NCBI RefSeq assembly: GCF_028290435.1
Contig: NZ_JAQGJV010000088.1
Location: forward strand, 1-64,000
DNA length: 64,000 nt
Source of the DNA: Devosia sp.
Lineage (GTDB): Bacteria > Pseudomonadota > Alphaproteobacteria > Rhizobiales > Devosiaceae
Direction of reading: 5' to 3'
How positions within the stretch are numbered: position 1 is the first letter of the stretch; the number at the start of each line of letters is the position of its first letter. The notes beneath the pieces are model-generated. The model had not been told where the DNA came from, ran no database searches, and saw only the letters and a program-made list of their open reading frames with translations. Positions 1 to 64,000 of the stretch are shown here, piece by piece. Made by a program: the position numbers and the translations under genes.

Positions 1-2
1 TC

Positions 3-407
3 ATCCTGCCGCAGCTCATCGTTCCGGTGGTGATCATCGTCTACAAGCAGTTCTTCGACTCGGTGCCCAAGGAATACCGGGAGGCCGCCCAGATGGACAG
101 CGCCGGCCCGTTCAAGATCCTGTTCCGGATCTACCTGCCAATGAACTGGGGCATTACCAGCGCGCTCGCCATCATCACCTTCATCGGTGCCTGGAATGCC
201 TTTCTGTGGCCCTTCCTCGCCGCCACTGGCGAGGCCACCATGACGGTCCCGGTCGGCATCACCCAGGTCAAGGACGCCTATGGCATTGTCTATGCCCGCC
301 TGATGGCGTCCGCCGTCATGGCTGGCCTGCCCGTGGCAGTGGTCTACCTGCTGTTCCAGCGCCGCGTCACCCAGGCCATCATGCTGTCGGCGGGTGTGAA
401 GGGCTAA
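3..407 (+). CDS. Carbohydrate ABC transporter permease, C-terminal part (5' end outside window)
   Basis: The last 134 codons of an inner-membrane permease of the MalG type are visible, running in frame from the window edge to TAA. The EAA loop that contacts the ATPase is clear: E-A-A followed by D-S-A-G and later I-Y-L-P. Hydrophobic segments follow, including one around ITFIGAWNAFLWPFL and one near MAGLPVAVVYLLF. This layout is typical of CUT1 sugar importer permeases, which pair with a second permease, a binding protein and an ATPase; those partners must lie upstream of the window. The substrate cannot be told from this fragment. Confidence 0.9.
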   Translation: MLPQLIVPVVIIVYKQFFDSVPKEYREAAQMDSAGPFKILFRIYLPMNWGITSALAIITFIGAWNAFLWPFLAATGEATMTVPVGITQVKDAYGIVYARLMASAVMAGLPVAVVYLLFQRRVTQAIMLSAGVKG

Positions 408-417
408 CGTCGCCACG

Positions 418-440
418 CGGCGCCGGACTTACCGGCGCCG
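418..440. terminator. GC-rich stem-loop between convergent genes
   Basis: CGGCGCCGG (418-426) and CCGGCGCCG (432-440) form a 9-bp stem with loop ACTTA. It lies between the stop of the ABC permease and the stop of the convergent cytochrome gene. There is no U-run on either side, so it is at best a weak bidirectional terminator or mRNA 3'-end stabiliser. Confidence 0.5.
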
Positions 441-451
441 ACAATGGCCAC

Positions 452-1006
452 TTACTTATAAGCGCTGCACGCGGCGGTGCCGACGCCATAATAGCCTTCG
501 CATTCGTCCTTGGTGATGTCGGTCCGGCCCTTGAGATAGCCCGCCACATAGGAGGCGATGGCATCGAGTTCCGCAGGCTTGAGCGGCAGGCCCTTGACCG
601 GCTTGTCGGCCCCGATATCGGCCGAAGTCATGCCGTAGCAGCGGTCGTCCGTATAAGCGAGCCGGTCATGCGACGGCATATTGGTGCCGGGCCGGCCGCA
701 CTGGATGACCTCGCGGATATCCACGAATTCCAGTTCGGTCGCCCGCAGCGAGGGGCCGGGCGGGACCGGGCCGGTATCGTGGCCATTGCCCGACCAGCCG
801 TGGCAGCTGGCGCAATCCGATTTTTGCCAGGCTGCACGGTCGGTGGCGATCTGTTCGGGCGTCAGCGAGCCTGGCGCGACGTCGGTGATCGCCGCCGCAG
901 CATCCTGAGCATAACTGCTCACGGTCAGCGGCAGCGCGCCCGCTCCCACAATCGCCAAAGCCCATAGAACGCGGACGGGTGCCGCTGCAAATCGCGCGAA
1001 AATCAC
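452..1006 (-). CDS. Periplasmic c-type cytochrome
   Basis: A 184-residue exported cytochrome c. A Sec signal peptide spans about residues 1-33 (hydrophobic core, then S-S-Y-A/Q-D). The single heme site CASCH is at residues 65-69, and the likely axial Met is M110 in N-M-P-S-H-D. Four further cysteines (C103, C123 and two near the C-terminus) could form disulfides. GTG at 1006 is chosen because AGGAGAG lies just upstream; an ATG at 1051 would add 15 residues that do not look like a signal peptide. It probably accepts electrons from the PQQ dehydrogenase encoded about 1.9 kb away on the same strand, as is known for cytochromes paired with PQQ alcohol dehydrogenases. That pairing is inference from proximity. 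Confidence 0.85.
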   Translation of the reverse strand: MIFARFAAAPVRVLWALAIVGAGALPLTVSSYAQDAAAAITDVAPGSLTPEQIATDRAAWQKSDCASCHGWSGNGHDTGPVPPGPSLRATELEFVDIREVIQCGRPGTNMPSHDRLAYTDDRCYGMTSADIGADKPVKGLPLKPAELDAIASYVAGYLKGRTDITKDECEGYYGVGTAACSAYK

Positions 1007-1133
1007 TTTTCTCTCCTGGTCGACCGGACATCCGGTGCATTGCTGGCGCATCGGGAAAATCCCATGCGGTATCGTCTTACCTCGTCTGCCGCGCCGCCCT
1101 TCGTGGCCAACGCATCTGATCGTTCACCCCGGT

Positions 1134-2033
1134 TCAGGGATGCGTCGTGCCATCCGGCATTGTCACCCCGCTCAACACGGCCTGGTCAAACTTCGCTCCG
1201 GTGACATGGGCGCGGCGCAGGGTGGCGTCGTTCAGCTTGGCCCCGCTCAGATCGCTCCCGCGCAGATCGGCACTGTAAAGGCTGGTGCCGGTCATGGTGC
1301 TGCCTGCCAGGCTGGCCCCGCGCAAATCCGCCCATGGCAGCCGCGCATCCACCAGGCTCGCCCACGCCAGAATCACGTCGCGCAGGTCGCCATGATCGAA
1401 CATCGAGCCATCGAGCTGCGCCGCGCCGAACTTGACCCCGCGCATCGCCGCTTCCGAAAAATCGGCCCCCACCGCGGTGACCCCGCTCAAGTCGGCCTGC
1501 GGCATCCGCGCGTGGCCCAGCATGCCCTGGCTCAAATCGGCACCGGTGAAATTCGCCTTGCTCAGATTGGCCGCGTAGAACATCGCCCCCACCAGATGGG
1601 AGCTACTCAGATCGGCCTGCGACAGATCTGTGCGGTTGAAATTGGCGCCATTCAAACTGGCCCCGTCAAACTTGGCATTGCGCAATTCGGCGGCATGAAA
1701 ATTGCCATTCTGCGCGCTGGCGCGGCTCAGCACCGCCCCGGTGAGGTCGGCGCGTTTCAGCCGCGCTCCATCCAGATTGCATCCGGTGCAATCCGTGCCC
1801 ACCAGTTTTGCCGCATAAAGATCGGCGCCCTTCAGATTTGCCCCCGCCAGATTGCCCCCGGACAGGTCGCGATGCTTGAGATCGGCATTGGCAAGCTCAC
1901 ACCCGACGCAGTCCTTGCTGGCGCCGGACAGGAATTGGCTCAGCGCATCGGCCTGTGCCGATACCGGCATCAGCCCGCTCCCCACCAGCGCCACGACCAA
2001 TGCCATGGCTCTTGCGACACCGCTAATTTTCAT
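1134..2033 (-). CDS. Exported pentapeptide-repeat protein
   Basis: About 299 residues with an N-terminal signal peptide (MKISGVARAM... to V-S-A-Q-A). It then consists almost wholly of pentapeptide repeats of the A(D/N)LxG type, predicted to fold as a right-handed quadrilateral beta-helix. Two CxxC-like pairs (D-C-V-G-C-E and D-C-T-G-C-N) sit near the start of the repeat region. ATG at 2033 overlaps the stop of the upstream gene by 11 bases, which implies translational coupling. A longer reading to 2360 exists but is the shadow of that neighbour. Known pentapeptide proteins range from gyrase protectors to structural proteins; the export signal argues against gyrase protection. Function unknown. 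Confidence 0.85.
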   Translation of the reverse strand: MKISGVARAMALVVALVGSGLMPVSAQADALSQFLSGASKDCVGCELANADLKHRDLSGGNLAGANLKGADLYAAKLVGTDCTGCNLDGARLKRADLTGAVLSRASAQNGNFHAAELRNAKFDGASLNGANFNRTDLSQADLSSSHLVGAMFYAANLSKANFTGADLSQGMLGHARMPQADLSGVTAVGADFSEAAMRGVKFGAAQLDGSMFDHGDLRDVILAWASLVDARLPWADLRGASLAGSTMTGTSLYSADLRGSDLSGAKLNDATLRRAHVTGAKFDQAVLSGVTMPDGTTHP

Positions 2034-2814
2034 GGATTTCAAACTCGGACGAGCTTTCAAACTGCCCGCGAACCACCTGTCCGGTAAACCGGTTGGTCTC
2101 GGTCTCGCCACGCCGCCGGAAGCGATGCGCGTTGACCGCCACGGTTGCGCCGTCCACCACCTTGCTGCAGCTCTTGTTGACATATTGCCCCGCCAGCGGC
2201 TCCTCGCCGCGGCTGGCCGGCACATCGACACAGGCCCAGCCCGCAAGGCCAAACCGGTTGAGCACGGCCTCGGCCATCTGATAGGCGGAGGCGCGGTTGC
2301 GCAGCGTCGTGCGATCGTCGGTGACGGCGCGGACCCCGCGCAACACGCCCTCGTCGTCAAACAGCGCCGAAGCGATCACCGCATAGTCGTAAACGCTGGT
2401 GCCGCCATTGGTTTCGGCACCGTGCAAATCGCGCCGCGCCAGCAGGCGATATTCCAGCTCGTCATCATAGCGAAACGCGACTTCGTGCAAGCCGTCCGCT
2501 TCGGGCGCGCACAGCGCGAAATCGACAAATCCACCCAGCGGCGTTCCCGGCGGTCCGCCATTGGTGCCGCAGGCGTAGTCGATAAAGGCCTCTTCCGGCA
2601 GATCCGCGGCGGCAGACCCCAGCTTGAGGTCCCAGATATCGAGGCGATGCTGGCTGTCCTCTTGCGCCTGCGCGGGGCCAACAGCGCCGCAAAGTGCCAC
2701 GAGGACCGCGGTAAAAATCAACGCCAAGGACGCCCGGGCGCGGCGCACGCGCCACGGCTCAAGGCGCGAACGGTACGCCGCTAAACTTGAACCTGGAAAC
2801 CGGCCGACAGGCAT
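2023..2814 (-). CDS. Exported hypothetical protein, coupled to the pentapeptide protein
   Basis: A 263-residue protein that I do not recognise. It has a basic N-terminus, a hydrophobic stretch near residues 29-50 ending A-Q-A-Q (probable signal peptide or anchor), and a soluble domain with four cysteines that could form two disulfides. ATG at 2814 has GAGG four bases upstream. The gene ends inside the start of the pentapeptide gene, so the two are probably made together, possibly as partners in the periplasm. It lies downstream of the PQQ dehydrogenase terminator, so this pair may have its own promoter or depend on read-through. Confidence 0.7.
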   Translation of the reverse strand: MPVGRFPGSSLAAYRSRLEPWRVRRARASLALIFTAVLVALCGAVGPAQAQEDSQHRLDIWDLKLGSAAADLPEEAFIDYACGTNGGPPGTPLGGFVDFALCAPEADGLHEVAFRYDDELEYRLLARRDLHGAETNGGTSVYDYAVIASALFDDEGVLRGVRAVTDDRTTLRNRASAYQMAEAVLNRFGLAGWACVDVPASRGEEPLAGQYVNKSCSKVVDGATVAVNAHRFRRRGETETNRFTGQVVRGQFESSSEFEIHEN

Positions 2815-2821
2815 AAGACCT

Positions 2822-2860
2822 CAAAAAAATGGTAGGGGCGGCCATGGACCGGCCGCCCCC
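2822..2860 (-). terminator. Rho-independent terminator of the PQQ dehydrogenase gene
   Basis: GGGGCGGCC (2835-2843) and GGCCGCCCC (2851-2859) make a perfect 9-bp stem with a 7-base loop. Read on the minus strand, the hairpin is followed by TACCATTTTTTT. It sits directly after the dehydrogenase stop codon. Confidence 0.8.
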
Positions 2861-2866
2861 TTTGGA

Positions 2867-4645
2867 TCACAGAGCGAAGAAATAGACGGTCGCGGTTGCC
2901 TGCATATTGGCGGCCGCGTCGGGATCGGCACCCTTGGCGGTGTAGCCCAGCAGAGCGTCGATTGGCGACGCGCCCACTTCGATGGCCACATATTGCTTGC
3001 CATTGACCGAGTAGGTGATCGGCGGCGCGCTGATCTGCGAGCCGAGGTTGACACTCCACAGCACGTCCAGCGTCTCGGCATCCATAGCCTCGAACGAGCC
3101 GTCGATCTGGCTGGAGAACAGCACATTGCCCGCCGTCGCCAAAACGCCGCCATAGGGTGCGAAGTCGGTGGCGCGCTTCTTGGTCACCTGACCGGTCACC
3201 GGGTCGAGTTGCACCACACTGCCGCGGATCACGTTATCGACCGTGGCGCCTGCGGTGCTGTTGAAGTTGGCACAGCCTTCGAAGGCCACGGCGTAGAGCC
3301 GGGCGGTCTTGGGGCTATACGACACTGGGAAGTAGTTGGTGCCGCCCTGCAGCATCGGGCAGGTTGGGTCGATCTTGCCATCCAGGCCGCCCGGACGCGT
3401 GGTCGGGATATAGGTCTGGACCGGCAGGCTGGCGTCATATTCCACCGGCATCCCGGTCTTGGGGTCGAGCCCCTTGGTCCAGGTCACCTTGTCGACATAC
3501 TGGCCGCCATTGATGAAGGCGCCGCTGGCGCGATCGATACCGTAATAGAAGCCGTTGCGGCCGAAATGGGTGACCAGCTTGCGGCTTTCCCCATCGACGG
3601 TCGTATCGACCAGCACATGCGCGCCGATTTCGTCATAGTCCCAGGCATCGTTGGGCGTGTACTGGAAGTGCCAGTCGAGCTTGCCGCTGGTGGCGTCGAG
3701 CGCCAGCAGGCTGTTGGTATAGAGATTATCGCCGGGACGCGCTGCCGGATCATAGGCGGGGAACGGATTGCCCACACCCCAATAGGTAACATTGGTCGCC
3801 GGGTCGTAGGTTCCGGTGTTCCAGGGCGCGCCGCCGCCATTCTCCCAATTGTTGGTCTTGTCTTTCCAGCTATCCCCGCCCGGCTCATCGGGGCCGGGAA
3901 TAGTGTTGAACTGCCAGTTGAGATCGCCCGTGGTAGCATCGCGCGACTGGATCCAGTGGCGCCCGCCACTATCGCCGTTCGCCGTGCCGATCAGGATGGA
4001 ATTGCCGATCGCCAGCGGCGACATGGTGAAGGCCTGCTTGGGATCGGTCTGCACCAGCTGTTCCCAGACCACATCACCGGTCTCCGCATCGGTCGCGGTC
4101 AAACGGCCATCGAAGCTGAGCGAATAAACATTGTTGCCCAGCAGCGCCACGCCCTTGTTATTGGGGGGCTCGACCACGCCGGGAGCGAATTCCGCCTGCG
4201 GGTCCATGATCCATTCGATGGTGCCGCGCTTGCCGCTCGTCAGGTCGATCTTGTAGACCCGGCTCAGCCCGTCGGTGAGATACATATGGCCGTCGCGCAC
4301 CAGCGGCGTGCCTTCAAGGCCGGCGAATTTGAAATTGCCCAGCGCGCCGGTGGGCGGCGCCAGCGCCACCGTATAGGCCAGCTTAAGGCCCTTGACGGTG
4401 TCGCGGTTGATTTCATCCAGCGGCGAAAACCGCTGCCCGTCATAGGTGCGGTTATACATCAGCCAGTTGGCGCTGTCGGAATTGGCATCCAGTAATTGCT
4501 GGGCCGTTACGCCCGCATCGGCCACCGGCGCGGCATCGGCAGCCGGGGCGGCGTCTTGCGCCAGCGCGGAGCCCGCGCAACTGGCGAGCAAGATTGCCGC
4601 CATGGCGCTGATGGAAAATCGTGTGTTTCGGCCTGGTGCTGCCAA
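2867..4645 (-). CDS. PQQ-dependent alcohol dehydrogenase, divergent, with DYD motif
   Basis: A 592-residue periplasmic quinoprotein of the methanol/ethanol dehydrogenase family. A signal peptide (about 1-30, ending S-A-L-A-Q) precedes an eight-bladed propeller with repeated A-x-D-A-x-T-G-x-x-x-W blade motifs. The catalytic region reads P-N-D-A-W-D-Y-D-E-I at 331-340: Asp336 matches the catalytic base and Asp338 the extra Asp known to coordinate lanthanides in XoxF, ExaF and PedH. It is atypical in two ways. The vicinal Cys-Cys that normally precedes N-R-G-V-A is replaced (V-E-P-P-N-N-K-G-V-A, about 158-167), and the metal-ligand Glu region reads N-G-D-S-G (223-227), an apparent Glu-to-Asp change. 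The substrate is unknown. A cytochrome c gene nearby is the likely electron acceptor. Confidence 0.85.
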   Translation of the reverse strand: MAAPGRNTRFSISAMAAILLASCAGSALAQDAAPAADAAPVADAGVTAQQLLDANSDSANWLMYNRTYDGQRFSPLDEINRDTVKGLKLAYTVALAPPTGALGNFKFAGLEGTPLVRDGHMYLTDGLSRVYKIDLTSGKRGTIEWIMDPQAEFAPGVVEPPNNKGVALLGNNVYSLSFDGRLTATDAETGDVVWEQLVQTDPKQAFTMSPLAIGNSILIGTANGDSGGRHWIQSRDATTGDLNWQFNTIPGPDEPGGDSWKDKTNNWENGGGAPWNTGTYDPATNVTYWGVGNPFPAYDPAARPGDNLYTNSLLALDATSGKLDWHFQYTPNDAWDYDEIGAHVLVDTTVDGESRKLVTHFGRNGFYYGIDRASGAFINGGQYVDKVTWTKGLDPKTGMPVEYDASLPVQTYIPTTRPGGLDGKIDPTCPMLQGGTNYFPVSYSPKTARLYAVAFEGCANFNSTAGATVDNVIRGSVVQLDPVTGQVTKKRATDFAPYGGVLATAGNVLFSSQIDGSFEAMDAETLDVLWSVNLGSQISAPPITYSVNGKQYVAIEVGASPIDALLGYTAKGADPDAAANMQATATVYFFAL

Positions 4646-4819
4646 GGTCCTGCTCCCATTTTTATCGACTTTTACCGGCGAAGATCAGCCCGCCGGACCT
4701 GCCATTCATGATCTCAAAGTCGCATTTGCACTATAGTGGGGAACCCAATGTGGCTCATAGGCAACCTATGGGATGTCTCAGCCCCAAACGCCCTCCGCGC
4801 CCGGGCCTGAACTGCCATG

Positions 4820-5038
4820 CTAGTGGGCCCCTGAAATTCTACGCCGGCCGGTTTGCGGCGGCCGCTGCAAGCTCTGCAACCGCTTGTCCATGTCTTCGGC
4901 TTCGATGCTGCTGAAGCGCCCCCAGCGGAAGCCCTCGACAATGGCGTCGATCTCGGCTGACCGTCGTCGGAGGTCGGCCTCCGATTCGCCTGGAAACGAC
5001 TTGGTCTGGGTTTTTGACCACTTATGATAGACAGCCAT
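4820..5038 (-). CDS. Small hypothetical protein (72 aa)
   Basis: A 72-residue soluble, charged protein divergent from the MarR gene. ATG at 5038 has TTAGG about 7 bases upstream, and third codon positions are mostly G or C, as in the real genes here. Predicted to be mainly helical (S-E-A-D-L-R-R-R-S-A-E-I-D-A-I-V). No family was recognised, and overlapping frames are also open, so it could be spurious. Confidence 0.45.
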   Translation of the reverse strand: MAVYHKWSKTQTKSFPGESEADLRRRSAEIDAIVEGFRWGRFSSIEAEDMDKRLQSLQRPPQTGRRRISGAH

Positions 5039-5080
5039 TTTGCCTAAGGTGCGCCACTACTGGATACGATCTCACCTGCT

Positions 5081-5118
5081 TTGTATCATGACATACAATT
5101 GGTGCCAGCAGTTTGTAT
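5081..5118 (+). promoter_or_regulatory. Operator-like inverted repeat upstream of the MarR gene
   Basis: TTGTAT (5081-5086) and ATACAA (5093-5098) form a perfect inverted repeat with a 6-base spacer, about 65 bases before the chosen MarR start. A further TTGTAT occurs at 5113-5118 in the orientation of the first arm. MarR proteins bind such AT-rich palindromes and usually repress themselves, so this is the likely operator. It lies in a divergent intergenic region and could also control the small gene on the other side. Confidence 0.5.
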
Positions 5119-5163
5119 GCTACGCTACAGCCTTATGAACGCTTGCAAGGAAGGGACTCTGCC

Positions 5164-5676
5164 GTGCCGCAGGACAGACTCGAAAGCGCCGGCGCCGAAG
5201 CCATCCGGCTCAAGACGCTCTCCAAGCCCGGCTATGTGGAACACGAGGAGCTGTTCTACCTGATCGTGGAACTGTCCCGTCACATCAGCACCCAGTTCGA
5301 CAAGCTGATGCTGCGACACCAGTTGACGCATTCGCAGTGGTGGGCGCTGGCGCACATCTACAAACAGGAAGGCCTGACCCAGTCGGCTCTGGCGACAATG
5401 ATGCAGATGGGAAGGGCCTCGGCAGGCGCCTTATTGGAAAAGCTCTCGGCCGCCGGCTGGATTGAGCGCCGTCCCGACCCCACCGATAGCCGCGTCCGCC
5501 GCGTTTTCCTTACCCTGGGCGCCATCCCGATCTTCGAGCAGATGCAGGCCGAAGGCGAAGCCCAGTTCAAGGTGTTTCTGAAGGATGTGAGCCTGGCCCA
5601 AGAACGGCAACTCATCGATGTCCTGCGCCGTATCCGGACGAATTCAGAACAGCACTCTACCGCGCCGACATCCTAG
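5164..5676 (+). CDS. MarR-family transcriptional regulator
   Basis: A 170-residue winged-helix regulator. A helical dimerisation region comes first, then the DNA-recognition helix around L-T-Q-S-A-L-A-T-M-M-Q-M-G-R-A-S. The wing carries the family signature D-P-T-D-S-R-V-R-R-V-F-L-T. GTG at 5164 is preferred because GGAAGGG lies upstream at a suitable distance; a TTG at 5113 would extend it into the operator-like repeat. MarR proteins usually bind small aromatic or phenolic ligands. No obvious target gene is adjacent on the same strand, so autoregulation plus remote targets is the best guess. Confidence 0.88.
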   Translation: MPQDRLESAGAEAIRLKTLSKPGYVEHEELFYLIVELSRHISTQFDKLMLRHQLTHSQWWALAHIYKQEGLTQSALATMMQMGRASAGALLEKLSAAGWIERRPDPTDSRVRRVFLTLGAIPIFEQMQAEGEAQFKVFLKDVSLAQERQLIDVLRRIRTNSEQHSTAPTS

Positions 5677-5692
5677 CAGGCAGTCCGCCAGC

Positions 5693-6358
5693 TCAGAAGA
5701 TGCCGGGGATCAGGCGGTACCGCACGCGCGCCGCAAAATCACGGTACTTGCTGTCGGCGCTCAACAGCTTCTCTTCGGCAAGGATACGGCCAATCTGGGC
5801 GATGGAGCACACCCCATAGGCCAGCGCGTTCCAGGCGCTCGGATTGGTCAGGAGGAAGCCGATATGGGTCATCAGGTAACCCGCATACATGGGGTGACGC
5901 ACCAGCCGGTATGGGCCGCCGATCTTGACGCCGCGATTGGCCGCGACGGCCCCGAAGCTGCGGCGCAGCGTGAGCTTGGCGGCGAGCTGGACGATGAGGC
6001 CGGCCAACATCAGGATAGCACAGAACGCCGCCAGGGCGGCATTGCCGCCGGCACCAGTCGGCTGCACCAGCAAGGACGCGGACGAGCCCACCAGCGCCAG
6101 CCCCCAATCGGCGGGACGAAACGACACATTCTCGGTAAACCGGCGCAGGAGCACGAAGACCAGCACCGCCCCCTCTGAAACCAGCACGATCGCTGTGGCA
6201 ATCGAGCCGCCTTCCAGCCAGTCCAGCACGAACGTCCACACCATATAGCCGAACAGCGCGGCCAGAATAATGCGCTCTCCGATGTCGAGCAGGCGCGGAA
6301 AACGCATGGCGCCGAGCGCGCGCAGAAAATGCGGCGAGTGACGGATAGCTGAAAGCAT
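5693..6358 (-). CDS. Isoprenylcysteine carboxyl methyltransferase-like membrane protein
   Basis: A 221-residue membrane protein with about five hydrophobic segments. The C-terminal half carries the ICMT/PEMT methyltransferase signature: G-P-Y-R-L-V-R-H-P-M-Y-A-G-Y (SAM-binding), then E-E-K-L-L...Y-R-D-F...V-R-Y-R-L-I-P-G-I-F. Bacterial members methylate unknown lipids or small molecules, since bacteria lack prenylated CaaX proteins. It converges with the MarR gene. Confidence 0.85.
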   Translation of the reverse strand: MLSAIRHSPHFLRALGAMRFPRLLDIGERIILAALFGYMVWTFVLDWLEGGSIATAIVLVSEGAVLVFVLLRRFTENVSFRPADWGLALVGSSASLLVQPTGAGGNAALAAFCAILMLAGLIVQLAAKLTLRRSFGAVAANRGVKIGGPYRLVRHPMYAGYLMTHIGFLLTNPSAWNALAYGVCSIAQIGRILAEEKLLSADSKYRDFAARVRYRLIPGIF

Positions 6359-6748
6359 ACGGCCTGTCCGGGTACTGATTCAGTCCAGACTAACCCGCAG
6401 AACTAAACAAAGCCGCCGAGGCCTCACCGAAATCGGCAATGATGTTGAATGAAAGTTTAACGACCCCGACCTCGAGGCCCGCAGTTGACGAGTGCCCAAG
6501 GCTTCGGCGAGACGACAGCGCCCAGCGGATCGAATATGGCCACGATCGCCACGAGACGTTCGAGGCTGGGCCGAATGGCAAGCCTTTCCTGCCCCGCAGT
6601 CTTCATTTCAATCTGTCCCGCACGCGCCAGGCGGCGATGGCGGCGATTTCCAACGCGCCCTTCTCAATTGAGGAAATCGTCCCGCCCCGGGTGTCGCCCC
6701 CGGCTCGAGGCGACTATGGTCGCGCCAGCCAAACCACAAAGTAGATTT
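6359..6748. other. Gap between methyltransferase gene and tex, no convincing gene
   Basis: These 390 bases separate divergent genes and should hold both promoters. Short open frames cross it, including an in-frame 88-codon extension of tex back to 6485, but none has a recognisable domain. The base composition is less GC-biased around 6400-6470. I see no RNA gene or repeat in it. Confidence 0.5.
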
Positions 6749-9046
<2,298 letters not shown>

Positions 9047-9103
9047 CCTGCGCGAATGGGTACACCTCAGCCAGGCGCGGCGCCGCATCGCCGATGTGAC
9101 GCG

Positions 9104-9334
9104 TCAGCCGTAGGGGTAGGCGGGCACATGTGCACCGCGCAGGTATCGGCGATGGCCGCGTGCAGGACGCGCAGCGGCGAATGGCCGTGCGGAGGTCTTC
9201 AAGCGGAATGAGGTGACTGCGCAGCACCATTGCCTCGTCGACCTGTCCTGCCCGCAGCGCTTTCCATTATAGCCCATGACCTGGCCCAGCAGGTCAGCCG
9301 GATCGGGCGCCGTATAGACCCTGAGATAGACCAT
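9104..9334 (-). pseudogene. Possible frameshifted gene remnant beside tRNA-Ser
   Basis: ATG at 9334 follows AGGA and opens M-V-Y-L-R-V-Y-T-A-P-D-P-A-D-L-L-G-Q-V-M. After about 30 codons the protein-like sequence seems to continue in another frame (A-L-R-A-G-Q-V-D-E-A-M-V-L-R-S-H-L-I-P) near 9195-9245. Neither frame has a recognised domain. This suggests a small gene broken by a one-base shift, but it could equally be chance open sequence. The remaining bases from 9047 to the tRNA hold nothing else I can support. Confidence 0.3.
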
Positions 9335-9436
9335 GAGTTCCTGGCTCGAAAAACACACGCCCGACGCCGACGGGACACTGTGACAGAATCCGTTTGCCGA
9401 TTCGGTTCAACGCCAACAATTTCAATGAGGTAGAAG

Positions 9437-9526
9437 TGGCGGAGAGGGTGAGATTCGAACTCACGGTGGAGTCACCCCCACGCCGCATTTCGAGTGCGGT
9501 GCATTCGACCACTCTGCCACCTCTCC
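9437..9526 (-). tRNA. tRNA-Ser (anticodon CGA)
   Basis: Ninety bases including an encoded CCA end. The acceptor stem pairs GGAGAGG with CCTCTCC. The anticodon stem pairs CCGCA with TGCGG around loop CTCGAAA, giving anticodon CGA, which reads UCG serine codons. A long variable arm (class II, as expected for Ser) precedes the T arm with GTTCGAATC. No intron. Confidence 0.97.
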
Positions 9527-9640
9527 GCGAGGTCGTAACGCCCCCCTTGCGGCGGGCTCGGTCGACATGGCCGGGCTTATGGCATAGCAAACACAGACCT
9601 GCAACTCCCCATCGACACCCGCATCAAAACGAGATGGATT

Positions 9641-10096
9641 TTGAGCGCACGACCCCTCTTTGTCTACGGCACATTGCGCGATCCCGAGGTCCTGAACGCC
9701 CTCCTTGGCCGTAGCCTGTCGGCATCCGAATGCGCCGACGCTTGCGCGCCCGGCTTCCACGCCGTCCATTATCCGCAGCGCGTCTATCCCGCGCTGATCG
9801 CCGTACCGGACGGCAACGCCCCCGGCCTCCTGCTTCAAGACCTCAGCGCAACGGAGCTCGCCATCCTCGATGCCTTCGAGGGCGACGAATATCGCCGCGC
9901 TACCATTTCGGCGCTGGCGCCGTCCGGCATGGTGGACGCCGATGTCTACCTGCCGGTCATTGCCATCCCGGCCGATGCCGCGCCCTGGACGCTGGACAAC
10001 TGGACCCTTTTGCATAAGCGCACCGTGCTGGATGGCGAACGCCGCACTGCCGCAGCCCTGCGCGAGCGCCTCAGCGCCCGCAAACCCAGCCTCTGA
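9641..10096 (+). CDS. Gamma-glutamylcyclotransferase-like (AIG2) family protein
   Basis: A 151-residue protein with the GGCT/AIG2 fold signature F-V-Y-G-T-L-R-D-P at the N-terminus, Y-P-A-L in the middle, and L-D-A-F-E-G-D-E-Y, where the acidic residue of the active pocket is expected. The start is TTG at 9641, since no ATG is in frame before the F-V-Y-G-T motif. Family members cyclise gamma-glutamyl amines or peptides, but many bacterial homologs are uncharacterised. Confidence 0.8.
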   Translation: MSARPLFVYGTLRDPEVLNALLGRSLSASECADACAPGFHAVHYPQRVYPALIAVPDGNAPGLLLQDLSATELAILDAFEGDEYRRATISALAPSGMVDADVYLPVIAIPADAAPWTLDNWTLLHKRTVLDGERRTAAALRERLSARKPSL

Positions 10097-10180
10097 AGTC
10101 AACTTTTCGGGAGCCGGGGATTATTTTGCGCCCACAGGTGTTTCACTACCGGATAACCCTGCGCAAAAAAGGATTTGGAC

Positions 10181-10963
10181 ATGACCAACCGTCGTAACCT
10201 TGTCATCGGCATGGCTGCATTACCGCTCGCAACTTTAGTCGCCGGGGCACTGGGCCCCGTCTTTGCCCAAACGGAGGCCGCTTTGGACGGCGATACACTC
10301 ACCACCTCCGATGGCGATGTCACCATCCATCCGGTCAGCCATGCCAGCCTCCTGCTCGGCTGGAAGGACCAGGTCATCTATGTCGATCCCGTCGGCGGCG
10401 CCGCAGCCTATGACGGCCTGCCCAAAGCCACCGCCATCCTGATAACCCACGGTCATGGCGACCATTTCGATGTGCCCACGCTCGAGGCCATTGCCGGCAG
10501 CGCCCCGATCATCACCACCAAAGAGGTGTTCGATAAGCTGCCCGAAGCCCTCAAGGCCAATGCCAAGGCGCTCGCCAACGGCGACAAGGGCACGCTGGTC
10601 GATATTCCAGTCGAAGCTATCCCGGCGCACAACACCACGGCCGACCGCATGCAGTATCACCCCGTCGGCGTCGGCAATGGCTACCTGCTCACCTTTGGGG
10701 ACAAGACCGTCTACGTCGCCGGCGATACCGAACCCACCCCCGAAATGCTGGCGCTCAAGAACATCGCCGTCGCCTTCCTGCCGATGAACCTGCCCTATAC
10801 CATGACCCCCGAGCAGGCCGCCGAGGCCGTCAACACCTTCAAGCCCGCCGTCGTCTACCCCTACCACTACAAGGGCAGCGACGTTGAAGCCTTCAAGGCC
10901 GCCGTCGGCCCCGACACCGAGGTACGCCTGCGCGAATGGTATCCCGCCGGGTCGGGTGCTTGA
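10181..10963 (+). CDS. Exported metallo-beta-lactamase-fold metal-dependent hydrolase
   Basis: A 260-residue protein with a Tat-like leader (N-R-R-N-L-V-I-G-M-A-A-L then A-Q-T) and an MBL fold. The metal motif H-G-H-G-D-H-F-D is present, with later His and Asp ligands at A-G-D-T-E-P and Y-P-Y-H-Y-K. It resembles the UlaG/UPF0173 branch rather than true beta-lactamases. ATG at 10181 follows AAGGA at a good distance; TTG at 10175 is an alternative. Substrate unknown; the leader places it outside the cytoplasm, which is unusual for this branch. Confidence 0.85.
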   Translation: MTNRRNLVIGMAALPLATLVAGALGPVFAQTEAALDGDTLTTSDGDVTIHPVSHASLLLGWKDQVIYVDPVGGAAAYDGLPKATAILITHGHGDHFDVPTLEAIAGSAPIITTKEVFDKLPEALKANAKALANGDKGTLVDIPVEAIPAHNTTADRMQYHPVGVGNGYLLTFGDKTVYVAGDTEPTPEMLALKNIAVAFLPMNLPYTMTPEQAAEAVNTFKPAVVYPYHYKGSDVEAFKAAVGPDTEVRLREWYPAGSGA

Positions 10964-10975
10964 CGCTTCAGAGTA

Positions 10976-11004
10976 TTGACTCTTGGGGCTTTTGCCCCGA
11001 TAAG
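10976..11004 (+). promoter_or_regulatory. Candidate promoter of rplU-rpmA with hairpin spacer
   Basis: TTGACT (10976-10981) and GATAAG (10999-11004) are separated by exactly 17 bases, close to sigma-70 consensus. The spacer itself is an inverted repeat, GGGGC-TTTT-GCCCC. It would give a leader of about 190 bases before rplU. The same hairpin might instead help end transcription of the preceding hydrolase gene. Confidence 0.4.
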
Positions 11005-11196
11005 CCGCCTCGGAATGCGTGCCAATTCAACTTGGCGCGCTTCTTTGGTTTATCAAACCGCTGCTTGAGGCTGCCCGCCGGACCCGTCCGGCACCAGTTC
11101 GAAGACCGCAGGACCGGACGAAAGTTCAAGGGCTCATCTGCGGCGCCGTAAAGCGCGACACAAAGGGACCGGGCGTTTGCAACGCCTGGCGCAGAT

Positions 11197-11772
11197 ATGA
11201 CTTTCGCCGTGATCAAAACCGGTGGCAAGCAGTACAAGGTTGCCGCCAACGACGTTATCAAGATTGAAAAGCTCGATGCCGAAGCCGGCTCCATCGTCAC
11301 CTTCGACCAGGTGCTGATGATCGGTGACGAAATCGGCGCTCCGCTGATCGAAGGCGCGCTCGTCGCTGCCGAACTGCTCGATACTAAGAAGCAGAAGACG
11401 GTCATCATCTTCAAGAAGAACCGTCGCCACAATTATCGCCGCCGCAACGGCCACCGCCAGTTGCTGTCGACCGTGCGCATCACCGAAATCCTGACCGGCG
11501 GCGCCAAGCCGACCGTCCAGGCCGCCGCCAAGGTGGAAGCCCCAGCGGCCGTTGTCTCGGTCAAGCCGGCCAAGGCCCGCGCAGCCGCCAAGGCCGCCGC
11601 TGCCCAGACCGAAGCTGCAGCACCCGTCGCAGCCAAGCCCGCCAAGGCTGCTGCCGCGCCCAAGAAGGCAGCGCCGAAGAAGGCCGCCGCCACTGAAACC
11701 GAAGCCGCCGCTGAAAAGCCGGCGAAGAAGGCCCCGGCCAAAAAAGCCGCTCCCAAGGCCGATCAGGAATAA
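11197..11772 (+). CDS. rplU: 50S ribosomal protein L21 with long Ala/Lys/Pro-rich tail
   Basis: Residues 1 to about 103 are a normal L21 ([13 protein letters not shown] at the start; [16 protein letters not shown] in the rRNA-binding part). A tail of about 88 residues made almost only of Ala, Lys, Pro and Glu follows, taking the protein to 191 residues instead of the usual 100-110. The tail is low-complexity and probably disordered. rpmA follows 12 bases later, the standard pairing. Confidence 0.97.
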
Positions 11773-11784
11773 GGAAGAAGCACC

Positions 11785-12051
11785 ATGGCACATAAGAAAG
11801 CAGGCGGTTCATCCCGCAACGGTCGCGATACCGCCGGCCGTCGTCTTGGCGTCAAGAAGTTCGGTGGCGAAGCTGTCATCGCCGGCAATATCCTGATCCG
11901 CCAGCGCGGCACCAAGTGGCATCCCGGTACCGGCGTTGGCCTGGGCAAGGACCACACCATTTATGCACTCGTCGACGGCAAGGTTGCGTTCCGCACCAAG
12001 GCGAACTCGCAAGTCTTCGTGTCGGTCGAGCCGGCAATGGCCGCCGAATAA
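11785..12051 (+). CDS. rpmA: 50S ribosomal protein L27
   Basis: An 88-residue L27 with the conserved start [14 protein letters not shown], which reaches the peptidyl-transferase centre, and [14 protein letters not shown]. No N-terminal pro-sequence of the Firmicutes type is present. Co-transcribed with rplU and followed by a strong terminator. Confidence 0.98.
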
Positions 12052-12125
12052 CCCGGCTTGGTCTGACAAACCGCGGCCGGGTGACCTGTTCCCCGGTTTG
12101 ACGTTTGCCAAACCCATTTGATTGA

Positions 12126-12160
12126 GGGGAACCGGTCACCGGTTCCCCTCTTTCGTTTTG
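12126..12160 (+). terminator. Rho-independent terminator after rpmA
   Basis: GGGGAACCGG (12126-12135) pairs with CCGGTTCCCC (12139-12148) around loop TCA, followed by TCTTTCGTTTT. It separates the ribosomal operon from the GNAT-obgE run. Confidence 0.85.
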
Positions 12161-12161
12161 G

Positions 12162-12704
12162 ATGCATCCCATGGCGAGCCTGCGCGACACACTTCCAGCA
12201 ACGATCCGCACCGAGCGGCTGCTTTTGCGCGCGCCGCGTTCGAGCGATCTCGCTGATCTGGTTGCGCTCGCGAACAACTGGAAGGTCATCGAGCCCACCG
12301 CCGTCATGCCATTCCCCTACGGCATTGCGGATGGCGAGCTGTTCCTCTCCTCGCTCGATGACCCCGCCAAGCCCCGCGCCTATGCGATGACCGGCACCGA
12401 TGACCGCCTGATGGGCATCATCAGCCTCAAGATCGAGCCCGGCCAGCCGCCCGAACTCGGCTATTGGCTGGGTGAGCCCTTCTGGGGCCAGGGCTTTGCG
12501 CCCGAGGCCGCCATCGGCCTGCTCGACGCCGTGCGCGCCAGCGGCCTCGCGCCCGTGGTCAAGGCCCGCGTCCTCGCCAGCAACCCCGCCTCGGCTCGCG
12601 TGCTGGAAAAAGCCGGCTTCACCATCACCGAGCACACGCACAGCGTCGTCGAGCGCCATCGCGGCAAGCCCCTCCTGGTCCTGAGCTGGAGCGCCGCGCC
12701 ATGA
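12162..12704 (+). CDS. GNAT-family N-acetyltransferase (RimJ/RimL-like), first of a pair
   Basis: A 180-residue acetyltransferase of the Acetyltransf_3 type: T-E-R-L-L-L-R-A-P near the start, the acetyl-CoA region G-Y-W-L-G-E-P-F-W-G-Q-G-F-A-P-E-A, and N-P-A-S-A-R-V-L-E-K-A-G-F. ATG at 12162 or 12171 could be the start. It overlaps the next GNAT gene by the ATGA tetranucleotide. Possible substrates are ribosomal-protein N-termini or small molecules; position between rpmA and obgE is suggestive only. Confidence 0.85.
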   Translation: MHPMASLRDTLPATIRTERLLLRAPRSSDLADLVALANNWKVIEPTAVMPFPYGIADGELFLSSLDDPAKPRAYAMTGTDDRLMGIISLKIEPGQPPELGYWLGEPFWGQGFAPEAAIGLLDAVRASGLAPVVKARVLASNPASARVLEKAGFTITEHTHSVVERHRGKPLLVLSWSAAP

Positions 12705-13234
12705 CCAGCCTCGCCACCCGCCGCTTTATCCTGCGCCAGCCCGCCACGGGCGATGCCGAACCGATCGCGCGCTATCTCAACGACTTCGACGTTGCGGGAA
12801 ACCTGGCGCGTGTGCCTTTCCCCTATCACCTGGCCGATGCCCGCGCCTGGCTCAAGACCCGGCGCCCCGGCCTGCCAATCGAAGAGACCAATTTCGCCAT
12901 CGACCTGCCCGGCATCGGCTTTGCCGGCCAGATCGGCTTTCATCGCGGCGCCACCGGCACCATATTGGGCTATTGGCTGGGCAAGCCGTTCTGGGGCCAG
13001 GGCATCATGACCGAGGCGGTGATCGCCAGCCTCGACTGGTACTTTCGCGCCTCGGGCGCAGCCGAAGTGATTTCCGGCGTCTTTGCCTTCAACGAGGCGT
13101 CTCTCGCCATCCAAACCAAGCTCGGGTTTACCCAAACCGGACGCTCCACCCTGCTCTGCCTTGCGCGTAACGCCGAGGTGGAGCATATCGACACAATCAT
13201 CACGCGGGCCGCGTGGACTGGAAGACCGCAATGA
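12701..13234 (+). CDS. GNAT-family N-acetyltransferase, second of a pair
   Basis: A 177-residue protein with the same architecture as its neighbour ([39 protein letters not shown]). The two are probably tandem duplicates that have diverged. ATGA overlaps join it to the GNAT before and to obgE after, so all three should be translated from one mRNA. Confidence 0.85.
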
Positions 13235-14274
13235 AATTTCTCGATCAAGCCAAGGTCTATGTCCGTTCGGGCGATGGCGGCGCCGGCGCCGTCTCGTTCC
13301 TGCGTGAAAAATTCGTCGAATTCGGCGGCCCCAATGGCGGCAATGGCGGGCGCGGCGGTGACGTCGTCATCGAATGCGTCGACGGCCTCAACACGCTGAT
13401 CGATTACCGCTACCAGCAGCATTTCAAGGCCAAGATCGGCACCCATGGCATGGGCAAGGACCGCGCCGGCGCCCATGGCGAGGACACGGTGCTGCGCGTC
13501 CCCGTCGGCACCCAGATTTTCGAGGACGACAACGAAACCCTGATCGCCGACATGACCGAGGTCGGTCAGCGCGTCGTGCTGCTCAGTGGCGGCAATGGCG
13601 GCTTCGGCAATGCTCACTTCAAGACTTCCGCCAACCAGGCCCCGCGCCATGCCAATCCGGGCATTCCGGGGGTGGAAAAGTGGATCTGGCTGCGCCTCAA
13701 GCTGATCGCTGACGCCGGCCTCGTCGGCCTGCCCAATGCCGGCAAGTCGACCTTCCTCGCCGCCGTCTCCGCCGCCAAGCCCAAGATCGCGGCGTACCCC
13801 TTCACCACGCTCCATCCCAATCTGGGCGTCGTCTCCATCGGTGAGCGCGATTTCGTGCTAGCCGATATTCCCGGCCTGATCGAAGGCGCCAGCGAAGGCG
13901 CCGGCATCGGCGACCGCTTCCTCGGCCATGTCGAGCGCTGCGGCGTGCTGGTGCACCTGATCGACGGCACCGAAGCCGATATCAAGACCGCCTACACCAC
14001 CATCCGCTCCGAGCTCGCCGCCTATGACGAGCGCCTGGCCGAAAAGCCCGAATTGGTCGTGCTCAACAAGATCGACGCCATCGATCCCGACGAGCTCAAG
14101 GAAAAGCTGAAAATCCTCAAGAAGGTCAGCAAGCAGGACGTCATGCTGGTCTCGGGCGTCACCGGCAAGGGCACCGACCTCGTGCTCTACGCCATCGTCG
14201 ACACCCTCGACGCCACCAAAGCCGCCAAGCTCGAGGCTGCCCGGCGCAAGGCCGAACCCAATTGGGCGCCGTGA
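13231..14274 (+). CDS. obgE: Obg-family GTPase ObgE
   Basis: A 347-residue GTPase tied to 50S assembly and stress control. The glycine-rich Obg domain (about 1-158) includes [14 protein letters not shown]. The G domain has G1 [10 protein letters not shown]3 D-I-P-G-L-I-E-G-A and G4 N-K-I-D. The C-terminal tail is short and basic. ATG at 13231 overlaps the GNAT stop (ATGA). Confidence 0.97.
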
Positions 14275-14302
14275 TGCAAGATCGTGCCATCACGCCCTCC
14301 TA

Positions 14303-14408
14303 CCTCCCCCATCGAGGGGGAGGTTTCTCTCCACTCTTAGGACTGGATCGGGCCACATCCACCGGCGGACACCTCCCCCTTGATGGGGGAGGCTGGGAGG
14401 GGGTGACT
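14303..14408. repeat. REP/BIME-like palindromic element, copy 1
   Basis: Two hairpins, CCTCCCCC-ATCGA-GGGGGAGG (14303-14323) and CCTCCCCC-TTGAT-GGGGGAGG (14372-14392), flank a core that contains CTCCACTCTTAG, the reverse of the AGAGTGGAG core seen in the other copies. It fills the obgE-proB gap. Confidence 0.8.
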
Positions 14409-14428
14409 CGCGGTTCCCACTATATGCA

Positions 14429-15562
14429 ATGAATCCCCTCGCCCCCTACCGCCGCCTGACCATCAAAATCGGCTCCGCTCTCCTCGTCGATAGCGCCAGC
14501 GGCAAACTCCGCTCGTCCTGGCTCGCCGACCTGTCCGAGGACATCGCCGCCCTCAAAGCCGCCGGCACCGAGATCGTCATCGTCTCCTCTGGCGCCATCG
14601 CCCTTGGTCGGCGCCTCCTCAAGCTCGACGCCATCGCCCTCCCCCTTGAGCAATCCCAAGCCGCCGCCAGCGCCGGCCAGATCGCCCTCAGCCAGGCCTG
14701 GGCCGAAGCGCTCGGCCGCCACGGCATCGTCACCGGGCAGATCCTGATCACCCCCAATATCACCGAGGAGCGCCGCTACTACCTCAACGCGCGCACCACC
14801 ATCGCCACCCTGCTGTCGCTCGGCGCCGTCCCCATCATCAACGAAAACGACAGCGTCGCCACCGCCGAAATCCGCTATGGCGACAACGACCGCCTCTCGG
14901 CCCGCGTCGCCACCATGATCGAGGCCGATTGCCTGGTGCTGCTGTCCGACGTGGACGGCCTCTATACCGCCCCGCCCGCCAAAGACCCCAACGCAACCCA
15001 CCTGCCCGAAATCGCCAGCATCACCCCCGCCATCGAAGCGATGGCGGGCGGCGCGGCGAGCCACCTGTCGCGCGGCGGCATGACCACCAAGGTCGAGGCC
15101 GGCAAGATCGCGACGCAAGCCGGTACCGCCATGATCATCGCCAAGGGCACCGAAAACCACCCCCTCAAGGCCCTGACCGAAGGCGCCCGCCACACCCTGT
15201 TCCACCCCGCCCAATCCCGTGCCCAGGCGCGAAAACGCTGGATCATGGGCACGCTGGCCGTCGCCGGCACCCTGCAAGTCGATGCCGGCGCCGCCCGCGC
15301 TTTGCTCACCGGCAAGTCGCTGCTCCCCATTGGCGTCACCCAGGTCAAGGGCGCCTTCGATCGCGGCGATGCCATCGCCATCACCGATCCCGATGGTCAC
15401 GAAATCGCCCGCGGTCTCGTCGGTCTCGATAGCGAGGAAGCCCGCCTCGTCATGGGCAAGCGCGGCCCTACCGTGGTTGAACTGCTGGGCGTGGGCAATC
15501 GCAGCGAGCTTGTGCATCGCGACAATATGGTCATGGTATCAAAATCAGGAGAGGTTCTATGA
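14429..15562 (+). CDS. proB: Glutamate 5-kinase
   Basis: A 377-residue enzyme for the first step of proline synthesis, glutamate to glutamyl-5-phosphate with ATP. The amino-acid kinase domain starts [12 protein letters not shown], with V-S-S-G-A-I-A-L-G and [10 protein letters not shown]-terminal PUA domain (about 280-370) is present, as in the longer proline-feedback-regulated form. The stop overlaps proA by ATGA. Confidence 0.97.
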
Positions 15563-16839
15563 GCGCAGTGTCATCGGTGACCGACATCGCCTCCACCATG
15601 GCCGAAATCGGCCGCAATGCCCGTGCCGCCGCGCGGGTGCTGGCCATTGCCTCGCCCGCCGCCAAGCGCACGGCCCTGCTCACCGCCGCCGGCGCCATCA
15701 ATGCCCATCGCAAGAAAATCCTTGCCGCCAACGTCAAGGATATCGAGGCCGCCACACTCAAGGGCATTTCCAGCGCCTTCCTCGATCGCCTGACCCTCAA
15801 CGATGACCGCATCGACGCCATGGTCGAGGGTCTCAAGACCATTGCCGAACTGCCCGACCCCGTCGGCACCGTCATCGCCGAATGGGACCGTCCCAACGGC
15901 CTGCATATTTCGCGCGTTCGTACCCCGCTCGGCGTCATCGGCGTGATCTTTGAATCGCGCCCCAATGTCACCGCCGATGCCGGCGCGCTTTGCATCAAGT
16001 CCGGCAATGCCGTCATCCTGCGCGGCGGTTCGGACAGCTTTCATTCCTCTCATGCCATCGTCGATTGCCTGCTCGATGGTCTTCACCTTGCCGGCCTGCC
16101 CACCGACGCCATCCAGCTCGTTCCCACCGTGGATCGCGCCGCCGTTGGCGAGATGCTCAAAGGCCTCGATGGCAATATCGACGTCATCGTCCCTCGCGGC
16201 GGCAAGACCCTGGTCGCCCGCGTCCAGGACGAAGCCCGCGTGCCCGTCTTCGCGCATCTCGAAGGCATCGTGCACATCTATATCGACGAGACCGCTGACC
16301 TGGAGAAAGCCGTCCCCGTCGTGCTCAACGCCAAGATGCGGCGCACCGGCGTCTGCGGTGCCGCCGAAACCATGCTTGTGCACAGGAACGTGGTTAGAAC
16401 GCACCTCAAGCCCATCATTGATGCGCTGGTGGAAAAAGGCTGCGAAATCCGCGGCGACGCTGCAGTGATGCGGCTGATCCCCGAAGCCAAACCCGCCACC
16501 GAGGAAGACTGGCACACCGAATACGAGGACGCCATCATCTCGGTGAAGGTCGTCGATAGCCTCGAGGAGGCCATCGCCCACATCGAACACTATTCCAGCC
16601 ACCACACCGAGGCCATCATCACCGAGGACCTGGGCGCGGTCGAAAAGTTTTTCAACGAGATCGACAGCGCCATCCTGCTCCACAACGCCTCGACTCAGTT
16701 CGCCGATGGCGGCGAATTCGGCTTTGGCGGCGAGATTGGCATCGCCACCGGCAAGATGCACGCCCGCGGCCCGGTCGGGGTCGAACAGCTCACCACCTTC
16801 AACTACCGCGTCCGCGGCGCCGGCCAGACGAGGCCGTGA
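15559..16839 (+). CDS. proA: Gamma-glutamyl phosphate reductase
   Basis: A 426-residue NADPH-dependent reductase for the second proline step. It belongs to the aldehyde-dehydrogenase superfamily, with [14 protein letters not shown] in the cofactor region and the catalytic cysteine in [11 protein letters not shown]. Length is normal. It is translationally coupled to proB. proC is not in the window. Confidence 0.97.
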
Positions 16840-16871
16840 GTGACTGCGTTAATGTTTGACGTCGATCCGCG

Positions 16872-17013
16872 AGAGCCCCGATCCGGTCCCCTCCCCCTTG
16901 AGGGGAGGGCTAGGGTGGGGGGAACTGACAGCACGAGTGGAGATACATCCAAGTTGCCGCCACTCCTGCCGAACCTTCCCCCACCCCAACCCCTCCCCTC
17001 CAGGGGGAGGGGC
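16872..17013. repeat. REP/BIME-like palindromic element, copy 2 (long form)
   Basis: A left hairpin CCCTCCCC-CTTGA-GGGGAGGG (16889-16909) and a right hairpin at 16991-17011 stand as inverted arms, each followed outward-in by a GGGTGGGGG-type box, around a core with GAGTGGAG. The left flank GAGAGCCCCGATC-C-GGT is shared with the copy at 24.6 kb, so the whole 140-bp unit is one repeated element. Confidence 0.85.
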
Positions 17014-17032
17014 CAAGAGGCGTCCTGCCCCT

Positions 17033-17674
17033 TTGACCCACCGCCCCATCCTCCGCATTCCCGGCATCACCGAACTGCCGCCGTCTGGCGCCGGCATGCG
17101 CATTGGCCTGTTCGGCGGCAGCTTTAATCCCGTCCATGAGGGCCATCGCCTCGTCGCCGAGCAGACGCTGCAAAAGCTGCAGCTTGATGCCCTGTGGATT
17201 CTGGTCACCCCCGGCAACCCCCTCAAGAACCATGCCGATCTCGCCCCGCTGGCCGACCGCGTCGCCGCCACCCGCGCCATGATGGATCACCCCCGCATTC
17301 GCGTCACCGGCTTCGAGGCGGCCCACGGCTTCACCTATTCGTGGCAGACCATCATGTTCCTCAAAAAGACCATGCGGGACCGCCACTTCGTCTGGATCAT
17401 GGGCGCCGACAACCTGGTCAATTTCCACCGCTGGGAACGCTGGCGCGATATCGCCGCCATGCTGCCCATCGCCGTCTATGTCCGCCCGGGCTCCTCGCGC
17501 CGCGCCCCCGCCTCGCTGGCCGCCACCGCGCTGGCGAAATACCGCGTCGACGAGACCGATGCCGGGCGCCTGGCCATGCATGACGCCCCCGCCTGGACCT
17601 ACCTGCACGGACTGACCTCCTCGCTCTCCTCCTCGGCCATTCGGGCCCGTCGGCGCGGCAAGCAGACCATATGA
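17033..17674 (+). CDS. nadD: Nicotinate-nucleotide adenylyltransferase
   Basis: About 213 residues. NadD makes deamido-NAD from nicotinate mononucleotide and ATP. The nucleotidyltransferase motif G-L-F-G-G-S-F-N-P-V-H-E-G-H is near the N-terminus, W-I-M-G-A-D-N-L-V-N-F-H in the middle, and a C-terminal S-S-L-S-S-S-A-I-R replaces the usual ISST-x-IR. TTG at 17033 is chosen because R-I-P-G...G-A-G-M resembles the short lead segment seen in rhizobial NadD proteins; ATG at 17096 is the alternative. It starts only 20 bases after a REP-like element. Confidence 0.92.
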   Translation: MTHRPILRIPGITELPPSGAGMRIGLFGGSFNPVHEGHRLVAEQTLQKLQLDALWILVTPGNPLKNHADLAPLADRVAATRAMMDHPRIRVTGFEAAHGFTYSWQTIMFLKKTMRDRHFVWIMGADNLVNFHRWERWRDIAAMLPIAVYVRPGSSRRAPASLAATALAKYRVDETDAGRLAMHDAPAWTYLHGLTSSLSSSAIRARRRGKQTI

Positions 17675-17855
17675 GGCCGCCGCCTTGCACAAAGGCGCTA
17701 AAAAGCGCATATTGACGAAGTGTGACGATGATCACCAGAACGGGAACAGATCGCTTGTCGTTTGAAAAGACGCGCGTACATTCCGATCAACAACCAAGGA
17801 TGCTACCCCAACGCATGACTCATGCTCTTATGGCATGGGCGGAAGGCCATTGCTG

Positions 17856-18248
17856 ATGGCCGGTTTGCCCAACAATTCCGCTCCGGACACCGCGCCCACC
17901 ATGGCGGCTCCCCTGCGCCCCCTGATCGATGTGATCCTCGACTGCCTTGACGATGCCAAGGCCGAGGAGACTGTTGCCGTTGATATCACCGGCAAGTCGT
18001 CGCTGGCCGACCATATGGTCGTCACCTCCGGCCGCTCGCAGCGCCATGTCGGCGCCGTCGCCGACCAGATGGTCACCGCATTGCGCGAAGCCGGCTACGG
18101 CAAGCCGCGCATTGAAGGCCTGCCCCATTGCGATTGGGTCCTGGTCGATGCGGGCGACGTGATCGTCCACATTTTCCGCCCCGAAGTGCGCGAGTTCTAC
18201 AACATCGAAAAGATGTGGCAGGCCGATTTCGCCGCCGACGCCCACTGA
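17856..18248 (+). CDS. rsfS: Ribosome silencing factor RsfS
   Basis: About 130 residues. RsfS binds L14 and blocks joining of ribosomal subunits when nutrients are short. The conserved core is visible: A-E-E-T-V-A-V-D-I-T-G-K-S-S, D-H-M-V-V-T-S-G-R-S-Q-R-H, and W-V-L-V-D-A-G-D-V-I-V-H-I-F-R-P-E-V-R-E-F-Y. ATG at 17856 follows GGAAGG; an ATG at 17835 is possible. Placement between nadD and rlmH is the usual one. Confidence 0.95.
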   Translation: MAGLPNNSAPDTAPTMAAPLRPLIDVILDCLDDAKAEETVAVDITGKSSLADHMVVTSGRSQRHVGAVADQMVTALREAGYGKPRIEGLPHCDWVLVDAGDVIVHIFRPEVREFYNIEKMWQADFAADAH

Positions 18249-18256
18249 TCTAGCCG

Positions 18257-18739
18257 GTGCGTCTCAGCATCGCCGCCATCGGCCGCATGAAGGCCGGGCC
18301 CGAACGTGAACTGGTGGCGCGCTATCTCGATCGCGCCATCGGCGGCGGCAAGCCGCTGGCGCTGACCGGCTTCGACGTCATCGAACTCCCCGAATCCCGC
18401 GCTTCTTCATCGGCCTCCCGCAAGGCCGATGAAGCCAAGGCCCTGCGCGCCGCACTCCCCGAGGGCATAATCGTCGCCCTCGACGAACGCGGCAAATCCA
18501 TCGGCTCCGAGGCTTTTTCCGCCCTCATCGCCCGCTGGCGCGACGACGGCCGCCCCGCTGCCAGCTTCATCATCGGCGGCGCCGACGGCCTCGATCCCGC
18601 CTTCGTCGCCTCCGCCGACATGACCCTGAGCTTCTCCCCCCTCACCTGGCCCCACCAGATGGTGCGCATCATGCTGGCCGAACAGCTCTACCGCACCACC
18701 ACCATCCTGTCCGGCCACCCCTACCACCGCGGCGATTGA
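18257..18739 (+). CDS. rlmH: 23S rRNA (pseudouridine1915-N3)-methyltransferase
   Basis: A 160-residue SPOUT methyltransferase that acts on the assembled 70S ribosome. Motifs seen are F-I-I-G-G-A-D-G-L in the knotted SAM site and the C-terminal L-A-E-Q-L-Y-R-T...G-H-P-Y-H-R. It starts with GTG 8 bases after rsfS, so the two are co-transcribed. Confidence 0.96.
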   Translation: MRLSIAAIGRMKAGPERELVARYLDRAIGGGKPLALTGFDVIELPESRASSSASRKADEAKALRAALPEGIIVALDERGKSIGSEAFSALIARWRDDGRPAASFIIGGADGLDPAFVASADMTLSFSPLTWPHQMVRIMLAEQLYRTTTILSGHPYHRGD

Positions 18740-18754
18740 CCACCCGAAATCCCC

Positions 18755-18780
18755 GCATGGTTAAATTTCATTAACCTGCG
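18755..18780. promoter_or_regulatory. AT-rich inverted repeat, CtrA-like box or terminator
   Basis: GGTTAA (18759-18764) and TTAACC (18771-18776) are separated by 6 bases; the outer bases CGCA and TGCG also pair. TTAA-spacer-TTAAC resembles the CtrA box of alphaproteobacteria, though the usual spacer is 7. It lies 70 bases before a cell-division-type envelope gene. GTTTTCC follows on the plus strand, so it may instead be the rlmH terminator. Confidence 0.4.
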
Positions 18781-18845
18781 GTTTTCCTCGGTCTTGCTAT
18801 GGTGCGAACACTGATTCGGGGCTGCGCCCCATGGATGGAGTAGGC

Positions 18846-20288
18846 ATGTCGGTGCGTTCCGGCTTCAGGATTGGCATTGTGGCGGGCGTCGCGCTCGCCG
18901 CGCTGTCGGCCCTGCCACTGCTGGCGCAGACCGAGACCCCCGCGCCCGCCACACCGGCACAGGCCGAAACGGCCCCTGTCGCGGGGCCCCCAGCCGCGCC
19001 CCCCACGCCGGCCGCCTCTGAACCCGCCCCTGCTGCTGCCCCGGCGCCTGCCGCCGGCGCTGCGCCCGCCGCTCCTGCCACCACGCCACCCGACGCCGCC
19101 GCCAGCCAGGCCGATCTCGACGCCGTCATCTCCTCCATCAGTCTCAGCAAGGAGCGCTCCGACGCGCTCAAGAAAGAGATCGCCGATATGGAGGGCGATC
19201 GCACCAAGCAGAACGCCGCCCTGATCGCCGCCGCCCAGCGCGTGAAACTGGCCGAAATCGAGGTCGCCGATGTCGAGGAACGCCTGTCCGACCTGATCGT
19301 CTCCGAGCTTGAGGTGCGCGGCCGCCTCGATGGCGCCGATAGCCAGATCGCCAATGTTCTGGCCGCCTTGCAGCGCATCTCCCTCAATCCGCCGCCCGCT
19401 CTCATCGTCGATCCCGACGACGCCCTTGGCTCCGCCCGCAGCGCCATCCTGATCGCCGCCATCGTGCCGCAGTTGCGCGCCAAGGCCGACGCCGTTACTG
19501 CCGATCTCAAGCGCCTCACCGAAATCAAGCAGGCCGCGCTCGATGAGCAATCGGTGCTCGAAGCCAATTATTCCGTGCTCGAAGAAGAGCAATTGCGCAT
19601 CGCCACGTTGATCGTCGCCCGCAAGCAGGGCGTCGCGGTGATGACCACCCAGCTCCAGGCCGAAGAAAAAGACGCCATGGCGCTCGCCGCCCGGGCCACC
19701 TCGCTCAAGGAGCTGATCGACACCCTCGGCCAACGCATGACCAGCGTCTCGACCGCTGCCGCCACCTCCAACTCCGAAGCCGCCGGCGTCGCCATGACCC
19801 CCGCGGCCATCCAGGTCGCCCTCGCCAATACCGCCCGCACCGAACCGGCTTTGCCCTTCGGCCAGGCCAAGGGCTACCTCACCCTGCCCTCCAACGGCGT
19901 CAACGTGGTGGAGTTCGGCGCCGGCGACGGCTATGGGGGCATCAGCCAGGGTCTCTCGGTGGTCACCCGCGCCCAGGCCCAGGTGGTCGCGCCCGCCGAT
20001 GGCTGGGTGCTCTATAAAGGCCCTTACCTCAATTACGGCCAAATCATCATTCTCAATAGCGGCCAGAGCTACACCGTCCTTCTGGCAGGCCTTGATACAG
20101 TGAGCGTCGATATCGGCCAGTTTGTCCTGATGGGCGAGCCCCTGGGCACCATGGGATCACGCACAATTGGCCGCACCGTCACCACCAGTGCTGGCAACTC
20201 CCAGCCGACCCTTTATATAGAACTGCGACACGACAACGCGCCCATCGATCCGACCGGCTGGTGGGCCGCCCCGTCCAAAACGAGCTGA
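18846..20288 (+). CDS. EnvC-like murein hydrolase activator with degenerate LytM domain
   Basis: About 480 residues. A signal peptide (to about L-L-A-Q-T) is followed by a Pro/Ala-rich linker of about 75 residues, a long coiled coil (about 85-260) and a C-terminal LytM/M23 fold. The zinc ligands of active M23 enzymes are absent: the P-H-L-H-F-E motif reads P-T-L-Y-I-E-L-R, and the first His-x3-Asp is also missing. This matches EnvC/LdpF-type proteins, which activate amidases rather than cut peptidoglycan. ATG at 18846 has GGAG five bases upstream. It sits directly before ctpA, a common alphaproteobacterial arrangement. Confidence 0.9.
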   Translation: MSVRSGFRIGIVAGVALAALSALPLLAQTETPAPATPAQAETAPVAGPPAAPPTPAASEPAPAAAPAPAAGAAPAAPATTPPDAAASQADLDAVISSISLSKERSDALKKEIADMEGDRTKQNAALIAAAQRVKLAEIEVADVEERLSDLIVSELEVRGRLDGADSQIANVLAALQRISLNPPPALIVDPDDALGSARSAILIAAIVPQLRAKADAVTADLKRLTEIKQAALDEQSVLEANYSVLEEEQLRIATLIVARKQGVAVMTTQLQAEEKDAMALAARATSLKELIDTLGQRMTSVSTAAATSNSEAAGVAMTPAAIQVALANTARTEPALPFGQAKGYLTLPSNGVNVVEFGAGDGYGGISQGLSVVTRAQAQVVAPADGWVLYKGPYLNYGQIIILNSGQSYTVLLAGLDTVSVDIGQFVLMGEPLGTMGSRTIGRTVTTSAGNSQPTLYIELRHDNAPIDPTGWWAAPSKTS

Positions 20289-20304
20289 GAGTGGATAAAC
20301 CCTG

Positions 20305-21777
20305 ATGCGCTTTCCGACCATTCGCGCCGCCGCAATGACCTTGGCGCTGCTGCTGCCTGCGTCCACCCTCGTTGCCCAGGAGCAGCCGGCTGCGCCCGCA
20401 CCGGCCACCGATCCCGCCGCCCCGGCCCCCGCTCCTGCTGGCGAACCCTCCACTCCCGCCCCCGATCAGGCACCGGACCAGGCCCCAGCGGCCGATCCTG
20501 CACCGGGCGGCGAAGAGCCCGCCCCGACCGCCGCTGAAGCCGCCGCCGCTCCGCGCGATCCGCTCCAGGTCTATTCGGACCTCAACCTGTTTGGCGAAAT
20601 CTTCGACCGTATCCGCGCCGAATATGTCGATCCGCCGGATGAGCAGAAGCTGATCCGCGCCGCCATCCAAGGTATGCTGACTTCGCTGGATCCCCATTCC
20701 GGCTATCTGCCGCCGGCCGATTACGACGCCATGCGCGAGGATACTTCGGGCGAATTCGGCGGCCTCGGCATTGAGGTCACCATGGAAGAGGGCGTCATCA
20801 AAGTCGTCTCGCCCATCGATGATACTCCCGCCGCCAAGGCCGGCATCCTGTCCAACGACTTGATCGTCAAGCTCGACGACATCGAAGTGCAGGGCATGAC
20901 GCTCGACGCCGCGGTCGACAAGATGCGCGGCCCGCTCGGCAGCTCCATCAAGGTCACCGTGATGCGCGAAGGCGTGGCGGACCCGATCGATTTCACCTTG
21001 CAGCGCGCCACCATCGCCATGCAGGCCGTCAAGTGGTCGATGGAAGGCGATGTCGCCGTGTTGCGCCTGTCGCGCTTCTCCGAACAAGCCTTTGTGGGCA
21101 TCGAAAAGGCCATCAAGCGCATCTATGCCGATCGCAAGGATGTGCCGCCCAAGGGCATCATTTTGGATCTGCGCAACAATCCGGGCGGTCTGGTCGACCA
21201 GGCCGTGTTCGTCTCCGACGCCTTCCTCAAGCAGGGTGCCGTGGTGCTGACTCGCGGCCGCCTGCCGGCCGAAAGTGCCCGCTATGACGCCCAGCCCGAT
21301 GCGCTCGACGCCTTGATCGCCGATGTGCCGCTGGTGGTGCTGATCAATGGGGGTTCCGCTTCCGCCTCCGAGATCGTCGCCGGTGCCCTGCAGGACCACA
21401 AGCGCGCCACCCTCATCGGTAGCCGCTCGTTCGGCAAGGGGAGCGTGCAGTCGATCATCTCGCTCGGCCCCGATGGCGCCATGCGCCTGACCACGGCGCG
21501 CTACTACACGCCGAACAACCGCTCGATCCAGGCCCTCGGCATCCAGCCCGATATCGCCATCCAGGAAGTCGTGCCCGCTGAATTCCAGGGCAAGGACACT
21601 ATCGTTGGCGAAGCCGGGCTTGCCGGCCACATCACCATTGCGGGCCAGGAAGAAACCACGGCTGGCTCCTCGGTCTACGTGGCGCCCGAAAAGGCCGACG
21701 ATACCCAGTTGCAATATGCCATCCGCCTGATCGACGGCAAGGAGACCGACCCGGCCTTCCCCGCCAAGGGCGACTAA
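20305..21777 (+). CDS. ctpA: Carboxyl-terminal processing protease (S41)
   Basis: A 490-residue periplasmic serine protease. A signal peptide ends near V-A-Q, then a Pro/Ala/Asp-rich linker of about 60 residues. Next are the N-terminal helical region (S-L-D-P-H-S-G-Y-L), a PDZ domain (about 150-235, G-L-G-I-E-V), and the catalytic domain with Ser in N-G-G-S-A-S-A-S-E-I and Lys in S-F-G-K-G-S-V-Q. It likely processes envelope proteins and may be linked to peptidoglycan hydrolase turnover. The linker resembles that of the EnvC-like neighbour. Confidence 0.95.
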   Translation: MRFPTIRAAAMTLALLLPASTLVAQEQPAAPAPATDPAAPAPAPAGEPSTPAPDQAPDQAPAADPAPGGEEPAPTAAEAAAAPRDPLQVYSDLNLFGEIFDRIRAEYVDPPDEQKLIRAAIQGMLTSLDPHSGYLPPADYDAMREDTSGEFGGLGIEVTMEEGVIKVVSPIDDTPAAKAGILSNDLIVKLDDIEVQGMTLDAAVDKMRGPLGSSIKVTVMREGVADPIDFTLQRATIAMQAVKWSMEGDVAVLRLSRFSEQAFVGIEKAIKRIYADRKDVPPKGIILDLRNNPGGLVDQAVFVSDAFLKQGAVVLTRGRLPAESARYDAQPDALDALIADVPLVVLINGGSASASEIVAGALQDHKRATLIGSRSFGKGSVQSIISLGPDGAMRLTTARYYTPNNRSIQALGIQPDIAIQEVVPAEFQGKDTIVGEAGLAGHITIAGQEETTAGSSVYVAPEKADDTQLQYAIRLIDGKETDPAFPAKGD

Positions 21778-21817
21778 AGCAACGAGCTTTCTGCCGAACT
21801 CGCTCCCTCCGCGTCGT

Positions 21818-21925
21818 CACCACCGGGCCTGTCCCGGTGGTCCAGGGCGCGCGGCAACATGGCTGGATTGCCCGGCCAGCCGGGCAATGACGGCAATCCG
21901 GGTTCGGGCGCCCTTGAACCCGCGA
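21818..21925. repeat. Palindromic intergenic element (CACCGGG...CCCGGTG type)
   Basis: Stem-loops at 21821-21839 (CACCGGG/CCCGGTG) and 21868-21887 (TTGCCCGG/CCGGGCAA) are arranged as an inverted pair, with GGTCCAG on one side and CTGGATTG on the other. A third stem (GGGTTC/GAACCC) follows near 21900-21920. Such paired units are common intergenic repeats in Hyphomicrobiales. It may also end transcription of ctpA. Confidence 0.65.
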
Positions 21926-22024
21926 TGCTCTAAGCCCAAGCCGGTCTGTGTTATGTTTTGAGGGGATGAAGCCGGTGATTCGCCGCCTCTTCCCTTCACT
22001 ATCTGAACCCCCGTGGGACCCCCA

Positions 22025-23137
22025 ATGGCCAATGATCTCAGCACGCCGCTGACCAGCCGCAAACGCAAACCCAGTTCGGGCAAGCCGCGCAGCTTCCCAT
22101 TGGCCCGCGTTCTGCTGGGGGTCATCGTTCTGGCGGTCGGCGGCTTCGTGGCGCGCCTGATGCTGGTCGACGATCCCGATGGCGGCCGCCCCACCGAAGA
22201 GGTGAGCATCACCTCCACCCGCAACGGCAATGCGCTGGCCAATGATGTCGCCACCGGCCCGGTCACCATCACGGCCGACCCGCAGCAATATCCGGCCGGC
22301 GAGGCGCCGCTGACCCCACTGGCGCCCACCGCCTCCACCGGCGATCCCTACGCCGCCCTGCCCGATTTCAGCGAAGAAACCGCCAACGGCCCGATTCCGC
22401 GCATCTCCACCACGGGCGAAACCCCGTTCAAGACCTATTCGACGCCGCTCGCCACGCCCCTCGCGCCCGGCAAGCCCGCCATCGCCATCATCGTCACGGG
22501 CCTGGGCATCAACGAGCAGGGCTCGCTCGATGCCATCGACCAGCTTCCCCAAGCCGTGACCCTAGCCTTCGCGCCTTATGGCAAGACCCTGCAGTCGACC
22601 GTCTCGGCCGCCCGCTCAAGCGGCCATGAAGTGCTGCTCGAAGTCCCGCTCGAACCTTTCGATTATCCGCAGAACGATCCCGGCCCGCAGACCCTGCTCA
22701 CCGGCGAGCAGCCGCGCGCCAATCTCGACAAGTTGTTCTGGCTGATGGCGCGCTTCGGCGGCTATGTGGGCCTGATCAACAATATGGGCGCGCGCTTCAC
22801 CGCCTCGGCCGCCGACTTCTCCCCGGTGATGGAGGAATTGGGCTCGCGCGGTCTGGGCTATGTGGACGACGGCTCGTCCAATCGCTCGCTGGCCCCCCAG
22901 CTTGCCGCCGGCAACAAGGTGCCGTTTACCCGCGCTGACCTGGTGATCGACACCAATCCGGCCCGCACACCCATACTCGCTGCGCTTGGCAGCCTTGAGG
23001 CCAAGGCACTGCAGAATGGTTCAGCTATTGGTATTGTGAGCGCCCTGCCCATATCAGTGCAAAGCGTGGCCGAGTGGTCGCGCGAGCTGGAGGCGAAGGG
23101 CATTACGCTCGTCCCCATCAGCGCCCTGATGAAATAG
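22025..23137 (+). CDS. Divergent polysaccharide deacetylase family protein (YibQ-like)
   Basis: About 370 residues. A single membrane anchor near residues 25-45 (R-V-L-L-G-V-I-V-L-A-V-G-G-F) is followed by a low-complexity linker and the DUF610 domain: P-A-I-A-I-I-V-T-G-L-G-I-N at its start and N-N-M-G-A-R-F-T in the middle. The family has the deacetylase fold but generally lacks the full metal-binding set, so activity is uncertain. It follows envC-like and ctpA, as in many relatives, supporting a cell-wall role. Confidence 0.9.
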   Translation: MANDLSTPLTSRKRKPSSGKPRSFPLARVLLGVIVLAVGGFVARLMLVDDPDGGRPTEEVSITSTRNGNALANDVATGPVTITADPQQYPAGEAPLTPLAPTASTGDPYAALPDFSEETANGPIPRISTTGETPFKTYSTPLATPLAPGKPAIAIIVTGLGINEQGSLDAIDQLPQAVTLAFAPYGKTLQSTVSAARSSGHEVLLEVPLEPFDYPQNDPGPQTLLTGEQPRANLDKLFWLMARFGGYVGLINNMGARFTASAADFSPVMEELGSRGLGYVDDGSSNRSLAPQLAAGNKVPFTRADLVIDTNPARTPILAALGSLEAKALQNGSAIGIVSALPISVQSVAEWSRELEAKGITLVPISALMK

Positions 23138-23150
23138 AAAGCCGTTCGCC

Positions 23151-23687
23151 ATGTCCGCACGCCCCGCTCGTGAAGCCTTGCCCTATCGTGATTGCGCGGG
23201 GATTGCCGTCTTTAACGCCCAGGGCAATGTGTTCATCGGCCGCCGCAAGTCCGAGGGAAATCCTGAAGCCAGCGCCGAGCATGGCGCGCCCTGGCAAATG
23301 CCCCAAGGCGGCATCGACAGGGGCGAGGACCCACTGAAGGCCGCATTGCGCGAGCTACACGAGGAAACCAATATTTCCTCGGTGAGCCTCCTCGCCGAAG
23401 CCCCCGAATGGATTTACTACGACCTGCCCGATGACGAGCTGGGCGTCGCCCTCAAGGGCAAGTATCGGGGCCAGCGCCAGCGCTGGTTCGCCTTCGCCTT
23501 CACCGGCAATGACAACGAAATCGATGTGCTGACCCCCGGCGGCGGCAAGCACCCCGCCGAATTCGATGCCTGGCGCTGGGAACGCCTCAGCCGCACCCCC
23601 GCCCTTATCGTCCCCTTCAAGAAAGACGCCTACGACAAAGTCGTCGCCGCCTTCTCCGACATCCCCCAGCGGTTTACCCACGCCTGA
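23151..23687 (+). CDS. rppH: RNA pyrophosphohydrolase (Nudix)
   Basis: A 178-residue Nudix hydrolase that removes pyrophosphate from mRNA 5' ends to start decay. The Nudix box is complete: G-G-I-D-R-G-E-D-P-L-K-A-A-L-R-E-L-H-E-E-T. Family features Y-R-D-C-A-G-I and W-Q-M-P-Q-G-G precede it, and Q-R-Q-R-W-F-A-F follows. The start lies 13 bases after yibQ. Confidence 0.94.
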   Translation: MSARPAREALPYRDCAGIAVFNAQGNVFIGRRKSEGNPEASAEHGAPWQMPQGGIDRGEDPLKAALRELHEETNISSVSLLAEAPEWIYYDLPDDELGVALKGKYRGQRQRWFAFAFTGNDNEIDVLTPGGGKHPAEFDAWRWERLSRTPALIVPFKKDAYDKVVAAFSDIPQRFTHA

Positions 23688-23705
23688 GGCGACGCACTTT
23701 CTTCA

Positions 23706-23752
23706 CCTCTCCCTTTGGGGGAGAGGTCGACCCTCTCGGGTCGGGTGAGGGG
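23706..23752. repeat. Palindromic element (CCTCTCCC type) after rppH
   Basis: CCTCTCCC (23706-23713) pairs with GGGAGAGG (23719-23726), followed by a second stem CGACCC/GGGTCG (23728-23743) and GTGAGGGGG. It is a different family from the 140-bp elements and probably also ends the rppH transcript. Confidence 0.7.
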
Positions 23753-23790
23753 GCCTTGCTTTGATCTTGGCCGACGATCGCTCATCCAGT

Positions 23791-23845
23791 AGACCTCATG
23801 GTGAGGTGCGCGTGAAACGCGCCTCGAACCACGAAGGTCGTGGTA
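23791..23845. repeat. Triple-hairpin intergenic repeat (CCTCATGGTGAGG type)
   Basis: Three successive small inverted repeats are seen: CCTCA/TGAGG, GCGCG/CGCGC around TGAAA, and CCACGA/TCGTGG. This composite unit resembles a dispersed repeat common in rhizobial and related genomes. It ends about 18 bases before the racemase start, so it lies in that gene's leader. Confidence 0.6.
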
Positions 23846-23862
23846 CCTAGGGCGGAACAACC

Positions 23863-24549
23863 ATGAAAACCATCGGCCTCATCGGCGGCATGAGCTGGGA
23901 ATCCACCGCCCACTATTACCGCGTGCTCAATCATGAAACCGCATCCCGCCTCGGCGGCCTGCACTCGGCCCCGCTCCTGATCCATTCAGTGGACTTCGCC
24001 CCCATCGCCGCCATGCAATCGGCCGGTGACTGGGACGGCGCCGGCGCTATCCTCGCCCAAAGCGCCAAGACCCTGGTTGCCGCCGGCGCCGAGATCATCG
24101 GCCTCGCCACCAACACCATGCACATCGTCGCCGATACCATCACCGCCGGCCTCGACGCCCCGTTCGTGCACATCGCTGATCCCACCAGCGACGCCCTGCT
24201 TGCCGATGGCTTCGACACCGTCGGCCTGCTCGGCACACGCTTCACCATGGAAATGGGCTTTTACCGCGAGCGCCTCTACGCTCGTGGCCTCAAGGTCCTC
24301 ATTCCGGAGGTCGGCCGCACCAACCTCAACGGTATCATCTACGAAGAACTCTGCCTCGGCATCATCCGCGAGCAATCGCGAACCATCTATATCGACGCCA
24401 TCGCCCAGCTCGCCGCCCGCGGCGCCCAGGCCGTCATCCTCGGCTGCACCGAAATTGGCATGCTGATCGACGACAGCACCAGCCCCCTGCCGGTCTATGA
24501 CACCACCGACCTTCACGCCAAAGCCCTGGTGGCGGCGGCGTTGGCTTAG
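23863..24549 (+). CDS. Aspartate/glutamate racemase family protein (YgeA-type)
   Basis: A 228-residue PLP-independent racemase. The N-terminus K-T-I-G-L-I-G-G-M-S-W-E-S-T and H-S-V-D-F are very close to E. coli YgeA, a broad-specificity amino-acid racemase. The first catalytic position is Thr (A-T-N-T-M-H) and the second is Cys (G-C-T-E-I), the Thr/Cys pair of the YgeA branch rather than the Cys/Cys pair of classical Asp racemase. It stands alone between two repeat clusters. Confidence 0.88.
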   Translation: MKTIGLIGGMSWESTAHYYRVLNHETASRLGGLHSAPLLIHSVDFAPIAAMQSAGDWDGAGAILAQSAKTLVAAGAEIIGLATNTMHIVADTITAGLDAPFVHIADPTSDALLADGFDTVGLLGTRFTMEMGFYRERLYARGLKVLIPEVGRTNLNGIIYEELCLGIIREQSRTIYIDAIAQLAARGAQAVILGCTEIGMLIDDSTSPLPVYDTTDLHAKALVAAALA

Positions 24550-24577
24550 GCGACTTAGCTCGCCATCCGCTTATTGA

Positions 24578-24716
24578 GAGCCCCGATCTGGTCCCCTCCC
24601 CCCTTGAGGGGAGGGTTAGGGTGGGGGGAACTATCCCTAAGAGTGGAGCTTGGCTCAGCGAGGCGCCATTCCCGTGGCGCTCCCCCACCCCGACCCTCCC
24701 CTCAAGGGGGAGGGGA
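24578..24716. repeat. REP/BIME-like palindromic element, copy 3 (long form)
   Basis: The left arm (about 24593-24627) and right arm (about 24680-24715) are inverted copies of each other, each with CCCTCCCC...GGGGAGGG and a GGGTGGGGG box. The core has AAGAGTGGAG. The left flank GAGAGCCCCGATC-T-GGT matches copy 2 with one difference. It lies between the convergent racemase and chemoreceptor genes. Confidence 0.85.
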
Positions 24717-24724
24717 AGAAAGTC

Positions 24725-26638
24725 CTAAGCTGCGCGCCTCATCCGCCCACCCTGGGCATTGCCCAGCTTGAACACATCCACCACCCGATCCAGCTCGACG
24801 GCCTGCGCCTCGGTCTGCTCGATCGCCGCATTGGTTTGCTCCACCAGCGCCGCATTATGCTGGGTCATCTCGTCCATGGTGCGCACCGCTACGGTCACTT
24901 CCTCGATCGAGGAAGCCTGCTCGCGGCTGGCCCGGGCGATAGCGTCCAGCGCCTGGTGATTGTCGCGCACCGCCGACAGCATCTGCACCAGCTTGCCCGC
25001 CGCGTCCGAGACGAGCTTGGAGCCGCCCGCCACTTCCTGCGCGCTCTGTTCGATCAACAGCTTGACGTCCGCCGACGCACTGGCCGCCGATTGCGCCAGC
25101 CGCCGCACTTCCACCGCCACCACCGCAAAGCCCTTGCCCGCATCCCCAGCCCGCGCCGCTTCCACCGAGGCGTTCAGCGCCAACAGGTTCGTCTGGAAGG
25201 CAATGTCGTCGATCATGCCGATGATGTTGGAAATCTTGCCCGAACTCTGGGTGATCCGCTCCATCGCCTCGGTGGCCTTGGCCATCACCACGCCGCCCTC
25301 TTCGGCGGTGCGCGCCGTATTGCCGGCCTGCTTGCTGGCCATTTCGGCCTTGCCGGCATTGTCCATCACCGTGCCCGACAATTGCTCGATCGCCGCCGAA
25401 GTCTCCTCGATCGTCGCCGCCTGCTTGGTGGTACGTTCGCTCAAGTCATTGGCCCCCGACAGGATTTCCCCCGTCGCGGTCTTGAGCGCTTCCGAGGTGG
25501 TCTTGAGCTGGGTGACGATCTCGGTCAGCCGGTCGGCCACCGCATTGGTGTCGCCCTTGAGCTTGCCGAACGCGCCCTTGTATTCGCCCATCACCCGGCG
25601 ATCCAGTTCCGCCCGCGCGATCGCGGCCAACACGCCGCTGGTCTCGGCCAGCCCCGTATCCACCGTCGCGACCAGGAGGTTAACCGCCTCGGCCACCGCG
25701 CTCAGTTCGCCATCCGCAAAAACCGTTTCCAGCCGCCGCGACAGGTCGCCCGCCGCCGCCGCGCCCACCACTTCGGCGAGACTGCGATTGAGATTGGCCG
25801 ATTCTGCCGCCCGCTGTGCGTCGAGCCTGGCGCTTGCTTCGGCGCTCGAGGTCAGCTCGGCCCGGCTGCGCAAGGCTTCGGCAAACACCCTGAGCGCCCC
25901 GGCCATCGCGCCGATCTCGTCGATCGCCTGCTTGTCATTCGCTGTGACCGACAGGTCACCCTCGACCAGCCGGCCCATGCTTGCCGTCATGCCCACCAGC
26001 GGCCGGGTCACGAACTTGCCGCTCAGCAGCACCAGCATCAGCACCAGCAGCCCGATCAGCCCGGCACCCACCCAACTGGTGACGCTCGACAGCAATCCCA
26101 CCGCACTGGCGGCCACGGTGGCACGGGCATTGTCCCCTTCGATCGTATCGGACACATCCGACATGCCGGTTTCCAGCGTTCCAAACGCCGCCTCGAAGGC
26201 CGGAAGTTGCGCCTCGGCATCGGCGACCTTGCCGGCACTGGCCAGCCCCACCAGCGTTTCGGCACTGGTGATATAGCCATCCAGTGGCACCGCAATGGCG
26301 TCGAGCGCGCTGCGAATATCGGCCGGCAGGTCAAGATCGCCCTGCGCATCGATGGCGGTGTGGAAGGCCTGCGAATATTCGGTCAATTCGCTCGTCGTCT
26401 CGGCCGCCATGGCCGTATCGGCAGCCAGTGCCGCATAGAGCGAGCGATAGACCACGCCCCGCATCGCGTCATGCATCATGTCGGCGGTCATCTGCTCGCG
26501 CATCGACACCATTAGCACCGAGGACGCCTCGCCCGCCTTGACGAAGGCATTGCCCACGTAAAAGCTCGAACCCGACATCAGCGCGCCAGTCAGCAAGACC
26601 GCGCCCGACAGGCACGCAACCATCGTTGCAAATTTCAT
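24725..26638 (-). CDS. Methyl-accepting chemotaxis protein 1 (four-helix sensor type)
   Basis: A 637-residue chemoreceptor. TM1 is about 5-27, the helical periplasmic sensor about 28-185, and TM2 about 187-207. HAMP follows (207-260), then a second HAMP-like segment, and the signalling coiled coil to the end. The tip that binds CheA/CheW is present ([17 protein letters not shown]). No C-terminal CheR-docking pentapeptide; it ends R-M-R-R-A-A. The sensor is helical and lacks a Cache fold, so the ligand class cannot be guessed. It is the last of three receptors on this strand. Confidence 0.93.
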   Translation of the reverse strand: MKFATMVACLSGAVLLTGALMSGSSFYVGNAFVKAGEASSVLMVSMREQMTADMMHDAMRGVVYRSLYAALAADTAMAAETTSELTEYSQAFHTAIDAQGDLDLPADIRSALDAIAVPLDGYITSAETLVGLASAGKVADAEAQLPAFEAAFGTLETGMSDVSDTIEGDNARATVAASAVGLLSSVTSWVGAGLIGLLVLMLVLLSGKFVTRPLVGMTASMGRLVEGDLSVTANDKQAIDEIGAMAGALRVFAEALRSRAELTSSAEASARLDAQRAAESANLNRSLAEVVGAAAAGDLSRRLETVFADGELSAVAEAVNLLVATVDTGLAETSGVLAAIARAELDRRVMGEYKGAFGKLKGDTNAVADRLTEIVTQLKTTSEALKTATGEILSGANDLSERTTKQAATIEETSAAIEQLSGTVMDNAGKAEMASKQAGNTARTAEEGGVVMAKATEAMERITQSSGKISNIIGMIDDIAFQTNLLALNASVEAARAGDAGKGFAVVAVEVRRLAQSAASASADVKLLIEQSAQEVAGGSKLVSDAAGKLVQMLSAVRDNHQALDAIARASREQASSIEEVTVAVRTMDEMTQHNAALVEQTNAAIEQTEAQAVELDRVVDVFKLGNAQGGRMRRAA

Positions 26639-26748
26639 GTCGCAGCTACCTCTATTGCTGGCAGCCCGAAGTGAAATTCAGGCCTTGCGAATAATGTACA
26701 GCGCGGAACTTAATGAAGTCGTAACCATACTTACTCGACCCGCCAGTC

Positions 26749-28638
26749 TCACGCGGCGCGACGGTTGGCCCGGCGTGCCTCATTGCGGCCGATCGCCGGC
26801 GCCTCTTCCAGCATGAACACATCGACGATGCGATCCAGCTCGCTGGCCTGCGCCTCGGTCTGTTCGATGGCCGCATTGGTTTCTTCCACCAACGCGGCAT
26901 TATGCTGGGTCATCTCGTCCATCAGCCGCACCGCGATCGCCACTTCCTCGATCGCCGAGGCCTGCGCTTTGCTGGCCGCCGCAATATCGAGCAGCAGCGC
27001 ATTGTTTTCGCGCACCGCGCCCTGCATTGCCGAAAGCTTGTCGGCCGCTTCCGCCACCAGCTTGCTGCCGCCCGCCACTTCGGTGGCCGAAATTTCGATC
27101 AATGCCTTGATCTCGGCCGAAGCGCCCGCCGCCGATTGCGCCAGCCGCCGCACTTCCACCGCCACTACGGCAAAACCCTTGCCGGCATCTCCTGCCCGCG
27201 CCGCTTCCACCGAAGCGTTGAGCGCCAACAGGTTGGTCTGGAACGCGATGTCGTCGATCAGCCCGATAATGTTGGAAATCTTGCCCGAGGACTGCGTGAT
27301 CCGCTCCATCGCATGGGTGGCGCGGCCCATCACGGCCCCGCCATCTTCGGCGGCCCGCGAGACCATGTCGGCTTTGGTGCTCGCCGACGCCGCCTTGACG
27401 GCATTCTCGTTGACCGTGCCGGCCAGTTGCTCGACCGCCGCCGATGTCTCTTCGATGGTCGCTGCCTGCCGGGTGGTGCGTTCGCTCAGATCGTTGGCGC
27501 CCGCCAGGATTTCCCCGGTTGCGGTCTTCAGCGATCTCGAAGTCTGCCGCAATTGCCCGACGATATCGGTCAATTGTTCGCCCACCTTGTTGGTGCTGTC
27601 GCGCAGCGCGCCGAACGCTCCATGGTAGTCGCCCTGCATGCGCACGCTCAGATTGGTATCGGCCAGCGCCGACAAGACCGCCTGCGTCTCGTCCAGCCCG
27701 CGCTCGACCGTCGCCACCAGGTTGTTGACGCTGCTGGCCAGCAGGTTCAGCTCGTCATCGGGAAAATCGGCCATCACCCGCTGACTGAAATCGCCCGCCA
27801 CAGCCGCGTCGACCACCTGGCCAAACGCCACCAGCAGCGAGCCCATCATGTCGGTGCGCTCGCCCTGCGCCCGTGCCTGCCGTGCCTGCTCGGCGCTGTT
27901 CATTTCGGCAACCTTGAGCCCGTTGTCGCGGAACACCGCAACGGCCCGCGCCATCTCACCCAGCTCATCCTGCCGCCCGGTGCCCGGTACCGTATCGACA
28001 TCGGCCGGATCGGCCGCGATAGCGCTCGCCGTATGCACCAGCTTGCGCAGCGGTCCGGTAATGCCACCCCGCACGAAGGCATAGAGCCCAACCACCAGCA
28101 GCGCCATCAACCCCAGGCTGATCGCCGCATTGTTCAGCGCCGACTGGCTCTGGCGCGCCAAGGCCTCGCTCATGTCCCAGACGAACACCGCCGTGCCCAC
28201 AATGGCCTTGTCCGGCCCGAAATGCGCCGGCACAGCCACGAATGTCATCGCGCCGGTGGTCATGTTCTGCACCGCGTCGGCGCCATTGGCGGTCTTGGCC
28301 AGGGCCGCCATGTTGGCCGCATAGGTCTCGGAGCCTTCGGTGGCGACGATCTGCTTCCCCTGCAGATCGAAACTGGCGCCGGCGGCGAATTGATCGCCCA
28401 GCAGATTCTTCAGCCCCGCATAGGTCGCCGTAATGGTCTCCGGCTTGCCAAAACGAATACCACCCGCCAGTTGCTCGGTGCTGGCCCCGGCGACGATCAC
28501 ATTGGCCCGCTCCAGTTCACCGCGCAGCAAGGCGCTGTTCTGGGTGCTCGATAGCCAGATATTGGCGCCCGCCCCCATCACCATGGTCAATATGACCAGA
28601 CCGACGATCTTCTGGGTCAGCGAAATCTTCAGCGCCAT
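26749..28638 (-). CDS. Methyl-accepting chemotaxis protein 2 (single-Cache sensor)
   Basis: A 629-residue chemoreceptor. TM1 is about 10-28, the periplasmic domain about 30-168 has single-Cache character ([14 protein letters not shown]), TM2 about 171-189, then HAMP units and the signalling domain with the same tip as its neighbours. ATG has GAGG six bases upstream. The gene follows the small exported Cache-like protein after 51 bases that include a strong hairpin, so the two are probably one transcript and may work together in ligand sensing. Confidence 0.93.
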
Positions 28639-28661
28639 GATGGCCTCAATTCGGGGAATAG

Positions 28662-28683
28662 GGCCGGCGCCTGAACGCCGGCC
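28662..28683 (-). other. Intercistronic hairpin between Cache-like gene and chemoreceptor 2
   Basis: GGCCGGCG (28662-28669) and CGCCGGCC (28676-28683) form a perfect 8-bp stem with a 6-base loop right after the upstream stop codon. There is no U-run, so it looks more like a processing or stability element than a full terminator. It could raise the level of the small soluble protein relative to the receptor. Confidence 0.55.
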
Positions 28684-28689
28684 GGTTTA

Positions 28690-29274
28690 TTACAAAGCAG
28701 AGACGTCGACGCCGACGGTGATCGCACCGATGACGGCACCCGTCGCGGGGTCGGAGATCGGCACGCTCACCTGGCTCTGGAACACTTGGGTGCTCTCGTC
28801 CTGCTCGACGTCGCCGAGATTGACCGCACCGGCGCCGGCACCAAAACTCTTGGTGAACTTGTCCTCGTCGCCCTGCCAATAGTCGGACGTCAGCGTGCTT
28901 TGCGCGACATTGAGCCCCTTGGCGTCCATGGCGAAGATTTCAGTATATTTACCCGCCGAGGCGTCCTGCACGCCCTTGAGATATTGCGAGGCGGCATTGC
29001 CCAGCGTCGCGTCGATCAGCGGCTTGCTGGCGGCGCCCACTTCGGCCTTCCACTGCGCGTCGAGCGCATCGATCTTGGCCTGGTCATAGCTGGCCGTAAC
29101 CGCATTCTGCGCCACGATAGCGGCGACCAGCGCCGGGTCCGATGCGAGGGCCTTGATGTCGCCATTGGCCAGCGCGGTCAGCGGCGCGGTGAATTCATCG
29201 GCCTGGGCCGGCACAGCCAGCGTTAAGGCCAGCGCGACGCCGGCCATGCTCTTCAATACAACGGAAAAATGCAC
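28690..29274 (-). CDS. Small exported Cache/PDC-like sensor protein
   Basis: About 194 residues with a signal peptide (V-V-L-K-S-M-A-G-V-A-L-A-L-T-L, then A-Q-A). No transmembrane anchor or signalling domain follows. The C-terminal half looks like a PDC/Cache fold: D-A-K-G-L-N-V-A-Q-S, D-Y-W-Q-G-D-E-D-K-F, and V-S-V-P-I-S-D-P-A-T-G-A-V-I-G-A-I-T-V-G-V-D. GTG at 29274 is chosen for the upstream AGGGGG and because it places the leader correctly. It may deliver ligand to, or compete with, the receptor encoded next. Function is inference. Confidence 0.75.
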   Translation of the reverse strand: MHFSVVLKSMAGVALALTLAVPAQADEFTAPLTALANGDIKALASDPALVAAIVAQNAVTASYDQAKIDALDAQWKAEVGAASKPLIDATLGNAASQYLKGVQDASAGKYTEIFAMDAKGLNVAQSTLTSDYWQGDEDKFTKSFGAGAGAVNLGDVEQDESTQVFQSQVSVPISDPATGAVIGAITVGVDVSAL

Positions 29275-29423
29275 GTGTGCCCCCTGAGCAATCTCTGCCC
29301 AGGGCGATGCGGTAAACTGCCCTGGACTTGGGCAAATCATCCATTTTTAGCGTAAAGACTCGGTGAAGACCCGTAAGTAGCGCCCACAGAGCGGCGCAAA
29401 CCGTTCACAGTACTCGAAAGAAT

Positions 29424-31616
29424 TTACGCGACGCGGCGCGCCCCTACCCCACTATTGCGCCTTTGCTCGATGGCTGGCGCCACTTCGTCGAGCGTAAACA
29501 CCGCCACGATCCGATCCAGCGTCGTTGCCTGCGTCTCGGTCTGCTCGATTGCCGCATTGGTTTGCTCAACCAGCGCCGCATTGTGCTGGGTCATTTCGTC
29601 CAGCGTATTGACCGCCACCGCGACCTCGCCGATCGCCGCAGCCTGCTCCTGGTTCTCGCGCACCATGGTGTCCATCATCGCCGTATTGGCGCGGGTGCGC
29701 TCCAGCATGGCCTGCAGCCGTCCGGCCGCGTCGGCGACCAGCTTGGAGCCCTTGGTGACCTCGGTCGCCGATTGTTCGATGAGCCGTTTCACGTCGGCCG
29801 AGGCGCTGGCCGCCGATTGCGCCAGCCGCCGCACTTCCACCGCCACCACCGCAAAGCCCTTGCCCGCATCACCCGCCCGGGCCGCCTCGACCGAGGCATT
29901 AAGCGCCAACAGATTGGTCTGGAACGCGATATCGTCGATCAGCCCGATAATGTTGGAAATCTTGGCCGACGAGGCTTCGATCCCGCTCATCGCCGCATTG
30001 GCCTTTTCCATCACCTCACCGCCCTCCTGGGCCGTGCGCGCGACCACGCCCGCATCGGTGCTGGCCTGCTGGGCCAGCTTGGCATTGCGGGCCACGGTCT
30101 GCGCCAGTTGCTCCATCGCCGCCGCGGTCTCCTCGATGGTCGCCGCCTGCCGCGTCGTCCGCTCACTGAGGTCATTGGCGCCCGACAGGATTTCGCCCGT
30201 TGCGGTCTTGAGCGACCGCGAAGTCGCCTTGATCTGGCCCACCACCGCGCCGAATTTGTCGACCGTATCGTTGAGCGCCGTGCGCAGGCCCTCGAATTCC
30301 GGCTGGAATGCAGTCTCGATCCGCGCCGTCAGGTCGCCCTCCGCCAGCTTCTCGAGCCCCGCCCCAACCGCCGCCACCGCCTGCTTGCGGGCCGTCACGT
30401 CGATGGCGAACTGCACCACCTTGTAGGGCGCCCCGTCGGTGCCCATGATCGGATTGAACGTGCTCTGGATCCACACCTCGTCGCCGTTCCGCGTCCGCCG
30501 GCGATATTCGCCGCTCTTGAAGGCGCCCGCCGCAAGCTCGCGCCAGAATTGCTGATAGCCGTGAGAGCTCGGATCGGCATCGAACAGGAATAGCGCGTTG
30601 GATTGCCCCCGCACCTCGGCGCCGCTATAGCCCACCAGCTTCAGGAAATTCTCGTTTGCGCTCAGCACCTCGCCGCTCAGGCTGAATTCCACCACCATCT
30701 GGGACATCGAAATGGCACTGAGCTGGCCCGCATGGTCGGCCGCGCGCTCCAGGTGCTGGTCGGTCTCAGCGCCCAGTTCGGCCACCCGCAGCGTATTGTC
30801 GCGGAACACCTCCACCGCCCGCGCCATGGTGCCGATTTCATTGCGCCGCTCGGTATAGGGCACCACGGTATCGAGGTCCCCCGCCGCAATCGCATTCATC
30901 ACGCCCGACAGTTTCGGGATCGGGCGGGTCAGTTGCCGCGACAGCAGCAGGCCCAGCGCCCCGATGATCACCAGCGCCCCGCCGCCCACCATGGCCAGCA
31001 TGCTCAGCGTCGTCCCAACCACCGCTTCGATCGGGCCGCGCGCCACCGCCACTTCCAGCGCCCCGATCACCGTGCCGTCCGCCATGCGGATCGGCTGGTG
31101 CAGGGTGTAATAGTCCACGCCGTTGAGCATGGTCTCCCCGCGCACCGGCGTGCCCGCCATCATCGCCTCGTAAAGGCCGTCACCCGCCACGATCGGCGCA
31201 TCCAGCAGGCGCTCACCCGCAGCATCGAGGAGACTGGTGGTGCCAACAATAAAGTCGGGGCCCACTTCGGGATTGTACACGTAGATCGCCGCCTGCTGCG
31301 CCGTGGTGCGCGCAATGGTGTCGATCACGTCGTGGGTGCGGAAGCGCGGCATCGAGCGCATCTGCAGTTCGGCCACATTGCCGGCCTCGTCGGCTACAAC
31401 GTCGAGGCTGGGCAGGTTGACCTGCAGGATTGCCGCCGTGATACGGGTCGCCGCCGCCACTTCCTTATCGGCATCGTCGCGCGCCGAGCCGGACAGGGTT
31501 ATGAACACGCCCAGGGATACCGCCAGGATGGCGATGGCGATCGAACCCACCGCCATGGCGGCGATGGCGAAGGTCAGCCTTATATTGCCAAACACGCGTC
31601 CGAATAGCTTGCCCAT
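29424..31616 (-). CDS. Methyl-accepting chemotaxis protein 3 (Cache plus PAS)
   Basis: A 730-residue chemoreceptor. TM1 is about 14-42; the periplasmic Cache-like sensor spans about 43-195 ([20 protein letters not shown]). TM2 is about 199-225, HAMP about 226-280, then a cytoplasmic PAS/PAC segment (about 310-415: [12 protein letters not shown] and V-V-Q-F-A-I-D-V-T), a second HAMP-like part and the signalling hairpin. PAS may add redox or energy sensing. ATG at 31616 gives a normal TM1; an ATG at 31664 adds 16 residues. No cheA, cheW or cheR is in the window. Confidence 0.93.
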
Positions 31617-31805
31617 GCCCAAAGCCCCACTTGGCCGCCATGTCCACCATGCCAGCGCGTCCACACTTGGGCGTCAGAGTGCGCACAAATCCTTAAGCAG
31701 GGGTTTATGTCGTGATAATTTCATAGGCTGCCCAATGACTTGCCTATTTGTTGGGCGGATTGTTCAAACTTGGTCGCGCAATCTCGCGCCAGCATAGTTC
31801 CAGCT

Positions 31806-31834
31806 ACAAAAAAGCCGCCCCTTTTCGGAGCGGC
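31806..31834 (-). terminator. Rho-independent terminator of the atp operon
   Basis: On the minus strand GCCGCTCC and GGGGCGGC form an 8-bp stem (one G-U pair) with loop GAAAA, followed by TTTTTT. It lies about 96 bases beyond the atpC stop. The rest of the 31617-31929 gap should hold the promoter of chemoreceptor 3; I see no gene in it. Confidence 0.8.
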
Positions 31835-31929
31835 CGTCTATCGCAGGGTGTGCCGAGTTTCAGGTCAGGCCGAGTCGAGACCGGCGGTTATCGAGAACTG
31901 GAGCGGAGCCACCTGAAAATCAATACACC

Positions 31930-32355
31930 CTAATGCACGTGGGCGCCGTTGAGCTGCCCCGCTTCGATGGCGAGGTTCAGCAAGCCGCTGACCACGTCTT
32001 GAGCATATGACTTGTCTTCGAACGACTGCGCCTGGGCCAACTGCTCTTCGGCCGATTTGATTTCGGCAGCCAGTTCGGCATGGTCGAACTCGGCATAGGG
32101 CGAAGCCTCTTCGGCCAGAATGGTCAACCCGTCGGGCGAGACATCGGCAAATCCACCGCGCACGAAATAGATCTCGTCGCGCCCGCCCTCACGATTGACC
32201 GTGATGAAGCCCGGCTTCAGCGTCGTCATGAACGGCGCATGGTCGTTCATCACCGTGAAATAGCCCTCGGTACCCGGGACCGTGACCGAGATCACGACTT
32301 CTGACAGCACCAGCCGCTCGGGCGACACGATCTCGATCTTGAGGCCTTCAGCCAT
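31930..32355 (-). CDS. atpC: F1 ATP synthase subunit epsilon
   Basis: A 141-residue central-stalk subunit that couples rotation and inhibits ATP hydrolysis. The N-terminal beta-sandwich is clear (K-I-E-I-V-S-P-E-R-L-V-L-S, T-V-P-G-T-E-G-Y-F-T-V-M, H-A-P-F-M-T-T-L-K-P-G), and a helical C-terminal part is rich in Glu and Ala. Last gene of the operon. Confidence 0.96.
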   Translation of the reverse strand: MAEGLKIEIVSPERLVLSEVVISVTVPGTEGYFTVMNDHAPFMTTLKPGFITVNREGGRDEIYFVRGGFADVSPDGLTILAEEASPYAEFDHAELAAEIKSAEEQLAQAQSFEDKSYAQDVVSGLLNLAIEAGQLNGAHVH

Positions 32356-32428
32356 TCACTCGGTCCTTTAGCAAGAAATCCAGCATGCTGGCTGGCCCGC
32401 CGCGAACGGCGGGCCGATTGGCGACAAA

Positions 32429-33889
<1,461 letters not shown>

Positions 33890-33917
33890 TTAGAGCGCGT
33901 CCGCGCCCGAATGAGAG

Positions 33918-34802
33918 TTAGAGCGCTTCCGCGCCGGCAATGATTTCGATCAGCTCGGTGGTGATCTTGGCCTGGCGCTGACGGTTGTAGCTCAGCTGCA
34001 ACTGGCCGATCATTTCGCCGGCGTTCCGGGTGGCATTGTCCATTGCGGACATCTGCGCGCCGTAGAACGAAGCGCTGTTTTCCAGCAGCGCCCGCAGAAT
34101 CTGCACCGAGATATTGCGCGGCAGCAGGTCTTCGACGATCGCCTCTTCGCTCGGCTCGTATTCGTAGGGGATCGCAGCGGCCGCAGCCTCGCCTTCGCCC
34201 TTGGCCGGCAGCTTTGCCGGAATGATCTGCAGCGCCGTCGGCACCTGGCTGATCACCGACTGGAAGCGGGCAAAGAACAGCGTCGCCACGTCGAATTCGC
34301 CGGCATTGAACATTGCCAACACTTTTTCCGCGACCTGGCTGGCCTGGGCGAACCCGACCTGCTTGATCTCGCGGAAATTGAAGGTGTCGACGATATTGTC
34401 CGGATATTGCCGGCGCAGGATTTCGTGGCCCTTGCGGCCCACGGTCAGCATCTTGACCGTCTTGCCCTGGCCGATCAGCTTGGCCGCATGCTCGCGCGCC
34501 AGACGGGCGATCGAGGAATTGAAGCCGCCGGCGAGGCCACGCTCGCCGGTTGCCACGATCAGCAGGTGCACCTGGTCCTTGCCATTGCCGCCCAGCAGTA
34601 CCGGGGCATTGGCCTGGCCATCATAGACCGCGCCAAGCGCCGCCAGCACCTTTTCCATGCGCTCGGCATAGGGGCGCGCAGCCTGGGCCGCATCCTGGGC
34701 ACGGCGCAGCTTAGCCGCCGCAACCATCTGCATGGCCTTGGTGATCTTCTGCGTCGACTTGACCGAGTCGATTCGGTTCTTGAGGTCCTTCAGCGAAGCC
34801 AT
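33918..34802 (-). CDS. atpG: F1 ATP synthase subunit gamma
   Basis: A 294-residue rotor subunit. The N-terminal coiled coil reads [20 protein letters not shown] and the C-terminal one ends [15 protein letters not shown]. An alphaproteobacterial insertion near residues 190-210 ([10 protein letters not shown]) is Ala/Glu-rich. Third gene of the operon. Confidence 0.97.
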
Positions 34803-34886
34803 GGGGCCCCTGCTCCTTATGTGGCCTTCGGAGCGTGACCGGCAAAAGTGGAGACCACTTCTGCCGTGCGATCACGCGACGACGAA

Positions 34887-36421
<1,535 letters not shown>

Positions 36422-36422
<1 letters not shown>

Positions 36423-36982
36423 TATCCGACCTCTTTCATGGCGATCTTCATCGCAGCGAGTTTTGTCTTGAGGGAGCTGTCGATCATCTGGCTGCCGACC
36501 TTCACCTGAAGGCCGCCAATCAAGGAGGAATCGACGAATTGGTTGAGCGTGACGGTCTTGCCGATCTTGGCCTTGAGCGTCTCGGCCAGGTCCGCGACCT
36601 GCGCGCCGGTCAGCGGCGTCGCCGAAGTCACGTCGGCGGTCACTTCGCCACGCGCCTTGGCGGCGAGTTCGCGGAAGCCCACGATGATCTGATCGAGTGC
36701 GAACAGGCGTCCGTTCTTGGCGACCAGCTTGAGAAAATTTGCCACCAGAGAGTTGGTCGTGGCCTTGGCGAGCAGCGCACCGAGCGCGTCTGCCTTGGCA
36801 TCGCCGGTGATCACCGGCGAGCGCAGGAAGCGGGCGAAATCGTCGCTCTCCCCGATCAGCCGGGAAATATCGGACAGCGACGTCTCGACGGACGCCAACT
36901 GGTTCTCGCTCTCAGCGAGATCGAACAGCGCCGACGCGTAAGGTCGTGCGATCTGCACAAGCACTGAATTCTGCGCTGCCAA
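36422..36982 (-). CDS. atpH: F1 ATP synthase subunit delta
   Basis: A peripheral-stalk subunit (OSCP type). TTG at 36982 gives 186 residues, the usual alphaproteobacterial length, has AGAGGG upstream, and begins [19 protein letters not shown]. An ATG at 37024 would add 14 unlikely residues. The C-terminus [17 protein letters not shown] is typical. First gene of the F1 operon; the Fo genes are elsewhere, as usual in this order. Confidence 0.93.
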
Positions 36983-37109
36983 TGCCGCATCACCCTCTTG
37001 GTTGCCGCCTGCCTCTTCGTCCAAAACTCGAAGGAATCCAGGCGGTCGCTGACACTTGTTGTTTTTATGAGAAAGAGGCCGTCTGGAGACCCCTTCAAAG
37101 TCGCGCCCG

Positions 37110-37138
37110 CTCTAACACGAGCATCGCGCGGCTTGCAA
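37110..37138 (-). promoter_or_regulatory. Candidate promoter of the atp operon
   Basis: Read on the minus strand, TTGCAA and TTAGAG are separated by 17 bases, about 130 bases before atpH. The -35 part is a fair match and the -10 part a weak one. It is the best sigma-70-like site I see in this gap. Confidence 0.3.
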
Positions 37139-37201
37139 GGCTTGGGGGCGAGATTCAGGCGCGGTGAAAGTGTCGCAGGGGCGCGTAGCGACGAACTCGG
37201 C

Positions 37202-37486
37202 TTATGCCTGCTTCCTGGCACGCTTGAGGCTATCGGCTAAAACCGCATTCATCCGCGTCTGCCAACCTGGCCCATCTGCCTTAAATCCAGCCACCACGTC
37301 GGGATCGAGCCGCAAGCTTACAGACACCTTTGGCGACTCCGACTTCGGCCGACCCGGCATAGATAGGCCACGTTCGGCAAAGAATTGCGCTGCAGGGATG
37401 GACCGGCGCATCGCCTCTTCAGTCAATTCAGGATTTTCCTCGTCGGGAACGCCGTAAATGCGCTTGTCACTGTTCACTTTTGTCAT
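37202..37486 (-). CDS. brnA: BrnA-family antitoxin
   Basis: A 94-residue protein. The C-terminal part is a ribbon-helix-helix of the BrnA/DUF4415 type: K-V-S-V-S-L-R-L-D-P-D-V-V-A-G-F-K, G-P-G-W-Q-T-R-M-N-A-V-L. BrnA neutralises the BrnT ribonuclease and represses the operon. It overlaps the toxin gene by 20 bases and lies downstream of it, the normal BrnTA order. Confidence 0.9.
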   Translation of the reverse strand: MTKVNSDKRIYGVPDEENPELTEEAMRRSIPAAQFFAERGLSMPGRPKSESPKVSVSLRLDPDVVAGFKADGPGWQTRMNAVLADSLKRARKQA

Positions 37487-37742
37487 AGCGCGAATACTCC
37501 TTGCTGTTGAATGGCCGAATGCTGATCACGCGCGTCGTTGGCCCACGCAACGTGAAGACGATTGAATAGCCCTGGCCGTCTAAAGCGTAGCCGCGTGCCA
37601 GAAAGCGATCCTCTCCATACTCGGCACGGTCATCGCGCTCGATCAAGGCGCCGCTCCAGTCGAAGCTGATGGCCAGCGTAAAGTCGACGCCATGCTTTGC
37701 TCTGTTCGACGCGTTCTTGGCTTCGTCCCATTCGAATTCCAT
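37467..37742 (-). CDS. brnT: BrnT-family toxin (ribonuclease)
   Basis: A 91-residue toxin. M-E-F-E-W-D-E-A-K-N-A-S-N-R-A-K-H-G-V-D-F is the family hallmark; R-V-I-S-I-R-P-F-N-S-K-E near the C-terminus completes the RelE-like core. ATG at 37742 has GAGGGGG four bases upstream and is preferred to an upstream start at 37766. Known BrnT proteins cleave mRNA under stress. The codons resemble the host average, so recent transfer is not obvious. Confidence 0.92.
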   Translation of the reverse strand: MEFEWDEAKNASNRAKHGVDFTLAISFDWSGALIERDDRAEYGEDRFLARGYALDGQGYSIVFTLRGPTTRVISIRPFNSKEYSRYDKSEQ

Positions 37743-37786
37743 CGAACCCCCTCGATGTAGTATCAAGCAACAGGCAAGTCAATTTC

Positions 37787-37796
37787 TGTATATACA
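37787..37796 (-). promoter_or_regulatory. Palindrome upstream of brnT, possible BrnA operator
   Basis: TGTATATACA is a perfect 10-base palindrome 44 bases before the toxin start, in an AT-rich pocket unusual for this region. BrnA-type antitoxins bind such sites for autoregulation. It lies immediately beyond the priA stop codon. Confidence 0.4.
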
Positions 37797-37800
37797 CAAA

Positions 37801-39969
37801 CTACATAAAGCTCATCGGATCGATATCCACCTGCACGCGCAGGTTGCCGGTCACCTTCTCCGCCGATCCCAGCCAGAACCGGACGTAGCCGGACAAATCG
37901 AAATCCTTGCCGCTCTGCGCCAGCAGCCGCACCCGGTGGCGGCCGCGCACCATGGCCACCGGCGCGTCGGCCGGCCCGAACAGCTTTACTCCATCCGCCA
38001 TCGGCGCCGCCGATAGCAGCTTCTTGGCAAACCCCATCGCCGCATCATGCTCGTTGGCCGAAACGATCAGCGCCGCCAGCCGCCCGAATGGCGGCAAGCC
38101 GCCAGCCTCGCGCGCCACTAGTTCATGGGCATAAAACGCCTCGCGGTCCCCGCTGACCATCGCCTTCATCACTGGATGGTCGGGATGATAGGTCTGCAAA
38201 AATGCCTTGCCGGTGCGTGAGGCCCGCCCGGCGCGCCCCGCCACCTGAGTCAAAATCTGGAACGTCTTTTCCGCTGCGCGCGGATCGCCATGCGCCAGTC
38301 CCAGATCGGCATCGAGCACGCCGACCACGCTCAGCTTTTCGAAATGGTGCCCCTTACTAACCAGTTGGGTGCCGATGATCAGGTCGAACTCGCCCTTTTC
38401 TATTTCCGAGAATCGATCGCGCAATTGCGCATTGCTGCCCATGTCCGAGGACAGGATCACCCGCCGCGCATCGGGGAACCGCGCCGCGGCTTCCTCGGCG
38501 ACCCGCTCGATCCCCGGCCCCACCGCAGTCAGCGTATCGGCCTCGCCGCACTTGCCACACACCTTTGGCGTGCGCACTTCGTGCCCGCAATGATGGCACA
38601 TCAACACGCCGCGAAAGCGGTGCTCCACCATCCAGGCCGAACAATCGGGGCACTGATACTGGTGCCCACAGGCCCGGCACAGCGTCAGCGGCGCATAACC
38701 GCGCCGGTTGAGGAACAGCAGCGCCTGTTCGCCCCGCTCGATCGCCGAAAACACTTCGCGCGCCAGTTGCGGAGCAATCCATTGCCCCTTTTCCGGCCCA
38801 TCCACCCGCATGTCGATGGTGGTGATATTGGGCATGGCCGCCTCGGCGAAGCGCGAGGTCAGCAGCACATGCGCGTAGCGCCCCACATTGGCATTGTTGC
38901 GCGTCTCCACCGACGGCGTTGCCGACGACAGGATCACCCGTGCGTTGGCCAGGTGCGCGCGCACCACCGCCATATCGCGCGCGTGGTAATTGACGCCCTC
39001 GGCCTGCTTGTAGGCGCCGTCATGCTCCTCATCGAGCACCAGCATGCCCAGTTCGCGAAACGGCAGGAACAGCGCCGAGCGCGCGCCCACCACTGCCCGC
39101 ACCGTGCCGTCCAGCACGCCGCGCCAGACCTTGCCGCGCTGCACCGGCGTCATGTCCGAATGCCACTCGGCCGGGCGCGTGCCGAACCGCTTGGTGAAAC
39201 GCTCAAGGAAGGTATGCGTCAACGCGATTTCCGGCAGCAGGATAAGCGCCTGCCGCCCGGCCCGCAAAGTATCGGCCACCGCCTCGAAAAACACCTCGGT
39301 CTTGCCGCCCCCCGTCACCCCATCAAGCAGCGCCACGCCGAACGCATGCGGATCGAGCGCCGTGATCTGTTCCAGCGCCGCCTGCTGCTCCGCGTTCAGC
39401 GTGGCGATTGCGCTATCCGGATCTGGCGGCAACACGATCGGCGGCGGCGCCATTTCCAGCCGCTCCACCGCACCGGCCCGTTCCAGCCCTTCAATCACCG
39501 AGACCGAAACCCCCGCTGCCCCGATCAGTGCAGGTTTGGGCCAGGCCTGATCGTCATTGAGCACGTCGAGCACCCGCAACCGCGCCGGGGTCAGTTTGTC
39601 GGGCTCGAACCCGGTCCGGCGAAACGCCACCACCGGTTTGGGCGTGTCCAGCGCCTCGCTTGAGCGCAGCACCGCCCGCAACACCTGCCCCGGCGGCGCC
39701 AGCGTATAGCGCGCCACCCATTCCACCAGCTTCAGCAATTCCTCGCTGAGCGGTGGCACCTCATAGGCATAGCCAATGTCCTTGAGCCGGTTATGGGCAA
39801 AATTGTCCTTGGGCGGCCCCCAGACCACGCCCAGCGTCAGTCGCGGCCCCAGGGGCACCGCGACGATCGAGCCGCGCGTCACCGCCATGCCGGCCGGCAC
39901 GCGATAGGAATACGGCCCCTCGACCGCCACCCCCACCATCACCGCAACAATGTCCGGACGATCCAGCAT
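37801..39969 (-). CDS. priA: Primosomal protein N' (replication restart helicase PriA)
   Basis: A 722-residue superfamily 2 helicase that reloads the replisome at stalled forks. Visible features: an N-terminal 3'-DNA-binding domain, Walker A-like G-V-T-G-G-G-K-T-E-V (second Gly in place of the usual Ser), D-E-E-H box, and a zinc-binding cluster of eight Cys (C-R-A-C, C-P-D-C, C-H-H-C, C-G-K-C). Length and order are normal. Confidence 0.96.
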   Translation of the reverse strand: MLDRPDIVAVMVGVAVEGPYSYRVPAGMAVTRGSIVAVPLGPRLTLGVVWGPPKDNFAHNRLKDIGYAYEVPPLSEELLKLVEWVARYTLAPPGQVLRAVLRSSEALDTPKPVVAFRRTGFEPDKLTPARLRVLDVLNDDQAWPKPALIGAAGVSVSVIEGLERAGAVERLEMAPPPIVLPPDPDSAIATLNAEQQAALEQITALDPHAFGVALLDGVTGGGKTEVFFEAVADTLRAGRQALILLPEIALTHTFLERFTKRFGTRPAEWHSDMTPVQRGKVWRGVLDGTVRAVVGARSALFLPFRELGMLVLDEEHDGAYKQAEGVNYHARDMAVVRAHLANARVILSSATPSVETRNNANVGRYAHVLLTSRFAEAAMPNITTIDMRVDGPEKGQWIAPQLAREVFSAIERGEQALLFLNRRGYAPLTLCRACGHQYQCPDCSAWMVEHRFRGVLMCHHCGHEVRTPKVCGKCGEADTLTAVGPGIERVAEEAAARFPDARRVILSSDMGSNAQLRDRFSEIEKGEFDLIIGTQLVSKGHHFEKLSVVGVLDADLGLAHGDPRAAEKTFQILTQVAGRAGRASRTGKAFLQTYHPDHPVMKAMVSGDREAFYAHELVAREAGGLPPFGRLAALIVSANEHDAAMGFAKKLLSAAPMADGVKLFGPADAPVAMVRGRHRVRLLAQSGKDFDLSGYVRFWLGSAEKVTGNLRVQVDIDPMSFM

Positions 39970-40030
39970 TAGTACCCGCTTTGTTCACTGCGCAAACATA
40001 GGGATTGCGCAGTGATTCTGCGAGCCGCCC

Positions 40031-40708
40031 CTACATCACCACCAGGGTCGAGCCGGTTTTCACCGAATCGGCCAGGTGGATGACGTCCTGCTGCAGCAGG
40101 CGCACACACCCGCTCGACACGGCCTTGCCGATGCTGGTCTCATCGGGATTGCCGTGGATGCGATAGATGGTATCGACCTGGCCCTGGTGGATATACATCG
40201 CGCGTGCGCCCAGCGGATTGCCGATGCCTGGCTCCATTCCGTGGCGGTATTGTTCCAGCTCCGGCTGGCGATCGATCATTTCGGATGGCGGCGTCCAGGT
40301 TGGCCACTTCTTCTTGTAGGCGATATGGGCGCGCCCGGCCCACGCAAAGCCATCGCGGCCGATGCCGACGCCGTAGCGCGTTGCCATCCCGGCCTCGCCC
40401 ACATGATAGAGGAAGCGGTTGGCGGTATCGACCACCACCGTGCCTGGCTTTTCGCCGGTCGGATCGACAACCTGCTGGCGCCAATAGAGCGGATCGACCA
40501 GCGTCATATCTGCGGCGCGCAGCGCATAGCCCTCGTCTTCAAGCGGACCGTACATCATCTGCACATCGGGTGGCACCGCGTGACGCGGCGGTTCGGCGGC
40601 CACGACCAGGCGTTGCGGCGTGGTTGTGGCGCAACCTGCCATAGCCAGGGCCGAAAGGCTGGCAGCGCTCGCCAGAAACTGGCGGCGGCCAAGAGAAACA
40701 TTGATCAT
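40031..40708 (-). CDS. Lipoprotein L,D-transpeptidase (YkuD)
   Basis: A 225-residue protein. The leader has twin Arg (G-R-R-Q-F-L-A-S-A) and the lipobox L-A-M-A-G-C, so it is probably a Tat-exported lipoprotein. The YkuD catalytic motif is complete: I-H-G-N...S-S-G-C-V-R-L, with Cys as nucleophile. Members make 3-3 peptidoglycan crosslinks or attach proteins to the wall; both are important in Hyphomicrobiales. It stands beside priA with no clear operon partner. Confidence 0.92.
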   Translation of the reverse strand: MINVSLGRRQFLASAASLSALAMAGCATTTPQRLVVAAEPPRHAVPPDVQMMYGPLEDEGYALRAADMTLVDPLYWRQQVVDPTGEKPGTVVVDTANRFLYHVGEAGMATRYGVGIGRDGFAWAGRAHIAYKKKWPTWTPPSEMIDRQPELEQYRHGMEPGIGNPLGARAMYIHQGQVDTIYRIHGNPDETSIGKAVSSGCVRLLQQDVIHLADSVKTGSTLVVM

Positions 40709-40771
40709 GTGAATACTCGGATGAGCGGCCAGGGGCCGCGAAAAAAGGAAAATGGTGAACTGACTTGCGGC

Positions 40772-41104
40772 TCAGCCCAGCCTGGGCGGCGGCAATTCCG
40801 CCTCTGGCGTCGCGGCCGTCAGCGGAGGCACCATGGCCCGTGCGAGGTGGTGGCCGATCGATGGCCGCACGGTCGAAACTGTCGTCACCATAACGCCCAG
40901 GTCAGGATGACAGGGCAACAGGCGCTTGCCCCCCACAAGGTGGCACCCTACCACGATCCGTTGCGACGCCGATTCGGACACTGCGCTATCGCTGGGAATT
41001 GACGTCCATATCGGTCCACGCACGCCCGCGCCCAGCGAAACACTGGGTGCGCTCAGGGCAACCAGTGCCATGATCAGGGCCAAAATGCTGAGGAAACGCG
41101 TCAT
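40772..41104 (-). CDS. Small exported hypothetical protein
   Basis: About 110 residues. ATG at 41104 has AGGGGAA upstream and starts a signal peptide (M-T-R-F-L-S-I-L-A-L-I-M-A-L-V-A-L-S-A-P). The mature part has two Cys (V-G-C-H, L-P-C-H), several His and a Pro-rich end, P-P-P-R-L-G. No family recognised. The Cys/His content would fit metal binding, but that is only a guess. Confidence 0.55.
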   Translation of the reverse strand: MTRFLSILALIMALVALSAPSVSLGAGVRGPIWTSIPSDSAVSESASQRIVVGCHLVGGKRLLPCHPDLGVMVTTVSTVRPSIGHHLARAMVPPLTAATPEAELPPPRLG

Positions 41105-41327
41105 GCTTCCCCTGTATCGCGCGCCTCTGCCCCATGAAAGGTCTGTCACGCCGCCGTGTAGCCGCCTGGGCGCATCCCGGCGCGCAGTGGTGCAAATTGG
41201 CTACAGAAAGCACCCGTGCCAAGGAAACGAGAGCTAGTTTTCGCCGCAATGCTCGGCCCCGCAGACCTGCTGACAGGCTCTGACAGCAGCAGGGCGCATG
41301 CTCATTCTCCAAGCAAAGGAGGATGTC

Positions 41328-41519
41328 ATGACCGCCATGACCGATCGTCTGCCAGCCCACAACGACCTCGTCGTCATCGCCGAACGCGCCAGCCTTTACC
41401 AACTGCTGCTCTCAGCCCTGCGCTACCAGCGCAAGCCCCAGCCCCTGCCAACTTGGCTCTATGCCGATCTGGGCCTGCAACCGAGCCGGGATCGGGAGTT
41501 TGTGCCCCGAGGGCGGTGA
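41328..41519 (+). CDS. Small hypothetical protein (63 aa), DUF1127-like end
   Basis: ATG at 41328 is preceded by a perfect AAGGAGG, the strongest ribosome site in this part of the window. The 63 residues are soluble and helical; the segment L-P-T-W-L-Y-A-D-L-G-L resembles the C-terminal motif of DUF1127 proteins (L-L-x-D-I-G-L). In alphas some DUF1127 proteins take part in phosphate and RNA metabolism, but the match here is short. Confidence 0.6.
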   Translation: MTAMTDRLPAHNDLVVIAERASLYQLLLSALRYQRKPQPLPTWLYADLGLQPSRDREFVPRGR

Positions 41520-41527
41520 AGGGCGGC

Positions 41528-42502
41528 CTAGAAGCTGCCCTTCAGGCCCGCGGTGACGTCGATGGTGCGCAGGTCCAGCCCGCCGCTATTGCTGCCGTAA
41601 AACAGGACCGCGCCAGTGCCGGTGTCGCGCACATCGCTGGTGGCCTTTGTGGTGAAGACCTGACTATAGCGCGCCGCCACGAACAGCTGCGACGTGGGAC
41701 CCAGATCGAAAGCCGCATTGGCGCCGATTGCCAGCGTCGGGGCAACATAGAGAGCATCGGAAAACCGCAGGTCGCGCTGCCAATGCTCATCGGTGGAGCG
41801 GCCGAACACCGTCACCCCGGCACGCAACATACCGCCCAAATGCAGACTGCCACTGTCCATCTGCCCGTCGACGCCCGCAAACACCGAGGGCAATTGTTGG
41901 CGATAGGTGACTACCGGCCCCGCCGGAATATTGAAGCCGTTGTTACGAAACCCGCCCGTGCTGTAGAGCGCGCTGCCGCCGGACGCCGTCCATTGCACAT
42001 CGCTATATTGCAGCCCGCCATTGAGATTGATCGAGCCGGCCTCGCTCCGCACGAGATCGTAGCCCAAATCCGCGCTGCCGCTGGCGAAATAATCCAGTTG
42101 CGTATCGGGATGCTGGCTGCGATCGGTCCAGTCATCCGGCCCGTTGCCCGGCACGAAGGGACCGGCGCCGTCATAGTCCTGCCAGTCATAGTCCTCCATG
42201 TAGGAACTGCCCGATAGCGCCAGCGCCCCCTCGGCCTTGAGGGTAAATCCGCCGCCAAGCTGCACATCGGCGCCACTGCGCAAGACTGGCGCCGTGCTTT
42301 GCCAGGTCAACTGGCTCAGCGTGTGATTGCCGTCGAACACGAATTCATTGGCCTGCAGGCTCATGGCGCCGACGCTGGCCGAAAAGACCACGCGCTCATC
42401 CAGCGCATCGTTGCCGATATCCTGCGCCCCCGCGGGAGCGCAGCCGAGCAATAGCGTCAGCCCGACGCCACATCGCCATGATGATCGCAACATTATGGGC
42501 AT
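41528..42502 (-). CDS. Omptin-family outer-membrane protease
   Basis: A 324-residue outer-membrane beta-barrel with a signal peptide ending A-G-A-Q. It aligns well with OmpT/Pla by eye: L-S-Q-L-T-W, then M-E-D-Y-D-W carrying the first Asp pair, D-W-T-D-R-S-Q-H-P-D-T-Q-L-D-Y, and T-D-E-H carrying the catalytic Asp-His pair. All four active-site residues seem present, so it should be active. It ends in Phe (L-K-G-S-F), as expected for BAM insertion. Omptins cut between basic residues in peptides and surface proteins and need LPS. GGAG precedes ATG at 42502. Confidence 0.88.
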   Translation of the reverse strand: MPIMLRSSWRCGVGLTLLLGCAPAGAQDIGNDALDERVVFSASVGAMSLQANEFVFDGNHTLSQLTWQSTAPVLRSGADVQLGGGFTLKAEGALALSGSSYMEDYDWQDYDGAGPFVPGNGPDDWTDRSQHPDTQLDYFASGSADLGYDLVRSEAGSINLNGGLQYSDVQWTASGGSALYSTGGFRNNGFNIPAGPVVTYRQQLPSVFAGVDGQMDSGSLHLGGMLRAGVTVFGRSTDEHWQRDLRFSDALYVAPTLAIGANAAFDLGPTSQLFVAARYSQVFTTKATSDVRDTGTGAVLFYGSNSGGLDLRTIDVTAGLKGSF

Positions 42503-42586
42503 TGGTGCTCCACGGTCCCTTACCTCGTGTATAAAGCCATTGTGGCGTTAAACAACGCTTTACCACCTGCGCCGAGACTGTTGGCC

Positions 42587-43516
42587 ATGGCCGATTCTGC
42601 CTTCGCCACCGATGAAACCGTTCGCGCCCAGATCAATCTGTGGCAGCGCGACCTCGGCTCGGTGCGCCGCCTCGCTGACAATACGCTCGAAGCCTATAGC
42701 CGCGATCTCGATCAGTTCCTGACCTTCCTTTGCGCCCACACCGGGGGCCCGGTAACCCTGACAACGTTTCGCGAGCTGCGCGGCGCCGACATTCGCGCCT
42801 TCATGGCCCAGCGTCGCAATGACAGTCTGGGCTCGCGCTCACTGGCGCGGGTGCTGTCCGCGCTCAAATCCTTTTTCCGCTACCTTGAGCGTGAAGGCGT
42901 CGTCACCACCGAAGCGCTCAACATCATCCGCACCCCCAAGCTTGCCCGCTCGCTGCCCAAGGCCCTGACCGTGATCGAGGCGCGCAGCGCCATCACCACA
43001 ACGGGTGAAATGGAGGAACGCCCTTGGGTCGCCGCTCGCGACATGGCGGTGCTCTCGCTGTGTTACGGCGCGGGCCTGCGTATTTCCGAGGCGCTCGCCA
43101 TCACCCGCGGCGATCTTGAGGACACAGCGCTGCGCGTTACCGGCAAGGGCGGCAAAATCCGCCTCGTGCCGTTGATCGACGCTGTTCGCCGCTCTATCGA
43201 TACCTATCTGGAAATCTGCCCGTTCAAGCTCTGGCCTGAAGAGCCGCTGTTTCGCGGCATCAAGGGCGGCGTGCTGTCGCCCCGCCTGATCCAGCTTCGT
43301 GTTGTTCAATTGCGCGGCGCCCTCGGCCTGCCGCCTTCGGCCACCCCGCATGCGCTGCGCCATTCCTTCGCCACCCATCTGCTCAGCCGGGGCGGCGACC
43401 TGCGTGCCATTCAGGAACTGCTCGGCCACGCCTCGCTTTCCACCACCCAGATTTATACCGCCGTCGATACCGACCGCCTGCTCGACAGCTACCGCAAGGC
43501 TCATCCCCGCGGCTGA
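42587..43516 (+). CDS. xerC: Tyrosine recombinase XerC
   Basis: A 309-residue site-specific recombinase that resolves chromosome dimers at dif together with XerD and FtsK. The SAM-like N-terminal domain includes N-T-L-E-A-Y-S-R-D-L. The catalytic set is R in G-L-R-I-S-E-A-L, H-A-L-R-H, G-H-A-S-L, and Y in T-Q-I-Y-T-A-V-D. XerC rather than XerD is inferred from the segment G-S-R-S-L-A-R-V-L-S-A-L-K and from its usual neighbourhood near priA. Confidence 0.9.
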   Translation: MADSAFATDETVRAQINLWQRDLGSVRRLADNTLEAYSRDLDQFLTFLCAHTGGPVTLTTFRELRGADIRAFMAQRRNDSLGSRSLARVLSALKSFFRYLEREGVVTTEALNIIRTPKLARSLPKALTVIEARSAITTTGEMEERPWVAARDMAVLSLCYGAGLRISEALAITRGDLEDTALRVTGKGGKIRLVPLIDAVRRSIDTYLEICPFKLWPEEPLFRGIKGGVLSPRLIQLRVVQLRGALGLPPSATPHALRHSFATHLLSRGGDLRAIQELLGHASLSTTQIYTAVDTDRLLDSYRKAHPRG

Positions 43517-43727
43517 ATTGATTAGCATCCTATTGGCTTTACAGCCGCCCGCCCGCAATGCTACCAACTTGCCATGCACTCGTCCGCCAATCTCCTCCTT
43601 ACGATCTGGCTTTCTGGCACCCTTCGGGCCCGGACCGAGCGCTGACGACCTAAGCGACTTCATGTTCACCGGCCCGCCTTCGTGGCGCTCCGGTGTGCTA
43701 CAGGCGGGTCCTTCCAGGACTTCACAC

Positions 43728-44678
43728 ATGTCATCGCCTGCCGCAGTCCCAACCGCCACCAGCGCCGCCGATCCCCTGGGCTATGCTTTCGCCATGGGCG
43801 GAGCCATCCTGTTCTCGTCCAAATCCATCCTGATCAAGCTCGCCTATGCCGAGGGCGCGCCCACCGAAACGCTGCTCGCCTTGCGCATGCTGGTGGCGCT
43901 GCCGGTCTATGTCGTCATCTTTTTCGTGCTGTTGCGTCGCCAGCCCGAACTGAAAGCCAAGCTGACGCCGGCGCTGGTGGTACCCGCCATGGCCACCGGC
44001 ATCTTGGGCTATTACGTCTCCAGCTACCTCGACTTCGCCGCACTGAACTACATCACCGCCCAATATGGACGGCTGGTGCTGTTCACCTATCCGTTCTTCG
44101 TGGTGCTGTTCGGCGCGCTGTTCTTCCGCGAAAAATTTGATTGGCGCATCGTGCCCGGCATGCTGGTGGCCTATGGGGGCATTGTGCTGATCTTCGGCTG
44201 GAGCTTTCTCGACCAGCCCGATGGCCTGCTGCACGGCACGCTGCTGGTGCTGACCGCCGCCGTCACCTTCGCGTTCTACCAATTGTTCGCTAAGGGCCGC
44301 ATGCGCCAAATGGGCACCGGGCTGTTCACCTGTATCGGCATGTCGACCGCCGCGCTTCTCGCCATCGCCCAGAGCATGGTCATCGGCGGCCCCGATGCCT
44401 TCGTTCATCTGCCCCACATGGTGTGGGTCTATGGCTTGGGCTTGGGCGTATTCGCCACCGTGCTGCCCTCATTCCTGATGAATGCCGCCATCGCCCGGAT
44501 CGGGCCGCGCGCCAATTCCTCGACCGCGGCCTTTGGCCCGATCGTTACAATTGCCTTCGCGGTGGTGTTTCTATCCGAACCATTTACGGTCTTCCATGCC
44601 GTCGGCACTGCCTTAGTCATCCTCGGTTCAGTAATGTTCAGCCATGCAGAGCGTCGAGAAAGAAACCGCCAAGTCTAA
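43728..44678 (+). CDS. EamA-family (DMT) transporter 1
   Basis: A 316-residue inner-membrane protein with about ten transmembrane helices in two EamA repeats. Features include G-Y-A-F-A-M-G-G-A-I-L-F-S-S-K-S at the start and N-S-S-T-A-A-F-G-P-I-V in the second half. Such proteins export amino acids or metabolites. ATG at 43728 starts the first helix region; a longer frame back to 43299 overlaps xerC and is rejected. A 211-base gap to xerC suggests its own promoter. Confidence 0.88.
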   Translation: MSSPAAVPTATSAADPLGYAFAMGGAILFSSKSILIKLAYAEGAPTETLLALRMLVALPVYVVIFFVLLRRQPELKAKLTPALVVPAMATGILGYYVSSYLDFAALNYITAQYGRLVLFTYPFFVVLFGALFFREKFDWRIVPGMLVAYGGIVLIFGWSFLDQPDGLLHGTLLVLTAAVTFAFYQLFAKGRMRQMGTGLFTCIGMSTAALLAIAQSMVIGGPDAFVHLPHMVWVYGLGLGVFATVLPSFLMNAAIARIGPRANSSTAAFGPIVTIAFAVVFLSEPFTVFHAVGTALVILGSVMFSHAERRERNRQV

Positions 44679-44763
44679 AACTTTGGGACAAGGCTTTTGA
44701 GCGCCGCAAAGCCGCTGTAATGTGCAGCCAGGCCTTGTGGACAGACCTTTGGGAGAACAATTG

Positions 44764-46296
44764 ATGATCGCCACCAGAAAGCTGCTGACATGCACCTTGG
44801 CAGGGCTTGTCCTGTCGACCGGTCTGGTACTGCCGGCCTTTGCACAAAAGATCGGCGCGCCGACACCGCCGGCCGCCACTGCCACAACCGGTGACGTCGA
44901 TTTCGGTGACGATAGCGGACAATGGCCCAAGGACACCGAATGCGACGACTCGCGTTTTACCGGCACCGGCATGGCAACCGAAATGGACGACAGCGCCATC
45001 CGCAAGGACGCCACCGATTGTAGCGCCGCCTTTGCCAAGGGCACCATCACCCTCAAGGACACCGGTACCGCCCCCGCCGATATCGCCATCGCGACCCCGA
45101 TCGACGCCATCAATTTCGGCGACGACACCAGCGAATGGAACAAGGACGGCGAATGCGACGATCCGCGCTTCCAGGGCACCGGTTCGGCCAGCGAGCTAGT
45201 CGATGCCGACCTGATGAAGGACGCCACCGACTGCAAGGCCGCCTATGAGAAGGGCACCATCACCCTCAAGGATACAGGAACCACCACCGACACCCCGGTC
45301 GCCATCAACAATACCGATATCGACTTCGGCGACGATAGCAGCGAGTGGAGCAAGGACGGCGAGTGCGACGACTCGCGCTTCGACGGCACCGGCATGGCCT
45401 CCGAAATGGACGACAGTGCCATTTCCAAGGACGCCACCGATTGCAGCGCGGCCTTCGCCAAGGGCACCATCACCCTCAAGGACACAGGCACCACGACCCC
45501 AGTTGCCAATGCCGATGTCGATTTCGGCGACGACAGCAGCCAGTGGTCCAAGGATGGCGAATGCGACGATCCGCGCTTTACCGGCACGGGCTCCGCCAGC
45601 CAGCTGCTCGACGAAGACAAGCTGCATGACGCCACCGACTGCAAGGCCGCCTTCACCGCCGGCACCATCACACTCAAGACCGACGGCACTGACGGCGGCG
45701 ACGTTCCAGTGGTCGCCACCGGCGACATCGTCTTCGGCGACGATGCCGGCGAATACAACAATGACCAGGAATGCGACGATCCGCGCTTCGAGGGCACTGG
45801 CGTTGCCAGCGAACCTGTTATCGAAAACCGCATGCACGACGCCACCGATTGTCAGGCCGCCGTTACCGCGGGCACCGCGACCATGAAGGCCGGCGAGACC
45901 AACGAGGCCGCCGCGTTCGATTACGGCACCGACAATTCCAAATATGCCAATGATGGCGAATGCGACGACAAGCGCTTTGTCGGCACCGGCATGGACAAGA
46001 AGCTGCTCGAGGAAGACGTCTCCAACGACGCCACCGATTGCCGCACCATGGTCGAATCGGGCGCCCTGAGCATCATCCCGGTCTACGATCCCGCCTATCT
46101 TGCCGGCGCTCCCTACGACAGCAAAGGCATCAACTTCGGCGACAACACCTCCGAATACGCCAATGACGACCAGTGCGACGACCCGCGCTTCCAGGGCCCG
46201 GGCACTGCCTCGACCCTGCTCGACGGCGACCTGCGCCACGACCGCGACGACTGCAAGAAAGCCTATGAAGCCGGCACGGTTATTTTGATCGACTAA
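44764..46296 (+). CDS. Exported protein of seven acidic two-cysteine repeats
   Basis: A 510-residue protein with a signal peptide (to about A-F-A-Q, residue 28) and nothing else but seven repeats at about 46-98, 117-169, 187-239, 253-305, 323-375, 385-437 and 457-509. Each reads roughly F-G-D-D-x-S-E-W-x-K-D-G-E-C-D-D-P-R-F-x-G-T-G, then about 13 residues, D-A-T-D-C-x-A-A-F-x-x-G-T-I-T-L. The two Cys are 26 apart in all seven (60/86, 131/157, 201/227, 267/293, 337/363, 400/426, 471/497), so one disulfide per repeat is likely. The Asp-rich loops suggest Ca binding. Linkers are Thr/Ala/Pro-rich. I recall single copies of this motif in other alphaproteobacterial exported proteins, but know no assigned function. 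A ribosome site GGGAGAA precedes ATG. Confidence 0.9.
   Translation: MIATRKLLTCTLAGLVLSTGLVLPAFAQKIGAPTPPAATATTGDVDFGDDSGQWPKDTECDDSRFTGTGMATEMDDSAIRKDATDCSAAFAKGTITLKDTGTAPADIAIATPIDAINFGDDTSEWNKDGECDDPRFQGTGSASELVDADLMKDATDCKAAYEKGTITLKDTGTTTDTPVAINNTDIDFGDDSSEWSKDGECDDSRFDGTGMASEMDDSAISKDATDCSAAFAKGTITLKDTGTTTPVANADVDFGDDSSQWSKDGECDDPRFTGTGSASQLLDEDKLHDATDCKAAFTAGTITLKTDGTDGGDVPVVATGDIVFGDDAGEYNNDQECDDPRFEGTGVASEPVIENRMHDATDCQAAVTAGTATMKAGETNEAAAFDYGTDNSKYANDGECDDKRFVGTGMDKKLLEEDVSNDATDCRTMVESGALSIIPVYDPAYLAGAPYDSKGINFGDNTSEYANDDQCDDPRFQGPGTASTLLDGDLRHDRDDCKKAYEAGTVILID
44899..46293 (+). repeat. Seven in-gene tandem repeats of about 160-215 bp
   Basis: The unit spacing is 71, 70, 66, 70, 63 and 71 codons. 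Units 1 and 3 are almost the same at the protein level (A-T-D-C-S-A-A-F-A-K-G-T-I-T-L-K and M-D-D-S-A-I-x-K in both), and units 2 and 4 share other features, which points to duplication of a two-unit block. Units 5-7 are more diverged. Confidence 0.85.
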
Positions 46297-46317
46297 GCTG
46301 GGCTGATCTCAAATGCG

Positions 46318-46349
46318 AACGGCGGGACTTGGGTCCCGCCGTTTTTGTT
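46318..46349 (+). terminator. Strong rho-independent terminator of the repeat-protein gene
   Basis: AACGGCGGGAC (46318-46328) pairs perfectly with GTCCCGCCGTT (46333-46343) around loop TTGG, followed by TTTGTTT. Confidence 0.9.
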
Positions 46350-46367
46350 TCTAAATCGGGGCTAACC

Positions 46368-46483
46368 GTCACCCCCTCCCGACCTCCCCATCAAGGGGAA
46401 GTGTCTGCCGGGGGGTTGAACTGGATCGAACGTCAAGAGTGGAGAGAAACCTCCCCCTTGATGGGGGAGGTAGGAGGGGGGTG
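46368..46483. repeat. REP/BIME-like palindromic element, copy 4
   Basis: CCTCCCC/GGGGA and CCTCCCCC-TTGAT-GGGGGAGG arms surround a core with ACTGGATCG and CAAGAGTGGAGAG. The core is the reverse of that at 14.3 kb, where the same ACTGGATCG and CTCCACTCTT occur. It lies between the repeat-protein gene and sdhB, which converge. Confidence 0.8.
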
Positions 46484-46555
46484 TTCTCGATTGACCACTA
46501 TGCTGGCAATCCCGCTCCGCCCCCGTGACCCTGAGTCTGTGGTGACCTTGGGACG

Positions 46556-47338
46556 TCAAGCGGCCCGGCGTTCGACCATCATCTTCTTGATTTCCGCAAT
46601 CGCTTTGGCCGGGTTCAGGCCCTTGGGGCAAACCTTGGCGCAGTTCATGATGGTGTGGCAGCGATAAAGCTTGAAGGGGTCTTCCAGGTCATCCAGCCGC
46701 TCGCTCTGGCTCTGGTCGCGCGAATCGATCAGCCAGCGATAGGCCTGCAGCAGCGCAGCCGGTCCGAGATACTTCTCCCCATTCCACCAATAGCTCGGGC
46801 ACGAGGTCGAGCAGCAGGCGCACAGGATACACTCGTATAGCCCGTCGAGCTTGGCGCGCTCGGGAACACTTTGCGTCCATTCCTTGTCGGGCGCCGGCGT
46901 CGTGGTCTTGAGCCAGGGCTCGATGGCGCGATGCTGGGCGTAGAAATTGAACAGGTCCGGGATCAGGTCCTTGACCACCGGCATATGCGGCAGCGGGTAG
47001 ATTTTGATCGGCCCGCTCGAGTCATCCATGCCCTTGGTGCAGGCTAGGGTATTGAGCCCGTTGATGTTCATCGAGCATGAGCCGCAGATACCTTCGCGGC
47101 AGGAGCGGCGCAGCGTCAGCGTTGCATCGACCTTGTTCTTGATCCACAGCAGGCCATCCAGAATCATCGGCCCGCAATCATCGAGATCGACGAAATAGGT
47201 ATCGATGCGCGGATTGTCGTCGCTATCGGGGTTGTAGCGATAGATGTGATACTCGCGCAGCCGCTTGGCGCCAGCCGGCTTGGGCCAGGTCTTGCCCTTT
47301 GCGGGCCGCGAATTCTTGGGGAGCAGCAGCTCGACCAT
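46556..47338 (-). CDS. sdhB: Succinate dehydrogenase iron-sulfur subunit
   Basis: A 260-residue subunit of complex II. The [2Fe-2S] ligands are C-R-E-G-I-C-G-S-C...C, the [4Fe-4S] ligands C-I-L-C-A-C-C...C-P, and the [3Fe-4S] set [13 protein letters not shown]. It is separated from sdhA by three other genes but keeps strand and close spacing (24 bases to the previous gene), so it should be in the same operon. Confidence 0.97.
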
Positions 47339-47362
47339 CTCGGTATTCCCTAGTCCTGAAAC

Positions 47363-47656
47363 TCAGTAGTTCGGCTTGCAGATCTGATTGCTGTGCGCGA
47401 CGTAATCGTTGTAGCGGACGGCATATTTGGGATCGAGCGTCTTGCCACCCATGGAGGCGATCACCACCGTCATGAAGTCGCTGTCGATCAGCTTGGCCGT
47501 CGCCTCGGCCTTGCATGAGCACAGCGTCTCATCCTGCGCGATGCCCATGCAGGTGGCATGAAACTCGGCTTTCTGCTCCGTCGATGGCGGCGCTGCCATC
47601 GCGGCACTCGCGCCCAGGCCCGTCAGCAACAGCCCAATAACCAACGCCGTCTTCAT
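47363..47656 (-). CDS. Small exported cysteine-containing protein inside the sdh operon
   Basis: About 97 residues. ATG at 47656 has GGAAGGAA upstream and starts a clear signal peptide (K-T-A-L-V-I-G-L-L-L-T-G-L-G, cut after A-M-A-A). The mature part has four Cys (A-T-C-M, L-C-S-C, I-C-K), suitable for two disulfides. No family recognised. It overlaps the DUF3052 gene by ATGA. Confidence 0.75.
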   Translation of the reverse strand: MKTALVIGLLLTGLGASAAMAAPPSTEQKAEFHATCMGIAQDETLCSCKAEATAKLIDSDFMTVVIASMGGKTLDPKYAVRYNDYVAHSNQICKPNY

Positions 47657-48093
47657 CTCAATTCCTTCCGGATCACCAACCTCAGGCTCGACCAGATCGC
47701 GTCGACCGCACAAACCTTCACATCCACCAGCCCGATCGGCAGCATCACCTCGCGGATCGTATCCTCGGTGATGTCGGTAGGCACTTTGCTTGCCTTTTTC
47801 GGCCAGCTCACCCAGATCGCCCCGTCCCGGTCGATACTATCCAGCAATGGTTTCGTCGCCGTCTCCAACTCGTGGCGCGACGTGGTAAAACCATGGATCA
47901 CGTCATATCCTGGATCACCATCGGTAAAACTCGCCCACCCCGCCTGCGCCATCTCGACAAAATGCCGCGACACGCGCAGATCGTTCAGGCTCGGCGGCAG
48001 GTTGACGAACAACACCCGCTGCCCATCCTTGAGCCCGAGCTTCTGCGCGAGCGGCGTGCCGGAATATCCGGCGTCTGGCGTGGCCCCGGCCAT
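47653..48093 (-). CDS. DUF3052-family protein inside the sdh operon
   Basis: A 146-residue cytoplasmic protein. The family signature is strong: A-G-Y-S-G-T-P-L-A-Q-K-L-G-L-K at the start, and G-A-I-W-V-S-W-P-K-K-A-S-K-V-P-T-D-I then G-L-V-D-V-K-V-C-A-V-D at the end. Function is unknown in the family. Its ATG shares one base with the stop of the DUF1684 gene (TGATG) and it overlaps the next gene by ATGA. Confidence 0.88.
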   Translation of the reverse strand: MAGATPDAGYSGTPLAQKLGLKDGQRVLFVNLPPSLNDLRVSRHFVEMAQAGWASFTDGDPGYDVIHGFTTSRHELETATKPLLDSIDRDGAIWVSWPKKASKVPTDITEDTIREVMLPIGLVDVKVCAVDAIWSSLRLVIRKELR

Positions 48094-48722
48094 CAATGCC
48101 CCACCACCATTTCCCCGCCTCGCGCCGGCGCGCTCAGCCAGTTGTTCCTTGGCGCCAGCGGGCACACCCAGCGGGGCGAATAATAGCAGGAGGGATTATA
48201 GGCGAAGTTGAAGTCGAGGATGACGCGGCCATCGGCATCAGCGCCGAGATCGGCACTCTTGATCGAATCGATCAGGTAACGCCCGCCGCCATAGGTTTCG
48301 TGCCCCGAAGTGCCGTCGCGGAACGGCAGGAACACGCCGCCGCCATAGCCACCCAGCCAATAGAGCGTCAGTTCGCCCCCGAAACGTTCGCGCAGTCCGC
48401 GTGTCGTCGCGAACGGCGTCAGCGCCGCATCGCCATCGGCACCGGCCGACAGAAAGAGCGGCTCATGGGTTTCAGCATCGCCGAGGTCAACTACGAACCG
48501 CAAGGTCGGATCGTAGTCGAAATAGATCGGCAATGGCGCGCCCGGCTCCAGCGGCGTCTGCGCGTGGTTGGCAAACAGGTCGGCCTTGGTATCTTTCCAC
48601 ACTTGCCAGGCGGCGCGTGGATCAGGCTCCGCCCGTACCTGCGCAAACAAATCCGCTATCCGCCGCCGCCAGTCCCACAGCGAGGCGGTCGAAGCCAAGT
48701 GTTCTGCGCCGACCGCTGCCAT
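48093..48722 (-). CDS. DUF1684-family protein inside the sdh operon
   Basis: A 209-residue protein. The family core is visible: T-Y-G-G-G-R-Y-L-I-D-S-I-K-S-A-D-L-G, L-D-F-N-F-A-Y-N-P-S-C-Y-Y and P-R-W-V-C-P-L-A-P-R-N-N. The N-terminus is helical, with no signal peptide. It starts 3 bases after the sdhA stop. Function unknown; the conserved N-P-S-C and W-V-C-P suggest a binding pocket. Confidence 0.9.
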   Translation of the reverse strand: MAAVGAEHLASTASLWDWRRRIADLFAQVRAEPDPRAAWQVWKDTKADLFANHAQTPLEPGAPLPIYFDYDPTLRFVVDLGDAETHEPLFLSAGADGDAALTPFATTRGLRERFGGELTLYWLGGYGGGVFLPFRDGTSGHETYGGGRYLIDSIKSADLGADADGRVILDFNFAYNPSCYYSPRWVCPLAPRNNWLSAPARGGEMVVGH

Positions 48723-48725
48723 GGC

Positions 48726-50540
48726 TCAGTATACCCGAGCTTTCGGCGCAATCTTCTTGAGGTCGATCCCGCCCTGGTCATAGGGCGTCAGGGGATCGAC
48801 ATGCACCGGGCGATAGCCCAGCGTCACCGCGCCGGTATCGGTATCGATCCAGCTCAGCGTGTGCTTGCGCCAGTTGACGTCGTCGCGGCTGGGGAAATCC
48901 TCATGCGCATGGGCGCCGCGGCTTTCGTGGCGGGCTTCTGCGCTCACGACCGTGACCATGGCATTGGCCATCAGGTTTTCCAGCTCCAGCGTTTCCACCA
49001 GGTCCGAATTCCAGATCAGCGAGCGATCAGTCACCCGCACATCCGGCAACTGGCTGTAGATTTCGCTCATCCGCTTGACGCCGCTTTTGAGCGACTCATC
49101 GGTACGGAAGACCGCGGCGTCTTCCTGCATGGTGTGCTGCATGGCATCGCGCAGTTCTGCCGTCGGCTTGGAGCCATTGGCATTGCGCAGCCGGTCGAAG
49201 CGGGCGAGGATTTTCTCGTCCTGGCCCGGATTGATCGCCGGAATCGGCGCCGAGCGGTCCATCACCACGCCTGCGCGCAAGGCGGCGGCGCGGCCGAAGA
49301 CCACGAGATCGGTCAGCGAATTGGAGCCCAGCCGGTTGGCACCGTGCACTGAGGCGCAGGCGGCTTCGCCCACAGCCATCAGCCCCGACACGATCGCATC
49401 GGGGTTTTCCGGCGTCGGGTTGAGCACTTCGCCATGATAATTGGCGGGGATGCCGCCCATATTGTAATGCACCGTCGGCAGCACCGGGATCGGCTCGCGC
49501 GTCAGATCGACACCGGCAAATATCTTGGCGCTTTCGGTAATGCCCGGCAGCCGCTCATGCAGCACTTTCGGGTCGAGATGATCGAGGTGCAGGTAGATGT
49601 GATCCTTCTTCGGGCCAACGCCGCGCCCCTCGCGGATTTCCAGCGTCATGCAGCGCGAAACGACGTCGCGCGATGCCAGGTCCTTGGCATTGGGCGCATA
49701 GCGCTCCATGAAGCGCTCGCCTTCCGAATTGGTCAGGTAACCGCCCTCGCCACGTGCGCCTTCGGTGATCAGCACGCCGGCGCCATAGATGCCTGTCGGA
49801 TGGAACTGCACGAATTCCATGTCCTGCAGCGGCAGGCCGGCCCGCGCCACCATGCCATTGCCGTCGCCGGTGCAGGTATGGGCGGAGGTCGCCGAAAAAT
49901 ACGAGCGGCCATAGCCGCCGGTCGCCAAAACCGTGGTCTTGGCGCGGAAGCGGTGCAGCGTGCCGTCATCCAGCTTCCAGGCCATCACGCCTTCGCAGGC
50001 GCCGTTCTCGCCCATGATCAGGTCGAGGGCGAAATATTCGATATAGAACTGCGCATTGTGGCGCAGGCTCTGCCCATAAAGCGTGTGCAGGATGGCGTGG
50101 CCGGTGCGGTCGGCGGCGGCGCAGGTGCGCTGCACCGGTGGGCCATCGCCATATTCGGTCATGTGGCCGCCGAACGGGCGCTGGTAGATCTTGCCGTCTT
50201 CGGTGCGCGAAAACGGCACGCCGTAGTGTTCCAGCTCATAAATGGCCGCTGGCGCTTCCCGCACCAGATATTCCATGGCGTCGTTGTCGCCCAGCCAGTC
50301 CGATCCCTTGACGGTATCGTACATGTGCCACTGCCAGCTATCGGGACCCATATTCTGCAGGGACGCCGCGATGCCGCCCTGCGCCGCTACGGTGTGTGAA
50401 CGGGTGGGAAACACCTTGGTGATGCAGGCGGTGTTGAGCCCCTGTTCGGCCATGCCCAGCGTGGCGCGCAGCCCGGCGCCGCCGGCACCCACGACCACGA
50501 CATCGAATTCATGATCGATGATTTCGTAAGCAGAAGCCAC
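48726..50540 (-). CDS. sdhA: Succinate dehydrogenase flavoprotein subunit
   Basis: A 604-residue catalytic subunit. FAD-binding G-A-G-G-A-G-L-R, the covalent-FAD histidine in [10 protein letters not shown], and [14 protein letters not shown] at 50540 is taken as start, 4 bases after the sdhD stop with GGGG upstream; the longer ATG at 50582 would overlap sdhD by 38 bases and add residues not typical of SdhA. Confidence 0.97.
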
Positions 50541-50544
50541 GGCG

Positions 50545-50937
50545 CTAACCCCAGAAGACCAGTTTAAGGATCGAGGCGACACCAGCCACCGCGATGATGA
50601 TGCAGAACAGGGTGTTGAGCATCATGATGAGGCTGTAGACGCGCCCGGCGAAGTAATCCTCGAGTACGTCGCGCATGCCATTGCGCATATGCACCGTGGC
50701 GATGACCAGCAGCACGGCCAGCGGAATGCCGATCCAGCCATTGCCAATGGTGGCGACCATATCGACCCGATCCTGACCGGCCAGCTTCATCACCACGTAG
50801 AGCAGCAGGATCAGGAAAACGATATTGATCGCCCCGGTCGTGCGCTGGATGATGAAGTGGCGCGTCGAGGCTTTGGCGTCGCCGTATTTGCTTTTGGGAT
50901 CGGCGATGATGTCGCGGGTAATGATCTGTTCGCGCAT
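50545..50937 (-). CDS. sdhD: Succinate dehydrogenase membrane anchor subunit
   Basis: A 130-residue protein with three transmembrane helices. The probable heme b ligand is the His in [12 protein letters not shown], and D-Y follows in the quinone region. The start overlaps the sdhC stop (TAATG). Confidence 0.94.
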
Positions 50938-51323
50938 TACGCCACCCACACGAAAATGGTCCAGATCGCCAGCGTCAGCACGACCGAGAGCACCAGGTTG
51001 GCCCAGGCCAGCATTTCGCGCTGCCCCGGCTCCATGCCCTGGATAAAATCCCAGATGAAATGGCGGATGCCGCCCAGCATGTGATGCACCAGGCTCCAGG
51101 TATAAAGGAACAGCACCAATTGGCCGAACCAGCTGCCGTAGACCAGGTTGACCACATCGAGCGGCCCCTGCCCCCAGGCCGCCGCGCCCAGCCAGATGAC
51201 GAGGAATGCGGTGCCGACATAATTGGCGATGCCCGTGGCTCGATGCACGATCGACATCGACATCGTGATGGTCCAGCGATAAATCTGCAGGTGGGGAGAT
51301 AGGGGACGGGGTCGAACCGGCAT
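50937..51323 (-). CDS. sdhC: Succinate dehydrogenase cytochrome b556 subunit
   Basis: A 128-residue protein with three transmembrane helices. Family motifs R-P-L-S-P-H-L-Q-I-Y, I-V-H-R-A-T-G and the heme-ligand region S-L-V-H-H-M-L-G-G-I-R-H. First gene of the operon; its promoter should lie in 51324-51442. Confidence 0.96.
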   Translation of the reverse strand: MPVRPRPLSPHLQIYRWTITMSMSIVHRATGIANYVGTAFLVIWLGAAAWGQGPLDVVNLVYGSWFGQLVLFLYTWSLVHHMLGGIRHFIWDFIQGMEPGQREMLAWANLVLSVVLTLAIWTIFVWVA

Positions 51324-51442
51324 AGGGCCTCGCTGTTACGCGGCGGGCGCCGCTACAGTTTGGAATGGTTCGAGACTTCTAGCCCCCCAATGTTACAAAA
51401 TCAAAGCCGTAAAACGCATGGCGCCATAAACTTTGGCTGCAA

Positions 51443-51580
51443 TCAGCGTGTCGCGAAGTGGAGGCCCAGGGCTGCGGCCGAAATCGGCGGCAGTTCGGCG
51501 CTCTGCACCGGGGCGTGGACCCACAGGTTCATCAGCAGGGTGAAGGCCGCGATACCGATGGCGGATGCGAGATAGTCCAT
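51443..51580 (-). CDS. Small single-span membrane protein (45 aa)
   Basis: A 45-residue reading frame. ATG at 51580 has GGGAG 8 bases upstream. Residues about 4-20 are a membrane span (L-A-S-A-I-G-I-A-A-F-T-L-L-M-N-L-W), followed by a Pro/Ala-rich end. It lies just upstream of sdhC on the same strand, so it could share its transcript. No family recognised. Confidence 0.6.
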   Translation of the reverse strand: MDYLASAIGIAAFTLLMNLWVHAPVQSAELPPISAAALGLHFATR

Positions 51581-51797
51581 GAAAATTCTCCCGGATTTGG
51601 CGCCCGCCGGCCGCTATTGCCGGGTCGCCGTAATGTTGGCCCCTCCTACGAAGCCGCGCCCCACCCCGGCGTGAATTGCGCGTTAAGTTTGCATTCATGA
51701 CTGCCAACGCCACCGACCGAGCTTGCGCCCACCGCACTTGTCGACTGCGGCCAAGCCTGCCATTGGCATCGGCAACACGCCGCGAACGAGGACGAAC

Positions 51798-52367
51798 ATG
51801 GACGAGCGCATCAAACTGATCGGCATCGAGACTCTGTCCAAAGCGTGGGGCACGCTGACCCGCGCCACGCTGGATTATCGCCGCCTTGATGGCACCTGGC
51901 TCACCCAGAGCCGCGAGGTCTATGACCACGGCAATGCGGCCGCGATTCTCCTGTTCGATCCAGCCCGCCGCACCGTGCTGCTGACCCGCCAGTACCGCTA
52001 CCCGGTCAGCCTCAATGGTGATCCCGCTTGGCTGATCGAAGCCTGCGCCGGCCTGCTCGATGGGGATGACAAGCTGGTTGGCGTCATGCGCGAGGCGCTG
52101 GAGGAAACCGGCCACCAGCCGCGCGACGTGCAATTCCTGTTCGACGCCTATATGAGCCCCGGCTCGCTAACCGAGCGCCTCTCGCTGTTCGTCGGCCACT
52201 ACGACGCCGACACCAAGATCGCCGCTGGCGGCGGGCTTGAATCGGAAGGCGAGGAAATCGAACTGCTCGAAATGAGCCTCGATGACGCCATGGCAATGGT
52301 ACGCGATGGCCGGATCATCGATGCCAAGACCATCATGCTGCTGCAGTGGGTGGCGCTGAACCGTTAG
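51798..52367 (+). CDS. nudK: Nudix hydrolase, GDP-mannose pyrophosphatase NudK type
   Basis: A 189-residue protein close to E. coli NudK: S-R-E-V-Y-D-H-G-N-A-A-A-I-L-L-F, L-I-E-A-C-A-G-L-L-D, the Nudix core R-E-A-L-E-E-T-G, Y-M-S-P-G-S-L-T-E, and the C-terminal D-A-K-T-I-M-L-L-Q-W. NudK splits GDP-mannose and related sugars; ADP-ribose is a possible substrate. ATG at 51798 is at the conserved N-terminus. Confidence 0.85.
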   Translation: MDERIKLIGIETLSKAWGTLTRATLDYRRLDGTWLTQSREVYDHGNAAAILLFDPARRTVLLTRQYRYPVSLNGDPAWLIEACAGLLDGDDKLVGVMREALEETGHQPRDVQFLFDAYMSPGSLTERLSLFVGHYDADTKIAAGGGLESEGEEIELLEMSLDDAMAMVRDGRIIDAKTIMLLQWVALNR

Positions 52368-52382
52368 GTTCGCTCCGGGCGC

Positions 52383-52589
52383 TTAAAAATCCACCAGCTT
52401 CTTGTCCGGATCATACGGCTGATCCTTGGCCACCCGCGTTACCGCCTGCCCGCACCGCATCTTTTTGGTGAACCCGTCATAGGCGTAGCTCGGCGAGCCA
52501 TGCAGCACCCAGCCCTCGGACAATGCCTTGGTCACCTTGTGGCAAAAGCTGACGTCGTCTTCGCCCGACAAGAAGCGGTAAATCTGCAT
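52383..52589 (-). CDS. DUF1737-family small protein
   Basis: A 68-residue protein. ATG at 52589 has GGAGG upstream. Family pattern: Y-R-F-L-S-G-E-D-D-V-S-F-C-H-K-V, L-S-E-G-W-V-L-H-G-S-P-S-Y-A-Y-D, C-G-Q-A-V-T-R. Function unknown. It converges with nudK and is divergent from the carbonic anhydrase gene. Confidence 0.85.
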   Translation of the reverse strand: MQIYRFLSGEDDVSFCHKVTKALSEGWVLHGSPSYAYDGFTKKMRCGQAVTRVAKDQPYDPDKKLVDF

Positions 52590-52662
52590 GCATGCCTCCA
52601 ATGCGGCGCCCACCAATGCGCCGGTGTTGATCTTGTTGCCTCTTAGCGCTAATCGAGTGCCC

Positions 52663-53304
52663 ATGCATCGGTTTCCTGAAGAACTGCTGACGGGTCACGC
52701 CAATTTCATGGCCGGGCGCTATGCTCGTGAACGCGACCGGATTCGCGACCTGGCCGCCCAGGGCCAAAACCCCACCACCATGATCATCGCCTGCTGCGAC
52801 AGCCGCTCGGCCCCCGAGACGATTTTCGACGCGGGTCCCGGCGAGCTCTTCGTGCTGCGCAACGTCGCCAATCTGGTGCCCACCTACCAGCCCGATGGCG
52901 GCCAGCACGGCACCTCGGCGGGCATCGAATTTGCCGTAAAGGCCCTGGCGATCAAGAACATCGTCATCATGGGCCACGGCCGTTGCGGTGGCATCAAGGC
53001 GGCGCTTAATCCCGACTCGACGCCACTGGATTCCGGCGACTTCATCGGCAAATGGATGGCCATGCTGGGCGACCTGCCGGACCAGGTCGGTCAGAACGAC
53101 CTGATGACGCCCGCCGAACGCCAGACCGCGCTGGAGCGCATCTCCATCCGCTCCTCGATCCACAATTTGCGGACATTTCCATACGTCGCCGAACTGGAAG
53201 CCGCCGGCAAGTTGGCTGTGCATGGCGCCTGGTTCGATATTTCGACGGGCGAGCTCTGGGTCATGGACGGCGATACCGGCGACTTCGTCCGCCCCCTGAT
53301 CTGA
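52663..53304 (+). CDS. Beta-carbonic anhydrase
   Basis: A 213-residue zinc enzyme interconverting CO2 and bicarbonate. Zinc and catalytic residues are in C-C-D-S-R and G-H-G-R-C-G-G (Cys, Asp/Arg dyad, His-x2-Cys). ATG at 52663 starts M-H-R-F-P-E-E-L-L, typical of rhizobial forms; a longer frame from 52588 is not needed. No transporter partner adjacent. Confidence 0.94.
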   Translation: MHRFPEELLTGHANFMAGRYARERDRIRDLAAQGQNPTTMIIACCDSRSAPETIFDAGPGELFVLRNVANLVPTYQPDGGQHGTSAGIEFAVKALAIKNIVIMGHGRCGGIKAALNPDSTPLDSGDFIGKWMAMLGDLPDQVGQNDLMTPAERQTALERISIRSSIHNLRTFPYVAELEAAGKLAVHGAWFDISTGELWVMDGDTGDFVRPLI

Positions 53305-53718
53305 GCGTGCGTGACCGCCGGGCGCTAGACTTGCCACACACAAACAAAGCCTGCTCGTTCACGCGCCCGTGAGCGACCAATAGTCCGTCGGGCTTCGATC
53401 GCGGGGCAGCAACTCTTGCCTGCCACAAAAAAGCACTTGGCAGCAAGGCTAACAGTGCCGGCACGATTCCGCGCGACGATAATAGCGTGCAAGTTCTATA
53501 TCGCGACGAACCAAAAAACTTTGGTTTATCTTGCAATTGCCTGCAAAATCCATTGCCCAGAAATGACCCGATTGTGTCCGGATCAGCACCAATTTTTGGG
53601 CCGCTGCGGACCACATTGGGCTTCCATTGTTCTGGTCACGGGCCGCAGGAGAGCGGGCCGTCGGGAGCCGGCTAACCGGGTGCCGTTTTTATCTCCACCA
53701 ACATGGAGCTTAACCGCC
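53305..53718. other. Intergenic stretch without a gene, partly AT-rich
   Basis: These 414 bases hold no convincing reading frame. A weak stem near 53354-53375 (CGTTCACG with CGTGAGCG) may end the carbonic anhydrase transcript. The part 53480-53560 is clearly less GC-rich than its surroundings and has a small inverted repeat, AACCAAA/TTTGGTT. It probably contains the promoter of the EF-hand gene; a small RNA is possible but not supported. Confidence 0.4.
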
Positions 53719-53958
53719 ATGAAGAAGATCATCTTGTCCTCGTTCATCGTTCTCGGCCTGTCCACTGCAGCCTTCGCGCAGGCAGCCACCGATTTCGCCA
53801 CTGTCGATGCCGATGCCAGCGCAGGCGTATCCTGGGCTGAAGCCTCCGCCGCTTGGCCGACGCTGACCGAAGACGCCTTCAAGACCGCCGACGCGGATGC
53901 CAGCGGCGAGCTGTCCGCCGAGGAATATGCCGTCGTGACGACGCCTGCCGCTCCCTAA
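53719..53958 (+). CDS. Exported EF-hand protein 1
   Basis: A 79-residue protein with a signal peptide (K-K-I-I-L-S-S-F-I-V-L-G-L-S-T-A-A-F-A-Q). Two EF-hand-like loops follow: D-A-D-A-S-A-G-V-S-W-A-E and D-A-D-A-S-G-E-L-S-A-E-E. Both have the D-x-D-x-S-x-x-x-S-x-x-E pattern, so calcium binding in the periplasm is likely. It is a close relative of the next gene, probably by tandem duplication. Confidence 0.85.
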   Translation: MKKIILSSFIVLGLSTAAFAQAATDFATVDADASAGVSWAEASAAWPTLTEDAFKTADADASGELSAEEYAVVTTPAAP

Positions 53959-53973
53959 GGCGCGCCGACCAGC

Positions 53974-54001
53974 GGAGTCGCCCCACGCCCGGGGCGGCTC
54001 C
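53974..54001 (+). other. Stem-loop between the two EF-hand genes
   Basis: GGAGTCGCCCC and GGGGCGGCTCC form an 11-bp stem (one G-U pair) with a 6-base loop. There is no U-run, so it may be an attenuator or stability element that sets the ratio of the two proteins. Confidence 0.5.
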
Positions 54002-54062
54002 GCTCCTCTATCGATCCAGCCCTGCCGCCGCCTTTGGCGCGGCTCATGAATGGAGATATCCC

Positions 54063-54404
54063 ATGCACAAGATTGCTTTGACGCTCGCCGTATTCGGCCT
54101 TTCCGCCACCGCTGCGTTCGCGCAGGCGCCCACCACCTTTGCCGATCTCGATGGCGACGCGAATGGCGAGCTGTCCATCACCGAAATCCAGGTGGCCTGG
54201 CCAGATCTCGGCCAGGATGAGTTCACCACGGCCGACGCCGATGCCAGCGGCGGCCTGTCGACGGCCGAACTGAGCACGCTACAGCCTTCGGGCGGCGCTC
54301 CGGCGGCCGAAACCCTGCCGGCTCCAACCCTGGCGCCGAGCGATAGCATGGCCCCGGCCGATGCCGCCGCTCCCCCGGAGCCCGCCGATTCGCTGATGCA
54401 ATAA
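54063..54404 (+). CDS. Exported EF-hand protein 2
   Basis: A 113-residue protein with signal peptide (H-K-I-A-L-T-L-A-V-F-G-L-S-A-T-A-A-F-A-Q) and two EF-hand loops, D-G-D-A-N-G-E-L-S-I-T-E (near canonical) and D-A-D-A-S-G-G-L-S-T-A-E. A Pro/Ala-rich tail of about 45 residues has no counterpart in the first copy. GGAG precedes ATG. Confidence 0.85.
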   Translation: MHKIALTLAVFGLSATAAFAQAPTTFADLDGDANGELSITEIQVAWPDLGQDEFTTADADASGGLSTAELSTLQPSGGAPAAETLPAPTLAPSDSMAPADAAAPPEPADSLMQ

Positions 54405-54424
54405 TCGCGGTCGGCTGAAGCCTT

Positions 54425-54453
54425 AGCCGCCCCGGTTCGCCGGGGCGGCTTTA
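54425..54453. terminator. Hairpin with UUCG loop between EF-hand gene and EamA gene
   Basis: AGCCGCCCCGG (54425-54435) and CCGGGGCGGCT (54440-54450) form an 11-bp stem closed by a TTCG tetraloop, followed by TTTA on the plus strand. It separates convergent genes; it extends to the stop codon of the EamA gene. Confidence 0.75.
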
Positions 54454-55338
54454 CGGCGTCGATGAAACCCGCGCTGCAAACAGGCGGGGGCCAAAGACAT
54501 TGAGCAAGAGGCCAATAAAGACCAGCAGGCTGCCAAGGATTTCCAGGGTACTGACGGTTTCCCCGAGCAGCACGATTGTGCTGGCAATCCCGGCCACCGG
54601 CACCAGCAGTGAAAATGGCGCGATCAGGCTCGCCGGATAGCGCGCCAGCAAATAGCTCCAGAGCCCGAACCCCAGAATTGTCGCCGCATAGCCGTTGAAG
54701 GCGATCACAAAGATCGTGCGCATGTCGATGCCGGTCATCGAGGCGATGATCGCCGTTGGCCCTTCCACGACGAGCGACAACGCAAACAGCGGCAGGATCG
54801 GCACCAGGCTCCCCCAGACGACAAAGGACAGCATATCGATCTGTCCCGCCTTTTTGGAGGCGATATTGGCGACGCCCCAGAAGAAGGCGGCTAGGACGAC
54901 CATCAGCAGAGGCACCAGCGCGGTGACTTCGAACCGCTCGGAGGCAATGGCGACGATGCCCACAATAGCGACCAGTGCACCGAGCGCCTGATAGCGGTTG
55001 AGCTTCTCGCCAAGGAAAACCAGGGCCAGCGCGATGGTAAAAAACGCCTGCACCTGGATGACAAGCGAGGCAAGACCGGCGGGCATGCCCAGCTTGATGG
55101 CGGTAAACAGCAGGCCGAACTGGGCAAAGCCGATGGCGAGGCCATAGGTGATGAGGATGGCGAGCCCAACCTTTGGCCGCTTGATGAAAAAGACGGCTGG
55201 CACCGCCGCGCAGAGATAGCGCAGCCCGGTCAGAAACAGGGGCGGCACTGTCTCGACACCCCATCTGATGAAGACGAAGTTGACCCCCCATATTGCCACG
55301 ACAAGCAAAGCCAGGAGCAGGTCGCGGACGGAAAGCAT
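54451..55338 (-). CDS. EamA-family (DMT) transporter 2
   Basis: A 295-residue protein with about ten transmembrane helices in two EamA repeats. W-G-V-N-F-V-F-I-R-W-G at the start and A-S-L-I-A-P-F-S-L-L-V-P-V in the second half are typical of the branch that includes E. coli EamA, a cysteine and O-acetylserine exporter. Substrate not certain. It lies downstream of asd on the same strand but with a repeat element between. Confidence 0.88.
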   Translation of the reverse strand: MLSVRDLLLALLVVAIWGVNFVFIRWGVETVPPLFLTGLRYLCAAVPAVFFIKRPKVGLAILITYGLAIGFAQFGLLFTAIKLGMPAGLASLVIQVQAFFTIALALVFLGEKLNRYQALGALVAIVGIVAIASERFEVTALVPLLMVVLAAFFWGVANIASKKAGQIDMLSFVVWGSLVPILPLFALSLVVEGPTAIIASMTGIDMRTIFVIAFNGYAATILGFGLWSYLLARYPASLIAPFSLLVPVAGIASTIVLLGETVSTLEILGSLLVFIGLLLNVFGPRLFAARVSSTP

Positions 55339-55357
55339 GGCGGTGGCCTTGGATGAA

Positions 55358-55376
55358 CCCCGGCATCGAGCCGGGG
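55358..55376. repeat. Palindromic unit CCCCGGC/GCCGGGG
   Basis: A single stem-loop, CCCCGGC-ATCGA-GCCGGGG followed by TGACA, of the same type as the paired units near 21.8 kb. It lies in the gap between asd and the EamA gene and may act as a terminator for asd. Confidence 0.55.
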
Positions 55377-55415
55377 TGACATGTGCGTCGTTGCTCGGTC
55401 GAGCGCTGCTGCGCT

Positions 55416-56459
55416 TTACGCCGCCGCGCGCTTGTCCATCAGCCCACGCTCGATCAGCGTCTCGGCGATCTGGATCGCGTTGAGCGCAGCGCCCTTGCGC
55501 AGGTTGTCCGACACCACCCAGATGGCGAGGCCGTTTTCGACCGTATTGTCTTCGCGGATGCGCGACACGAAGGTGTCGTATTCACCAACCGCGTCGATCG
55601 GGGTCGCGTAGCCACCCGGCTCGCGCTTGTCGAGCACAGAAATGCCCGGCGCCTCGCGCAGCAGGTCACGCGCTTCATCCGCCGAAATGGGGTTCTCGAA
55701 CTCGATATTGACCGCTTCCGAATGGCCCACGAACACAGGCACGCGCACGGCCGTGCAGGTCACGCGTATCTTGGGATCGAGAATCTTCTTGGTCTCGGCC
55801 AGAACCTTCCACTCTTCCTTGGTGTAGCCGTCTTCCATGAACACATCGATATGCGGGATGACGTTGAAGGCGATCTGCTTGGGGAACTTGCCGACCGTGG
55901 CGGTATCGTTGACGAAAATGCCCTTGGTCTGGTTCCACAGCTCGTCTACGCCTTCCTTGCCGGCGCCCGAAACGGACTGGTAGGTCGACACCACGATACG
56001 GGTGATCTTGGCGAAGTCATGCAGGGGCTTGAGCGCCACGACAAGCTGAGCCGTCGAGCAGTTCGGATTGGCGATGATATTGTTGCGCTTGGGGTTGGCC
56101 ATATAGCCATCCAGCACATGCGCGTTCACTTCCGGCACGATCAGCGGCACGTCCGAATGATAACGCCAGAAGCTGGAATTATCGATGACGATGATGCCCA
56201 TGGCGCCAAGCTTGGGCGCCCAGGTCTTGGAAATCTCCGAGCCCGCCGACATGATGGCGAAATCGACGCCCTTGAAGTCATAATCGTCGAGATTCTTGGC
56301 CTTGAGAATCTTGTCCCCAAAGGAGATTTCGCGCCCGGTGGAGCGCGAGGAGGCGAGAGCGATCACCTCGTCGGCCGGAAACTTGCGTTCGGCCAGAATG
56401 TTGAGAACTTCACGGCCCACATTGCCCGTGGCACCGATAACAGCGACGCGATAACCCAT
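55416..56459 (-). CDS. asd: Aspartate-semialdehyde dehydrogenase
   Basis: A 347-residue enzyme that makes aspartate semialdehyde for Lys, Met, Thr and diaminopimelate synthesis. NADP site G-A-T-G-N-V-G-R-E; catalytic Cys in N-P-N-C-S-T-A-Q; His in V-G-H-S-E-A-V. Normal length. It is transcribed alone. Confidence 0.97.
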   Translation of the reverse strand: MGYRVAVIGATGNVGREVLNILAERKFPADEVIALASSRSTGREISFGDKILKAKNLDDYDFKGVDFAIMSAGSEISKTWAPKLGAMGIIVIDNSSFWRYHSDVPLIVPEVNAHVLDGYMANPKRNNIIANPNCSTAQLVVALKPLHDFAKITRIVVSTYQSVSGAGKEGVDELWNQTKGIFVNDTATVGKFPKQIAFNVIPHIDVFMEDGYTKEEWKVLAETKKILDPKIRVTCTAVRVPVFVGHSEAVNIEFENPISADEARDLLREAPGISVLDKREPGGYATPIDAVGEYDTFVSRIREDNTVENGLAIWVVSDNLRKGAALNAIQIAETLIERGLMDKRAAA

Positions 56460-56810
56460 TTTTGGAACTCCAGTCCCTTACCATTTCCGCCCCCGCGCGA
56501 CGCTGTGCGTCGCGGCCCATCCGGGTTCAGCCTCTCCCCGTCGGGAGACGACCCGGGGAAAAGCGTCAGGCGGTTTTGGTAGTTTTGGTTGCAAACGCAG
56601 CAAAACCACGACGGGATTTAAGCCCGGTGGTGGTCATCATGGCGATGATGAAAGCGCTGCGCATCGGTTTTACTGCTTTGTTGAAAGCACGGTTCTCATA
56701 CGCCCAAATGGCAAAGAGTCAATGAATTTGCAGAAGCTCTTCTGCTTCCTACCCCTTGTGGTGTGGGCTCGGCTGGCTGTAACTGCGCCAAACCTGAAAG
56801 ACCCAAAACC
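56460..56810. other. Divergent promoter region between asd and the flavoprotein gene
   Basis: These 351 bases hold short frames only. One plus-strand frame of about 27 codons starts at 56639 (A-M-M-K-A-L-R-I-G-F-T-A-L-L-K) but lacks a good ribosome site and a known family. Inverted repeats near 56535-56560 (CTCCC...GGGAG) may belong to the asd leader. Nothing else is supported. Confidence 0.4.
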
Positions 56811-58001
56811 ATGGCCCATTACGACGTAATCATTCTCGGCGCCGGCGCCGCCGGCATGATGGCCGCTATCGAGGCCGGCAAGCGCGGCCGCACGGTGCTG
56901 CTGGTCGACCATGTCCAATATGCCGGCGAAAAAATCCGCATCTCCGGCGGCGGCCGCTGCAATTTCACCAATGTGAACGCCACTGTCGAGATCGGCCGCG
57001 ATCGCTTTCTGTCGCAGAACCCGCGCTTCGCCCTCTCGGCGCTGAGCCGCTATACCCCGGAAAACTTCATCGCGCTGGTGCGCCGGCACGGCATCACCTT
57101 CCACGAAAAAGTGCTCGGCCAATTGTTCTGCGATGGCCCCGCCACCCAGATCAACACCATGCTGCTGGGCGAAATGCGCGAAGCCGGCGTCGCCTTCTCG
57201 TTCTCGACCAATGTCGAGGCCGTCGAAAAAACGGAGACCGGCTTTTCTGTCCGCTTCGCCTCCGGCTACGCCACCAGCGATAGCCTGATCATCGCCACCG
57301 GCGGCAAGTCCATCCCCAAGATGGGCGCCACCAGTTTTGGCTACCAGGTCGCCACCCAGTTCGGCCTGCGCGTCACCGAGACCCGCCCGGCTCTGGTGCC
57401 GCTGACCTTCGAAACCGGCGCGTTGGAGAAGCTCAAGGAACTGGCCGGCATCGCCACCGAAGCCATCGTCAGCCACGGCAAGACCAGGTTCGAGGAAGCG
57501 CTGCTATTCACCCACCGCGGCCTGTCCGGTCCCGCTATCCTGCAGATTTCCTCCTATTGGCGCGAGGGGGATTCGATTTCGGTCGACCTGATGCCCAATG
57601 CCAGCGCCATGGATTTCCTGCGCGCGGCCCGGACCGCAACGCCCAAGCTGCAAGTGCAGACCATCATCGCCAATACCTTGCCCAAGCGCCTCGCTCAGCT
57701 GCTTGGCGACGAACTCGACATGCACACCATGATCGGCGACTTCCCTGACAAGAAGCTCGCCATCGTGGAAGCCAAGCTCAAGGCCTGGAGCCTCAAGCCG
57801 GTCGGCTCGGAAGGCTACCGCACCGCCGAAGTCACCCTGGGCGGCGTCGATACCCGCGATCTCGACGCCAAGACCATGGCCGCCCGTGCCGTGCCCGGCC
57901 TCTATTTTGTCGGCGAAGTCGTCGACGTCACCGGCTGGCTCGGCGGCTACAATTTCCAATGGGCCTGGGCTTCAGGCTGGGCTGCGGGACAAGCCGCTTA
58001 A
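56811..58001 (+). CDS. BaiN/HI0933-family FAD-dependent oxidoreductase
   Basis: A 396-residue flavoprotein. FAD motif I-L-G-A-G-A-A-G-M-M-A-A, then G-E-K-I-R-I-S-G-G-G-R-C-N-F-T-N, the family hallmark, and the C-terminal V-G-E-V-V-D-V-T-G-W-L-G-G-Y-N-F-Q-W-A. Members are probably NAD(P)H oxidoreductases; the natural substrate is unknown. The 3' end overlaps the convergent hydrolase gene by four bases. Confidence 0.92.
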   Translation: MAHYDVIILGAGAAGMMAAIEAGKRGRTVLLVDHVQYAGEKIRISGGGRCNFTNVNATVEIGRDRFLSQNPRFALSALSRYTPENFIALVRRHGITFHEKVLGQLFCDGPATQINTMLLGEMREAGVAFSFSTNVEAVEKTETGFSVRFASGYATSDSLIIATGGKSIPKMGATSFGYQVATQFGLRVTETRPALVPLTFETGALEKLKELAGIATEAIVSHGKTRFEEALLFTHRGLSGPAILQISSYWREGDSISVDLMPNASAMDFLRAARTATPKLQVQTIIANTLPKRLAQLLGDELDMHTMIGDFPDKKLAIVEAKLKAWSLKPVGSEGYRTAEVTLGGVDTRDLDAKTMAARAVPGLYFVGEVVDVTGWLGGYNFQWAWASGWAAGQAA

Positions 58002-58798
58002 GCCACCCTCGCCAGAAATCCCAGCACTACCGCGTTGAACACTTCGGGACGCTGCAATGGCGCGAAGTGGCTGACCTCCGTCAGCTCAACCAGTTCCGCC
58101 CCGGAAATGGTTTTCGCGATATACGCCGCGTGCTCGGGTTTGATGAACTCGTCATGCGCGCTCTGCACCACCGTTACCGGCACGGCGATCGCCGCCAGTT
58201 CCGCCGCCGAATAATTTGGCTGCGTCCCCTGCATCAACCCGACCGCATCGGAAAATGCCTGAAAATCATCTGGCGTCGCCGACAGTGCCGCGTAATCGGC
58301 CTGATGCCGCCCGATGCAATTGCCGATCATCGGCGTGAATTCGAACGGCTTGGTGCCGCTGTCGTCCACATTGCAGGCGAAAAACAGGACGCCCGAGATC
58401 CGCTTCGGCGCCATACGGGCCATTGCCAGCCCCGTGCAGGCACCATCGCTCCAGCCCCCGATCGGCGCTCGCTCAATCTTGAGCGCATCCATCACCGCCA
58501 GCACATCGCGCGCCATTAAATCATAACTATAGGGCCGCCCGTCCCGCGTGCTGTGCCCATGCCCACGGCTGTCGATCAGCACCGCGCGATACCCTGCCTC
58601 GACCAGCGCCGGCACCTGATGGGCAAAATTGCCGCTATGCCCCAGCCCGCCATGCAACAGGATCACCGGCACGCCGGCTCCGTAACTCACATGCCAGATG
58701 CGCGCACCTTCATGCTCAACAACGCCCTGTTCGCCCCCAGAGGGCAAAACCGCGCCCTCTGCCGCAAAAATTTCCAACCCGTCATCATGCCAAATCAT
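57998..58798 (-). CDS. Alpha/beta-hydrolase
   Basis: A 266-residue hydrolase. Oxyanion region I-L-L-H-G-G-L-G-H, nucleophile in G-G-W-S-D-G-A, Asp in Q-S-A-H-D-E-F, and His in V-S-H-F-A-P. The serine motif G-W-S-D-G is the form seen in esterases and lactonases of this family. ATG at 58798 follows AGGAG. Substrate unknown. Confidence 0.88.
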   Translation of the reverse strand: MIWHDDGLEIFAAEGAVLPSGGEQGVVEHEGARIWHVSYGAGVPVILLHGGLGHSGNFAHQVPALVEAGYRAVLIDSRGHGHSTRDGRPYSYDLMARDVLAVMDALKIERAPIGGWSDGACTGLAMARMAPKRISGVLFFACNVDDSGTKPFEFTPMIGNCIGRHQADYAALSATPDDFQAFSDAVGLMQGTQPNYSAAELAAIAVPVTVVQSAHDEFIKPEHAAYIAKTISGAELVELTEVSHFAPLQRPEVFNAVVLGFLARVA

Positions 58799-58883
58799 GT
58801 CGATGCTCCTGTGTCTGTCGCATCTCGTCGACTGATCGACGCTCGCTTCGACTATGCCGAGCAAAGTAAATATCGGCCCGGCC

Positions 58884-59435
58884 TCAAAATCTGTGCCCGA
58901 CCCGTACCATCAGATTGGTGGCCGCGCGATTGGGGTCATCACAGGTGCCGAAGTCCGGCAGATGCTCCAACGTGCCGATCAGCGAAAATCCCGCGGGCAA
59001 TTGCAGCCCCGCGCTGCCGGCCAGCCGCAGTCCCACGCCGCAGCCGAAATTGCGCGATGCATCGCCCGAAGGCGCGTTCACCAGCGCACTGGTCAGCACC
59101 GCGCCTGCGCTGGCTTCCACGAATACCGGCAGCACCGGCACCTGCACGGTCCAGCTCAGCCCCGCATAGATATCGCTTTCGCTACCGTCAAAACTGACGC
59201 TGGCGCCCAGATGCGGCCGCAACTCGCCCAGCACCGCCCAGGCATTGAGGTCCGGCACCGAGAACAGCAATTCCACATTGGCGTCGCGGATCGAGCCCGG
59301 ATCAAAGAGCCCGTCGGCCCGCGTCACGACGCCGGCGCGCATTTCGGGCAACCAATTCACCTGCGCCTGTGCCGCCCCACCGGCCAGCAGCAGCAACGCC
59401 AATCCGATCAGCGCCCGCAATCCAACCCGGCTCAT
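58884..59435 (-). CDS. PagL-like outer-membrane protein lacking the active-site serine
   Basis: A 183-residue beta-barrel with signal peptide (to A-Q-A-Q). It is a diverged paralog of the protein at 62.0-62.6 kb: both share R-P-x-L-G-A-x-x-x-F, N-F-G-C, G-T/E-H near the end and a final G-x-R/K-F. Where the other copy has E-H-T-S-N, this one reads E-H-L-P-D, so the His is kept but the Ser of the PagL pair is lost. It may be structural or use another mechanism. The family call rests on this similarity. Confidence 0.65.
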   Translation of the reverse strand: MSRVGLRALIGLALLLLAGGAAQAQVNWLPEMRAGVVTRADGLFDPGSIRDANVELLFSVPDLNAWAVLGELRPHLGASVSFDGSESDIYAGLSWTVQVPVLPVFVEASAGAVLTSALVNAPSGDASRNFGCGVGLRLAGSAGLQLPAGFSLIGTLEHLPDFGTCDDPNRAATNLMVRVGHRF

Positions 59436-59594
59436 CAGCGCCCCACCCTGAAAAACACAGTTGAGCGCCCGTTACCCCAATCGTCAAAATTTGAATGAAA
59501 TCATGCTGACCAAATGCTTTCGATCCGCAGCCTCTTGACGAACCCATAGCTCGATGGCTATAGATTAATCCATAGTCATCCAGGTATGAATTAG

Positions 59595-59918
59595 ATGCCG
59601 AACTCGCAGGACCTGCTCTTCAAGACGCTGGCCGACCCGACCCGAAGGGCCATTTTCGAGCGGCTATGCCGCGAGGGCGAACAGACCGTGGGTGCCCTGA
59701 CCGCCCATGCGGGCGTGTCGCAGCCGGTTGTCTCCAAGCATCTGGGCATTCTCAAGCAGGCCGGCTTGGTGCGCGACCGCCGCGAGGGCCGCCAGACCCA
59801 TTGCAGCGCCCAGCTCGGCGCGCTGGCCACCTTGCTCGACTGGACACGGGAAATGGCGGGGTTTTGGGAGAACCGCTTCGACGATCTGGAAGACCTGCTC
59901 AAGAGGATGGACCAATGA
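59595..59918 (+). CDS. ArsR-family transcriptional regulator
   Basis: A 107-residue winged-helix repressor. L-A-D-P-T-R-R-A-I-F-E-R-L at the start, recognition region V-S-Q-P-V-V-S-K-H-L-G-I-L-K-Q-A-G-L-V, wing D-R-R-E-G-R-Q-T-H. It lacks the metal-binding Cys of true arsenic sensors. It overlaps the SRPBCC gene by ATGA, the usual layout of this non-metal subfamily. Confidence 0.93.
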   Translation: MPNSQDLLFKTLADPTRRAIFERLCREGEQTVGALTAHAGVSQPVVSKHLGILKQAGLVRDRREGRQTHCSAQLGALATLLDWTREMAGFWENRFDDLEDLLKRMDQ

Positions 59919-60340
59919 GCGACCCCGCCACCCAGACCCGCTCGGTCATCATCGAGCGCGAAATCGCCCATCCGCCCGAAAAGATTTGGCGCGCGCTGAC
60001 CCAGCCGCACCTGATCGAGGAGTGGCTGATGAAGACCGATTTCAAACCCGTCGCTGGACACCAGTTCAACTTGCGGCGCGAGCCGATGCCGGGCGTGAAC
60101 GTGGTCGTCGATTGCGAAGTTCTGGCGGTCGAACCTCACAAGACGCTGTCCTACACCTGGGCCGCCTATGGGCTGGACAGCGTCGTCACCTGGACGCTGA
60201 CGCCGACCCCCACCGGAACCCTGCTGCGCATGGAGCAGGCGGGCTTCCGGCCCGACCAGACCCAGGCGTTCCATGGCGCCCGCGCCGGCTGGCGCGAATT
60301 CCTCACCACCCTCGACGCGGTCCTGGCACGGAACGATTGA
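59915..60340 (+). CDS. SRPBCC (AHSA1-like) ligand-binding protein
   Basis: A 141-residue START-like protein: E-I-A-H-P-P-E-K-I-W-R-A-L-T-Q-P at the start, L-S-Y-T-W and G-T-L-L-R-M-E-Q-A-G-F later, and G-W-R-E-F-L at the end. Bacterial members are commonly encoded next to ArsR regulators; the ligand is unknown. Translationally coupled to the regulator. Confidence 0.9.
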   Translation: MSDPATQTRSVIIEREIAHPPEKIWRALTQPHLIEEWLMKTDFKPVAGHQFNLRREPMPGVNVVVDCEVLAVEPHKTLSYTWAAYGLDSVVTWTLTPTPTGTLLRMEQAGFRPDQTQAFHGARAGWREFLTTLDAVLARND

Positions 60341-60366
60341 CGAACCCCGACCACAGGAGAAGACCC

Positions 60367-60759
60367 ATGAAGATCAAACTGACCACGATTTACGTCGACG
60401 ACCAGGAACGCGCACTGCGCTTCTACACCGACATCGTGGGCCTAGCCGTCAGGGCCGATTTCAGCAATGGCCCCTACCGTTGGCTGACCGTGATCTCGCC
60501 CGACGAGCCGGAAGGCACCGAGCTGCAACTCGCGCTCAACGACAATCCGGCGGGCCAGGCCTATCAGCAGGCCATGTTCCAGCAGGGCCAGCCCGCGGTC
60601 ATGTTCTACAGCGATGACATCAAGGGCGACCATGAGCGCATCGCGGCGCGTGGTGGACAATTCAGCATGAAGCCCACCGAGGTCACCGGCTCCACCATCG
60701 CCCAGTTGAACGACACCTGCGGCAACCTCATCCAGATCACCCAATTGGCGCGCTGGTAG
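60367..60759 (+). CDS. VOC-family (glyoxalase/dioxygenase-like) protein
   Basis: A 130-residue protein of two beta-alpha-beta-beta-beta units: Y-V-D-D-Q-E-R-A-L-R-F-Y-T-D-I-V-G-L in the first and D-T-C-G-N-L-I-Q-I-T-Q near the end. Metal-binding residues cannot be assigned firmly. AGGAGA precedes ATG. Third gene of the ArsR cluster. Confidence 0.9.
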   Translation: MKIKLTTIYVDDQERALRFYTDIVGLAVRADFSNGPYRWLTVISPDEPEGTELQLALNDNPAGQAYQQAMFQQGQPAVMFYSDDIKGDHERIAARGGQFSMKPTEVTGSTIAQLNDTCGNLIQITQLARW

Positions 60760-60925
60760 GCTTACACGAGCGCCGCGAGCGGCGGATGAAGAGCGCGTAA
60801 GCGACCAACTCATGGCCTCCGCCTGGTTCTTTGAACGCTCGACGCAGCCACGGAAACCCGGATCGCCGAGATCGTACAACGGGCAGCGCGCTGAGCCGCA
60901 AATCAAGAAAAAGTCGGAGGCCCAC

Positions 60926-61325
60926 ATGACCCCAACTGAACAGATCAACCAGCTCATTGCCAGCCTCAGCGATTGGCGCGGAACGACGCTCGCCAGCATC
61001 CGTCAAACCATCCTGGCGGCTGATCCCGAGATCATTGAGGAATGGAAATGGATGGGCAGCCCCGTGTGGTCGCGCGACGGCATCATTGCCGTCGGCAATG
61101 CCCACAAGGACAAGATCAAGCTCACCTTTTCCCACGGCGCCGACCTGCCCGATCCGGACAAGCTCTTCAATGCGGGCCTTGACGGCAAAGGTCTGGCGCG
61201 CCATCGATATCCCCGAGGGCGCCACGATCGACCCGGACGCCTTGCAGGCCCTGATCCGCGCGGCCATCGCTTACAACCAGGCCAAACCCAGCAAGGCGTC
61301 GGTTCGAAAGCCCAAAGTGGTTTAG
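60926..61325 (+). pseudogene. DUF1801 protein, frameshifted
   Basis: ATG at 60926 follows GGAGG. The first 88 codons encode a normal DUF1801 domain (W-K-W-M-G-S-P-V-W-S, K-L-T-F-S-H-G-A, L-F-N-A-G-L-D-G-K). At 61187-61191 (AAAGG) the frame then reads G-L-A-R-H, while the next frame gives the expected V-W-R-A-I-D-I-P-E-G-A-T-I-D and A-L-I-R-A-A-I-A-Y-N to TAG at 61325. One extra G explains it. It could be a true mutation or a sequencing error. Such proteins are often part of ArsR-SRPBCC-VOC clusters. Confidence 0.8.
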
Positions 61326-61431
61326 TCAAGTATGGACTGAGCTGCCTCGCGGGTGCCGCAGCCTTAGTCAGCCCTCGTTCAGCCGGCCGCGATCATTTAT
61401 CCTCCCAACCTTGACTCAGGAGGAGGTTCCC

Positions 61432-61944
61432 ATGCGCTTCTTTGCCGTAACTCTTGCTTTCGTGGCCCTCACCTTCCCCGCTCTCGCGGGCGATCTCACG
61501 CCCGATCTCATCCGCGCCATGCTGGCCAAGGATAGCCCGACCGCCGTCGTTCAATCGCTCGACGATGGTGACGCGGAAAACAATCCTTGGTTCGGCGTGC
61601 TCGACCAGATCGAGACCGGCGATCAGGACTGGATCGACCTCGTGCCCCTGCTCGCGCCCGGCACTGATGCGGGCACCGCCGAGGGCCTGGTCATCACCCT
61701 GTCGCGCACCCTCAAGACCAACGCGCCCGCCGTGTTCAAGCTGATCGCCGACGGCCAGTTCACCGTCGAGGACATTTGCGTCGACAACGATATCGAGGTG
61801 CCCCTCACAGACTACATCGCCTTCCTCGACAATATAGTCGTAACCGTCGCCGCCGTGCTCGACCCTGCCCTCCTCGACGTCCGCAACGCTTGTCTGCATC
61901 AGATCGGCACCGCTCGCATTTCGGCTTTGGTGGACGGCCACTAG
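61432..61944 (+). CDS. Exported hypothetical protein
   Basis: About 170 residues. AGGAGG lies 5 bases before ATG at 61432. A signal peptide (R-F-F-A-V-T-L-A-F-V-A-L-T-F-P-A-L-A) precedes an acidic helical domain with two Cys (D-I-C-V-D, N-A-C-L). Repeated short helices (L-T-P-D-L-I-R-A-M-L, V-V-Q-S-L-D-D-G) suggest a helical-repeat fold. No family recognised. Confidence 0.75.
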   Translation: MRFFAVTLAFVALTFPALAGDLTPDLIRAMLAKDSPTAVVQSLDDGDAENNPWFGVLDQIETGDQDWIDLVPLLAPGTDAGTAEGLVITLSRTLKTNAPAVFKLIADGQFTVEDICVDNDIEVPLTDYIAFLDNIVVTVAAVLDPALLDVRNACLHQIGTARISALVDGH

Positions 61945-61974
61945 AAAAAAGCCGCCGGACGAAACCAGCGGCTT
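61945..61974 (-). terminator. Rho-independent terminator of the PagL-like gene
   Basis: AAGCCGC (61968-61974 read on the minus strand) pairs with GCGGCTT (61949-61955) around a 12-base loop and is followed by TTTT on the minus strand. It lies between convergent genes. Confidence 0.65.
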
Positions 61975-62009
61975 GCAATCATGTCCTGCCTCTAAACGAG
62001 CCGGTGGCC

Positions 62010-62600
62010 CTAGAACTTCCAGCCGACGCGCAGGCCGAAATTGGACAGGCCGTCATTGGCGTCGCACCAGTCGTTATTGGACGTGTGCTCATAGCTCAAC
62101 GTCGCGGTGGCGTTATCGCCCAGCTTGGTGCCAATGCCGTAGCGCTCATAGAAATTGACCGAGCACCCGAAGTTCTTTGTTCCCGCCGGGGCACCCTGAT
62201 TGTACCCCGTATGGGCCGCGGCGCCGAGCGTGCCTTCAAGATAAATCGGCGTATCGAAGATCGGCAGCTGCCAGGTCAACCCGAGATGGGTCAGGCTCTC
62301 ATGCCCGCCAAAGTTGATCGTCGCGCCAAGTTCGGGCCGGGGGGATCCGATCCAGCGGAAGGCATCAAGGTCTGGGGTAGTGAACAGCACGTCGAAGCTG
62401 ACATTCTCGATCCGGCTGAGGTCCCATTCCCCAACCCGAAACGGCAAGGCCGCATAATCGACATCATAGGCTTGCACGCCAAAGCGCAGTTCATCGACCC
62501 AGCCGGCCAGCGGCTTGGGCGAAAGCATGTCCTGCGCACTCGCCGGCGCCACGACTGCTGCGATCAACATCACCAAACCGATTATCCGCCGAAAAGCCAT
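62010..62600 (-). CDS. PagL-like acyloxyacyl hydrolase / lipid A deacylase
   Basis: About 196 residues with a signal peptide (to A-S-A-Q) and an eight-strand barrel pattern. The C-terminal motif L-S-Y-E-H-T-S-N-N matches the His-x-Ser-Asn active site of PagL, which removes an acyl chain from lipid A; the protein ends G-L-R-V-G-W-K-F. Two Cys (N-F-G-C, W-C-D-A) are shared with the paralog at 58.9 kb. ATG at 62600 is chosen; GTG at 62609 is possible. Confidence 0.75.
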   Translation of the reverse strand: MAFRRIIGLVMLIAAVVAPASAQDMLSPKPLAGWVDELRFGVQAYDVDYAALPFRVGEWDLSRIENVSFDVLFTTPDLDAFRWIGSPRPELGATINFGGHESLTHLGLTWQLPIFDTPIYLEGTLGAAAHTGYNQGAPAGTKNFGCSVNFYERYGIGTKLGDNATATLSYEHTSNNDWCDANDGLSNFGLRVGWKF

Positions 62601-62840
62601 CTGCAGCACTCGAACCTTACAATTGCCTCTTATGAGCCGTTATCGCCCCGCCAAGTCAATGCCATCACGCCAATTCTTGGGCGCCTGTGCTGAACCGAAC
62701 ACGCCAACACTGCGCTATCTTCGTTCATCGGGCGTTAAACGCGCCATTCCCCGCCTCGCTTTCATCGTACTTTGCCGATATAGAGTTCGACAACCATTTG
62801 TCCCGCCCTTCCGTTGATTATCCCGTAAAGACGCCGCGCC

Positions 62841-63851
62841 ATGACCGCACTTATCCCCCTTTCCATGCAGGATCTTGCCCCGATCGCCGAGGGCATTTCC
62901 ACCGCCGAGGCGATGGCGGAGACCATAAAGCTCGCCCAGTTGGGCGACGCCTTGGGGTTTACCCGCCTCTGGTATGCCGAGCATCACGGCATGCCCTCGA
63001 TCGCGTCTTCGGTTCCCGAAATCCTGATCGGCTCGGCGGCCGCCCACACCAAATCCATCCGCGTCGGCTCCGGCGGCGTCATGTTGCTCAACCACGCGCC
63101 GCTGCGCATCGTTGAGGCTTATCGCACGCTCGAAGGCCTGCATCCCGGCCGCATCGATCTGGGGCTCGGCCGGGCGCCGGGCGGCGACGGTTATGCCATG
63201 CGGGCGCTACGCACTGGTGGGGGCGAGGAATTTTCGGCCTATCTCAGCGAATTGATGGCTTTCGAGGAAGACAGTTTTCCGCCGGACCATCCCTATTCGC
63301 GCGTGCCGGTCGCGCCGGGCGGCATCAGTCTGCCCCCGCTCTGGCTGCTGGGCTCGTCGGGCGCCAGCGCCCAGGCGGCCGGGCAATTGGGCATCGGCTA
63401 TGCCTTCGCCGCCCATTTCAGCCATACGCCCCCGGCACCGGCGTTTGAATCCTATCGCTATGCTTTCAAGGCCACGCAGGCGTTTCCAAAACCTTATGCT
63501 ATGATGTGCGTCTCGGTCGTTTGCGCCCCCACCGACGAAGAGGCGCGCTATCTGTCCAGCTCGCAGGAACTGAGTTGGGCGCTGTTCCACTCCGGCCAGA
63601 TCCGCAAACTCATCTCGCCCGAGGAAGCCACCGCCCACGCTTATAGCGAACAGGAGCGCCGCATTATCGAGCACCAATCGACGCTCTGGATCGTTGGTTC
63701 GCCCGAAACGGTGCGCGAGCAGATCATGGCCAAGGTGGCCGAGAGCCGGCCCGACGAGGTGATGATTACCACCACCATCCATGATTATGCGCTTCGTCGC
63801 CGCTCCTATCAGCTCGTTGCCGAAGCGTTTGGCCTGCAACCGCGGCAATAA
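62841..63851 (+). CDS. Luciferase-like flavin-dependent monooxygenase (LLM class)
   Basis: A 336-residue TIM-barrel flavoenzyme of the alkanal monooxygenase-like branch (YhbW type). Features: P-L-S-M-Q-D-L-A-P-I at the start, R-L-W-Y-A-E-H-H-G-M, S-G-G-V-M-L-L-N-H-A-P, G-R-I-D-L-G-L-G-R-A-P-G and L-L-G-S-S-G-A-S-A-Q-A-A. It probably uses FMNH2 and oxygen; the substrate is unknown. Confidence 0.92.
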   Translation: MTALIPLSMQDLAPIAEGISTAEAMAETIKLAQLGDALGFTRLWYAEHHGMPSIASSVPEILIGSAAAHTKSIRVGSGGVMLLNHAPLRIVEAYRTLEGLHPGRIDLGLGRAPGGDGYAMRALRTGGGEEFSAYLSELMAFEEDSFPPDHPYSRVPVAPGGISLPPLWLLGSSGASAQAAGQLGIGYAFAAHFSHTPPAPAFESYRYAFKATQAFPKPYAMMCVSVVCAPTDEEARYLSSSQELSWALFHSGQIRKLISPEEATAHAYSEQERRIIEHQSTLWIVGSPETVREQIMAKVAESRPDEVMITTTIHDYALRRRSYQLVAEAFGLQPRQ

Positions 63852-63932
63852 TGGAGCCGTGTTGGAACCGGACATGGAACGGGCGTGTTCGAAGTCTAGA
63901 CGAAATGACCGGCGGGAACAGGACATCATAAA

Positions 63933-64000
63933 ATGGCGGAAAAACTTACCTCCAAGCAGCGCGATACGGCCCTGCGTGGTCTCAATGGCTGGGTCTATGA
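63933..64000 (+). CDS. Pterin-4a-carbinolamine dehydratase, N-terminal start (cut by window end)
   Basis: Only 22 codons are visible: M-A-E-K-L-T-S-K-Q-R-D-T-A-L-R-G-L-N-G-W, then V-Y. This matches the usual beginning of the PCD/DCoH family, which recycles the pterin cofactor of aromatic amino-acid hydroxylases. AGGA lies about 10 bases upstream. The call rests on a short stretch. Confidence 0.7.
   Translation, partial: MAEKLTSKQRDTALRGLNGWVY

What the first reader, a model, noticed from the sequence alone, without database searches (positions are those of the whole stretch)
44764..46296. Exported protein built from seven acidic repeats with invariant Cys-26-Cys spacing
After the signal peptide the 510-residue protein is nothing but seven copies of an Asp-rich unit with two cysteines. 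The spacing between the two cysteines is exactly 26 residues in all seven, while the linkers vary (unit spacing 63 to 71). This is strong selection on a disulfide-stapled mini-domain, and the D-G-E-C-D-D and D-A-T-D-C loops look suited to bind calcium or another cation. Units 1 and 3, and 2 and 4, are most alike, implying growth by duplication of a two-unit block. I know of single copies in other alphaproteobacterial exported proteins but no named function.
Basis: partly seen in the sequence, partly recalled or inferred. Interest (0 to 1): 0.75.

Follow-up and report, generated by a model that had tools for sequence, protein, structure and literature searches.

The report
Secreted string of seven disulfide-stapled modules
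A soil-bacterium (Devosia) gene encodes a secreted protein made of seven copies of a small, very stable, aspartate-rich module with two paired cysteines; the module is not in the domain catalogues searched, probably binds calcium, and also occurs on secreted protein-cutting enzymes of other bacteria.

Summary
Window 44764-46296 (+) encodes an exported 510-aa protein with seven gapless 55-aa units, each with two cysteines 26 apart (C16 and C42 of the unit), joined by variable linkers. AlphaFold2 gives one unit pLDDT 97.3 and the full protein as beads on a flexible string (pTM 0.29). The units match no Pfam, NCBIfam or PDB entry.

The module is widespread: nearly every Devosia genome examined, Pelagibacterium, Rhodobacterales, Erythrobacter, Hyphomonadaceae and gammaproteobacterial bins. 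It occurs in arrays of up to 17, in small lipoprotein-like proteins, and fused to trypsin-like or caspase-like peptidases. A four-Cys sister form exists.

Corrections: spacing 26 is fixed in Devosia, but 27, 20 and four-Cys forms occur elsewhere. Growth by a two-unit block is not supported: the last two units and the linker between them are conserved across Devosia, while internal units vary in number.

Best reading: each unit is a disulfide-stapled, probably Ca2+-binding extracytoplasmic module, and the array is a secreted multivalent string. Paired cysteines (61 of 61 ORFs have exactly two per unit) and Asp-never-Glu conservation support this; metal, ligand and function remain unproven. It resembles Lin12/Notch repeats in style but fails the sequence membership tests.

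The parts
44764..46296 (+). Gene for the seven-unit exported protein (510 aa)
   Evidence: GGAG ribosome-binding-like motif at 44752-44755 read directly
44764..44844 (+). Sec-type signal peptide, about 27 aa ending LPAFA|QK (read by eye, no predictor run)
   Evidence: sequence; pLDDT under 50 for residues 1-39
44896..45060 (+). Unit 1 (residues 45-99; C60-C86)
45109..45273 (+). Unit 2 (residues 116-170; C131-C157); the unit folded alone
45319..45483 (+). Unit 3 (residues 186-240; C201-C227), nearest to unit 1
45517..45681 (+). Unit 4 (residues 252-306; C267-C293)
45727..45891 (+). Unit 5 (residues 322-376; C337-C363)
45916..46080 (+). Unit 6 (residues 385-439; C400-C426): next-to-last unit, one clade across 17 Devosia-type arrays
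46081..46128 (+). Linker between units 6 and 7 (VYDPAYLAGAPYDSKG), conserved in Devosia-type orthologues
   Evidence: P450 and Y451 invariant, P443, Y445, G448, A449, D452 at least 90% in 35 sequences; short helix 443-448 in the model, but pLDDT only about 52 over residues 441-450
46129..46293 (+). Unit 7 (residues 456-510; C471-C497): last unit, one clade across 17 Devosia-type arrays
46317..46344 (+). Intrinsic terminator-like hairpin (12 pairs, then T-rich tail) just after the gene

Best explanation
The gene makes an exported protein that is a flexible string of seven independently folding ~53-55 aa modules. In each module one disulfide (C16-C42) is inferred to pin a loop carrying D13, D17, D18 against the start of a helix carrying D38 and D41 (D-x-x-D-C), building a carboxylate cage that most likely holds one Ca2+ ion. 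The array is a secreted, multivalent, Ca2+-dependent binding protein of the periplasm or cell exterior. The two C-terminal units with their conserved linker form a fixed functional head; the N-terminal units set reach and valency and are gained and lost. Shown: the array, the paired cysteines, confident prediction of the unit fold, beads-on-string prediction, conservation in nearly all genomes of the genus, fusion of the same module to secreted-looking peptidases elsewhere. Inferred: export, disulfide formation, the metal, its identity, and ligand binding. The ligand is unknown.
For: Seven gapless units. AF2: unit pLDDT 97.3, pTM 0.82 with one helix 39-48; full length has 10-residue means of about 70-95 over the units, four of six linkers under 50, pTM 0.29. 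Pairing: 61 of 61 ORFs from 56 Devosia and related loci have exactly two Cys per unit from the first unit to the C-terminus; in three units elsewhere (L035, L114, L115) an extra Cys in the helix comes with an extra Cys just upstream of the unit. DsbB present. Metal-like conservation: columns 5, 6, 13, 17, 18, 38, 41 hold 753 D, 45 N, 0 E in 116 rows; the other acidic columns hold 241 D, 274 E, 65 N. Both the two-Cys and four-Cys branches keep D13, C16, D17 (at least 90% in the latter) and D-x-x-D-C and are homologous (hhalign 98.4%, score 65 against at most 18 in 50 column shuffles; each profile finds the other). Core gene: 74 of 75 genomes of the genus and 93 of 136 of the family (genus count read from the listed rows). 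Purifying selection: dN/dS 0.10 in units. Conserved C-terminal pair. Peptidase partners: trypsin-like in four and caspase-like with PPC in two of 10 proteins scanned, which I picked for looking like fusions or odd forms.
Against: No metal was measured, and AF2 models no ions or disulfide chemistry. D38 and D41 sit at a helix start and could be a helix-capping pair without metal. The seven 'core' columns were chosen after seeing the alignment; columns 2 and 34, counted among the others, are also mostly D, and a third of the Glu among the others (95 of 274) comes from one conserved column, E15. One unit left out of the alignment (L036:1660-1833) has N at position 17. No match to any known Ca2+ domain in Pfam or PDB. 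The neighbouring genes (xerC, EamA transporter, sdhB) suggest no function. 43 of 136 family genomes have no match, so the function is dispensable for some relatives.
Confidence: 0.6

Rival explanations
1. Disulfide-stapled structural or binding module without metal: the conserved Asp residues are helix caps and turn formers, and the array is an acidic secreted spacer or adhesin.
For: D38 and D41 fall at the N-terminus of helix 39-48, a normal capping place; R20 is 98% conserved and could pair with an Asp.
Against: Capping does not explain why D13, D17 and D18 are also never Glu, nor the absence of Glu at D41 in 116 of 116 rows; the domain has little regular secondary structure yet a pLDDT of 97, which by my general knowledge is common in metal- or disulfide-held modules.
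Confidence: 0.22
2. Regulator or decoy of secreted peptidases: stand-alone arrays bind the same partners as the modules fused to trypsin-like and caspase-like enzymes, inhibiting or presenting substrates.
For: The same module precedes trypsin-like domains (L037-L040 by Pfam, L042 by eye) and caspase-PPC proteins (L112, L138 by Pfam, L134 by eye). LNR modules of PAPP-A, a Ca2+ module in a protease, take part in a substrate/inhibitor exosite (PMC9579167, passages).
Against: The Devosia protein has no peptidase domain, and I recognised no such peptidase among the neighbours read.
Confidence: 0.1
3. Aspartate-rich secreted protein for mineral or bulk cation handling (Ca2+ or other metal buffering, carbonate or phosphate crystal control).
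For: 106 D+E against 40 K+R in the protein, 17% Asp after residue 28; many repeated acidic modules.
Against: Specific, position-fixed Asp and a tight predicted fold rather than low-complexity acid; as few as 3-4 units in some genomes of the genus; the same module occurs singly in lipoprotein-like proteins and with enzymes.
Confidence: 0.08

Closest known systems
Lin12/Notch repeat (LNR, Pfam PF00066), as in Notch and PAPP-A
   Same: Small, little regular secondary structure, disulfide- and (in LNR) Ca2+-held; C-D ... D-x-x-D-C end motif; occurs in arrays and in secreted proteases; PAPP-A LNR2 has a single disulfide (PMC9579167, passages).
   Different: ~53 aa with a 10-residue helix instead of ~30 aa; two or four Cys instead of six in Notch; no Pfam Notch match in 116 + 27 units; profile comparison not significant. 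'Works like' is possible; membership not supported.
Four-Cys DGECDEP repeats of other bacterial ORFs (trypsin-like L038-L040; also L041, L042, L048, L058, L060; no name in the libraries searched)
   Same: Same core D-G-E-C-D-[DE] ... D-x-x-D-C; profile-profile 98.4%.
   Different: Extra Cys pair, shorter loop (18-22 between the two shared Cys), and the C-terminal helix/strand part is not conserved.
LDL-receptor class A, TSP3, EF-hand/dockerin Ca2+ repeats (recalled)
   Same: Asp-rich, Ca2+-binding (in those families), repeated in extracellular proteins; the first two Cys-stapled.
   Different: No Pfam match to any of them in the scans; different Cys/Asp order (recalled motifs).

Membership tests
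Lin12/Notch repeat (PF00066) | Match to the Pfam Notch model | tested here: not met
   No Notch match for P0001, 10 related proteins, 116 two-Cys units or 27 four-Cys units; no match in the own genome, but that search rang in none of 14 controls
Lin12/Notch repeat (PF00066) | Profile similarity above chance to Notch1/Notch3 LNRs | tested here: not met
   A3 score 14.3 and A2 12.6; column-shuffle mean 9.6, sd 2.3, largest 16.8 (A3) and 18.4 (A2) in 100 shuffles each; prob 4% and 2%. The LNR profile held only six repeats
Lin12/Notch repeat (PF00066) | Three disulfides (Notch), one or two in PAPP-A | tested here: inconclusive
   Two or four Cys per unit; reduced sets exist in PAPP-A
Lin12/Notch repeat (PF00066) | Same fold as solved LNRs | tested here: inconclusive
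   Foldseek finds no PDB match with E at most 0.001 and VIA-align none with Z 2 or more among 3 chains; no LNR was offered as a control, and I expect Foldseek to be weak on a 55-aa irregular domain
Lin12/Notch repeat (PF00066) | One bound Ca2+ | not testable with these tools
   Needs protein; only Asp conservation is available
LDL-receptor class A, TSP3, EF-hand/dockerin | Match to the Pfam models | tested here: not met
   none of these families appears
The uncatalogued two-Cys module (two-Cys/four-Cys superfamily) | D-x-x-C-D-D-x-R-F-x-G ... D-x-x-D-C with a helix after | tested here: met
   All seven window units; the 116-row alignment has G4, C16, D17, D18, F21, D38, D41, C42 invariant

The most novel reading that the evidence does not exclude
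The module is a proteobacterial counterpart, convergent or extremely diverged, of the Notch/PAPP-A LNR: a minimal one-disulfide, one-Ca2+ exosite module used on secreted trypsin-like and caspase-like peptidases, of which Devosia keeps a free-standing multivalent array whose fixed C-terminal pair binds one dedicated partner.
Probability: 0.15. Interest if true: 0.72.

Novelty: new variant of a known kind. Interest (0 to 1): 0.5.

Why it matters
It is a well-bounded extracytoplasmic module that the domain libraries searched here do not hold, predicted with very high confidence, carried by nearly every genome of one genus, and fused to trypsin-like and caspase-like enzymes elsewhere. If the Ca2+ site is real, it adds a very small one-disulfide Ca2+ module to bacteria and gives a handle on uncharacterised exported proteins. 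The fixed head and variable string make a clean system for asking how repeat number tunes a secreted protein.

Tried and rejected
LNR membership: profile-profile and Pfam tests not met. Solved structures by sequence: only chance-level hits with E 0.9 or more or none. Pfam on the whole protein: four sub-threshold matches, best E 0.03, none over its cut-off. Folds: no significant PDB match for unit or whole protein and 22 viral-model matches with E 2.9 or more. Phage and plasmid records: no tblastn match for P0001; viral contigs: 14 pattern matches, none confirmed. PHROGs: P0001 three matches, best E 0.0048; the four-Cys array L041 matches phrog_31518 (unknown function) at E 1.6e-8 for the whole protein, though no single stretch passes: a possible phage relative of the four-Cys form that I did not follow. 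An apparent eighth unit in the own genome (contig C48, E 4.5e-4) lacks the first Cys of the pair, holds a stop and is not in any plausible gene that I could see: taken as chance. Long antisense ORFs over the gene (for example 45196-46239, 347 aa) are taken as a by-product of its composition. Two-unit-block duplication: not supported by the unit tree (only 53 columns, deep forks weak). Literature: ten peptide strings in two searches gave 0 papers; Devosia + exoproteome listed 3 papers, none opened; a topic search gave 0. These searches cover exact strings in open-licence text only; UniProt, InterPro and AlphaFold DB were not searched.

Full report
Observation. The ORF at 44764-46296 (+) encodes 510 residues: a signal peptide (read by eye), then seven units whose two cysteines are 26 apart in all seven, with successive units 63-71 residues apart. 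The seven 55-aa units align without a gap and share 13 invariant residues. The constancy of the Cys spacing is part of a wholly indel-free domain.

Genome and context. The window is G000:C64 of a 4.58 Mb genome. The closest named relative, at 92% protein identity, is a Devosia metagenome bin (L061). Upstream and in the same direction lie xerC and an EamA-type transporter; downstream and convergent lies sdhB (names from my reading of the sequences). In the 50 named Devosia-type loci xerC is found in 47 (the other three are cut by a contig end), EamA in 47, and convergent sdhB in 33 within the fetched flank (counted from its listing; four of the 50 are titled only as Rhizobiales, Phyllobacteriaceae or Alphaproteobacteria bins but share the synteny). 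Five further loci (Pelagibacterium L105, L117, L121, L133 and the bin L104) keep xerC and EamA; L129 shows EamA only. A terminator-like hairpin follows the gene. In eight family genomes without a detected array xerC is present in all. In the seven of them that I fetched, an EamA relative lies within the 7 kb piece in six, and no unit is detectable (best E 0.38).

Distribution (own genome included in each count). With the unit profile: 37 of 61 relatives, that is all 37 of the genus and 0 of 24 others of the order; 93 of 136 genomes of the family, including 74 of 75 of the genus (the one listed miss is 55% complete); 13 of 297 of the order, of which ten are the same family; 12 of 385 of the class; 12 of 398 of the phylum. 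Some of the class and phylum hits are weak (E 1e-4 to 1e-3). A scan of named genomes confirmed 258 encoding stretches, of which the best 80 (78 loci) were kept: Devosia, Pelagibacterium, Marivivens and other Rhodobacteraceae, Erythrobacter, Hyphomonadaceae, Salinarimonas, and metagenome bins labelled Woeseiaceae, Pseudomonadales and Gammaproteobacteria.

Architectures. Among 146 ORFs with hits (138 loci, many overlapping one another), copy number ranges from 1 to 17. Forms seen: plain arrays; single copies behind a lipoprotein-like leader (L032, L113, L126, L130, by eye); giant arrays of 16-17 (L104, L129); fusions to trypsin-like peptidases (L037-L040; L042 by eye) and to caspase-like domains with PPC domains (L112, L138; L134 by eye). 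Of 10 proteins given to Pfam, picked because they looked like fusions or unusual forms, four had trypsin-like and two had caspase plus PPC domains; none had a match over a family's cut-off on the module. NCBIfam gave nothing over the module for P0001 or eight related proteins.

Cysteines. Over 550 distinct segments, 503 have two Cys (spacing 26 in 447, 27 in 36, 20 in 15, other in 5), 42 have four, four have three and one has one. Devosia-type segments are 26 in 350 of 351; Pelagibacterium, L104 and L129 segments are 26 in 47, 20 in 13, 27 in 3 and 25 in 2. From the first unit to the C-terminus, 61 of 61 ORFs of Devosia and related loci have exactly two Cys per unit and none besides; three units elsewhere have an added Cys in the helix together with one just before the unit. 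This is what paired disulfides predict. DsbB is encoded in the genome.

Acidic residues. The 116-row alignment holds the seven window units plus 109 of 117 two-Cys representatives. Eight were left out: one copy of window unit 2, four from L003 (near-copies of window units), and one each from L036, L080 and L104; the L036 one (1660-1833) has N at position 17. In it columns 17, 18, 38 and 41 are Asp in all rows and 13 is D/N (one row other). Over the seven core columns there are 753 D, 45 N and 0 E; over the other acidic columns 241 D, 65 N and 274 E, of which 95 E come from the conserved column 15. Asp or Asn but never Glu is the pattern expected of short-chain oxygen ligands; helix capping explains part of it. 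The core columns were picked from the same alignment.

Structure. The unit is predicted at pLDDT 97.3 (five models 96.0-97.3), pTM 0.82, with one helix 39-48 that holds C42. The whole protein shows seven confident units, four linkers with stretches under pLDDT 50, and pTM 0.29: a flexible string. The linker between units 6 and 7 has a short predicted helix at low confidence (about 52) but is conserved in sequence. No solved structure matches significantly.

Evolution. In a tree of 109 units from 17 arrays the next-to-last units form one clade (100/99) and the last units another (98/93). Several internal units group within a species (L072 units 2-3, 100/94; L118 units 1-2, 100/73; L071 units 1-5, only 81/0) (53 columns only, many forks unresolved). 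So the C-terminal pair is old and conserved, and the N-terminal part changes in number. Window units 1 and 3 fall together; 2 and 4 do not. Against the nearest relative dN/dS is 0.10 in units and 0.19 in linkers plus N-terminal stretch.

The four-Cys sister. ORFs such as L038-L042 carry a shorter form with two more Cys. Profile comparison joins the two forms firmly (98.4%, score 65, shuffles at most 18), and each profile finds members of the other. Shared core: D13, C16, D17, D-x-x-D-C.

Comparison with LNR. The C-D ... D-x-x-D-C pattern, small size and protease association recall Lin12/Notch repeats, whose PAPP-A versions have one or two disulfides, bind Ca2+ and take part in a substrate/inhibitor exosite (PMC9579167, passages; Notch LNR in PMC3415683, passages). 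The alignment of the four-Cys profile to LNR falls in the expected register, but the score (14.3) is within reach of shuffles (largest 16.8), and the two-Cys profile does worse (12.6; largest shuffle 18.4). So: perhaps similar in working, not shown to be a member.

Verdict. A real, strongly selected extracytoplasmic module that the libraries searched do not hold. A disulfide is very likely, Ca2+ likely, and the role of the array open; my best guess is a secreted multivalent Ca2+-dependent binder with a conserved C-terminal head.

Noticed in passing
window 46451-46469 (and 14304-14391): Palindromic repeat CTCCCCCATCAAGGGGGAG beside the gene; 61 exact pattern matches in the genome (29 forward, 32 reverse; reversed control 0), many as inverted pairs about 69 bases apart: a REP/MITE-like family.
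   Followed up: partly
L080 (5815-6498 and 6354-7208), L084 (5354-6145 and 5947-6789): In two Devosia genomes the array is split over two overlapping frames: a frameshift or an assembly error in a repetitive gene. In L178 (G846) the array is broken by undetermined bases instead.
   Followed up: no
window 46081-46128: The linker between the last two units (P-x-Y-x-x-G-A-P-Y-D) is conserved across Devosia-type orthologues; possibly part of a binding site.
   Followed up: partly
L177 893-1417 (-): One genome of the genus (G827) carries a second, separate two-unit exported protein between genes that look like prs and a ribosomal L25-type gene.
   Followed up: no
L104 3284-4346, L129 34-498: Beside the giant 16-17 unit arrays stand small two-unit exported genes near the same EamA locus.
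   Followed up: no
L112, L134, L138: Caspase-like (C14) proteins with PPC domains and N-terminal modules in bins labelled Woeseiaceae, Gammaproteobacteria and Rhodospirillaceae (L134 was not Pfam-scanned, read by eye).
   Followed up: partly
L041 1327-2793 (+): The four-Cys array matches phage family phrog_31518 (unknown function) at E 1.6e-8 for the whole protein, so the four-Cys form may also occur in phages.
   Followed up: no
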